Under the pieces are notes generated by a model that was not told the origin of the DNA, searched no databases, and saw nothing but the letters and a program-made list of their open reading frames with translations. A DNA stretch of 33,188 nucleotides. Source: an uncultured Ruminococcus sp. GTDB taxonomy: Bacteria > Bacillota > Clostridia > Oscillospirales > Acutalibacteraceae. The stretch lies in NCBI GenBank assembly GCA_944412525.1, contig CALYBM010000017.1, forward strand, positions 1 to 33,188, read 5' to 3'. This document shows positions 1-33,188 of this stretch, piece after piece (position 1 is the stretch's first letter; every line of letters begins with the position of its first letter). The position numbers and the translations under genes were made by a program.

Positions 1-91
1 TTCGTGTTCTTATTTTTGCCGCTGAATCGTGGTCGATTTCGCCGTCTATGTATGCGGTAAGAATATTGTTTTCGTATTCTGTTCTTAACAT
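1..91 (-). CDS. Partial unidentified gene (N-terminal 30 codons only)
   Basis: An open frame runs leftward from ATG at 91 off the window edge. It begins MLRTEYENNILTAY and continues IDGEIDHDSAAKIRTR. A good ribosome site (AAGGAAGG) lies a few bases upstream of the ATG, which supports a real start. The short acidic YIDGEID segment is reminiscent of the N-terminus of zf-HC2 anti-sigma factors (AYLDGEL-type), but no Cys/His zinc motif is visible in the part seen, so I do not assign a function. It lies downstream of folC on the same strand, beyond the folC terminator, so its transcription is probably separate or depends on read-through. Confidence 0.6.
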   Translation of the reverse strand, partial: MLRTEYENNILTAYIDGEIDHDSAAKIRTR

Positions 92-119
92 CTTATCCTT
101 CCTTTGCTTTGTTAGCTTT

Positions 120-161
120 ATAAAAAATAAAACTCCATACCTATAATAAATAGTATGGAGT
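120..161 (-). terminator. Rho-independent terminator after folC
   Basis: A perfect 9-bp inverted repeat, ACTCCATAC at 132-140 and GTATGGAGT at 153-161, has a 12-base AT-rich loop. Read on the minus strand it is followed by TTTTATTTTTTATAAA. It lies about 57 bases past the folC stop, so it is the likely end of the minus-strand operon. Confidence 0.75.
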
Positions 162-217
162 AAAAAATTTGTTTTATTCTGTTGTATAAAAATATTTTAG
201 TAATTTTTTTTGAATTA

Positions 218-1510
218 TTAAGACTTATATATTTTGCCTAATACATACGGTCTTATTTCACCTGCAAGGTAAAGCGAACCGCAGATTAATACGGCATTTT
301 TCTCTTTTTTTGCTTTGCACAACGCCGCGTCAAACGCCGTTTCTACGCTGTCAAACGAATGTACGCTGTCAAAATACGGCCTGCATTTGTCTGCAAGCTC
401 ACAGGGTGAAATTGCCCTTGGATTTTGAACAGGCACGGTGTATACGCTTTCAAATACGCCTTTTAGCAGTTTTAAAGAGCCGTCAATGTCCTTGTCAGCG
501 AGCATTCCGAGTATGCAGATGATTTTTTTGCCGTGCAAAAAAAGATTTACCGCTTCTTTCAGCGCCTCTATGCCGTTTGGGTTGTGTGCTCCGTCAAGCA
601 AAACGACAGGGTCGCTGGACAGCAATTCAAGTCTTGCGGGATTTACGGCTTTTGCAAAACCCGTGCAAATATCACTGTCAGAAATTTCAAGAAGCCCCCG
701 TTCACTTATACTTTCGATTGCGGCGAGTGCAGTCCTTGCGTTTTCAAGCTGATGTTTTCCCGCAAGTTTCAAGGCGACTTTGTGTCCTTTGTATTCAAAT
801 TCGCTTCCATCAAGAGTTTCTTTAATTACATTTATTTTTATGCGGTCGCTTTTTACAAGCTCAACATTAAGCCTGTTTGCAGTTTCTTCAATAACCTCCA
901 TAGCTTCAGGCGTTTGGTTTGATGTAACTGCAAAAGACGGCGACTTTATAATTCCGCATTTTTGCTTTGCAATTTCCTGTATGGTGTCGCCAAGCACGGC
1001 GGTGTGGTCAAGTCCGATAGTTGTAATAACCGAGCAAATCGGCGGCTTTATAACATTGGTGCAGTCAAGAAGTCCGCCCATACCTGTTTCAAGTACTACT
1101 ATATCGCACTTTTCCTTTGCGTGAATGTAAAACTCAAGGGCGTTTACATACTCGAATTCGGTTATTACGATGCCCTCGCGGCTTAGCTGCTGTACAAGAG
1201 GAAAAGTTTTTTCAACGGCAGATGTTAGCACTTCTTTTGAAATCATCTGATTGTTAATCTGAATTCTCTCGCGAAAATCGGTGATATAGGGTGAAATAAA
1301 CAATCCCGTTTTATATCCCGCCGCCACAAGAACGGAGGACAGCATCGCACAAACAGAGCCTTTGCCGTTAGTGCCCGCAATATGAATGTATTTAAGCTTA
1401 TCCTGCGGATTGCCCATACGATCAAGCAGAGTTAAAATTCTGTCAAGACCCGGACGGGACCCGAATGTAAGCAGTGAATGTATTTTGTCTAATGCGGTTT
1501 CGTATGTCAT
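218..1510 (-). CDS. folC: Bifunctional folylpolyglutamate / dihydrofolate synthase
   Basis: This Mur-ligase-family enzyme (430 aa, usual length) adds glutamate to dihydropteroate or tetrahydrofolate using ATP, in the cytoplasmic folate pathway. The ATP P-loop GTNGKGS is at residues 46-52. The TEFEYVNALEF segment (FolC TxFE-type motif), GLDHTAVLGDT and the C-terminal ligase signature DGAHNP all follow in the expected order. The segment GMGGLLDCTN has Leu where many FolC proteins have Arg (GGRLDATN). The ATG overlaps the TAA stop of rsmI by one base, so translation is probably coupled. It is the last gene of the holB-ricT-rsmI group before a terminator. The sequence does not show whether it has both activities or only the folylpolyglutamate one. 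Confidence 0.95.
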   Translation of the reverse strand: MTYETALDKIHSLLTFGSRPGLDRILTLLDRMGNPQDKLKYIHIAGTNGKGSVCAMLSSVLVAAGYKTGLFISPYITDFRERIQINNQMISKEVLTSAVEKTFPLVQQLSREGIVITEFEYVNALEFYIHAKEKCDIVVLETGMGGLLDCTNVIKPPICSVITTIGLDHTAVLGDTIQEIAKQKCGIIKSPSFAVTSNQTPEAMEVIEETANRLNVELVKSDRIKINVIKETLDGSEFEYKGHKVALKLAGKHQLENARTALAAIESISERGLLEISDSDICTGFAKAVNPARLELLSSDPVVLLDGAHNPNGIEALKEAVNLFLHGKKIICILGMLADKDIDGSLKLLKGVFESVYTVPVQNPRAISPCELADKCRPYFDSVHSFDSVETAFDAALCKAKKEKNAVLICGSLYLAGEIRPYVLGKIYKS

Positions 1511-2334
1511 TACAAAAGCTCCCTGTATATTTCATTCTTTTTAAAGCCTGTTATCGCAGCCGCCTGCTTTGCAGCTTCCGTGGGCTTTTCGCCCTTTTCA
1601 ATAAGCTTTTTTGCGGTTTCAACGGCGTATTCAAGCGTAAGCTCCTGTTCTTCGGCTTCTTTTTTCGCTCCCTCAAGCACAAGCACAATTTCACCCTTTA
1701 TACTGCCGTCAGCATAGTTTTCTGCCGCATATTTTGTTGTTGTGCGGATAACCTCCTCGTGCAGCTTTGTAAGTTCACGCACAATGGATAACTTCCGCTC
1801 TCCGAACGCGGAGTAAAGGTCTTTTAATGTGTTCGGAAGCTTGTGGGGCGCTTCGTAAAAAATCATCGTGCGGTGTTCGTTTTTAAGGCTTTGCAAATGC
1901 GCGCTTCTGCTTTTTTTATTTACGCTCAAAAAGCCTTCAAAAGTAAATCTTCCCGTTTCAAGACCCGATATAGCAAGCGCGGAAATTACGGCGCTCGGCC
2001 CGGGAATGACAACGGTTTTTATTCCTCGCTCTTCACAAAGCTTTATTAAATCCTCTCCCGGATCCGAAATACAGGGCATTCCCGCATCGGTAACTATCGC
2101 GCAGTTTTCGCCTTTTAAAATTCTGTCTGCAATAATTTCGCCGCGCTCACGCTTGTTGTGCTCATAGTAGCTAATCATAGGCTTTTTTATGCCGAAACGA
2201 TTTAACAGCTTCAGCGTTACTCTTGTATCTTCGGCGGCAATAAAGTCAACGCTTTCAAGTGTGCTTATTGCTCTCGGCGAAAGGTCGGAAAGATTTCCTA
2301 TCGGAGTTCCCGTAACATATAAAATTCCACTCAT
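1510..2334 (-). CDS. rsmI: 16S rRNA (cytidine-1402-2'-O)-methyltransferase
   Basis: RsmI methylates the ribose of C1402 in the 16S rRNA decoding centre using SAM. The tetrapyrrole-methylase fold signatures are present in order: TPIGNLSDLSPRA, AEDTRVTLKLL, SYYEHN, VTDAGMPCISDPGEDL, IPGPSAVISALA, FEGFL and FYEAPHKL. I place the start at ATG 2334, giving MSGILYVTGTPIGNL. The longer frame opens with TTG at 2355 inside the preceding methyltransferase gene and adds seven residues not expected in the family. With the ATG start the product is 274 aa, the usual size. The gene sits 10 bases after the NPPY methyltransferase, like yabB and yabC/rsmI in Bacillus but without the intervening yazA. Its stop overlaps the folC start. 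Confidence 0.94.
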   Translation of the reverse strand: MSGILYVTGTPIGNLSDLSPRAISTLESVDFIAAEDTRVTLKLLNRFGIKKPMISYYEHNKRERGEIIADRILKGENCAIVTDAGMPCISDPGEDLIKLCEERGIKTVVIPGPSAVISALAISGLETGRFTFEGFLSVNKKSRSAHLQSLKNEHRTMIFYEAPHKLPNTLKDLYSAFGERKLSIVRELTKLHEEVIRTTTKYAAENYADGSIKGEIVLVLEGAKKEAEEQELTLEYAVETAKKLIEKGEKPTEAAKQAAAITGFKKNEIYRELL

Positions 2335-2344
2335 AATATCACTT

Positions 2345-3085
2345 CTATTCTTCAAACGGTGTTTTGTAACAGCCGTAAATTTTCATCATTTCTTCGGAAA
2401 ACTCTCCGTTGTCGGCTTCAATGAAAAGGGTAGGGAGGACATTTAAAAATCCACGCTTTCCGCCTCTTCTGCCCTCAAGTAAAAAAAGCTTCGGAGCCTT
2501 GTTCTTCCTTTGCTGTACAATACGCAGCTTTTTCGGCTCAATAGCAAATTTACGCATCGACTCCATAACATCGGCAAGGCGTTCAGGCCTTTGGCAGACG
2601 CAGAAACTTCCGCCGAATTGCAAAAGCTTTGACGCGGCGCTGCAAATGTCGTCAAGCGTACATTCGGTTTCGTGCCTTGCAATTTGCTTTGAATCCTGCG
2701 GATTTGTTATTCCTCCTCCGCCTATCTTGTAGGGCGGATTGCACACGACAAGGTCATAACAGCCAAAATTAAGCTTTCCTTTAAGGTCCTTTAAATCCGC
2801 GTTTATTATCTTTATTTTATCACACAAATTATTAAGCTCAACACTTTTTTGAGCAAGCGTGCAGGCGTCTTTTTGGATTTCCACGGCGTCTGTTTCAAGC
2901 TCCCTGTTGTGCCTTGACCACAAAAGCGGAATTGTTCCGCAGCCTGTTCCGAGTTCGGCACATTTCTTTTTGCCCTTAGGCACAGAAAAATCAGCGAGCA
3001 GTATTGTATCGGTTGAAAAACGGTAGCTTTCGGAAACATATATCTGAATCCCGTTTCCGAGCGGTTCGAGATGTATATTACGCAT
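2345..3085 (-). CDS. Class I SAM methyltransferase, TrmN6/YabB-like (tRNA1(Val) A37 N6-type)
   Basis: This 246-residue Rossmann methyltransferase has a SAM-binding motif ELGTGCGTIPLL near residue 44 and the catalytic NPPY motif (VVCNPPYKIGGGG), which marks N6-adenine or exocyclic-amine methylation. Overall it matches the YfiC/TrmN6 and B. subtilis YabB family, thought to modify A37 of tRNA1(Val). The exact substrate is inferred from family and position. The early segment SYRFSTDTILLADF is typical of this family. The start has AAAGGAATTGCT just upstream. It lies between the ferredoxin terminator and rsmI, in the order seen in the Bacillus holB-yaaT-yabA-yabB-yazA-yabC region. I see no promoter of its own in the 40 bases upstream, so it probably depends on read-through from the ferredoxin transcript. 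Confidence 0.85.
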   Translation of the reverse strand: MRNIHLEPLGNGIQIYVSESYRFSTDTILLADFSVPKGKKKCAELGTGCGTIPLLWSRHNRELETDAVEIQKDACTLAQKSVELNNLCDKIKIINADLKDLKGKLNFGCYDLVVCNPPYKIGGGGITNPQDSKQIARHETECTLDDICSAASKLLQFGGSFCVCQRPERLADVMESMRKFAIEPKKLRIVQQRKNKAPKLFLLEGRRGGKRGFLNVLPTLFIEADNGEFSEEMMKIYGCYKTPFEE

Positions 3086-3121
3086 AGCAATTCCTTTCGT
3101 GCAGACAGGGTGTTGTTTACA

Positions 3122-3154
3122 GAGAAAAACGGCAAGGAATACACCTTGCCGTTT
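3122..3154 (-). terminator. Hairpin terminator/attenuator after the ferredoxin gene
   Basis: AAACGGCAAGG (3127-3137) pairs perfectly with CCTTGCCGTTT (3144-3154) around a 6-base loop. On the minus strand it is followed by a short T run (TTTTTCTCTG). It lies just past the ferredoxin stop and probably makes the ferredoxin mRNA mostly monocistronic, with some read-through into the downstream methyltransferase. Confidence 0.75.
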
Positions 3155-3175
3155 GAAGTTTTGATTAACCCCGAA

Positions 3176-3346
3176 TTATGCCTCCTGAGGAGCACCTACC
3201 GGGCATACATCAGCACAAGAACCGCAGTCTGCACAAGCGTCAGCGTCAATAACATACTTGCCGTCGCCTTCTGAAATAGCTGAGCAAGGACAAGCGTCTG
3301 CACAAGCACCGCATGCGATGCAATCGTCACTAATTACATATGCCAT
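3176..3346 (-). CDS. 2[4Fe-4S] clostridial-type ferredoxin (56 aa)
   Basis: Reading the minus strand from ATG 3346 to TAA 3176-3178 gives a 56-residue protein starting MAYVISDDCIACGACADACP. It has two classical cluster motifs, C9-x2-C12-x2-C15-x3-C19-P and C38-x2-C41-x2-C44-x3-C48-P, in the usual spacing for two 4Fe-4S clusters, so it is a small soluble electron carrier. A very strong ribosome site (AAGGAGGTG) and a promoter about 35 bases upstream indicate high expression. A terminator follows. It interrupts the conserved ricT-to-rsmI gene order and sits directly after ricT, whose family is part of a 4Fe-4S protein complex. A functional link is only an inference. Confidence 0.95.
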   Translation of the reverse strand: MAYVISDDCIACGACADACPCSAISEGDGKYVIDADACADCGSCADVCPVGAPQEA

Positions 3347-3379
3347 AGGGGGAACACCTCCTTAAAAGATTTCACATAT

Positions 3380-3407
3380 ATTTTAACACATATTTTGCAA
3401 AATGCAA
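3380..3407 (-). promoter_or_regulatory. Sigma-A promoter for the ferredoxin gene
   Basis: On the minus strand, TTGCAT (3407-3402) and TAAAAT (3385-3380) are separated by 16 bases. They lie 34 bases before the ferredoxin ATG, in about 150 bases of very AT-rich DNA after ricT. Confidence 0.55.
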
Positions 3408-3499
3408 ATGTTTTAGAAATATTTTTAATTTTTTTACAAATAATAAATTATTTATTTACATTTAGTGCTAAATATTATCTGATAAAATAAAATTTTGAA

Positions 3500-4366
3500 T
3501 TATTCCAAGCCCTTTAGCTGTTCCAATTCCTTTTTGTTAACTTTTATATATCCGTCCTTAACAAGCTTACATTCCTTTACCGTAAAGGTTTTCGGCGCTA
3601 CATCTTCGGGTGCTTTGTCAAGTTTTACTTTGAGAGTTCCCGCAATAAGGTTATTTTCAACAACAAGACCCTTGCCCTCGGGGGTGTTTACTATAGCACC
3701 TACCTTCGGGGTTTTCTTTAACAGGTCGGTGTACGCCTCCTGCTCATATTTAAGACAGCACATCAGTCTGCCGCATGTTCCCGAAATTTTGACGGGGGAG
3801 AGTGAAAGCCCCTGTTCCTTTGCCATCTTAATGGATACGGGCTGAAATTCGCCCATATAACTTGCACAACAAAAAGGTTTTCCGCAAATTCCCAAGCCTC
3901 CGAGCATTTTGGCCTCGTCCCTTACGCCGATTTGTCTAAGCTCAATTCTTGTCCTGAAAACCGACGCCAAATCCTTTACAAGCGCACGGAAGTCCACTCT
4001 GCCGTCAGCTGTAAAGTAAAACAAAATTTTGCTGTTGTCAAATGTGTATTCAACATTTACAAGCTTCATATCAAGCTTGTGGTTTGCGATTTTTTGCTCG
4101 CAGATTTTGTAAGCTTCCTTTTCTTTAAGCTTGTTTTCAGCAAGGTGATTTAGGTCGCTGTCGTTAGCAATTCTTATAAGCGGTTTAAGCGGATGCGTAA
4201 GCTCTGCCTCGTCAATAGTCTTGTTGGGAGTTGCAACCTCCCCGCACTCAAGGCCCCTTGCAGTTTCAACCACTACCATATCGCCCTTGTTAAGCTTATT
4301 GTCAAGAGGGTCAAAGTAATAAACCTTGCCGACCTCTTTGAATCTAACTCCGATTACCTCTGCCAT
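3500..4366 (-). CDS. ricT: RicT/YaaT, PSP1-domain protein (RNase Y regulatory complex subunit)
   Basis: This 288-residue protein has the PSP1 domain of B. subtilis YaaT/RicT, which with YlbF and YmcA forms the RicAFT complex. That complex carries 4Fe-4S clusters and affects RNase Y-dependent mRNA maturation, sporulation and competence. The Cys motifs CGKPFCC (C161, C166, C167) and CGRLMCC (C198, C203, C204), typical of the family, are present. The start is ATG 4366 (MAEVIGVRFKEVGK), because AGGAGG lies at ideal spacing; the longer frame from 4396 lacks this support. The ribosome site lies inside the end of holB, and the two genes overlap by 13 bases, so they are translationally linked. Confidence 0.92.
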   Translation of the reverse strand: MAEVIGVRFKEVGKVYYFDPLDNKLNKGDMVVVETARGLECGEVATPNKTIDEAELTHPLKPLIRIANDSDLNHLAENKLKEKEAYKICEQKIANHKLDMKLVNVEYTFDNSKILFYFTADGRVDFRALVKDLASVFRTRIELRQIGVRDEAKMLGGLGICGKPFCCASYMGEFQPVSIKMAKEQGLSLSPVKISGTCGRLMCCLKYEQEAYTDLLKKTPKVGAIVNTPEGKGLVVENNLIAGTLKVKLDKAPEDVAPKTFTVKECKLVKDGYIKVNKKELEQLKGLE

Positions 4367-5217
4367 GAAATCCTCCTGTATTCTCCGCACAACCATGTTG
4401 TAAGGAGATTTATGTTAATGTTCTGTTTTATTTTTATTGCAGAGCTTTGTGTAAGCTCAATCATTTGTATTATTTGTCCCTTTGTAAAGCGTGCCGCAAG
4501 ATTTTTGCCGAGCGTGCCGTCAAGCAGAGTGCTTCCTCCGACAGAAACAGCAAGCCCGTCACGCAAAAGCGTGCGTACCGCCGAGAGAGTTTCATCCGCC
4601 CCCTGTTTGTCCGAAAGAACATTCAGAGCAAGGAGCAAATCGTATTCTCGGGATGAAAGAATTCCGTTTACAATTTTTTGTGCATTTTCAAGCGATTTTT
4701 CGCTTATTTTAGCTTTCTGTTTGAGCCGCACTACCGTACAGCGTGAAAGTATGGTTACGAGTAGATTTTGTGCGTTTTCGCACAGCAAAATAAAATGCAC
4801 ATTCTGCGGCGGTTCTTCAAGCAGCTTTAAAAAAGAATTTTGAGCAATAACAGACAGCCTGTTGTCCGCCTCCTCAAAAATATATACTTTTGCGTTTGCC
4901 TCATTCGGCAGAATATACGCGTCCTTTGCGATACTGCGAATTTGCTCGATGGAATATGTTTTTGACTTTTTTTCGGGATATGCATAACTTATGTCGGGGT
5001 GTGACATAAGGCTTGCTTTTTGGCAATTTAAGCAAGTGCCGCAAGGCTTTTCGCGGCTTGTGCATACGGTGTACATAGCAAGGTATTTAGCAGCACTTAG
5101 AGCCGTGTCTTTGTTTTCACATTCAATTATTATTGCGTGAGGGATTCTGCCGTTGTTGTCAAGCTCAGACAGAGCGTTTTGAACGGCAGTATCAAAGCTA
5201 AAACCGTTAAAATTCAT
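4354..5217 (-). CDS. holB: DNA polymerase III delta-prime subunit
   Basis: The clamp-loader delta-prime subunit helps load the beta sliding clamp. The 287-residue AAA+ protein has the four zinc-binding cysteines C52, C59, C62 and C65 (VCTSREKPCGTCLNC), the FEEADN acidic segment, the LLKLLEEPP segment and a sensor-1 SRC motif (TILSRCTVV). The Walker A region (ECENKDTALSAA) lacks GKT/S, as expected for a delta-prime that does not bind ATP productively. The start has AGGAGGTG upstream and a promoter between it and the phosphodiesterase gene. It is first in the holB-ricT pair, matching the gene order in Bacillus. Confidence 0.93.
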   Translation of the reverse strand: MNFNGFSFDTAVQNALSELDNNGRIPHAIIIECENKDTALSAAKYLAMYTVCTSREKPCGTCLNCQKASLMSHPDISYAYPEKKSKTYSIEQIRSIAKDAYILPNEANAKVYIFEEADNRLSVIAQNSFLKLLEEPPQNVHFILLCENAQNLLVTILSRCTVVRLKQKAKISEKSLENAQKIVNGILSSREYDLLLALNVLSDKQGADETLSAVRTLLRDGLAVSVGGSTLLDGTLGKNLAARFTKGQIIQMIELTQSSAIKIKQNININLLTTWLCGEYRRISWQR

Positions 5218-5238
5218 AGCACACCTCCTGCAAAGTTT

Positions 5239-5267
5239 ATTATAACACCAAGTTAATCGGTTTTCTA
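5239..5267 (-). promoter_or_regulatory. Promoter for holB-ricT
   Basis: On the minus strand, TAGAAA (5267-5262), a 17-base spacer and TATAAT (5244-5239) are present, with an extended -10 (TGTTATAAT). It fits the 53-base gap between the phosphodiesterase stop and the holB start. Confidence 0.6.
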
Positions 5268-5270
5268 CAT

Positions 5271-5741
5271 TTATTTAACCGGCACGGTATTCATCACAAT
5301 ATCGCCCTTATCGGTAATGTCAATGTATCCGTAGCTTGCCATATAGCCGCTGCAGTGCCCGGGATTCATAATGTTAAGTCCGTCCTCATAAAGCGTTAAG
5401 GCATTATGAGTATGTCCGAAAAGCAGAATATCCGCCTTTTCCTCTCTTGCTGCACTTACAATATTATAAAGTCCTGTTTTTGCGTTATAGAGATGACCGT
5501 GCGTGATAAAAATTCTTTTTCCGCAAACTGTCATAATCTCTTTTGACGGGAGGGTACTGCACCAGTCGCAGTTGCCCCTTACGCCTACAACCATTTTATC
5601 CTTTAAGGTTTCTTTAAGATACTGAACCTGTTCGTCGCCGTCGCCGCAGTGAAAAATTATTTCGGCACTCGGCTGTGCCTTTACAGCCTTCAAAAGTGTT
5701 TTTAAATCGCCGTGTGTGTCTGAAACAACTAATATACGCAT
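5271..5741 (-). CDS. YfcE/MJ0936-type metallophosphoesterase
   Basis: This 156-residue calcineurin-like phosphoesterase has the full set of metal ligands of the small YfcE/MJ0936 class: SDTHGD (residues 7-12), HCGDGDE, RGNCDW, THGH and GHTHN. Members hydrolyse phosphodiesters in vitro with manganese or nickel, and the physiological substrate is generally unknown. The start has an ACGGAG ribosome site. It is upstream of holB on the same strand with a 53-base gap that carries a new promoter. It is divergent from the small-protein cluster at 5798, sharing a 56-base intergenic region. Confidence 0.88.
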   Translation of the reverse strand: MRILVVSDTHGDLKTLLKAVKAQPSAEIIFHCGDGDEQVQYLKETLKDKMVVGVRGNCDWCSTLPSKEIMTVCGKRIFITHGHLYNAKTGLYNIVSAAREEKADILLFGHTHNALTLYEDGLNIMNPGHCSGYMASYGYIDITDKGDIVMNTVPVK

Positions 5742-5797
5742 TAAAAAACTCCGTTCTAAAAATATAATTAAAGCATAGAATATAGCGAGGTGTTTTT

Positions 5798-6031
5798 ATG
5801 AATGATAATATAAACAAATTACTCTCAAGTTTGTCAAAACAGCTTGGAGTGTCCGAAAACCAAATTAAAAATGCAGCCAAAAGCGGAAATGTTAACGAGA
5901 TGCTCAAAAATGCCGATACAGAGCAGTCTGAAAAAATAAAATCAATTCTAAATGATCCCGAAAAAGCAAAGGAGCTTTTAAACAGTCCTCAGGCACAGGC
6001 GCTATTAAAGCTGCTCGGCGACAATAAATGA
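5798..6031 (+). CDS. Small unknown protein 1 of a three-gene cluster (77 aa)
   Basis: I cannot assign a function. The 77-residue product is charged and apparently all helical. It has an N-terminal helix (INKLLSSLSKQLGVSENQIKNAAK), a middle MLKNADTEQSEKIKSIL, and the C-terminal segment LNSPQAQALLKLLGDNK. It has no signal peptide, membrane segment or cysteine. The ribosome site is GCGAGGTG. I recall similar short proteins being common as unannotated genes in Clostridia, but that is memory and not a search. A CATAGAAT hexamer-plus-two at 5774-5781 resembles a sigma-E -10 element (CATACAAT) and a TATAAT lies at 5763; neither has a convincing -35. It is followed after 39 bases by the second small gene. 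Confidence 0.8.
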   Translation: MNDNINKLLSSLSKQLGVSENQIKNAAKSGNVNEMLKNADTEQSEKIKSILNDPEKAKELLNSPQAQALLKLLGDNK

Positions 6032-6070
6032 GAGAATAAATTATAAACAGGAGAGGGTGTGAAAAGCAAA

Positions 6071-6409
6071 ATGTCTGACATACAAGACAAAATCAATCAG
6101 ATTCTCAGCAATCCCGAGGCACTAAAGCAGGTGCAGAGCCTCGGCGAACAACTCGGTCTTGCAAAGCCCGAAACGCCAAAGCCAAAACCAAAACAGTCAG
6201 AGCTTTTAGGCGACGATATGCTGTCGGCAATAACACGCCTTGCTCCTGTTATGAGCTCGGTGAACAGCAATGACGAAACGACGCAGCTTTTAAATTCTCT
6301 GCGTCCGTTTTTAAGCAGTGAAAAGCAGCAAAAGCTTGACCGAGCCGAAAAGATGATAAAATTTATTAAAATAATTCCTATCTTAAAGGATAACGGAATG
6401 TTTATTTAG
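6071..6409 (+). CDS. Small unknown protein 2 of a three-gene cluster (112 aa)
   Basis: Function unknown. I start at ATG 6071 (MSDIQDKINQILSNPEALKQV) because AGGAGAGGG at 6051-6059 is well placed for it. The GTG at 6059 overlaps that ribosome site and is unlikely. Residues 1-30 form an amphipathic helix pattern similar to the C-terminus of the previous protein (NPEALKQVQSLGEQLG). A Pro/Lys linker (KPETPKPKPKQ) follows, then a second helical domain containing ITRLAPVMSSV, LLNSLRPFLSSEKQQKLDRAEKM and a hydrophobic FIKIIPIL. It has no cysteine or signal peptide. The LRPFL...K...RA pattern resembles a widespread clostridial family of unknown function, which I recognise only from memory. Confidence 0.85.
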   Translation: MSDIQDKINQILSNPEALKQVQSLGEQLGLAKPETPKPKPKQSELLGDDMLSAITRLAPVMSSVNSNDETTQLLNSLRPFLSSEKQQKLDRAEKMIKFIKIIPILKDNGMFI

Positions 6410-6478
6410 GCTGCTTTAAGCATACATTAAAATCACCGAAATACCGTCTGAAAGACAAAATACAAAGGGGGTGAAGAA

Positions 6479-6793
6479 ATGCCCGGCTTTGAAGAAGAAG
6501 CCTTTGCAAGGGCACAGCAAATTAACAGACGCCAACCGTTTCACCACGGCAGTCAGCAAAGCGTAAAGCCCTCTGCAAAGCAGGAACCGACAAACAAAGA
6601 GCAGTCAAAACATGAAAACAATGAACAGTCGAGCGAAAAAGCATTTGCACCAAAGCAGCAAGGCAATGCAAATTTGCTTGATATGATGTTCAAAAACAAG
6701 GAGCAAAGCCTTATTTTGCTTCTGCTTGTTTTGCTGATGGATGAAAATACAGACCCCGCTCTGCTGCTCGCTCTTATTTATCTGCTTATCTGA
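6479..6793 (+). CDS. Small unknown protein 3 of a three-gene cluster, hydrophobic C-terminus (104 aa)
   Basis: Function unknown. The start is supported by AAAGGGGGTG before ATG 6479. The first 75 residues are polar and rich in Gln, Lys, Ser and Glu, and probably disordered. The last 25 residues contain two short hydrophobic stretches, LILLLLVLLM and ALLLALIYLLI, separated by DENTDP. That pattern suggests a short membrane hairpin or a hydrophobic oligomerisation segment. It ends with TGA at 6791-6793, overlapping the convergent proA stop by 8 bases, with no terminator between. The polar front and hydrophobic end make an accessory or structural protein more likely than an enzyme. Confidence 0.82.
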   Translation: MPGFEEEAFARAQQINRRQPFHHGSQQSVKPSAKQEPTNKEQSKHENNEQSSEKAFAPKQQGNANLLDMMFKNKEQSLILLLLVLLMDENTDPALLLALIYLLI

Positions 6794-8030
6794 TTTGACC
6801 GTTACCTCTTATTATAAACTTACTGCTTGTAAGCTCGTTTAGTCCCATAGGTCCTCTTGCGTGGAGTTTTTGAGTTGATATTCCGATTTCCGCTCCGAGT
6901 CCGAACTCTCCGCCGTCAGTAAAGCGTGTTGACGCATTTACATAAACAGCCGCAGAATCTACGCATGAGGTAAATTTATTTGCGTTTTGATAGTCGCTCG
7001 TAATTATGCTTTCGCTGTGACCGGTGCTGTATTTAGCAATGTGAGCAATGGCGTCGTCTATGCTGTCAACAACCTTAACGGCAAGAATGTAGTCTAAAAA
7101 TTCTTCGGCGTAATCCTTCTCTGTCGCACTGACTACGCAGTCGCCGAGAATTTCCTTTGTTTTGTCACAGCCTCTGATTTCAACATTCATTTTATCAAGC
7201 TCTGCCTTAATTTGAGGCAGGGCTTTTTCCGCAATATCCTTGTGGACAAGCACGGTTTCTATTGCGTTGCAAACGGAAGGGCGGGATGTTTTTGCATTAA
7301 ATATAATGCTTTTTGCCATATCTATATCTGCGCTTTTATCAACATAAACATGGCAGTTGCCGACCCCCGTTTCAATTACGGGTACCTTTGCGTTTTCTAC
7401 CACACTCTTGATAAGTCCCGCACCGCCTCGGGGAATAAGAACATCAAGATAATCCGAAAGCTGCATAAGCTCGGTTGAGCTTTGGCGTGTTGTGTCCTCT
7501 ATAAGCGAAACACAGTCGCGGGGAAGTCCGGCTTTTTCTATTGCGTCACGCATAATCTCGGCAATTGCTTTGTTTGAATTAATTGCTTCCTTGCCGCCTC
7601 GTAAAATTACGGCGCTTCCTGCCTTTAAACAAAGTGCGGCAGCATCGGAGGTGACATTGGGGCGAGCCTCGAATATTATTCCGATAACACCCATGGGAAC
7701 AGTGATTTTTTCAATCTGCAATCCGTTTTTGAGTGTTCTGCCGTCAAGAATTCTGCCGATAGGGTCGGGAAGATTTGCAACTTCTGCCACACCGTTTGCC
7801 ATGCCGTTAATTCTTTCTTCTGTCAGTTTTAATCTGTCAAGCAGAGAGTTTGTAAGGCCTGCTTTTTTACCGTTTTCTATATCAATATCGTTTGCTTTTA
7901 TAATTTTGTCTGAGTTTTCCCTCAGTGCCGAAGCGATGGCGTTTAAGGCGTCGTCTTTTTTTGAGCCTGCCGTCATAAGAAAGCGTGACGCTTCCTTTGC
8001 CTTTGCTCCCATCATTTCAAGCTTTGTCAT
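6786..8030 (-). CDS. proA: Gamma-glutamyl phosphate reductase
   Basis: ProA reduces gamma-glutamyl phosphate with NADPH to glutamate semialdehyde, the second step of proline synthesis. The 414-residue length is normal. Motifs of the aldehyde-dehydrogenase fold are visible: GIIFEARPNVTSDAAALCLKAG, ILRGGKEAINSN, IPRGGAGLI, and the catalytic cysteine segment SRPSVCNAIET. The C-terminal GPMGLNELTSSKF is typical. The ribosome site AAGGAGAG precedes the ATG. It lies 75 bases downstream of proB on the same strand, so the two are co-transcribed from the proB promoter. Confidence 0.97.
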   Translation of the reverse strand: MTKLEMMGAKAKEASRFLMTAGSKKDDALNAIASALRENSDKIIKANDIDIENGKKAGLTNSLLDRLKLTEERINGMANGVAEVANLPDPIGRILDGRTLKNGLQIEKITVPMGVIGIIFEARPNVTSDAAALCLKAGSAVILRGGKEAINSNKAIAEIMRDAIEKAGLPRDCVSLIEDTTRQSSTELMQLSDYLDVLIPRGGAGLIKSVVENAKVPVIETGVGNCHVYVDKSADIDMAKSIIFNAKTSRPSVCNAIETVLVHKDIAEKALPQIKAELDKMNVEIRGCDKTKEILGDCVVSATEKDYAEEFLDYILAVKVVDSIDDAIAHIAKYSTGHSESIITSDYQNANKFTSCVDSAAVYVNASTRFTDGGEFGLGAEIGISTQKLHARGPMGLNELTSSKFIIRGNGQIR

Positions 8031-8105
8031 ACTATCTCTCCTTGCTTGTTATTTGCAATATGTGTTTTACTCTTAGTTTATCGGGTTAATTAGCATATAT
8101 TAACA

Positions 8106-8891
8106 TTATTGTTTTGCAAGAAAAACCGTCCCGATGTTGTTTCCGTCAAATATTTCGTACAGGTTTTCGGGTGTTGAACCGTTAATAACATGAACCTCAA
8201 CGCTTCTTTTGGTTGCATAATCAGCAGCCTGAAGCTTTGTTATCATTCCGCCTGTTCCTCTGTTTGAGCCTGAGCCTGCCGCCATCGACATAACATCCCG
8301 TGTTATATTTTGTACAACATCAATTTTTTTGGCGTTAGGATTTGTGCGGGGGTTTGAGTCATACAATCCGTCAATATCGGTTAGAATAATAAGTCTGTCC
8401 GCTCCGACAAGTCCTGCAACGATTGCCGAAAGCATATCGTTGTCGCCGAAGTTGTTGCCCTCAAGCTCATCAATAGCAACGGTGTCGTTTTCGTTGATTA
8501 CGGGAATAATATTCATCTTCAAAAGTTCATTTATTGTGTTTATTACATTTTGCCTTTTTTGCTCTGTTTCTACCGCATAGCGTGTCAGCAGGATTTGAGC
8601 GACGCTGTGATTATATTCTCCGAATAGCTTGTCATACATAAACATCAGCTCGCATTGACCTATCGCCGCAAGTGCCTGCTTCTTTTTGGTTTCCGTGGGG
8701 CGGGACTCAAGTCCTGTTTTTCCCATTCCCACGCCTATCGCACCAGACGATACGAGCATGATTTCCTCTCCTCTGTTTTGCAGGTCAGAAAGTACTTTGC
8801 AAAGACTTTCAATTCTTCTGTAATTTATTTTTCCGTTTTCGTAAGTAAGCGTCGAAGTTCCTACTTTTACAACTGTGCGTTTATTACCCAT
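8106..8891 (-). CDS. proB: Glutamate 5-kinase, short form without PUA domain
   Basis: ProB phosphorylates glutamate with ATP, the first and normally feedback-inhibited step of proline synthesis. The 261-residue protein contains VKVGTSTLTYENG, SSGAIGVGMGKTGL, PVINENDTVAIDE, FGDNDMLSA, LTDIDGLY and GTGGMITKLQAA. It ends where the kinase domain ends and lacks the roughly 100-residue C-terminal PUA domain of the E. coli enzyme; short forms like this are known in some Firmicutes. I use ATG 8891, which has AGGTG upstream, in preference to the in-frame GTG at 8900, which overlaps that ribosome site. The leader is only about 45-50 bases, too short for a T-box. Confidence 0.95.
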   Translation of the reverse strand: MGNKRTVVKVGTSTLTYENGKINYRRIESLCKVLSDLQNRGEEIMLVSSGAIGVGMGKTGLESRPTETKKKQALAAIGQCELMFMYDKLFGEYNHSVAQILLTRYAVETEQKRQNVINTINELLKMNIIPVINENDTVAIDELEGNNFGDNDMLSAIVAGLVGADRLIILTDIDGLYDSNPRTNPNAKKIDVVQNITRDVMSMAAGSGSNRGTGGMITKLQAADYATKRSVEVHVINGSTPENLYEIFDGNNIGTVFLAKQ

Positions 8892-8947
8892 TTTTAACAC
8901 CTGATTCTGACTTATAGCTTTTAATTTACTAAAGCGTTATCGAAGCT

Positions 8948-8977
8948 ATTATATCATATTTTGACCGACAATTACAA
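8948..8977 (-). promoter_or_regulatory. Sigma-A promoter for proB-proA
   Basis: On the minus strand, TTGTAA (8977-8972), an 18-base spacer and a consensus TATAAT (8953-8948) are present, about 55 bases before the proB ATG. The 281-base gap 8901-9181 otherwise holds only the terminator of the upstream gene. Confidence 0.6.
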
Positions 8978-9100
8978 CACTTTGCCAAAAGAATATATTA
9001 AAACCTAATGAATAACAGGCGATTTTCAGTTTATTCAATCTGCGGCAAATAAAGTATATGAAAAACCGTATTTTGATAATCTAATATAAAACCAAATCTC

Positions 9101-9137
9101 CCGAAAACAAATAAGCGGCAGTTTTAAACTGCCGCTT
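9101..9137 (-). terminator. Terminator after the VanW-family gene
   Basis: A 12-bp inverted repeat (AAGCGGCAGTTT at 9113-9124, AAACTGCCGCTT at 9126-9137) is followed on the minus strand by ATTTGTTTTC. It ends the VanW-family transcript before the proB promoter. Confidence 0.75.
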
Positions 9138-9181
9138 GCTGCATACTGCATATTAAAATAATACGGTATCAAATTTGTTTA

Positions 9182-10813
9182 TCAATCCTCTGCCGGCTCT
9201 GTTTGAACGGGCGTTTCGGGCTTTGTGCTTTCAGTCGGTTTTGTCGTAGGCTTCTCGGTCGGTTCCGTAGTCGGCTTTGTTGTGGGTTTCTCTGTCGGCT
9301 TCACCGTCGGCTTGGTTGTCGTGTTTTCAGCCGGCTTTTGAGTAGGTTTTTGAGTGGGCTTAACCGTAACCTCTTCGGTCGGCTCCGTAACATCGTCAAC
9401 ATTTGTATCTTTGTCATTAGGATCATTTTCAGCGCTTATGAATACATATCCATGGTCAGTATCATATGACGATGAGCCAAGCTCTTCTCTGTCAACTTCC
9501 TTGCCGTCCTTGTAGTAAACTCTCCAAGCCTCTACTGTATAGCGTGAGCTTCCCTTGTCGGTTAGCTCGTTTTCGGTTTTAATATCATCATATGAGGATT
9601 CCTTAACACCCCAAATTGAAACATAAAGTGTTCTGTCAACTACCTTGCACTCCATAAACATCTGATACTCGGTCGGATTGGAAAGCTTGAGATCAAGCCT
9701 CGGGTAGTCAATCGTAGCGTCAAGTCCTGTCGGAACATAAGACGACGCCCACATATGACAGTAGCGTTCTTCTACGTCCATATTAGCTCTGATTGCCGCA
9801 TTATAAATTGTTGAGCTTGATTGGCATATTCCTCCGCCGATACCGCTTGTAAGCTCGCCGTTTACTATAACGCCTGCCGCCTTGTAACCGTTGGATTCAA
9901 GATTTGAATCCCCCGTACATTCGTTAAATGACCATGTAGCTCCAGGCTCGATTACAGAGCCGTTGCAGGCAGCAAGAGATATTTTCATATTTTCCGTGCC
10001 GTTAGCAGAGTTTGTCGAAACAGTTTCGTAAGAAGAAAGTTTCTTGATGTTTTTCTTTAAATCATCAACCTGTATTTTAGCTTCAACAGTTTCAACCTCA
10101 GCGACAATTCTTGTTTCGGAAACGCCCTGCGCCATTGCCGACTTGAGCTGGTCGCTCAAATCATTTGTGTTAAGCTCCTTGCCTTTTTCGGCTTCCGTGT
10201 ATTCAAAACGCTGCTTTGCGTATGGAGTAAATTTTGAAACATATGCGTTTTTAGCCTCTTTGTTTGTAGATGCTTCTATTTTTTTCGCATTTTCCTCAAT
10301 CGAATCAACCGTTACGGTGGCAGTAACCGAATATTCCTTGTCTTTATCGGTGTGGTTTATGGTATCGTTTTTTATCTCGTTTAAAACTTCGTCGATATCA
10401 TATGTATATTCAAAATCCGCTTGGGTAAGAGTGGTAATATTACCGTCGGCGTCAACCGAAATTGAAACAGGTTTTATAAAGCTCTCCTCTTGGAGTGTCA
10501 GAAGTTCTTTAGCTTCGTCCATGGTTTTGCCCGCAATAGAAATACCCGATACGACGGTATCATCCTTGAACACAAATTCATTTTCGGCATTTGAATTTCC
10601 GAACATTCCGTTTTGAAACAACGCAAAACCCGTAATTCCCAATGCAATAACTACAGTTGCGGCAATAGCCGAAATTAAAATAATCTTTTTCCTTTTATTT
10701 GGATTCGGCGAATTACCGTTGTTATTTGAATCCGTTGATTCTGCTCTGCCGCTTGAAATATCAACAAGACCGTCATCTAATACAATAAAATCATTATAGG
10801 AATTTTTATCCAA
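9182..10813 (-). CDS. Membrane-anchored VanW-family protein with peptidoglycan-binding region
   Basis: This protein is about 543 residues long. Residues 1-42 are polar and cytoplasmic, and one membrane helix follows at about 43-66 (KKIILISAIAATVVIALGI). Next is a PG_binding_4-like segment (VSGISIAGKTMDEAKELL), then a VanW domain at about 280-400 (PGATWSFNECTG, GIGGGICQSSSTIYNAA, WASSYVPTGLDATIDY), a small C-terminal domain, and a Thr/Lys/Pro/Glu-rich tail. The protein probably sits on the outer face of the membrane in contact with the wall; the biochemical role of VanW domains is not established. I choose TTG 10813 because GAGGTGA sits five bases upstream. The GTG at 10822 lies inside that ribosome site and would add three residues. 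Confidence 0.88.
   Translation of the reverse strand: MDKNSYNDFIVLDDGLVDISSGRAESTDSNNNGNSPNPNKRKKIILISAIAATVVIALGITGFALFQNGMFGNSNAENEFVFKDDTVVSGISIAGKTMDEAKELLTLQEESFIKPVSISVDADGNITTLTQADFEYTYDIDEVLNEIKNDTINHTDKDKEYSVTATVTVDSIEENAKKIEASTNKEAKNAYVSKFTPYAKQRFEYTEAEKGKELNTNDLSDQLKSAMAQGVSETRIVAEVETVEAKIQVDDLKKNIKKLSSYETVSTNSANGTENMKISLAACNGSVIEPGATWSFNECTGDSNLESNGYKAAGVIVNGELTSGIGGGICQSSSTIYNAAIRANMDVEERYCHMWASSYVPTGLDATIDYPRLDLKLSNPTEYQMFMECKVVDRTLYVSIWGVKESSYDDIKTENELTDKGSSRYTVEAWRVYYKDGKEVDREELGSSSYDTDHGYVFISAENDPNDKDTNVDDVTEPTEEVTVKPTQKPTQKPAENTTTKPTVKPTEKPTTKPTTEPTEKPTTKPTESTKPETPVQTEPAED
9203..9391 (-). repeat. Degenerate repeats encoding a TKPT/TEKPT-rich tail
   Basis: The last 60 or so codons of the VanW-family gene are an irregular array of TKPT, TEKPT and TQKP units, with the DNA repeating GTCGG and TTTCTCGG-type words on the plus strand. 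Such tails usually act as flexible wall-spanning spacers, and this one could vary in length by slippage. Confidence 0.7.
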
Positions 10814-11040
10814 AAAACTCACCTCAAAAAATGCAAAAGTAAATCTTAAATCATGACATTAATTGTCTACAGTACATTTTACTATAAAGAAAAATAAAAA
10901 TAAAGTATAAAATTGAAAATTTTAAAAAAATATTTAACAAAAAATCAATCTGATTTACGCTTGATTTTTTACACAAAACAAAATATTAAAAATGATTGCG
11001 AAAAAATAAAAAAACAGCTTTTTTAAAGCTAAAATAAATG

Positions 11041-11069
11041 TTGAAATTAGTTAAAAATATAAGTATAAT
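11041..11069 (+). promoter_or_regulatory. Sigma-A promoter for the glucosyltransferase-serpin pair
   Basis: TTGAAA (11041-11046), a 17-base spacer and a consensus TATAAT (11064-11069) are present, 47 bases before the start codon. The 10823-11115 divergent region is otherwise very AT-rich, and I see no equally good promoter for the VanW-family gene on the other strand. Confidence 0.75.
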
Positions 11070-11115
11070 AAATGTGTCAGTATGAATTCTCAAAAGATAT
11101 TATTCGGAGTTATTT

Positions 11116-12249
11116 ATGAAGATTCTTATATTTTCCGCTTCGACGGGCGGAGGTCATAAGCGTGCCGCTGCTGCTATAGAAGAAAAAATCAAAAAGCTAA
11201 GCCCCGAAACGAAGGTCAAGGTTGTTGACGCAATGAAAGCTATAGGCAAGATTTACGACAAGACCGTTTGCGGGGGCTATCATTTTATGGCGACTAAAAT
11301 TCCTAAGGTTTACGGTGAGTGCTATAAAATTACAGACAGAAAAAACCTGATGTACAAAGCAGTAATGAAATCAAACACAATGATGTCTAAAAAGCTGTTT
11401 GAAACAATAAATGAATATTCACCTGATATCGTAATAATATGCCACCCGTTTGTCACAACAATGGTTTCAAAACTCAGACGCCAAGGCAAAATCGATGTCA
11501 AGGCTATCAGTATCATTACAGATTACGACGCTCATCGTACATATATAGTGCCTAAAATCGAAGCATATGTTCTTGCTGAGCCGCAAATGGCAAAAAAGCT
11601 TGTTGAGGAGTACGGAGTTGACAAAAATATTATATACCCTCTCGGAATTCCTATTTTTGACAGCTTTACTCAGCCGTTTGACAAGGAGGAAATTTGCAAA
11701 AGAGAGGGCCTTGACCCCGATGCTCCTACCGTGCTTTTGATGGCAGGTTCGTTCGGTGTTACAGGCGTGCTTGAGTTTTACAAAAATCTTGCAAAAAAGG
11801 CCGATAACACGCAGTTTATCGTTATAACAGGCCGCAATATCAAGCTTTTCGGTCACCTTGAAAAGCTGATTGATGAAATGGGCATGCAGGACAGAACAAA
11901 GCTTTTGTACTTTGTAAAAAATGTTGAGGACTATATGCATATTTCGGATTTAATTGTTACAAAGCCAGGTGGACTTACGGTTACGGAAAGTCTTGCCTGC
12001 GGATTGCCGATGGCGATATACAGTGCTTTTCCGGGACAGGAACGGGACAACGCCGACTTTTTGGTAAACGAAAATGCGGCTGTTTTGCTGAATAAGAAGA
12101 ACGGCGCCGACCAAATTATTGAGCTGCTAAATTCACCGCAGCGGCTTTCGGATATGAAGAAAAAATGCAGAGAGCTGTCAATACCAAACTCTGCTGAAAA
12201 TATTTTTAAACTCGCACAAAAAATCTGCGGAGAGGAACAACTCAGCTGA
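11116..12249 (+). CDS. MurG-like glycolipid glycosyltransferase (diacylglycerol glucosyltransferase-like, GT28)
   Basis: This 377-residue GT-B enzyme resembles plant MGDG synthase and Bacillus UgtP/YpfP, which transfer sugar from a UDP-sugar to diacylglycerol to make membrane glycolipids and lipoteichoic acid anchors. The N-terminal acceptor domain starts with SASTGGGHKRAAAAIEE (GGGH loop). The UDP-sugar site is visible in LLMAGSFGV, KPGGLTVTESLACGLP and PGQERDNADFL. It acts at the cytoplasmic face of the membrane. The start has a CGGAG ribosome site and its own promoter. The serpin gene follows after 13 bases. Donor and number of sugars added cannot be told from sequence. Confidence 0.88.
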   Translation: MKILIFSASTGGGHKRAAAAIEEKIKKLSPETKVKVVDAMKAIGKIYDKTVCGGYHFMATKIPKVYGECYKITDRKNLMYKAVMKSNTMMSKKLFETINEYSPDIVIICHPFVTTMVSKLRRQGKIDVKAISIITDYDAHRTYIVPKIEAYVLAEPQMAKKLVEEYGVDKNIIYPLGIPIFDSFTQPFDKEEICKREGLDPDAPTVLLMAGSFGVTGVLEFYKNLAKKADNTQFIVITGRNIKLFGHLEKLIDEMGMQDRTKLLYFVKNVEDYMHISDLIVTKPGGLTVTESLACGLPMAIYSAFPGQERDNADFLVNENAAVLLNKKNGADQIIELLNSPQRLSDMKKKCRELSIPNSAENIFKLAQKICGEEQLS

Positions 12250-12262
12250 AAGGAATCATAAA

Positions 12263-13600
12263 ATGAAAAAAGCACTTGCGTTATTATTGTGTATCATATC
12301 GGTTCTCGTTTCTTTGTGTGCCTGCGCAAATCCCGATGAGTTTTCCGACAGTGAAACACTTTCTAAGGATTATACAAGAAACACGGATCCGTCCGTTAGC
12401 TATAACTACGATGACGGAGCAACCTCGGCGCCTCTGTCATACAATGTGTATGCAAGCTCAATGACAAATTTTGAATTAAAGCTGTTTCGCAATTATTTTG
12501 CACAGCAAGAAGATAAGACAAACTCGACTTTGCTTGCCCCGATAGGAACAGTGCTTCAGCTCTCGCTTTTGGCAAACGGAGCAACGGGCGACTCAAGTGA
12601 CGAGCTTTCGCTTGCACTCGGCTCTGATTTAACTTTGGACGACATAAATGTTTGCTCATCTTATTTTAAAAGCCGTATGGAAGCAGTTAGCAAAATCGGA
12701 AACGGCGAAGTTGACGAGCTTTCCGGCAAAAAAACAGAGACAGAAGAAACAGAATTTGTCCGTCTTGGCACGGATGTTTTCTTTAACGATACACTGGATG
12801 TAAAAACGGGATTTTTGCAGACAAACGCAAGCTATTTCGGCGGCGATATATTCCGTTTTATGTTTTCGGATAAGGACGCTTTGTCAAAGGTAAACAACAC
12901 CTTGTCTGATTTTACCGATTCACAGGCGTTTGCAAGTCTTGATAAGGACAGCAGTATGTTTATGGTAAGCTCATCCGATGTAAGCGACCTTTGGCTTGAA
13001 AGCTACAGCAAGTCTGATATTGAGCAGGGTACTTTTAAGTCAAGCGGTTCCGATAAAAGCGTAGACTTTATGACATCAAACGAAACTCTGATAACATCCG
13101 ATAAGGCACAGGGTGTTATAAAATACACAAGTAAAAACCCTCTCAAACTTATGCTTGTTATGCCGAATGAGGATATTTCGCTTGAGGAATATATTTCGGA
13201 TTTCGATTACACTGAGTTTTCAAATCTTCTTGACAGTGTTGACATTACAAAAAAGACTACTGCTCAAATTCCCGAATTTACCGTTTCAAACGGTTCACAG
13301 GTAGTGCCGCTTTCAGAGGCCCTTTCAAAAAGCGGTTTGTACACACTGTTCACGGACGAAATTTCGTTTAAAAACATATCAAATTCCGATGATTTAAGAA
13401 TAAACGAAATTTATGAGCTGACTGATGAAATATCAATCAGTGCATCGGGAATTAACAGTGATTCCGAGATAGCACAAAACCGCGCAGATGAGCTTGAGAA
13501 AACGGATTCTCAAATGAAATTCGACCGTCCGTTTATGTTCCTGTTAATTGATAACGAGAGCAGTATTCCTTTGTATATCGGAACGGTTGATAACATATAA
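12263..13600 (+). CDS. Serpin-family lipoprotein with atypical reactive-centre loop
   Basis: The 445-residue product starts with a lipoprotein signal peptide (MKKALALLLC...SLCAC), predicting lipidation at Cys21 and location on the outer membrane face. About 40 polar residues follow, then a serpin fold: NSTLLAPIGTVLQLSLLANGATGDSS (helix B/C region, residues 87-112), VDFMTS, LKLMLVMPNED, and the C-terminal KFDRPFMFLLIDN and PLYIGTV signatures. Canonical inhibitory serpins have a hinge like EEGTEAAAAT. Here the equivalent stretch is DEISISASGINS (about 388-399), and the loop to KFDRPF is several residues longer than in alpha-1-antitrypsin. It may therefore be non-inhibitory, or inhibit by a changed mechanism. 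It is in an operon with the glucosyltransferase. Confidence 0.85.
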   Translation: MKKALALLLCIISVLVSLCACANPDEFSDSETLSKDYTRNTDPSVSYNYDDGATSAPLSYNVYASSMTNFELKLFRNYFAQQEDKTNSTLLAPIGTVLQLSLLANGATGDSSDELSLALGSDLTLDDINVCSSYFKSRMEAVSKIGNGEVDELSGKKTETEETEFVRLGTDVFFNDTLDVKTGFLQTNASYFGGDIFRFMFSDKDALSKVNNTLSDFTDSQAFASLDKDSSMFMVSSSDVSDLWLESYSKSDIEQGTFKSSGSDKSVDFMTSNETLITSDKAQGVIKYTSKNPLKLMLVMPNEDISLEEYISDFDYTEFSNLLDSVDITKKTTAQIPEFTVSNGSQVVPLSEALSKSGLYTLFTDEISFKNISNSDDLRINEIYELTDEISISASGINSDSEIAQNRADELEKTDSQMKFDRPFMFLLIDNESSIPLYIGTVDNI

Positions 13601-13664
13601 AACTTATCAAATGAAAACTTAAACAAATCCGTTTATTCTTCTTTGTTTGTTGTTAATGTAACAA

Positions 13665-13700
13665 AAAGCTCGGCGATCCGCACAGCGGATACCGAGCTTT
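13665..13700. terminator. Bidirectional terminator between serpin and DUF896 genes
   Basis: AAAGCTCGG (13665-13673) pairs with CCGAGCTTT (13692-13700). An inner ATCCGC/GCGGAT stem extends it, with a small internal mismatch. T-rich DNA lies on both sides (AGTTTTTATC on plus, TTTTTGTTAC on minus), so it can serve both convergent genes. Confidence 0.85.
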
Positions 13701-13932
13701 AGTTTTTATCTTTTTTATTTGATTTTTTGGTATAAGCCTGCTTAAACGGGACGATTTCTCCATCGCTCTCCTTTATGCTTACATTGTCAAGAGTGTTGTC
13801 AAATTGAGCACGGATTTCGCCGAGATAGATTTTATAAAGTTCTTTTTGCTCGGACTGTTCCTCCGAGGTAAGCCCCTGTTCACGCTTTTTCTTTGCAAGC
13901 TCATTTATTCGGTTGAGCATCTTTTTATCCAT
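13699..13932 (-). CDS. DUF896 (UPF0291, YnzC-like) family protein
   Basis: This 77-residue protein begins MDKKMLNRINELAKKKREQGLT, the signature N-terminus of the DUF896 family, followed by SEEQSEQKELYKIYLGEIRAQF. B. subtilis YnzC is the best-known member, a small two-helix protein encoded in a LexA-controlled operon. Its molecular function is not settled, and I see no LexA box here. ATG 13932 is chosen because GAGGTG is five bases upstream; an ATG one codon earlier and upstream in-frame starts are less well spaced. The tail ends KKSNKKDKN, and its stop overlaps the terminator stem. It is a single-gene unit, convergent with the serpin and divergent from proS. Confidence 0.88.
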   Translation of the reverse strand: MDKKMLNRINELAKKKREQGLTSEEQSEQKELYKIYLGEIRAQFDNTLDNVSIKESDGEIVPFKQAYTKKSNKKDKN

Positions 13933-14010
13933 CATAGCACCTCGCTTTGGCATTTTGTTAATCATATCATATTTTTTCAAAAACTACAAGCGACTTGCAA
14001 TTCTAAATAC

Positions 14011-14038
14011 TTGAAAAAATCTAAAGATGTTGTATAAT
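14011..14038 (+). promoter_or_regulatory. Sigma-A promoter for proS
   Basis: TTGAAA (14011-14016), a 16-base spacer and TATAAT (14033-14038) are present, with a leader of about 35 bases. The leader is too short for a T-box, which is common on clostridial aminoacyl-tRNA synthetase genes. Confidence 0.7.
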
Positions 14039-14079
14039 AGAAATGTTATGACAGTTATTTTGTTCGGAGGTAAACAATT

Positions 14080-15519
14080 ATGGCAGAGAATAAAAAAATG
14101 GTAGAAGCCATTACAAGCAGAGATGAGGACTTTGCAAAATGGTACACCGATATTGTAAAAAAGGCTGAGCTTGTCGATTACTCAAATGTCAAAGGATGTA
14201 TGGTAATCAGACCTTACGGCTATGCTATTTGGGAAAATATACAGGCCGACCTTGATCGCAGATTTAAGCAGACAGGTCATGAAAATGTTTATATGCCGAT
14301 GTTTATCCCCGAAAGTCTGCTTCAAAAGGAAAAGGACCATGTAGCGGGTTTTGCACCCGAATGTGCGTGGGTAACGGTCGGCGGACAGGAAAAGCTTGCG
14401 GAACGCCTTTGTGTTCGTCCGACATCGGAAACACTTTTCTGTGAGCACTACAAAAAGATAATCAACACCTACCGTGATTTGCCCAAGCTCTATAACCAGT
14501 GGTGCAGCGTTGTAAGATGGGAAAAAACAACCCGTCCTTTCCTTCGTACATCTGAATTTTTGTGGCAGGAAGGTCACACAATGCACGAAACAGAGGAAGA
14601 AGCAAGAGAGGAAACTCTGAGAATGCTTCACATTTATGAGAGCTTCTACAGAGAGACCCTTGCAATTCCCGCTGTAATCGGAAAGAAAACCGAAAAGGAA
14701 AAGTTTGCAGGTGCAGAGGAGACCTATACAATAGAACCGATGATGCACAACGGTGTGGCACTTCAGGGCGGCACATCTCACTACTTCGGCGACGGCTTTG
14801 CAAAGAGCTTCGGAATAACATATACAGGCAAGGACAATAAGCTTCATTATCCGCACCAGACCTCATGGGGTGTATCAACAAGAATGATAGGTGCAATAAT
14901 AATGGTGCACGGCGACGACGACGGCCTTGTCCTTCCGCCGAAGATTTCACCGATTCAGGTTGCAGTTATTCCTGTTGCGCAGCACAAAGAGGGCGTGCTT
15001 GAAAAAGCAAATGAGCTAAAACAAGAGCTTGAAAAGAACTTCAGAGTAAAGCTTGATGATTCCGACCATGCTCCCGGCTGGAAGTTTGCGGAGTATGAAA
15101 TGAAGGGCGTTCCCGTAAGAGTAGAGATAGGACCCAAGGACATTGAAAAAAATCAGTGTGTTGTTGTAAGACGCGACACAAGAGAAAAAGCTTTTGTACC
15201 GCTTTGCGAACTTACCGAGTTTGTGAAAAAGCTTATGGAGGATATTCACAACTCAATGTATGAGCGTGCTCTCAAAAATACACAGGAAAAGACATTCTGT
15301 GCAACAAGCTATGATGAATTTATTGACATTGCAAAAAATCATCCCGGATTTATCAAGGCTATGTGGTGCGGTGACGGCGAGTGCGAGGATAAGCTCAAGG
15401 ACGCTACGGGCGGCGTAAAGAGCAGATGTATTCCGTTTGAGGAAGAACACATTTCGGACACTTGCGTTTGCTGCGGCAAGCCTGCAAAACATATGGTATA
15501 CTGGGGCAAACAGTATTAA
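14080..15519 (+). CDS. proS: Prolyl-tRNA synthetase, type 3 (archaeal/eukaryotic-like)
   Basis: This class II synthetase charges tRNA-Pro. At 479 residues and without the large editing insertion of E. coli ProRS, it is the short archaeal-like form also found in some Firmicutes. Class II motif 2 is [18 protein letters not shown] and motif 3 lies in [38 protein letters not shown] lies between them. The C-terminal zinc domain has paired cysteines ([18 protein letters not shown]) and ends in the family's conserved terminal Tyr (YWGKQY). The ribosome site is GGAGG. metA follows after 58 bases without an obvious terminator, so the two may be co-transcribed. Confidence 0.97.
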
Positions 15520-15577
15520 TTAATAATTTATTTCTTATTTAGAATATAAAAAGTAAAAAATTAAAGGTGGTGAGAAA

Positions 15578-16510
15578 ATGCCGATTAAGGTTCAGAGCAA
15601 TCTGCCCGCAATCAAGGTGCTTGAATCGGAAAATATCTTTGTTATGCCGAATGAGGTCGCATTAAGACAGGATATAAGACCGCTTAAAATTTTGATTCTT
15701 AACCTGATGCCAACAAAGATTGAAACCGAAACACAGCTTTTAAGGCTGCTTGGCAACAGTCCGCTGCAAGTGGATATTGAGCTTTTGCAGATGGCTTCGC
15801 ACACATCGAAAAACACATCGCCTCATCACCTGACTACATTTTACAAAACATTTCAGCAAATAAAAGACGAAACATTTGACGGTATGATTATCACGGGTGC
15901 TCCTGTTGAGCAGCTTGAATTTGAGGAAGTTGACTATTGGGATGAGCTTTGCGAGATTATGGAATGGTCAAAGCACAATGTTTATTCAACATTTCATATT
16001 TGCTGGGGCGCTCAGGCAGGATTGTATTATCATTACGGAATACAAAAATATCAGCTTCCCGAAAAGCTGAGCGGCATATATTCTCATAAGATCTTAAACC
16101 CTCATCACAGACTTATGAGAGGTTTTGACGACACATTTTCTATACCTCATTCCCGCTATACAGGTGTAAATGAGGCTGACATCAAAAAGTGTCTGGGTCT
16201 TGAAATACTGTCTGTTTCCGATAAGGCAGGTGTTGCGGTCGTTTGCAGCAAAACAGGCAGACAGGTTTTTGTTACGGGACATGCAGAATACGACAGGGAA
16301 ACGCTTGCAAATGAGTATTTTCGTGATGTAAGCAAGGGTATTAACCCCAAAATACCGTATAATTATTTTCCTGATGATGATGCGTCCAAGACGCCTCCGA
16401 TGGTGTGGAGGAGCAATGCTACTTTGCTTTATACAAATTGGCTGAACTATTTTGTATATCAGGCAACTCCCTATGATTTGCATGAGCTTATTGAAAAATA
16501 TCCCCATTAA
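15578..16510 (+). CDS. metA: Homoserine O-acyltransferase (MetA family, predicted O-acetyltransferase)
   Basis: MetA acylates homoserine in the first committed step of methionine synthesis. The 310-residue protein aligns without gaps to the usual numbering: nucleophile Cys142 ([10 protein letters not shown]) and His235 plus Glu237 (TGHAEYD). Residue 111 is Glu ([16 protein letters not shown]). Published work on this family found that Glu111 favours acetyl-CoA while Gly111, as in E. coli, favours succinyl-CoA. I therefore predict O-acetylhomoserine as product, despite the family name 'succinyltransferase'. The ribosome site is AAAGGTGGTG. The 58-base gap upstream leaves no room for a SAM riboswitch, which is unusual for a methionine gene in this group. 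A terminator follows. Confidence 0.95.
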
Positions 16511-16526
16511 ATTATGAGCATAAATT

Positions 16527-16562
16527 AAAGCCGAAAGGATTCAAATCCCTTCGGCTTTTGTT
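16527..16562 (+). terminator. Terminator after metA
   Basis: AAAGCCGAAAGG (16527-16538) pairs with CCCTTCGGCTTT (16547-16558), with one A-C mismatch, followed by TGTT. It lies between the convergent metA and DUF3795 genes and slightly overlaps the end of the latter. Confidence 0.75.
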
Positions 16563-16941
16563 ATGTAGTTTTTTTCCCTGTTTTAATAAACTCAATCAGC
16601 TTTTCAATATCATCAAAATAATCGTAATCACCGATTATTCCCTCGCGGTGATAGACAACTCCGTTTCTTTCGTTTTCTTCAAGGCGGTTAAGCAGTTTGT
16701 CTTCACCGTATCTTTTTGCAAACAAGGTGAATCCATACGGCTTAATTTTGCCAAGTAAGCCTTTTTTGCAGTTTTCACTGCATTCATAGCAATGATTTAT
16801 ACCTTTTTCAATCGTACATCTTCTGTTTGCACACAAATCCTTGTCTTTGCAATCGTCGGAAAGACAACCGCCGCAATTATCATTTTCTGAACATAGACAG
16901 CAGGCAAGACCGCAGCGTGCTATTCCCATTTCTTTTTTCAT
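16561..16941 (-). CDS. DUF3795-like cysteine-rich protein
   Basis: This 126-residue protein has a cysteine-dense N-terminal half: ARCGLACCLCSENDNCGGC, then a run of spaced Cys in CKDKDLCANRRC and NHCYECSENC. It has about fifteen cysteines in the first 65 residues. The pattern GLxCxxC...CxGC is that of the DUF3795 family, presumed to bind metal; its function is unknown. The C-terminal half is a soluble mixed alpha/beta segment ending DIEKLIEFIKTGKK. The start has GGAG 11 bases upstream, and the gene follows rpe after 15 bases, so it is co-transcribed. Any link to rpe is probably positional only. Confidence 0.82.
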   Translation of the reverse strand: MKKEMGIARCGLACCLCSENDNCGGCLSDDCKDKDLCANRRCTIEKGINHCYECSENCKKGLLGKIKPYGFTLFAKRYGEDKLLNRLEENERNGVVYHREGIIGDYDYFDDIEKLIEFIKTGKKTT

Positions 16942-16956
16942 AGTATGTAATCTCCG

Positions 16957-17601
16957 TTAATACGACTTTAATTTTGCAATGGCATCTGCCGCATCTTCAG
17001 CCTTAAAAACGGCTGTGCCGGCAACGCATATGTCGATTCCTGCGTTTGCCGCCTGTTCAATTGTAGTTTCGCCTATTCCGCCGTCAGCCTCTATCAAAAT
17101 ATCAATTCCGCGCCTTTTGCACTCGTCCCTGATTTCCTTTACTTTCGGCAGCATATCAGCCATAAAGCTCTGTCCGCCGAAGCCCGGTTCAACAGTCATT
17201 ATAAGTACCATATCTATTTTATCAAGATAAGGGAAAACCGAGCTTGCAGGTGTTTTTGGCTTGATGACAAGCCCCGGTTTTACACCACGGCTTTTAATTT
17301 TTTCAATCGTTTTATCAATATCCGAGTCACATTCAATGTGAAAAGTAATTATGTCTGCGCCGGCGTCGGCAAAGTCTTCTGCGTATTTGAGCGGGTCACT
17401 TATCATAAGGTGGACATCAAAAGGTTTATCTGTATATTTTCTGACAGACTTAATTACGGGTGCGCCGAATGTTATATTTGGAACAAAATGACCGTCCATA
17501 ACATCAAGGTGCATTAAATCAGCCCCTGCCTTGTCCATTCTAACAATTTCTTCACCCATTTTTGAAAAGTCACAGGATAAAAGTGACGGTGCGATTTTCA
17601 T
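16957..17601 (-). CDS. rpe: Ribulose-phosphate 3-epimerase
   Basis: Rpe interconverts ribulose-5-P and xylulose-5-P in the non-oxidative pentose phosphate pathway, which also supplies erythrose-4-P for the aromatic pathway encoded later in this window. The 214-residue TIM barrel carries the expected metal and catalytic residues in HLDVMDGHFVPNITFG, DVHLMI, MTVEPGFGGQSFM and EADGGI. The ribosome site AAAGGAAG precedes ATG 17601. It lies 66 bases after the degenerate P-type ATPase gene. In many Firmicutes rpe follows prkC and rsgA, but here it does not. Confidence 0.97.
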   Translation of the reverse strand: MKIAPSLLSCDFSKMGEEIVRMDKAGADLMHLDVMDGHFVPNITFGAPVIKSVRKYTDKPFDVHLMISDPLKYAEDFADAGADIITFHIECDSDIDKTIEKIKSRGVKPGLVIKPKTPASSVFPYLDKIDMVLIMTVEPGFGGQSFMADMLPKVKEIRDECKRRGIDILIEADGGIGETTIEQAANAGIDICVAGTAVFKAEDAADAIAKLKSY

Positions 17602-17667
17602 TTTATACTTCCTTTCACAGCTTGTTTACAAAATTATTATTTTGAAATTAATCAAATAAAAATGCGG

Positions 17668-20328
17668 TTACGGCTTTTGAGTTGACGGAGCGACTACTGC
17701 GGCAATGCCCCAGAAAAGTGAGTAAAGCAAAACTTCAAGCGTTCCCATTACTCCGACGCCTGCATACAAAGCAAGCGTTGCCGCAACTAAAATACCGAGA
17801 ATAATTGCCATAAGCTGAATAAGTATGGAAAGTGAGATATTCTGCTTTATTCTTACGCTGCCGGATACGGCACGGGCAAGAGATGAAGTTTTGCCTCCTG
17901 TTATGAGGTAGGCTCTTGATTTTTCTTCGACTACACTTTGGGTCTCTTTCAGAGTGTTTCCAAGTCCTGTAGGAAGTACCTTTATGCTTCTGTAGAACAG
18001 TGTGTAAAGTTCGGCAATGAGGTCGTTTGTAATGTTGTAGTCTGTTGTTCTTATAAGAAAACTTATGCCGTTTGCTTCGGCACGGTGAAGCTCTGTTTTT
18101 AACTCTTGGTCAGCGTGGTATCTTGTTACCACCATTGCGACAAGTCTGCCGGCTCTTGACAGATAAGTTACCTGCTTTCCGTTTGATGTGTATTTTTCCT
18201 CGTATTCAATACTCGGAGTTTCAACATTGTATTTTTCAAGCAGCTTGCGTGAACCGACAAGTATTCTTTCGCTGTTAATCCATCCTACAAGTCCCATTTC
18301 GTCCTCGTAAAGCACGCTTTCCACTTCCGGCAGGGTTCCGTTTGTTTCAGCCACAACAGATTCAAATGCGTTTGCGATAGGATTTTGAGCTTCTTTTAAA
18401 ATGGCTATTCCGCACAGCAGGGATTCGTCTACATTGTATTCTTCATAGGTCTTTATACCGTCAAGCTGAATTGAATCCGCAGGGAACAGCTCGTTTGCGT
18501 CAATCATAATTGCGGTACTGTCGCAAAATTGCCTGATTGACGGATATCCCGACAGCATGGCACCGAACGAAAGGAGCTTTTTGCAAAGAATTCTGACAGG
18601 CAGATTTACCGAAACAAGAGTTGCAACGGGAATCGCAACCGCCGTCATAAGTGCAAAGGCGTTAACGGCGTCGGTAAACGACACCTTAACGATACCGTAG
18701 ATAATTGTAATTATGACTGCGGCAATTGTTGTAATCGGAGCAAGCTTTGATGCAAGGTCCTCACTCGGATCGGGCGCATATGATATTTTAAGAAAATTTG
18801 ACGGAAATTTAGTTTTGTGCTGATAAGCAATGATAGTTTTGTCAGACGCCGTTCCGCTTAGCATTTGATTTGCAACAGATTCGTTGTTATAGATTTTTGC
18901 GGCGTACTTTTGACCTTTTGACGAAATAAATTTAAAGTTATCCTTAACTCTCAGCACCATAATCAGCTTTCCAAAATTGTTAACAAAGAAAGCAAGCAAA
19001 ACGATTACACAGTAATAGTTTATGTTAAAGGAATTTAAGTCACCGATACAGAAGAAAGAAACTATTGTTTGTATCATTGCGGCGACCGAGCCTACCGCAA
19101 CGGCGGTGTCGGAATTTCCCTTAAATCTTACAAGCGGAGTGAGACCGCTCAGTACTGCGATTCTGTTTATAAACAGAGAAAAACCGACTAATATAAAGTT
19201 TAAAATAGCGTATGCGGCCGGTGCAAAAGAAACTGCGAAGCAAATTGCTTCGGGGAAAAGGCGTGTCACAACAGTCAAAACTATTGATAATGCCGCAATT
19301 ATACCTGAGATAAGACTGCGGATAAAAAGCTTTTTAATGTTGTGATTAAGCTCATACATAATGCTTTTTTCATCGTCATCTCCCGTGTAATCCTCAACGG
19401 GCTTTGTCTTTTCTTTGGGAGTGTCGTTGTCGTCCGACTCGTCCTTTGAGAAAAAACCGACAATGGCCGAAAGTACTTTTTCCTTAGCAGAACGCTTGTC
19501 CTTGTTTTCCTCCTGCTCCTGCTCATCCTCAACTTTTGGTTCGGGACGGATAACATGGGCTATTACCGACGGGTTTTTTGAACGGATATATTCATCGTAT
19601 TCATGTGCAACAACATCGGTAAATTTACCTGCTTTGACATTTATAATTTCTCTCGGTTCATCGAGACGGTATATCGGAACTTTTGCCACAATTTTCTTGG
19701 GTGAGCTTTTGGGAGGTTCCTCCTCATTATCATCGTTTTTTACACCGAAAAGCTGTTCGTATTTGCCTTTTTCAGTTTCTTTTTTTGAGCTTTGTTCTTT
19801 TGTGCCTTGATTTTCATTACTGCCGAGCTCAATATCAATGCTGTCAATACTTTCGATTTGGCTTGCATCATCCCTAAACTGCTCCACTTCGCCGATTACT
19901 TCTGCCGAAAAGCTCGTATTTTCATCGTATTCGGGGGAGAGAGAAATAATTTTATTTTCTTCGGCCTCAGCTTTTGCCTTTTCTTCCTGCTCTTGTTTTA
20001 AAGCCTTTTTTTCAGCGTCGGCTAATGCCTGCTCGGGAGTTTTTACCTCTCCGGTGTTTCCGTCCATCATAAGGGACGCCTGCATTGTTGCGGCTGTCTT
20101 TTCGCCTACAATAGTGTTTGATGTATCAATATCATCAAGCGGACTTTCGTTTTTCAGCCTTGGCTTTTTGTTTGCGTTGCTGAAAATATCGTCCATTTTG
20201 GGCTTCGCACGATATTTTTGCGCGGTTTTTTCCATTTTCTCCTGGTCAGCAAGATAGTGTGTTTCTTCAAGTATGCTTTCTATTTCCTGTTCATAAAGTG
20301 AATCATAGTTATTATCTCGTTGTGACAA
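17668..20328 (-). CDS. Degenerate P-type (P1B-like) ATPase, predicted pseudo-enzyme, with long acidic N-terminal region
   Basis: The 886-residue product has an acidic, charged N-terminal region (about 1-330), then eight predicted membrane helices spaced as in P1B pumps (near 335, 365, 410, 440, 530, 555, 832 and 860). A 250-residue cytoplasmic loop lies between helices six and seven. Remnants are recognisable: NPIANAFESV for the HP motif, GLVGWINSERILVGSRKLL for the nucleotide domain, and SVRIKQNISLSILIQL before the last helices. The catalytic motifs are gone: DKTGT is DANELF (Asp about 610), the membrane CPC is IPV, GDGxND and A-domain TGE are absent, and the TGD site reads RTTD. The start is TTG 20328 with AAAGGAG well spaced; GTG 20337 abuts the ribosome site. 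Confidence 0.85.
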   Translation of the reverse strand: MSQRDNNYDSLYEQEIESILEETHYLADQEKMEKTAQKYRAKPKMDDIFSNANKKPRLKNESPLDDIDTSNTIVGEKTAATMQASLMMDGNTGEVKTPEQALADAEKKALKQEQEEKAKAEAEENKIISLSPEYDENTSFSAEVIGEVEQFRDDASQIESIDSIDIELGSNENQGTKEQSSKKETEKGKYEQLFGVKNDDNEEEPPKSSPKKIVAKVPIYRLDEPREIINVKAGKFTDVVAHEYDEYIRSKNPSVIAHVIRPEPKVEDEQEQEENKDKRSAKEKVLSAIVGFFSKDESDDNDTPKEKTKPVEDYTGDDDEKSIMYELNHNIKKLFIRSLISGIIAALSIVLTVVTRLFPEAICFAVSFAPAAYAILNFILVGFSLFINRIAVLSGLTPLVRFKGNSDTAVAVGSVAAMIQTIVSFFCIGDLNSFNINYYCVIVLLAFFVNNFGKLIMVLRVKDNFKFISSKGQKYAAKIYNNESVANQMLSGTASDKTIIAYQHKTKFPSNFLKISYAPDPSEDLASKLAPITTIAAVIITIIYGIVKVSFTDAVNAFALMTAVAIPVATLVSVNLPVRILCKKLLSFGAMLSGYPSIRQFCDSTAIMIDANELFPADSIQLDGIKTYEEYNVDESLLCGIAILKEAQNPIANAFESVVAETNGTLPEVESVLYEDEMGLVGWINSERILVGSRKLLEKYNVETPSIEYEEKYTSNGKQVTYLSRAGRLVAMVVTRYHADQELKTELHRAEANGISFLIRTTDYNITNDLIAELYTLFYRSIKVLPTGLGNTLKETQSVVEEKSRAYLITGGKTSSLARAVSGSVRIKQNISLSILIQLMAIILGILVAATLALYAGVGVMGTLEVLLYSLFWGIAAVVAPSTQKP

Positions 20329-20389
20329 GGGTAACACTCCTTTCGTGTTTTGCAGGCTTTTCAGTATGACTTTGGCTTGTCCGCAAACA

Positions 20390-21139
20390 TTACCTTTTGT
20401 TCATAGCACTGTACATAAGTATCCCTGCGGCAACAGATGCGTTGAGGGAATTAATTTTACCTTTCATGGGAAGAGATACAATCACATCGCATTTTTCTCT
20501 TACAAGCCGTGAAATTCCCTTTCCCTCGTTGCCGATTACAATGGCACAAGCTCCCGAAAAATCGCATTTTGTGTAGTCGGTTCCGTCCATGTCCGCCCCG
20601 TAAACCCATACATTGCGTTCTTTCAGTTCGTCTATAAGATTTGCAATATTTGTTACCCGCGCAACCCTCATATATTCAACGGCACCCGCCGACGCCTTGC
20701 CCACGGTGTAGCTAAGGCTTGCACTGCGTCGTTTCGGAACAATTACGCCGTGAACTCCTGCACATTCCGCGGTGCGGATTATTGCACCGAGATTGTGAGG
20801 ATCCTCGATTTCGTCGAGAACAATAATAAACGGCAACTCGTTTCTGCTTTGTGCATATTCAAAGATATCTTCTACCGATGAATATTCTTTTACGGCGGCA
20901 AATGCAATTATACCCTGATGGTTTGTATTGCCTGCAATGTAGTCAAGCTTTGTTCTGTCAACCTCTTTAACGGGAATTTGTTTTTGCTTTGCCTTTGCAA
21001 TAATTCCCACAACGGCACCGTTTTTTTCGCCTCTCGCAACGAGAATTTTGTCTATGGCTCTGCTGCTCCTGACCGCTTCGCTTACGGGATTTCTGCCTGA
21101 AATAATATCTGATTTTAATTCATTGTTTTTTTCAGTCAT
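20390..21139 (-). CDS. rlmB: TrmH/SpoU-family RNA 2'-O-methyltransferase, RlmB-like
   Basis: This SPOUT enzyme is predicted to methylate the ribose of G2251 in 23S rRNA, or a related target. The 249-residue protein has an N-terminal L30e-like substrate-binding domain (SGRNPVSEAVRSSRAIDKILVA) and the three SpoU motifs: DPHNLGAIIRTAECAG, VIGNEGKGISRLV and LPMKGKINSLNASVAAGI. The start is ATG 21139 with TGAGGT upstream; the longer TTG frame at 21151 overlaps this ribosome site. It is first in a likely operon with the degenerate P-type ATPase (50-base gap). RlmB-like proteins are hard to separate from tRNA-modifying relatives by sequence alone. Confidence 0.92.
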   Translation of the reverse strand: MTEKNNELKSDIISGRNPVSEAVRSSRAIDKILVARGEKNGAVVGIIAKAKQKQIPVKEVDRTKLDYIAGNTNHQGIIAFAAVKEYSSVEDIFEYAQSRNELPFIIVLDEIEDPHNLGAIIRTAECAGVHGVIVPKRRSASLSYTVGKASAGAVEYMRVARVTNIANLIDELKERNVWVYGADMDGTDYTKCDFSGACAIVIGNEGKGISRLVREKCDVIVSLPMKGKINSLNASVAAGILMYSAMNKR

Positions 21140-21181
21140 TTTGTACCTCAAAATAAATGATAATTAAATATATACTGACAT

Positions 21182-21190
21182 ATTATATCA
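21182..21190 (-). promoter_or_regulatory. Extended -10 promoter for rlmB
   Basis: On the minus strand TGATATAAT gives a consensus -10 with a TG extension (TATAAT at 21187-21182). The -35 region is weak (TATATT at 17 bases). It lies about 43 bases before the rlmB ATG. Confidence 0.5.
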
Positions 21191-21231
21191 TAAAATTTTG
21201 AAATAATATATACTTATGCGAAAAATAATGA

Positions 21232-21813
21232 CTAAACATAATAAAGAGTGTCAAGAATTATTGCTCCCGTGTCGAGATTTTTCGGAATTATTCCGTAAAG
21301 TCCCGTCAATCTGTCTTCAAAAATACATATGTGCGGAGGAAACGGTGTAAAACTGAAGAAAAACGCCGCAAACAGCATAAGCATAAAAAATGCGGGATAA
21401 AACAAATCTTCAAGTTTGCGGTTTGAATACATCAGTCTGTAGGATAAAAACAATGATGTGCAAATGCAGAATATTGCACATATAAAGCACAGGATAAATT
21501 CATCATCAAGGTTAAGCAAACTCAATACAAGAGAAATTAAAATATATGACACACCGAGATAGTACAGAGATATTACCTTAACGGCCGCAAAGCGTTTAAG
21601 CGGAAGGTGAAGACTTAAAAGCTCAAGAAATCCCCAAAGAGCATAAGGCAAAAGCATGGTCTTTAAAATTTCCCAAATGCTGTCGTTTACCGAGCCGAAA
21701 ATCACTCCTATTGCTTCTCTGTTGCAGAGAAGATAAAGGTTTTGCATAAATACGGAAAGGATAATGATGAAAAATATTCCGCCTATTTCGAGTTTCATAA
21801 GTGTTTTTTTCAT
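21232..21813 (-). CDS. DUF6512-like integral membrane protein
   Basis: This 193-residue protein has about six predicted membrane segments and no enzyme motif that I recognise. The N-terminus KLEIGGIFFIIIL followed by IGVIFGSVNDSIWEILKTMLLPYALWGFLEL fits what I recall of the DUF6512 family (the SVNxSxWEhlK pattern), whose function is unknown. The ribosome site GAGGTGG is ideally placed. It stands alone: 319 bases of AT-rich DNA separate it from spmB upstream, and rlmB downstream has its own promoter. Confidence 0.78.
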   Translation of the reverse strand: MKKTLMKLEIGGIFFIIILSVFMQNLYLLCNREAIGVIFGSVNDSIWEILKTMLLPYALWGFLELLSLHLPLKRFAAVKVISLYYLGVSYILISLVLSLLNLDDEFILCFICAIFCICTSLFLSYRLMYSNRKLEDLFYPAFFMLMLFAAFFFSFTPFPPHICIFEDRLTGLYGIIPKNLDTGAIILDTLYYV

Positions 21814-22132
21814 ATGCCACCTCGGATATTATTTATAAAATGAGATTGAAATGTATTTTTAATATTCTCAAAATAAAATATACAAAAAGTATATTTCTAT
21901 TCTTTCAACAAAAATGTTGAAAACTATGTTGAAAGTGTTAACACACATGCAAAATCACACCGTAATTTACAAGAATTTTACAGAGTAATTAAAAATATAT
22001 CAAAATTTTGTGTTTTCAACAGACAAGAGATTGTTAAAAAAATATCAAAAATAAATTACTAATCGTATAATGATAATGTCAATTCTGTTTTTTTGTAAAA
22101 TTTAAATTTTAATATCCGTTTTTTGTTTTTGT
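21814..22132 (-). other. AT-rich intergenic region with clustered TGTTGAAA motifs
   Basis: I see no gene here. It holds CTTTCAACA (21902-21910), TGTTGAAAA (21915-21923), TGTTGAAAG (21927-21935), a perfect palindrome GTGTTAACAC (21935-21944), and a further TTTTCAACA near 22013. Closer to spmB lies an AT palindrome, AAAATTTAAATTTT (22097-22110). No clear sigma-A promoter for the DUF6512 gene and no strong GC hairpin after spmB were found. The motif cluster may be a binding region for a regulator. Confidence 0.5.
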
Positions 22133-22648
22133 TTAACTTGTTCCGAAATAAAGCCTTACGGTAATCACGCTCATTACAGCGGCAGTCATATCAGCTAAAA
22201 TTGCCGCAAAAAGCGTATGTCTGATTTTTTTTACTCTTATGCACCCGAAATACATAGCTATTGCATAAAATGTGGTTTCACTTGAGCCTGCAAGAACAGA
22301 AGCGACTCTTCCTGCAAAGCTGTCGGGACCGCTTGTTTCAAACAGCGATGTCAAAAGTGCCGTTGAGCCGCTTCCCGAAACAGGTCTTAAAAGAACCATG
22401 GGGACTATTTCGGGAGGGAATCCCAAAAAATCGGCGGCAGGCTCAATAAAGCTGCAAAGTACATCTATGGCACCGCTCGACCGCAGTAGATCAACAGCAA
22501 ACACAAGTCCTATAATTGTGGGAGCGATTGAATACAGTATTTGCATTCCTTCCTTTGCGCCCTTTAAAAACACATCAAAAACAGCTACTTTTTTTATCAA
22601 GCCAAACACAATTATGATGCAGGCGAAAACAGGCATAATTAATTCCAT
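22133..22648 (-). CDS. spmB: Spore maturation protein B
   Basis: SpmB is a polytopic membrane protein which, with SpmA, is needed for normal dehydration of the spore core in Bacillus. The 171-residue length fits. Both Spm proteins have nucleoside-transporter-like gate domains. The conserved VLLRPVSGSGSTALLTSLFE and GPDSFAGRVASVLAGSSETTFYAIAMYFG segments are typical of SpmB. Its ATG is three bases after the spmA stop, so the pair is translationally coupled. In Bacillus the operon is under sigma-E; no clear sporulation promoter is visible here. Confidence 0.94.
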   Translation of the reverse strand: MELIMPVFACIIIVFGLIKKVAVFDVFLKGAKEGMQILYSIAPTIIGLVFAVDLLRSSGAIDVLCSFIEPAADFLGFPPEIVPMVLLRPVSGSGSTALLTSLFETSGPDSFAGRVASVLAGSSETTFYAIAMYFGCIRVKKIRHTLFAAILADMTAAVMSVITVRLYFGTS

Positions 22649-22651
22649 GAC

Positions 22652-23239
22652 TTAACACTCATTCCTTTTTGATGAATTGAGGGTACAGGCACATATAAGA
22701 GCCACTGCAAGTGCGGTCGCGGAGGATATCCACACAGGGACGATAATTTCAAAGGGAGCCTGACTTGAGTAGGCAAGTCTTAGGGAGGCGAGTGTCGTAG
22801 GCAAAAGCTGAAGAGATGCCGTATTCAGTACAACAAATATTATCATCTCGTTGCTTGCCGTGTCCCGCCTGTCGTTAAGAGTATGTAACTGCTCCATGGC
22901 TTTCAGACCGAAAGGTGTAGCCGCATTACCGAGACCGAGCAAATTTGCACTTATGTTCATTGAAATGCTTTGAAAAGCGTCGCTGTTTTTGTCAAGCCTC
23001 GGAAACAACGGTCGTATAATCGGAGAAAAAATTTTTGCAAACACAGATGTCAGACCGCTTTCGACAGCAATCTTCATAATTCCCGACCAAAGACAAATTA
23101 TTCCTGCCATTGTAATAATTAATTGAATGGACGATGCACCGCTGTCCATAAGTGCCTTCGACAAAGTTTCTGTATTTCCGAGAAAAATCGAGCAAAAAAT
23201 ACTAATTATTACAAGTCCGCTCCAGATATAATTTAGCAT
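22652..23239 (-). CDS. spmA: Spore maturation protein A
   Basis: SpmA is the partner of SpmB in spore core dehydration. The 195-residue membrane protein has MLNYIWSGLVIISI at its start, the gate segment GIICLWSGIMKIAVESG, and the highly typical NISANLLGLGNAATPFGLKAM. ATG 23239 is preceded by AAGGAGATTTT. The longer frame reaching 23266 would start inside the region upstream of this ribosome site and is rejected. The pair shows that the host is, or recently was, a spore former. It is divergent from the AbrB-like gene, with a palindrome in the shared upstream region. Confidence 0.95.
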   Translation of the reverse strand: MLNYIWSGLVIISIFCSIFLGNTETLSKALMDSGASSIQLIITMAGIICLWSGIMKIAVESGLTSVFAKIFSPIIRPLFPRLDKNSDAFQSISMNISANLLGLGNAATPFGLKAMEQLHTLNDRRDTASNEMIIFVVLNTASLQLLPTTLASLRLAYSSQAPFEIIVPVWISSATALAVALICACTLNSSKRNEC

Positions 23240-23284
23240 AAAATCTCCTTTTTTGACAAATATCACTTTAAATCATTGGAATGT

Positions 23285-23302
23285 GTTCACAAATTTGTGT
23301 AC
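23285..23302. promoter_or_regulatory. Palindrome in the spmA / AbrB-like divergent region (candidate operator)
   Basis: The core CACAAATTTGTG (23288-23299) is a perfect 12-bp palindrome. With flanks it becomes 18 bp (GTT...TAC) with one mismatched pair. It lies 22 bases upstream of the -35 box of the AbrB-like gene and 46 bases before the spmA start, so it could act on either gene. Confidence 0.45.
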
Positions 23303-23324
23303 AATGTAAAATTTACTGTTTTTG

Positions 23325-23353
23325 TTGACATATAGCGAGATAAATGGTAGAAT
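23325..23353 (+). promoter_or_regulatory. Sigma-A promoter for the AbrB-like gene
   Basis: A consensus TTGACA (23325-23330), a 17-base spacer and TAGAAT (23348-23353) are present. Because transcription would begin near 23360, the in-frame ATG at 23344 cannot be the start codon. This decides the start of the gene at 23386. Confidence 0.8.
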
Positions 23354-23385
23354 ATATACAAAAAATGGTGATGGTGAAGGTTATT

Positions 23386-23622
23386 ATGATTTATACTAAT
23401 TTTAGAGAAATTGACAAAGCAGGTCGAATTGTGATATCTAAGGACATCAGAAGACATCTCAATCTTAACCCCGGTGATGTTCTCCATATTGAGGCTGACG
23501 ACCATTGTATTACAATTAAAAAAGCGGAAAACAAATGTGTATTCTGTAACTCCACAGTTAACCTCGAGGAATTTGAGGGTAAGTATGTGTGTGCAGAATG
23601 CCTTAAAAAGCTCCGTTCATAA
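23386..23622 (+). CDS. AbrB/SpoVT-family regulator with C-terminal four-cysteine motif
   Basis: This 78-residue DNA-binding protein has an N-terminal AbrB swapped-hairpin domain (REIDKAGRIVISKDIRRHLNLNPGDVLHIE) close to that of B. subtilis AbrB. A short C-terminal segment follows, with C-x2-C and C-x2-C pairs (CVFCNSTVNLEEF, then YVCAEC), which looks like a small zinc-binding knuckle in place of the Bacillus AbrB C-terminal oligomerisation domain. The start at ATG 23386 is set by the promoter position and a GAAGG ribosome site. AbrB proteins control transition-state and sporulation genes and often their own promoter, so nearby spmA and the palindrome at 23285 are plausible targets by inference. 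Confidence 0.92.
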   Translation: MIYTNFREIDKAGRIVISKDIRRHLNLNPGDVLHIEADDHCITIKKAENKCVFCNSTVNLEEFEGKYVCAECLKKLRS

Positions 23623-23630
23623 GACTTGCC

Positions 23631-23673
23631 GTTATTTGCTGTTTTTGCTATACTATGTATAGTATCAAATAAC
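23631..23673 (+). repeat. Nested inverted repeat between the AbrB-like and phosphopantetheinyl transferase genes
   Basis: An outer stem GTTATTTG (23631-23638) / CAAATAAC (23666-23673) encloses an inner stem ATACTA / TAGTAT (23650-23665, loop TGTA), with an 11-base bulge on one side. No T run follows, so it is not a standard terminator. It may be a weak terminator, an mRNA stability element or a binding site. Confidence 0.45.
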
Positions 23674-23725
23674 TGCAAATATGAATAATCATCGTTTTGC
23701 GGTTTTGCAAACGGAGTGAAGCCAT

Positions 23726-24334
23726 ATGAGAATTTTTCTCGCCGATATAAGCAATGTCAGTCTTGAGCACAGCTTGCTGCTTGACAGTCAACGCAGACAG
23801 CGGGTTGACCGATACAGATTGCTTGATGATAAAAAACGCTGCATAACATCGGGGCTTTTTATAAAACGCTTTTTTGGGGATAAATGTATCCGCATTAATG
23901 AGTGGGGAAAACCGTTTGCACCGGACGGTGGTTGCTTTAATATCTCACATAGCGGCAGCTATGTCCTTTTTGCCTTGTCTGATTTTGAAATAGGGTGTGA
24001 TATTGAGCGTTTGCGCTTTGTTGATCCCCTGAAAACGGGCAGGGCTGTTTTTGGTGAAACAGAGAGGCAGTATATTACTGACAGCCATGACAAAATCGGC
24101 AGTTTTTTTAAATTGTGGACAAAAAAAGAAAGCCTGCTCAAATGTATGGGCGATGGCTTCCACAGGAGTGCAAAATCCGTAAATGTTTGTTTTGACTGCT
24201 TTGAGGAGCAGGGAAAAAAATATTTTATGAAAAGCTTTGGCTTCTCGGATTATATGGTTTCGGTATGTTCCGTTAAAAACGATTTTCCGAGAAGCATCGA
24301 ATTTATTTCACAAACGGAGCTTACAGATTATTAG
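23726..24334 (+). CDS. 4'-phosphopantetheinyl transferase (Sfp/AcpT type)
   Basis: This enzyme transfers phosphopantetheine from CoA to the serine of carrier proteins, turning apo-ACP into holo-ACP. The 202-residue Sfp-type length and motifs are clear: the GKPFA segment, FNISHSG (residues 71-77), the magnesium site GCDIER (Asp92, Glu94) and FFKLWTKKESLLK (Trp131 and following Lys/Glu). The ribosome site is CGGAGTG. The gene converges on acpP across a terminator, placing modifying enzyme and substrate side by side. No PKS/NRPS gene is in the window, so a role on the fatty-acid ACP is a reasonable inference. An AcpS elsewhere in the genome cannot be excluded. Confidence 0.92.
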   Translation: MRIFLADISNVSLEHSLLLDSQRRQRVDRYRLLDDKKRCITSGLFIKRFFGDKCIRINEWGKPFAPDGGCFNISHSGSYVLFALSDFEIGCDIERLRFVDPLKTGRAVFGETERQYITDSHDKIGSFFKLWTKKESLLKCMGDGFHRSAKSVNVCFDCFEEQGKKYFMKSFGFSDYMVSVCSVKNDFPRSIEFISQTELTDY

Positions 24335-24340
24335 AATAAT

Positions 24341-24371
24341 AAGAGTCGGCAGCACAACGCTGCCGACTCTT
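24341..24371. terminator. Terminator between phosphopantetheinyl transferase and acpP
   Basis: A perfect 13-bp stem, AAGAGTCGGCAGC (24341-24353) / GCTGCCGACTCTT (24359-24371), has a 5-base loop. AATTAATTTTA follows on the plus strand and ATTATTCTAATAAT on the minus strand. It can serve both convergent genes. Confidence 0.85.
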
Positions 24372-24398
24372 AATTAATTTTACTGATAAATTCTAAAA

Positions 24399-24626
24399 TT
24401 ATGAATTTGCTTCAATGTAAGAAACAAGAGAGCCGACGGTTTTGATGTTCTCGATTTCCTCGTCGGGAACTTCTACATCAAACTCATCTTCAATTGACAT
24501 AAGCAAATCTACAACATCAAGTGAATCTGCGCCGAGGTCTTCCTGTAAATCTGTTTCCGCAGTAATCTTATCCTCTTCAACATCAAACTGCTCAGCAAGG
24601 ATTGCCTTAACTTTCTCTAATACCAT
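24399..24626 (-). CDS. acpP: Acyl carrier protein
   Basis: This 75-residue acidic carrier of fatty acid synthesis has the phosphopantetheine attachment serine at residue 35 in LGADSLDVVDLLM. The four-helix ACP pattern and acidic helix II (EDEFDVEVPDEEIENIKTVG) are present. The ribosome site is GGGAGG. It stands alone here, not in a fab cluster, with its own promoter, and faces the phosphopantetheinyl transferase gene. Confidence 0.97.
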   Translation of the reverse strand: MVLEKVKAILAEQFDVEEDKITAETDLQEDLGADSLDVVDLLMSIEDEFDVEVPDEEIENIKTVGSLVSYIEANS

Positions 24627-24689
24627 TAGTAATTCCTCCCATTAAAAATTATTAGGCGCTTTTGTTTGTAATTATGGACAAAAGCACAT

Positions 24690-24717
24690 ATTTTATGCTA
24701 CAATGGTGTGAAAGCAA
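24690..24717 (-). promoter_or_regulatory. Promoter for acpP
   Basis: On the minus strand, TTGCTT (24717-24712), a 16-base spacer and TAAAAT (24695-24690) are present, about 65 bases before the ATG. The rest of the 246-base divergent gap to aroE shows only weak candidates for an aroE promoter (for example TTTGTT near 24823 and TAAAAT at 24845). Confidence 0.5.
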
Positions 24718-24872
24718 AATTTGGTTTGCTCTACTTCAATAATATTATTGATAAAATGACGCTTTGTCAATATGTATTTTAAAATTTACTAAAAAATTCT
24801 TAAAATTGCATAAATAAATACATTTGTTATTAATTATGAATAGATAAAATATAAAATTCGGAGGTAAGGTAA

Positions 24873-25715
24873 ATGAGCATTAGGAAATACGCCGTAATAG
24901 GACATCCGATAGGACACACGATGTCGCCGTTTATTCATAAAAGACTTTTTGAGCTTGCGAAAATTAACGCTGAATACGCAACGCTTGATATTTCTCCCGA
25001 AATGCTGGCAAAAGAGTATGAGAGAGTGCTTTCAAAGCTTGACGGATACAATATAACAATTCCCCACAAGCAGAACATTATACCGCTGATTGATGAAATT
25101 GACGACAAAGCAAAAATGTACGGAAGCGTCAACACAGTATCAAATACAAACGGAATTGCAAAGGGATATACTACAGATCCCGACGGTTTTTTGAAGGCAT
25201 TGGAAGCGTCCGATATTCCGATTTGCGGAAGAGTTGTAATTCTCGGCTGCGGCGGCGTCGCAAGAACAATGGCATATGAAGTCGTTTTAAAGGGTATGCC
25301 CCTGCTTTTCGCCGTAAGAAAAGAGGATGAAAATATTGCGAAGCTTTTATGTTCCGAAATTATGAATACAGTCAAGGGCTCTAAAGTAAGCTGTTGTCTT
25401 ATAGACGAATTGTCGGGCGATATAGACCTGCTTGTAAACGCAACCCCTATAGGAATGTTCCCAAAAACCGACGCCCAGCCTATTAAGGATTCCGTTATTA
25501 ACAAATGTGCAAGCGTATTTGACGCAGTTTACAATCCGCTTGAAACCGTGCTTATAAAGAAATCGCTTGCAAACGGAGCAAAAGCGGTGGGCGGAATGTC
25601 GATGCTTGTGTGGCAGGCGGTTGTCGCTCACGAAAAGTGGGACGGTTCGATTTATGACAAAGACGATATTGCAAAGCTTTGCGTTGATTCGGCAGAGGAG
25701 CTAAAGAACAGATAG
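24873..25715 (+). CDS. aroE: Shikimate dehydrogenase (NADP)
   Basis: AroE reduces 3-dehydroshikimate to shikimate. The 280-residue protein has the substrate site GHPIGHTMSPFIHKRLF, catalytic Lys66 (NITIPHK) and Asp102 (TTDPDGF), the nucleotide loop GCGGVARTMAYE, and NATPIGMFP. It ends in GGMSMLVWQAVVAHEKW, the normal C-terminal substrate helix. The ribosome site GGAGGTAAGG is strong. It is the first gene of the aromatic cluster; aroK follows after 14 bases. No T-box or other long leader structure is visible upstream. Confidence 0.97.
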   Translation: MSIRKYAVIGHPIGHTMSPFIHKRLFELAKINAEYATLDISPEMLAKEYERVLSKLDGYNITIPHKQNIIPLIDEIDDKAKMYGSVNTVSNTNGIAKGYTTDPDGFLKALEASDIPICGRVVILGCGGVARTMAYEVVLKGMPLLFAVRKEDENIAKLLCSEIMNTVKGSKVSCCLIDELSGDIDLLVNATPIGMFPKTDAQPIKDSVINKCASVFDAVYNPLETVLIKKSLANGAKAVGGMSMLVWQAVVAHEKWDGSIYDKDDIAKLCVDSAEELKNR

Positions 25716-25729
25716 CAGGTGTTTAGTTA

Positions 25730-26242
25730 ATGGATAATATAGTGCTGTGCGGATTTATGGGCTGCGGCAAATCCACCGTAGGTAAAAATTTGGCACGCAA
25801 GACGGGTAAAAAATTTATTGATATGGATTCATACATCGAAAAAAAAGCAGGTATGACCGTGACTGAAATTTTTGATAAATTCGGCGAAAAGGGTTTCAGA
25901 GAAATGGAATATGAAGCTTGTAAAGAGCTTTCTGAAATGAAAGGTCTTATAATTGCTTCGGGAGGCGGAGCATTTACATTCAAGCGTAATGTCGATGCGT
26001 TTAAGGGCAGAGATATTATTGTTCTCCTCGATGTACCGATTAAAACAATAAAGTACAGACTGCGAAATGACAAGTCAAGACCGCTTCTTCAAAAGCCTGA
26101 CAAAGACAAGGTTATGCAGGAACTGTACGAGCGTCGGCTGCCGGTCTATAGGGAAGCGGCGGATGTTGTTGTAAGCGGAAAAAACACACCTCTCGGCACG
26201 GCTTTTTCCGTAATTGACGCTGTAAGCACGCTTAAAAAATAA
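25730..26242 (+). CDS. aroK: Shikimate kinase
   Basis: AroK phosphorylates shikimate at the 3-hydroxyl with ATP. The 170-residue protein has the P-loop GFMGCGKST at 8-16, the shikimate-binding DMDSYIEKKAGMTVTEIF (Asp of the DxD pair), FREMEYE, SGGGAF and the lid-region RPLL. It follows aroE after 14 bases. The gap of 78 bases after aroK carries a promoter for the rest of the cluster. Confidence 0.96.
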   Translation: MDNIVLCGFMGCGKSTVGKNLARKTGKKFIDMDSYIEKKAGMTVTEIFDKFGEKGFREMEYEACKELSEMKGLIIASGGGAFTFKRNVDAFKGRDIIVLLDVPIKTIKYRLRNDKSRPLLQKPDKDKVMQELYERRLPVYREAADVVVSGKNTPLGTAFSVIDAVSTLKK

Positions 26243-26250
26243 ATTACCTA

Positions 26251-26279
26251 TTGATTATAACGCTTTAAAGTGGTAAAAT
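26251..26279 (+). promoter_or_regulatory. Internal sigma-A promoter before aroF
   Basis: TTGATT (26251-26256), an exact 17-base spacer and TAAAAT (26274-26279) are present, 41 bases before the aroF ATG and just after the aroK stop. It could drive aroF-tyrA-aroB-aroA-aroC-pheA separately from aroE-aroK. Confidence 0.6.
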
Positions 26280-26320
26280 ATATTGGAGAAATTTAATTTA
26301 TGTGAAAGGATGTATTATAA

Positions 26321-27334
26321 ATGATTATAGTATTAAAGCCCTCCGCATCAAGTGAGCAGATTACTAAATTTACGGAAATGCTTAAAGATACATACGATGT
26401 AAAGGTAAATAAATGGGACGGCGTTCAGTCAACCGTTCTCGGTCTGATCGGAGATACAACTAAAATTGATATTGAATATATTGACGCACAGGATATCGTA
26501 GAAAGCGTCAAAAGAGTTCAGGAACCGTACAAAAAGGCAAACAGAAAATTTCATCCCGATAATACGGTTATAAGAATAAACGATGATGTTGCGATAGGTG
26601 ACGGAAGCCTGCAAATTATGGCAGGTCCCTGTTCCGTTGAGAGCGAAAGCCAGATTGTGCAGATTGCAAAGGATGTAAAAAAATCGGGTGCAACATTCCT
26701 CAGGGGAGGAGCGTTTAAGCCCCGTACATCTCCCTATGCTTTCCAGGGATTAAAGGCTGAGGGACTTGATCTCTTAAAGATTGCAAGAAAAGAAACAGGA
26801 CTTCCCATTGTAACCGAGATTATGCGTGCTTCTCACATTGATATGTTTGAAAATGTAGACATAATTCAGGTCGGCGCGAGAAATATGCAGAATTTTGAGC
26901 TTTTAAAAGAGCTTGGAAAAATCGACAAGCCCATTTTGCTCAAACGCGGACTTGCTGCCACCATAGAGGAATGGCTTATGAGTGCCGAATATATTATGGC
27001 GGGGGGAAATGACAAGGTAATTCTTTGCGAGCGTGGTATTCGTACATACGAAACCTTTACGAGAAACACACTTGATATATCTGCAATACCGATTGTAAAG
27101 ACCCTTTCACACCTGCCCGTAATAGTAGATCCGAGTCACGCCGCAGGAAAGTCGTGGCTTGTAGAGCCGCTTGCAATGGCAGCGGTTGCGGCGGGAGCCG
27201 ACGGACTTATTATTGAGGTTCACAACGACCCGCCTCACGCTCTGTCAGACGGTGCACAGTCGCTTACGCCTGAACAGTTTGACAAGGTTGCAAAAAAGGT
27301 ATTTGCACTAAAGAATGCGTTAAATGAAGTTTAA
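26321..27334 (+). CDS. aroF: 3-deoxy-7-phosphoheptulonate (DAHP) synthase with N-terminal ferredoxin-like regulatory domain
   Basis: This enzyme condenses PEP and erythrose-4-P, the entry step of the aromatic pathway. The 337-residue protein is the type I-beta form. Residues 1-70 form the ferredoxin-like domain (MIIVLKPSASSEQITKFTEML) that mediates Phe/Tyr feedback in the Thermotoga enzyme. Then comes the KDO8P-synthase-like barrel with AGPCSVES, LRGGAFKPRTSPYAFQG, VGARNMQNFELLKELG, LKRGLAATIEEWL, DPSHAAGKSW and EVHNDPPHALSDG. Feedback control by Tyr or Phe is inferred from the domain. An internal promoter precedes it. Confidence 0.96.
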   Translation: MIIVLKPSASSEQITKFTEMLKDTYDVKVNKWDGVQSTVLGLIGDTTKIDIEYIDAQDIVESVKRVQEPYKKANRKFHPDNTVIRINDDVAIGDGSLQIMAGPCSVESESQIVQIAKDVKKSGATFLRGGAFKPRTSPYAFQGLKAEGLDLLKIARKETGLPIVTEIMRASHIDMFENVDIIQVGARNMQNFELLKELGKIDKPILLKRGLAATIEEWLMSAEYIMAGGNDKVILCERGIRTYETFTRNTLDISAIPIVKTLSHLPVIVDPSHAAGKSWLVEPLAMAAVAAGADGLIIEVHNDPPHALSDGAQSLTPEQFDKVAKKVFALKNALNEV

Positions 27335-27355
27335 TTTTCATCGGAGGAAATCCCA

Positions 27356-28186
27356 ATGAACATAGCCGTAGTAGGACTCGGAATAATCGGAGGAAGCTTT
27401 TGCAAGGCGATAAAAAAATATACCGATCACTATGTAATCGGCATAAACCGTACTGCCAAAACAGCACAAAAAGCGTTGGATATAGGTGCGATTGATGAAA
27501 TCGGAAACCACGAAAGTCTTAAAAAGGCCGATCTGGTTATACTTACTATGTATCCTCAGGCTGATGTTGAGTATATTCAAAAGTACGGGGATTGCATCAA
27601 AAAAGGTGCTGTCGTAACCGATGCCTGCGGTATTAAGCGCGCGATTTGTCCTGTGCTTGAGCGGCTTTCAAAAGAATACGGATTTGTTTTTGTCGGAAGT
27701 CATCCTATGGCAGGCAAAGAAAAAAACGGATTCGATGTTTCGGATTCAGAGCTTTATCAGGGGGCAAGCTTTATAATTACTCCGTGCTCTGCCGAGCAAA
27801 AATATGTTGATTTACTCTCGGATTTTGCGGTATCAATAGGGTTTGGAACGATAAAAATAACTACACCCGAAGAACATGACCGAATGATTGCGTTTACTTC
27901 GCAGCTTCCCCATGTCCTTGCGTGTGCCTATGTTTTAAGTCCCTGCTGCCCAAATCACAAAGGATTTTCTGCGGGCAGTTACCGTGATGTTTCGAGGGTT
28001 GCAAATATTAATTCAAGTTTATGGAGTGAGCTTTTTCTTGAAAACAAAGAGCCGCTCGTAAAAGAGCTTGATATTCTTGTAGAAAATATAGGCAAGATTG
28101 TTGATGCCGTCAAGAAAGAGGACAGGGAAAAACTTACTGAGTTGCTTGAAGAGGGGCACAGGGTAAAGGAATCTCTCGGAGAATGA
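27356..28186 (+). CDS. tyrA: Prephenate dehydrogenase
   Basis: TyrA converts prephenate to 4-hydroxyphenylpyruvate with NAD, the tyrosine branch. The 276-residue protein has the Rossmann loop GLGIIGGSFCKAI (residues 7-19), GSHPMAGKEKNGFD with catalytic His, and the substrate region FTSQLPHVLACAYV. SAGSYRDVSRVANINSSLWSELF is the conserved C-terminal helix segment. It has no ACT domain and no fused chorismate mutase, so tyrosine feedback may rest on aroF and other points. It sits 21 bases after aroF. Preference for prephenate over arogenate cannot be settled by eye. Confidence 0.95.
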   Translation: MNIAVVGLGIIGGSFCKAIKKYTDHYVIGINRTAKTAQKALDIGAIDEIGNHESLKKADLVILTMYPQADVEYIQKYGDCIKKGAVVTDACGIKRAICPVLERLSKEYGFVFVGSHPMAGKEKNGFDVSDSELYQGASFIITPCSAEQKYVDLLSDFAVSIGFGTIKITTPEEHDRMIAFTSQLPHVLACAYVLSPCCPNHKGFSAGSYRDVSRVANINSSLWSELFLENKEPLVKELDILVENIGKIVDAVKKEDREKLTELLEEGHRVKESLGE

Positions 28187-28202
28187 CGAAAGGAATTATC
28201 TT

Positions 28203-29252
28203 ATGAGAACAGTTCATGTGGGTACGGGTAAGCCATACGATATTTTTATTGAAAGAGGAATAATCGACAGTTGCGGCGAGTACATAAAAAAACTGTCCAA
28301 GGCTGAAAAAGTCACTGTAATAACGGACTCAAATGTTGCACCTTACTACCAGTGGCGTGTGCTTAATTCACTCGGAAAAGCAGGCTTTGAGACCAAGACA
28401 CATATTTTCAAAGCGGGCGAGGAATCAAAAAATCTTGACAGTATTGCTCGTATGTATGATACCCTTGCAGGCTTTAAAATGACAAGGAAAGATGTTATCC
28501 TTGCACTCGGCGGAGGTGTCGCAGGTGATATGGCAGGCTTTGCTGCGGCGACATACCTTAGAGGAATTGACTTTATTCAGGTTCCCACATCTCTTCTTGC
28601 ACAGGTTGATTCGTCGGTAGGCGGCAAGACAGGCGTTGATTTGTCCTACGGTAAAAATCTTGTGGGAGCGTTTCATCAGCCTATTGCCGTTTTGATTGAC
28701 CCCGATACACTCAGTACATTGCCCGACGACTATATTTGCGACGGAATGGCAGAGGTAATAAAATACGGATGCATAAAGGATGCGGATTTTTTCCAAAAGC
28801 TTGCAGAGTCAAACGCTTTTGACCATATTGAGGATGTAATAGAAAAGTGTGTCACGATAAAGCGTGATGTTGTAAGCCGTGATGAGCGCGAAGCGGGCGA
28901 AAGGATGCTGCTTAATTTCGGACACACACTCGGTCATGCTATCGAAAAGATTTATGACTTTAAGGGAATATCTCACGGAATGGCGGTTGCAATCGGAATG
29001 GTGCTTATTTCAAGAGCAGGTGAAAAGGCGGGCATTACAAAACAGGGCACAGCCGATAAGATAGCTGACCTTTGCCTTAAATACAGTCTGCCGACAACCG
29101 ACAGTGCAAGCTTTGAGCAAATGGCTGAGGCGGCGTCCGGTGATAAAAAAACATCAGGAAACAGTATTAATCTTGTTTTGCTCAAAGAAATCGGAAACAG
29201 TGTTATAGTAAATAAAAAGCTTGATGAGTTAGAAAGCTTTATTACTGCCTAA
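28203..29252 (+). CDS. aroB: 3-dehydroquinate synthase
   Basis: AroB cyclises DAHP to 3-dehydroquinate using NAD and a divalent metal. The 349-residue protein has the NAD loop GGGVAGDMAGFAAATYLRG, the catalytic PTSLLAQVDSSVGGKTGVD, the metal ligands in GMAEVIKYG and LLNFGHTLGHAIE, and a final His in KGISHGMAVAIGM. The ribosome site AAAGGAATTATC lies just upstream. The gene follows tyrA after 16 bases and precedes aroA by 12. Confidence 0.97.
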   Translation: MRTVHVGTGKPYDIFIERGIIDSCGEYIKKLSKAEKVTVITDSNVAPYYQWRVLNSLGKAGFETKTHIFKAGEESKNLDSIARMYDTLAGFKMTRKDVILALGGGVAGDMAGFAAATYLRGIDFIQVPTSLLAQVDSSVGGKTGVDLSYGKNLVGAFHQPIAVLIDPDTLSTLPDDYICDGMAEVIKYGCIKDADFFQKLAESNAFDHIEDVIEKCVTIKRDVVSRDEREAGERMLLNFGHTLGHAIEKIYDFKGISHGMAVAIGMVLISRAGEKAGITKQGTADKIADLCLKYSLPTTDSASFEQMAEAASGDKKTSGNSINLVLLKEIGNSVIVNKKLDELESFITA

Positions 29253-29264
29253 ACAGGTGATTAA

Positions 29265-30536
29265 ATGCAAAAAGTAGTCTATTCTCCGTTTGTACCCGAC
29301 GGGTCGGTAAACATTCCTCCGTCAAAGAGTGATGTGCACAGGGCGATTATCTGTGCGGCTCTTGCAAACGGCGTAAGTAAGATATCTCCCGTTGCACTTT
29401 CAAACGATATAAAGGCAACAATAGAATGTATAAAAGCTCTCGGTGCGAGAGCCGAAATCGACGGTGATGTACTCACTGTCGATTCAACCGATATGTTTAA
29501 CTGCAAAGATGTAACGCTTGACTGCGGAGAAAGCGGAAGTACACTCAGGTTTTTCATCCCTGTTGCAGCCTACGCAGGAGTAAATGCGAAATTTATCGGG
29601 CACGGACAACTGCCGAATCGTCCTATCGGAATATTTACAAAATCACTTCCAAAAAAGGGTGTTAAGTGCAAAACCGAGGGCGGTTTGCCTTTGCAGATAA
29701 GCGGAACGCTTAAAAGCGGAGTTTTTGAAATACCCGGCAATGTAAGCTCGCAGTTTATAACAGGACTTTTGTTTGTTCTTCCTTTGCTTGACGGTGACAG
29801 CAAAATTGTACTTACTTCTCCGATAGAAAGCGTCGGATACATTAATATGACAATATACACCATGTCAAAATTCGGCGTATCGGTTAAAACTACCGATTAC
29901 GGCTGGTATATCAAGGGAAATCAAACCTATATTCCCTGCAGCTATACAACTGACGGCGACTGGTCACAGGCTGCGTTTTTTATGGTTGCAGGTGCAATAA
30001 GCGGATCGGCAACTGTTAGAGGAGTTTTTGCCGATTCAAATCAAGGCGATAAAAAAATAGCAGATATTTTAAAACAGTTCGGAGCGGTAGTTGAACAACA
30101 AGAAAGCAGTATTACTGTAAAATCTGCTCCGATGAAAGCAATAACAATAGACGCGTCTCAAATCCCCGATATTGTCCCCATACTTTCGGTTTGTGCGTGT
30201 TTTGCACAGGGAACAACAAGGATTATAAATGCGGGGCGTTTAAGAATAAAAGAATGTGACCGTCTCAAGGCAAGTGCCGATTTAATTAATAATCTCGGCG
30301 GAAATGCAAAAGAGCTTGAGGACGGACTTGAAATAACAGGTGTGGGACAGCTTAAGGGCGGAAGCGTTGACGGCTGCAACGATCACAGAATGGTGATGTC
30401 TGCGGCAGTTTGTGCCGCAGGCCTTGACGGCGAAATTGAGTGCAGCGATCCCTACAGCATTAACAAAAGCTATCCCGATTTTTTTGAAGATTACAGAAAG
30501 ATAGGAGGTAGTGCAAATGTCCTCAACCTACGGTGA
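29265..30536 (+). CDS. aroA: 5-enolpyruvylshikimate-3-phosphate (EPSP) synthase
   Basis: AroA joins PEP to shikimate-3-P. It is the target of glyphosate in plants and many bacteria. The 423-residue two-domain protein shows the S3P/PEP site IPPSKSDVHRAIICAAL (SKSxxHR), CGESGSTLRFFIPVAA, QFITGLLFVLPLL, the late catalytic DIVPILSVCA, LRIKECDRL, DGCNDHRMVMSAAV and KSYPDFFED. In the loop that reads GNAGTAMRP in E. coli, this protein has GESGSTLRF, so the positions matching Thr97 and Pro101 are Ser and Phe, which could change glyphosate response. The coding end overlaps aroC by 20 bases. Confidence 0.96.
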   Translation: MQKVVYSPFVPDGSVNIPPSKSDVHRAIICAALANGVSKISPVALSNDIKATIECIKALGARAEIDGDVLTVDSTDMFNCKDVTLDCGESGSTLRFFIPVAAYAGVNAKFIGHGQLPNRPIGIFTKSLPKKGVKCKTEGGLPLQISGTLKSGVFEIPGNVSSQFITGLLFVLPLLDGDSKIVLTSPIESVGYINMTIYTMSKFGVSVKTTDYGWYIKGNQTYIPCSYTTDGDWSQAAFFMVAGAISGSATVRGVFADSNQGDKKIADILKQFGAVVEQQESSITVKSAPMKAITIDASQIPDIVPILSVCACFAQGTTRIINAGRLRIKECDRLKASADLINNLGGNAKELEDGLEITGVGQLKGGSVDGCNDHRMVMSAAVCAAGLDGEIECSDPYSINKSYPDFFEDYRKIGGSANVLNLR

Positions 30537-31587
30537 AAAAATAAAAATTTCGGTTTTCGGCGAAAGTCACGGAAACGGAATCGGTGTTGTTATCGACGGG
30601 CTTCCGTCGGGAGTAAAAATAGATATGGACAGCGTGCTTTTGCAGATGGCACGGCGTGCTCCGGGCAAGGACAAAACTGCAACTCCTCGAAAAGAAAGCG
30701 ATATTCCGAAGGTGCTTTCAGGTATGCTAAATGACACTTTGACAGGTGCGCCGCTTTGTGCGGTAATTGAAAACACCAATACCCGCAGCGGCGACTACTC
30801 AAATCTTCTTACCTGTCCGAGACCCGGTCACAGCGACTATACCGCGTTTGTTAAATATAACGGTGCAAACGATATAAGAGGCGGAGGACATTTTTCGGGA
30901 CGAATTACCGCTCCCATCGTGTTTGCAGGTTCAATTTGCAGACAGATTCTCGAAAAAGAGGGAATAAAAATTGCCGCACATATCAGCAGTATAGGTCCTG
31001 TAAAAGATAAGCTTTTTGACCCTGTCAAAATTGACGATACCCTTGTTGCAAAACTAAATTCATCTTCATTTGCATTAATAGATAATTCTGTTGAAGGAAA
31101 AATGCGTGAGGTGGTTGAGTCTGCACGAATGAACCGCGACAGTGTCGGCGGGACAATTGAGTGTGCCGTGACAGGCATAAAAGCAGGTATCGGTGAACCG
31201 ATGTTTGACGGTGTTGAAGGCGTAATCGCAAAAGCTGTTTTCGGAGTGCCTGCGATAAAGGCAATAGAATTCGGCAAGGGGTTTGAGCTTTCCGAGATGT
31301 TAGGTTCTCAGTCAAACGATCCCTTTGAATACGACGGCGACAGAGTTGTTACAAAAACTAATAACTGCGGGGGAATTCTCGGCGGAATAACAAACGGTAT
31401 GCCTGTAATATTCAGGACAGCAGTAAAGCCCACTCCGTCTATTTCTCAGAAGCAAATGACGGTTGATTTACAAAAGAAAGAAAACACAGAGATTGAAATT
31501 CACGGCAGACACGACCCATGTATCGTGCCCCGTGCAGTCCCCGTCATTGAGGCGGTAACTGCAATAGCTATTGTGAATTTAATGTAA
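30517..31587 (+). CDS. aroC: Chorismate synthase
   Basis: AroC converts EPSP to chorismate using reduced FMN. I start at ATG 30517 (MSSTYGEKIKISVFGESHG) because GGAGGT is well spaced for it; the in-frame GTG at 30511 is too close to that site. The product is 356 residues. The signature GESHG, RPGHSDYTAFVKY and the end segment HGRHDPCIVPRAVPVIEA are clear. The classical GRSSARET signature is replaced by SGRITAPIVFAGSICRQ, a variant I have seen in other Clostridia. The start lies inside the end of aroA, so translation is coupled. Confidence 0.96.
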   Translation: MSSTYGEKIKISVFGESHGNGIGVVIDGLPSGVKIDMDSVLLQMARRAPGKDKTATPRKESDIPKVLSGMLNDTLTGAPLCAVIENTNTRSGDYSNLLTCPRPGHSDYTAFVKYNGANDIRGGGHFSGRITAPIVFAGSICRQILEKEGIKIAAHISSIGPVKDKLFDPVKIDDTLVAKLNSSSFALIDNSVEGKMREVVESARMNRDSVGGTIECAVTGIKAGIGEPMFDGVEGVIAKAVFGVPAIKAIEFGKGFELSEMLGSQSNDPFEYDGDRVVTKTNNCGGILGGITNGMPVIFRTAVKPTPSISQKQMTVDLQKKENTEIEIHGRHDPCIVPRAVPVIEAVTAIAIVNLM

Positions 31588-31600
31588 AGGAAGCCGATCT

Positions 31601-32728
31601 ATGAAAGATTTAACCGAAATAAGAGCCGAAATAGATAAGATTGATAACGAGCTAATCGAGCTTTTTAAAAGAAGAATGGATTGCTCAAAGGCGGTAGGAT
31701 TATATAAAATGGAAAACAACATCCCCGTACTCAACCAAACCCGAGAAAACGAAATTCTTGACAGTGTTGAGAAGAAGGGCGGGGAATACGGTCCCCATGC
31801 AAGACTGTTGTTTTCAAATATTATGGAGCTTTCAAGGTCTCTTCAGCACAATATTGTGGGAAGCGGAAAAAAGCTCCGTGCAGATATTGTAAACGCAGAC
31901 TCAAAAATGCGTACATCAGATGTAAAAGTCGGATATCAAGGCATTAAGGGTGCAAACGGACACGAAGCAACTTTAAGGCTGTTTCCGAATTGCGAAACCG
32001 TGAACTACAAGACTTTTTCCGATGTATTTAATGCGGTCGATACCGGTGAAGTGGCATACGGCGTTTTGCCTGTTGAAAATTCAACGGCAGGCTCAGTATC
32101 AGCAGTTTACGATTTGATATTAAAGCACCGCTTTTATATAGTCAATGCACTTGATTTGCCCATAGACTATTGCCTTGCGGGGTTGAAGCAGTCCGAGTTT
32201 TCGGATATTGAAAAAATTTGGTCGCACCCCCAGTCTATTTCTCAGTGTGCAAATTATATTGCAAAAAATAATTTTGTGGCTACCCCTTTTGAAAATACCG
32301 CAGTAGCCGCAAGAGAAGTCGCAAGAGAGAAAAGGCTGAATGTCGCGGCGATATGCTCATATAAAGCGGCAGAGGAGTACGGACTGAAGATTCTCGATGA
32401 TCATTTGCAGGATGATAAGGATAACACAACGAGGTTTATAGTAATTTCAAAAACTCTTTGCATTTCGGAAAATGCCAATAAAATAAGCCTTTGTTTTTCT
32501 TTGCCTCATGTAACAGGTTCGCTGTACGGACTTTTGTGCAGGTTTAATTCACTTGGTCTCAACTTAACAAAAATTGAATCACGCCCAAGAAAAGGCAGGG
32601 AGTTTGAATACCTTTTTTATCTTGATTTTGCGGGCAATGTACATACCGACAATGTAATCGAGCTGATAAGTCAGTTGAGTGAAGAAATGCCTGAATTCAG
32701 TTTTCTGGGCAATTATTGCGAACTGTAA
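31601..32728 (+). CDS. pheA: Bifunctional chorismate mutase / prephenate dehydratase (P-protein)
   Basis: This enzyme converts chorismate to prephenate and then to phenylpyruvate, the phenylalanine branch. The 375-residue protein has an AroQ chorismate mutase domain at about 1-90 (LTEIRAEIDKIDNELIELFKRR), prephenate dehydratase at about 108-290 (VGYQGIKGANGHEA, LPVENSTAGSV, the catalytic-site NTTRFIVIS), and an ACT domain at about 300-375 with the ESRP effector motif (LNLTKIESRPRKG), so phenylalanine feedback is expected. The mutase domain also supplies prephenate for TyrA, which lacks one. It is the last gene of the cluster, 13 bases after aroC, and a terminator follows. Confidence 0.96.
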   Translation: MKDLTEIRAEIDKIDNELIELFKRRMDCSKAVGLYKMENNIPVLNQTRENEILDSVEKKGGEYGPHARLLFSNIMELSRSLQHNIVGSGKKLRADIVNADSKMRTSDVKVGYQGIKGANGHEATLRLFPNCETVNYKTFSDVFNAVDTGEVAYGVLPVENSTAGSVSAVYDLILKHRFYIVNALDLPIDYCLAGLKQSEFSDIEKIWSHPQSISQCANYIAKNNFVATPFENTAVAAREVAREKRLNVAAICSYKAAEEYGLKILDDHLQDDKDNTTRFIVISKTLCISENANKISLCFSLPHVTGSLYGLLCRFNSLGLNLTKIESRPRKGREFEYLFYLDFAGNVHTDNVIELISQLSEEMPEFSFLGNYCEL

Positions 32729-32746
32729 TAAAATAATAATTTATCA

Positions 32747-32785
32747 AATGAGTCGCTCATTGGGCGGCTCATTATTTTATTATTT
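32747..32785 (+). terminator. Terminator of the aromatic operon
   Basis: AATGAGTCGC (32747-32756) pairs with GCGGCTCATT (32764-32773) with one G-T wobble and a 7-base loop, followed by ATTTTATTATTTAT. It lies 18 bases after the pheA stop. Confidence 0.85.
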
Positions 32786-32868
32786 ATCTAAAATACATAA
32801 ATTTTATTCTATAATACAATAAACAATATCAATAACATAAAAACCCTAAAAAAGCAAAGAAAAGGGGG

Positions 32869-32897
32869 TTGAAAAAGGTAGAAAGATTTGATATAAT
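32869..32897 (+). promoter_or_regulatory. Upstream tandem promoter P1 (probable rRNA operon)
   Basis: TTGAAA (32869-32874), a 17-base spacer and TATAAT (32892-32897). The second promoter repeats this arrangement exactly 100 bases downstream. A-rich DNA lies upstream, as is common for strong stable-RNA promoters. Confidence 0.75.
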
Positions 32898-32968
32898 AAC
32901 GACTGTTGCGAAAAGAGCGGATAAAAGACAGCGGCCCGAAAAAAGTTTAAAAAAACTTAAAAAAAGGG

Positions 32969-32997
32969 TTGACAAATAAAAAATGCTGTTGTATAAT
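32969..32997 (+). promoter_or_regulatory. Downstream tandem promoter P2, full consensus (probable rRNA operon)
   Basis: Both hexamers are perfect: TTGACA (32969-32974), 17 bases, TATAAT (32992-32997). A-tract DNA precedes it (AAAAAAACTTAAAAAAAGGG). Transcription should begin near 33004. Confidence 0.85.
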
Positions 32998-33003
32998 AGC
33001 TCT

Positions 33004-33188
33004 TGCGCTGTTGAGAGCGAGGCAAAGGAAATCCCGAGCCTAAAGCTTAAAACAGAGGCAATTAGGACCTTGAAAATTAAACAACGAAAGTAGAAAGAAA
33101 CCCGTAATGACTTTGAGAGAAGCTCAAAGAATTACAGTGAGATGCACACAAAAAGCATCAGTATTTCGGAATACGAAGTTAGTATTCG
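33004..33188 (+). ncRNA. Structured non-coding leader, probably the 5' leader of an rRNA operon (runs off the window)
   Basis: No open frame with a ribosome site is present. The segment has a hairpin early on (GCTCT...AGAGC), a boxA-like stretch ACCTTGAAAATTAAACAAC (33068-33086) of the kind found in Firmicutes rRNA leaders and spacers, and a long hairpin GTAAT-CTTTGAG / CTCAAAG-ATTAC (33104-33135). A last inverted repeat (GAATAC...GTATTC) lies at the edge and could be part of a processing stalk. With the tandem consensus promoters this fits a leader before 16S rRNA, but the 16S gene itself is outside the window. Confidence 0.6.

Follow-up and report, generated by a model that had tools for sequence, protein, structure and literature searches.

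The window, the whole 33,188-nucleotide stretch of DNA analysed here, carries a gene for an 886-residue membrane protein whose whole core is homologous to the P1B (CopA-type) ATPases and from which the catalytic motifs of these pumps have been lost. The gene is retained across the order Oscillospirales, it is under purifying selection, and a new conserved signature stands in place of the catalytic one. We propose, with a probability of about 0.55, that the protein is a catalytically dead CopA-like P1B descendant, kept across the order behind rlmB and serving as a membrane scaffold or regulator. Since the parts that drive pumping are lost, the protein probably does not pump and its role is most likely that of a membrane scaffold or sensor. 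Judged from sequence, the motif loss shared by the orthologues together with purifying selection would place it among the pseudoenzymes.

The open reading frame runs from the first GTG (17668-20337, minus strand, 889 residues). The gene end at 20328 given in an earlier note on this DNA corresponds to a TTG start (17668..20328, minus strand, 886 residues), which is preferred over the upstream GTG because AAAGGAG lies 8 nt 5' of the TTG but abuts the GTG, and because a relative (L005) has only the TTG. Residue numbers throughout follow the 889-residue (GTG) count. The strings read from the sequence in that note (DANELF, IPV, RTTD, NPIANAF and VGWINSERILVGS) are all present in the protein of the window, and the features are collected in Table 1.

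Table 1. Features of the pseudo-P1B ATPase gene and of its upstream neighbour, in window positions.
Feature	Position	Strand	Residues and basis
Whole pseudo-P1B ATPase gene	17668..20328	-	ORF calling, profile matches, start-site inspection, AlphaFold2 model
Acidic, mostly disordered N-terminal arm	19363..20328	-	residues 4-325; hydropathy, AlphaFold2
TM1-TM4	18946..19362	-	about residues 326-464; profile alignment, hydropathy, AlphaFold2
A-domain remnant, shrunken	18769..18918	-	about residues 474-523; profile alignment, AlphaFold2
TM5-TM6	18568..18765	-	about residues 525-590; census, AlphaFold2
Pseudo P/N domain	17893..18567	-	about residues 591-815; profile alignment, census, AlphaFold2
TM7-TM8	17671..17892	-	about residues 816-889; W876 near-invariant; AlphaFold2
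rlmB-like rRNA 2'-O-methyltransferase gene	20390..21151	-	SpoU methylase and substrate-binding domain; conserved immediate upstream neighbour

Profile-profile comparison (hhalign) with the P1B pumps gave a probability of 100 and an E-value of 3.9e-42 over 553 columns. With the sequence of the window alone, matches were obtained to TIGR01525 at E=1.2e-11 and, at 8.4e-12, to the CopA model. Neither comes near its curated cut-off, the two NCBIfam scores of the window being 44.1 bits where 1316 are required and 44.2 where 346.25 are required. At E<=0.01 the CopA model matched 17 of 25 family members. The solved copper pump 3rfu was matched by the single sequence at E=9.3e-08 and, in an hmmsearch against the PDB, by the family profile at 3e-36. 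By contrast with these matches, no Pfam P-type model matched the window at E<=1, DUF7039 alone appearing at 0.053, below its cut-off; among the 25 members at E<=0.01 there was again no P-type match, the single Pfam match being Extensin_1 in one member. At the curated Pfam and NCBIfam cut-offs no described family was reached. In the tree, the pumps group together on one long branch, apart from the 25 family members (support 0.875). It is this grouping of the pumps that separates the two sets, since the direct monophyly test of the family returned False, with the root of the rerooted tree falling inside the family. The genome of the window also encodes a DKTGT-bearing P1B pump (L080).

The architecture of the P1B pumps is retained, as the earlier note had read it from the sequence. 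The AlphaFold2 model keeps the P1B helix order with eight TM helices; its A-domain loop, at about residues 473-523, is shortened, and its P and N domains lie in a loop at about residues 590-815. By hydropathy, seven segments were found, the last of which (830-887) has room for two helices. In the TM1-TM4 part, FKGNSD occupies the site of the PNMD motif of the pumps.

The loss of the catalytic motifs, claimed from the window, extends to the family: DKTGT and GDGxND are absent from 87 of 89 matching ORFs, the two bearers (L074, L081) being separate genuine pumps, so that the close homologues with intact motifs that would have refuted the earlier note were not found. The losses recur in loci of 22 families of the order besides that of the window. 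In the P/N domain of the window DKTGT is replaced by DANEL, HP by NP and TGD by TTD, and the stretches bearing GDGxND and, in the A domain, TGES are deleted in the profile alignment; four members (L009, L011, L016, L020) do contain the string TGES, but at residues 655-673 of the N-domain region and not in the A domain. Of the 104 distinct members, 100 entered a residue census, which is weighted towards the genus of the window; the remaining 4 had <=400 model positions and were dropped, and 31 DKTGT-bearing ORFs had been set aside beforehand as pumps. At positions 2, 4 and 5 of DKTGT, the K, G and T are missing from every census member, none has the H of HP (SEHP) and none has D at the VAD position. 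The CPC proline (P570) is kept in 92, whereas the first cysteine is found in 2 and the second in no more than 1, I and V standing there in the window (IPV). The Lys of PxxK is replaced, by L in 56 of the 100, and K is outside the nine commonest residues. Loss of DKTGT as a motif thus holds, but D613 of the window aligns with the phosphorylated Asp of the pumps; it is not conserved, an Asp being present at 613 in 56 members, one residue later in 25 and at neither position in 19.

In place of the catalytic signature, a different one is conserved, namely [DE]-x-[FY]-P619, G682, G695, Y740, D766-x-N768 and W876. Per 100 members, G695 is found in 100, G682 in 99, D766 in 97, W876 in 96, Y740 in 95, P619 in 94 and N768 in 93, and in the membrane part G398 in 92, N408 in 78 and D410 in 73.

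A match at E<=1e-42 was obtained in 290 of 297 genomes of the order, covering 143 of 145 genera, while in the rest of the phylum, sampled with 295 genomes, nothing matched at E<=1e-40, and no full-length match stood among the best hits listed for the other orders of the class (231 genomes searched). A single origin in the ancestor of the order is probable. Since scoring in these searches stopped after the first 4 or 5 candidates of each genome, a few members could be missed, and rescoring ten genomes with all candidates recovered one more (G563). Six genomes of the order were without a match after this recheck. In one of them (G299), rlmB is present close to the end of a contig; two of a single genus (G325, G380) are without the pseudo-ATPase and without rlmB; the other three (G346, G357, G478) have only paralogue-level rlmB matches, with E-values of 1e-14 to 1e-18 compared with 1.5e-26, from a different search, for the weakest linked rlmB. 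Incomplete assembly and joint loss with rlmB both fit these absences. In the genus of the window, no family match was found in 2 of 36 genomes (G021, 91% complete, and G030, 86% complete), whose rlmB matches are likewise paralogue-level only, and two species of genus g211 are also without the family.

Purifying selection is strong: of 11 comparisons, 9 gave a finite dS, and in these dN/dS is 0.057-0.100, the ratios being approximate because dS exceeds 1 in whole-gene comparisons. Together with the intact frame and the order-wide retention, these values bear out the earlier view of a gene that is maintained rather than decaying, and rule out local decay or a pseudogene in the window. Broken frames were seen in two members, L052 in genome G057 (in-frame TGA) and L062 in G046 (two overlapping ORFs), whose pieces were kept separate.

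The acidic N-terminal addition, put at about 330 residues by the earlier note, is an arm of 325 residues with 78 D+E against 48 K+R. Its AlphaFold2 pLDDT is below 50 over most of its length and 68-80 in the blocks covering residues 11-40; a helix lies at residues 10-42, and the short motifs EIESILEETHY and MDDIFSNA are present. Arms of >=60 residues are net negative in 80 of 89 cases, so acidity is not universal, and since some members are nearly armless (13 residues in L061) the family does not depend on having an arm. A strict arm motif, searched as a DNA pattern in 8 genomes, gave 16 matches against 1 for the reversed control pattern: six lie inside pseudo-ATPases, seven at residues 71-501 of other ORFs, none of them near the ORF start, and three (L168, L171, L175) were given no ORF placement by the script. 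There is thus no sign of the motif as a common docking peptide. Within the arms of the pseudo-ATPases themselves, however, the motif is enriched: of the 22 members taken from other families of the order, 13 carry a looser pattern, composed after the sequences had been inspected, within their first 140 residues, whereas 500 shuffles gave 0.87 on average.

As a membrane scaffold or regulator, the protein could work as follows: (i) the eight-helix core would fix the former P and N domains to the membrane, where they would form a rigid platform for binding; (ii) G682 and G695 in the N domain, with Y740, D766 and N768 surrounding what was once the active site, would be the residues of this platform; and (iii) the flexible acidic arm, with short helical motifs in many members, would tether or dock a cytoplasmic partner. 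The protein may in this way take part in a growth-related process, by the same logic as other pseudoenzymes. A bolder version, which we regard as unlikely, would make it a near-universal and possibly essential membrane hub defining the order, its dead phosphorylation site and disordered acidic arm recruiting and regulating a cytoplasmic machine, possibly in ribosome maturation via rlmB. Both neighbours named in the earlier note, rlmB upstream and rpe downstream, are present, and rlmB is directly upstream in 110 of 123 loci, which are not independent; this linkage may be mere vertical inheritance.

Several other functions could be considered. The retention of G682 and G695 makes nucleotide binding possible, and with D766, these residues and an N domain whose strands are modelled in pLDDT blocks mostly near 90 would suit a ligand sensor, in which nucleotide, or Mg2+ at the retained carboxylates, is bound without hydrolysis and the binding state is relayed via the membrane part or the arm. 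The HP histidine and the GxG glycine contact ATP in the N domains of P1B pumps, but the former is gone from all members and the first glycine of GxG is found in just 18 of 100, and we hold this sensor to be a tentative, less probable reading. Migration of catalytic residues is documented for pseudoenzymes in general (PMC10211241), and an enzyme or pump still active through, for example, a [D]x[DE] at the DKTGT site as a HAD phosphatase-like motif would agree with the Asp at 613 or 614 in 81 of 100 members, whose persistence makes altered chemistry possible, and with D or E at 616 in 93. However, the place of this Asp differs by one residue from family to family, and the 19 members noted above have it at neither position. 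By the rules for the HAD motif set, moreover, the replaced PxxK lysine and the deleted GDGxND leave no complete set, which makes a still-active enzyme or pump rather improbable.

A passive or gated channel or transporter, using the TM bundle without ATP, would be in agreement with the retained eight-helix order and with the conservation of the CPC proline, G398, N408, D410 and W876. This function appears doubtful to us, since the CPC cysteines are nearly absent, IQ of the window stands opposite the C-terminal YN of the pumps in the alignment, and in 10 of 11 comparisons the cytoplasmic P/N domain has a lower dN than the TM/A part. A sporulation-specific membrane protein, at which the earlier note had hinted, is suggested by spmA/spmB-like Gate-domain genes just upstream of a DUF6512 gene and rlmB in the window and some relatives (clusters c5 and c6, 14 loci each) and by SpoIVA in most of the order (281 of 297 genomes). 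But the spm linkage is confined to part of the genus of the window, and the gene is kept in 15 of 16 genomes without a match to SpoIVA, the sole and imperfect marker of sporulation used here, including four of five sampled species of genus g199. The hint is weakened accordingly, and a strictly sporulation role is very unlikely.

P-type ATPases are textbook pumps, and no bacterial pseudo-version of one was found in the literature and family libraries searched. Being order-wide in gut and rumen bacteria and clearly selected, this pseudo-pump would be a lineage-defining gene. It would also offer a possible phylogenetic marker for the order and a case in which to study the passage from transporter fold to scaffold. 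Besides the pseudokinases, the iRhom pseudoproteases are a further example of pseudoenzymes. As described for pseudoenzymes in general, including pseudokinases, a conserved fold with lost catalytic motifs can serve without enzymatic activity, for instance in scaffolding or in allosteric regulation (PMC10211241), and the present family resembles them in keeping the fold and losing the motifs. The terms "P-type" and "ATPase" are absent from the main text of that review (PMC10211241), and among the papers listed by our literature search there was nothing on a bacterial P-type pseudo-ATPase.

Among known systems, the family shares with the CopA-type P1B-1 ATPases (PRK10671/TIGR01525; 3rfu) the collinear eight TM helices, the position of the A domain, the P and N domains, the CPC proline, the second glycine of GxG, the N-domain glycine and the D of TGD. 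CATP-1 of C. elegans, a P-type ATPase whose role is reportedly pump-independent, is similar in that a P-type architecture is proposed to act without pumping; it is, however, a eukaryotic Na/K-type protein and retains the catalytic residues that are lost here. Unlike the CopA-type pumps, the family is without an HMA domain (Pfam scans), without GMxCxxC (123 loci) and without DKTGT, TGES, HP, GDGxND and the CPC cysteines; its A domain has only about 50-65 residues, most members carry a long acidic arm, and the pseudo-pump is retained across a whole order.

Counted from the first GTG, which directly abuts an AAAGGAG sequence, the ORF of the pseudo-pump (the P1B-derived protein without catalytic motifs) encodes 889 residues, and this count is used for all residue numbers. 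The TTG at 20328 is preceded by the AAAGGAG at 8 nt, and in the relative L005 the GTG is absent and the TTG is the sole start. The earlier note had placed an 886-codon gene for a membrane protein between rlmB and rpe, on the minus strand; this ORF exists, and both neighbours are confirmed by Pfam.

Features of the window at and around the pseudo-pump gene
Feature	Position	Strand	Place or remark	Basis
Pseudo-pump ORF, from first GTG	17668-20337	-		
rlmB-like gene (SpoU-type methylase and substrate-binding domain)			upstream neighbour	Pfam
rpe, ribulose-phosphate 3-epimerase			neighbour on the other side	Pfam
DUF6512-type protein	21232-21813	-		Pfam, E=1.5e-08
Gate-domain (PF07670) protein, 171 aa	22136-22648	-	upstream of DUF6512 gene and rlmB	
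Gate-domain (PF07670) protein, 204 aa	22655-23266	-	adjoins the 171-aa one, upstream of DUF6512 gene and rlmB	
Shikimate dehydrogenase-type, shikimate kinase, DAHP synthase and 3-dehydroquinate synthase domains	24873-29252	+	ordinary shikimate-pathway genes	

In Pfam, no P-type model matched the window protein at E<=1, and at E<=0.01 none of 25 family members had a relevant match. The NCBIfam matches are of the CopA type: the single protein sequence from the window matched TIGR01525 (E=1.2e-11) and also the CopA model (E=8.4e-12), both over residues 527-802 and both far under the curated cut-off. The copper pump 3rfu was matched at E=9.3e-08 by this single protein and reached at E=3e-36 by an order-wide profile of the 25 members. 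The profile-profile alignment of the family with 24 genuine pumps extends over 553 columns (E=3.9e-42) and is collinear from TM1 to TM8; the stretches of the pumps bearing TGES and GDGxND are gaps in the pseudo-pump, and the window residues lying opposite DKTGT, SEHP, TGD and CPC are DANEL, AQNP, TTD and IPV, respectively. The proposal of a P1B architecture without catalytic motifs is strengthened. The genome from which the window comes also encodes a DKTGT-bearing P1B pump (L080).

The AlphaFold2 model, built from 42 aligned sequences (window and relatives), has a mean pLDDT of 71.1 and a pTM of 0.59, with pLDDT 78-93 in most ten-residue blocks from residue 321 onward and below 50 over most of the N-terminal arm preceding TM1. 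The modelled helices account for eight TM segments and the A-domain remnant is small, in agreement with the eight-helix order and shrunken A domain described in the earlier note. TM6 is broken at 568-572, the site of the retained CPC proline, and the former P and N domains (P/N) contain a strand, 609-613, ending at D613.

The scan of species genomes gave 43 loci, to which whole-genome searches added more. DKTGT and GDGxND are absent from 87 of the 89 ORFs matching the window protein (87 loci) and the other two (L074 and L081), which carry them, are true pumps; the motif losses are thus common to the orthologues, a point that the earlier note had proposed to check. After removal of 31 DKTGT-bearing ORFs as pumps, 123 loci remained, with 104 distinct proteins; the 100 that extend over more than 400 positions of the model form a census weighted to the window's genus. 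No census member, DKTGT-bearing ORFs having been removed beforehand, has K, G or T at positions 2, 4 and 5 of DKTGT; the histidine of HP and the VAD-motif Asp known from the pumps are likewise found in none of the 100, and the first CPC cysteine in two. An Asp occupies the phosphorylation position in 56, the following residue in 25 and neither in 19. Other positions are nearly invariant: G695 (100/100), G682 (99), D766 (97), W876 (96), Y740 (95), P619 (94), N768 (93), P570 and G398 (92 each), together with a run before P619 in which position 616 is D/E in 93, the next L/I/V/F in 100 and the next F/Y in 97. Y740 occupies the position of an invariant Asp in the 24 pumps. Such a new signature is the pattern to be expected of a retained, re-purposed surface and not of decay.

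Purifying selection, also suggested for checking, is supported by whole-gene dN/dS values of 0.057-0.100 (Nei-Gojobori, nine of 11 close relatives with finite dS, the other two being saturated), which are approximate since dS exceeded 1 in all comparisons. Over the 11 comparisons, the dN of the P/N domain (0.032-0.158) is comparable in magnitude with that of rlmB (0.045-0.207), and in ten it is lower than in the part comprising membrane helices and A-domain remnant. The arm evolves faster. The frame is broken in L052 (G057:C38, 4164-6560) by one TGA and in L062 (G046:C45, 6221-8448) into two overlapping ORFs; the pieces were kept separate, and sequencing error, decay or recoding may be involved.

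Among 91 untruncated members the arm has a median length of 314 residues, with 1 (L052, split frame) or 13 (L061) at the short end and 487 at the long end, and 80 of the 89 arms of at least 60 residues are net acidic. A loose pattern for an SLDDILAEF-type motif near the start, drawn up after the sequences were seen, matches 13 of 22 members from other families, against a mean of 0.87 and a maximum of 4 in 500 shuffles; the window arm carries EIESILEETHY and MDDIFSNA. The strict motif gave 16 matches in eight genomes, 3 of them unplaced, and none of the placed ones lay close to the start of an ORF outside the family. A second short motif, VIDQNLF, is common to the arms of L060 and L063, two members that are otherwise dissimilar. 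In two genomes of the window's family (G457:C113 and G250:C11) the match lies within open frames of 1488 aa and 1459 aa, which would leave room for arms far exceeding the window's in length.

In the window's order, taken to be Oscillospirales, where only genomes of at least 90% completeness were searched, the profile matched at E<=1e-42 in 290 of 297 sampled genomes and 143 of 145 genera, with a single copy per matching genome by table reading, except in G340 and G491. A diverged copy was recovered in G563 when the missed genomes were rescored with all candidates. Of the six remaining genomes, five have no clear rlmB either and one (G299) has it close to the end of a contig, so that these misses may be due to missing contigs or joint loss. 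Two of the six, species of one genus (G325 and G380, g211), have neither a pseudo-ATPase nor an rlmB match, joint loss being possible there; G380 also has no SpoIVA match. Within the window's own genus, the gene is present in 34 of 36 genomes (not in G021 and G030). In the class search, 12/12 same-order genomes matched strongly along most of the profile; among the matches listed for 231 class genomes outside the order, the best had E=2.3e-37, and the leading ones cover approximately positions 196-480 of the profile, like true pumps. In the phylum search, the threshold of E<=1e-40 was reached by 4/4 same-order genomes and, among the matches listed, by 0/295 genomes of other orders. A FastTree phylogeny was computed for 25 members and 29 pumps. 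In it the pumps cluster together, and a single long branch (support 0.875) connects them with the family, a topology that fits one origin of the family.

In 110 of 123 loci the immediate upstream neighbour, in the same orientation, is rlmB, and 83 of these 110 have an intergenic distance of 0 to 59 nt; the 123 loci are not independent, since several repeat one place. For the loci L052-L073, which come from 22 other families, the count of directly upstream rlmB is 20 of 22. Among the 13 exceptions, ten have at most 387 bases of upstream sequence, L072 and L140 represent a single place in G036 with no upstream rlmB found, and in the split L052 rlmB precedes the first piece. The downstream gene is variable: rpe within the window's genus, what we take from sequence appearance to be an EF-G-like GTPase in 5/22 other-family loci, and presumably lon-like, mutS2-like and other genes elsewhere. 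No neighbour other than RlmB was found to be conserved from family to family, a linkage for which co-inheritance could be a sufficient explanation. The DUF6512-type cluster occurs in 53 compared loci, mostly just upstream of rlmB.

The earlier note had hinted at a sporulation role. The Gate-domain pair, of SpmA/SpmB size and likely SpmB (171 aa) and SpmA (204 aa) in our reading, belongs to clusters of 14 loci each, in part of the genus only. SpoIVA is matched in 281 of 297 order genomes, and the pseudo-pump is kept in 15 of the 16 others, including four of five sampled species of genus g199. A strictly sporulation-specific role thus appears unlikely, as judged by this one marker, and the hint is weakened.

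Taken together, our data show a P1B-derived membrane protein that lacks the catalytic motifs and has been kept, under constraint, across an order. We propose that it does not pump, that the former P/N domain would form a membrane-anchored binding platform and that the arm could act as a tether. The main rival is nucleotide sensing, because two N-domain glycines persist, despite the loss of the histidine and, in most members, of the first glycine of GxG. Altered catalysis, by which the protein would still be an enzyme, and a channel function are both less likely.

The literature on inactive, degenerate or pseudo P-type ATPases yielded nothing relevant within a scope that left most subscription papers outside, and a prior description of the family elsewhere is possible. 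The main text of a pseudoenzyme review contains no occurrence of P-type or ATPase (PMC10211241). We rate the pseudo-pump as a P-type ATPase pseudoenzyme family whose near-universality across an order is notable.
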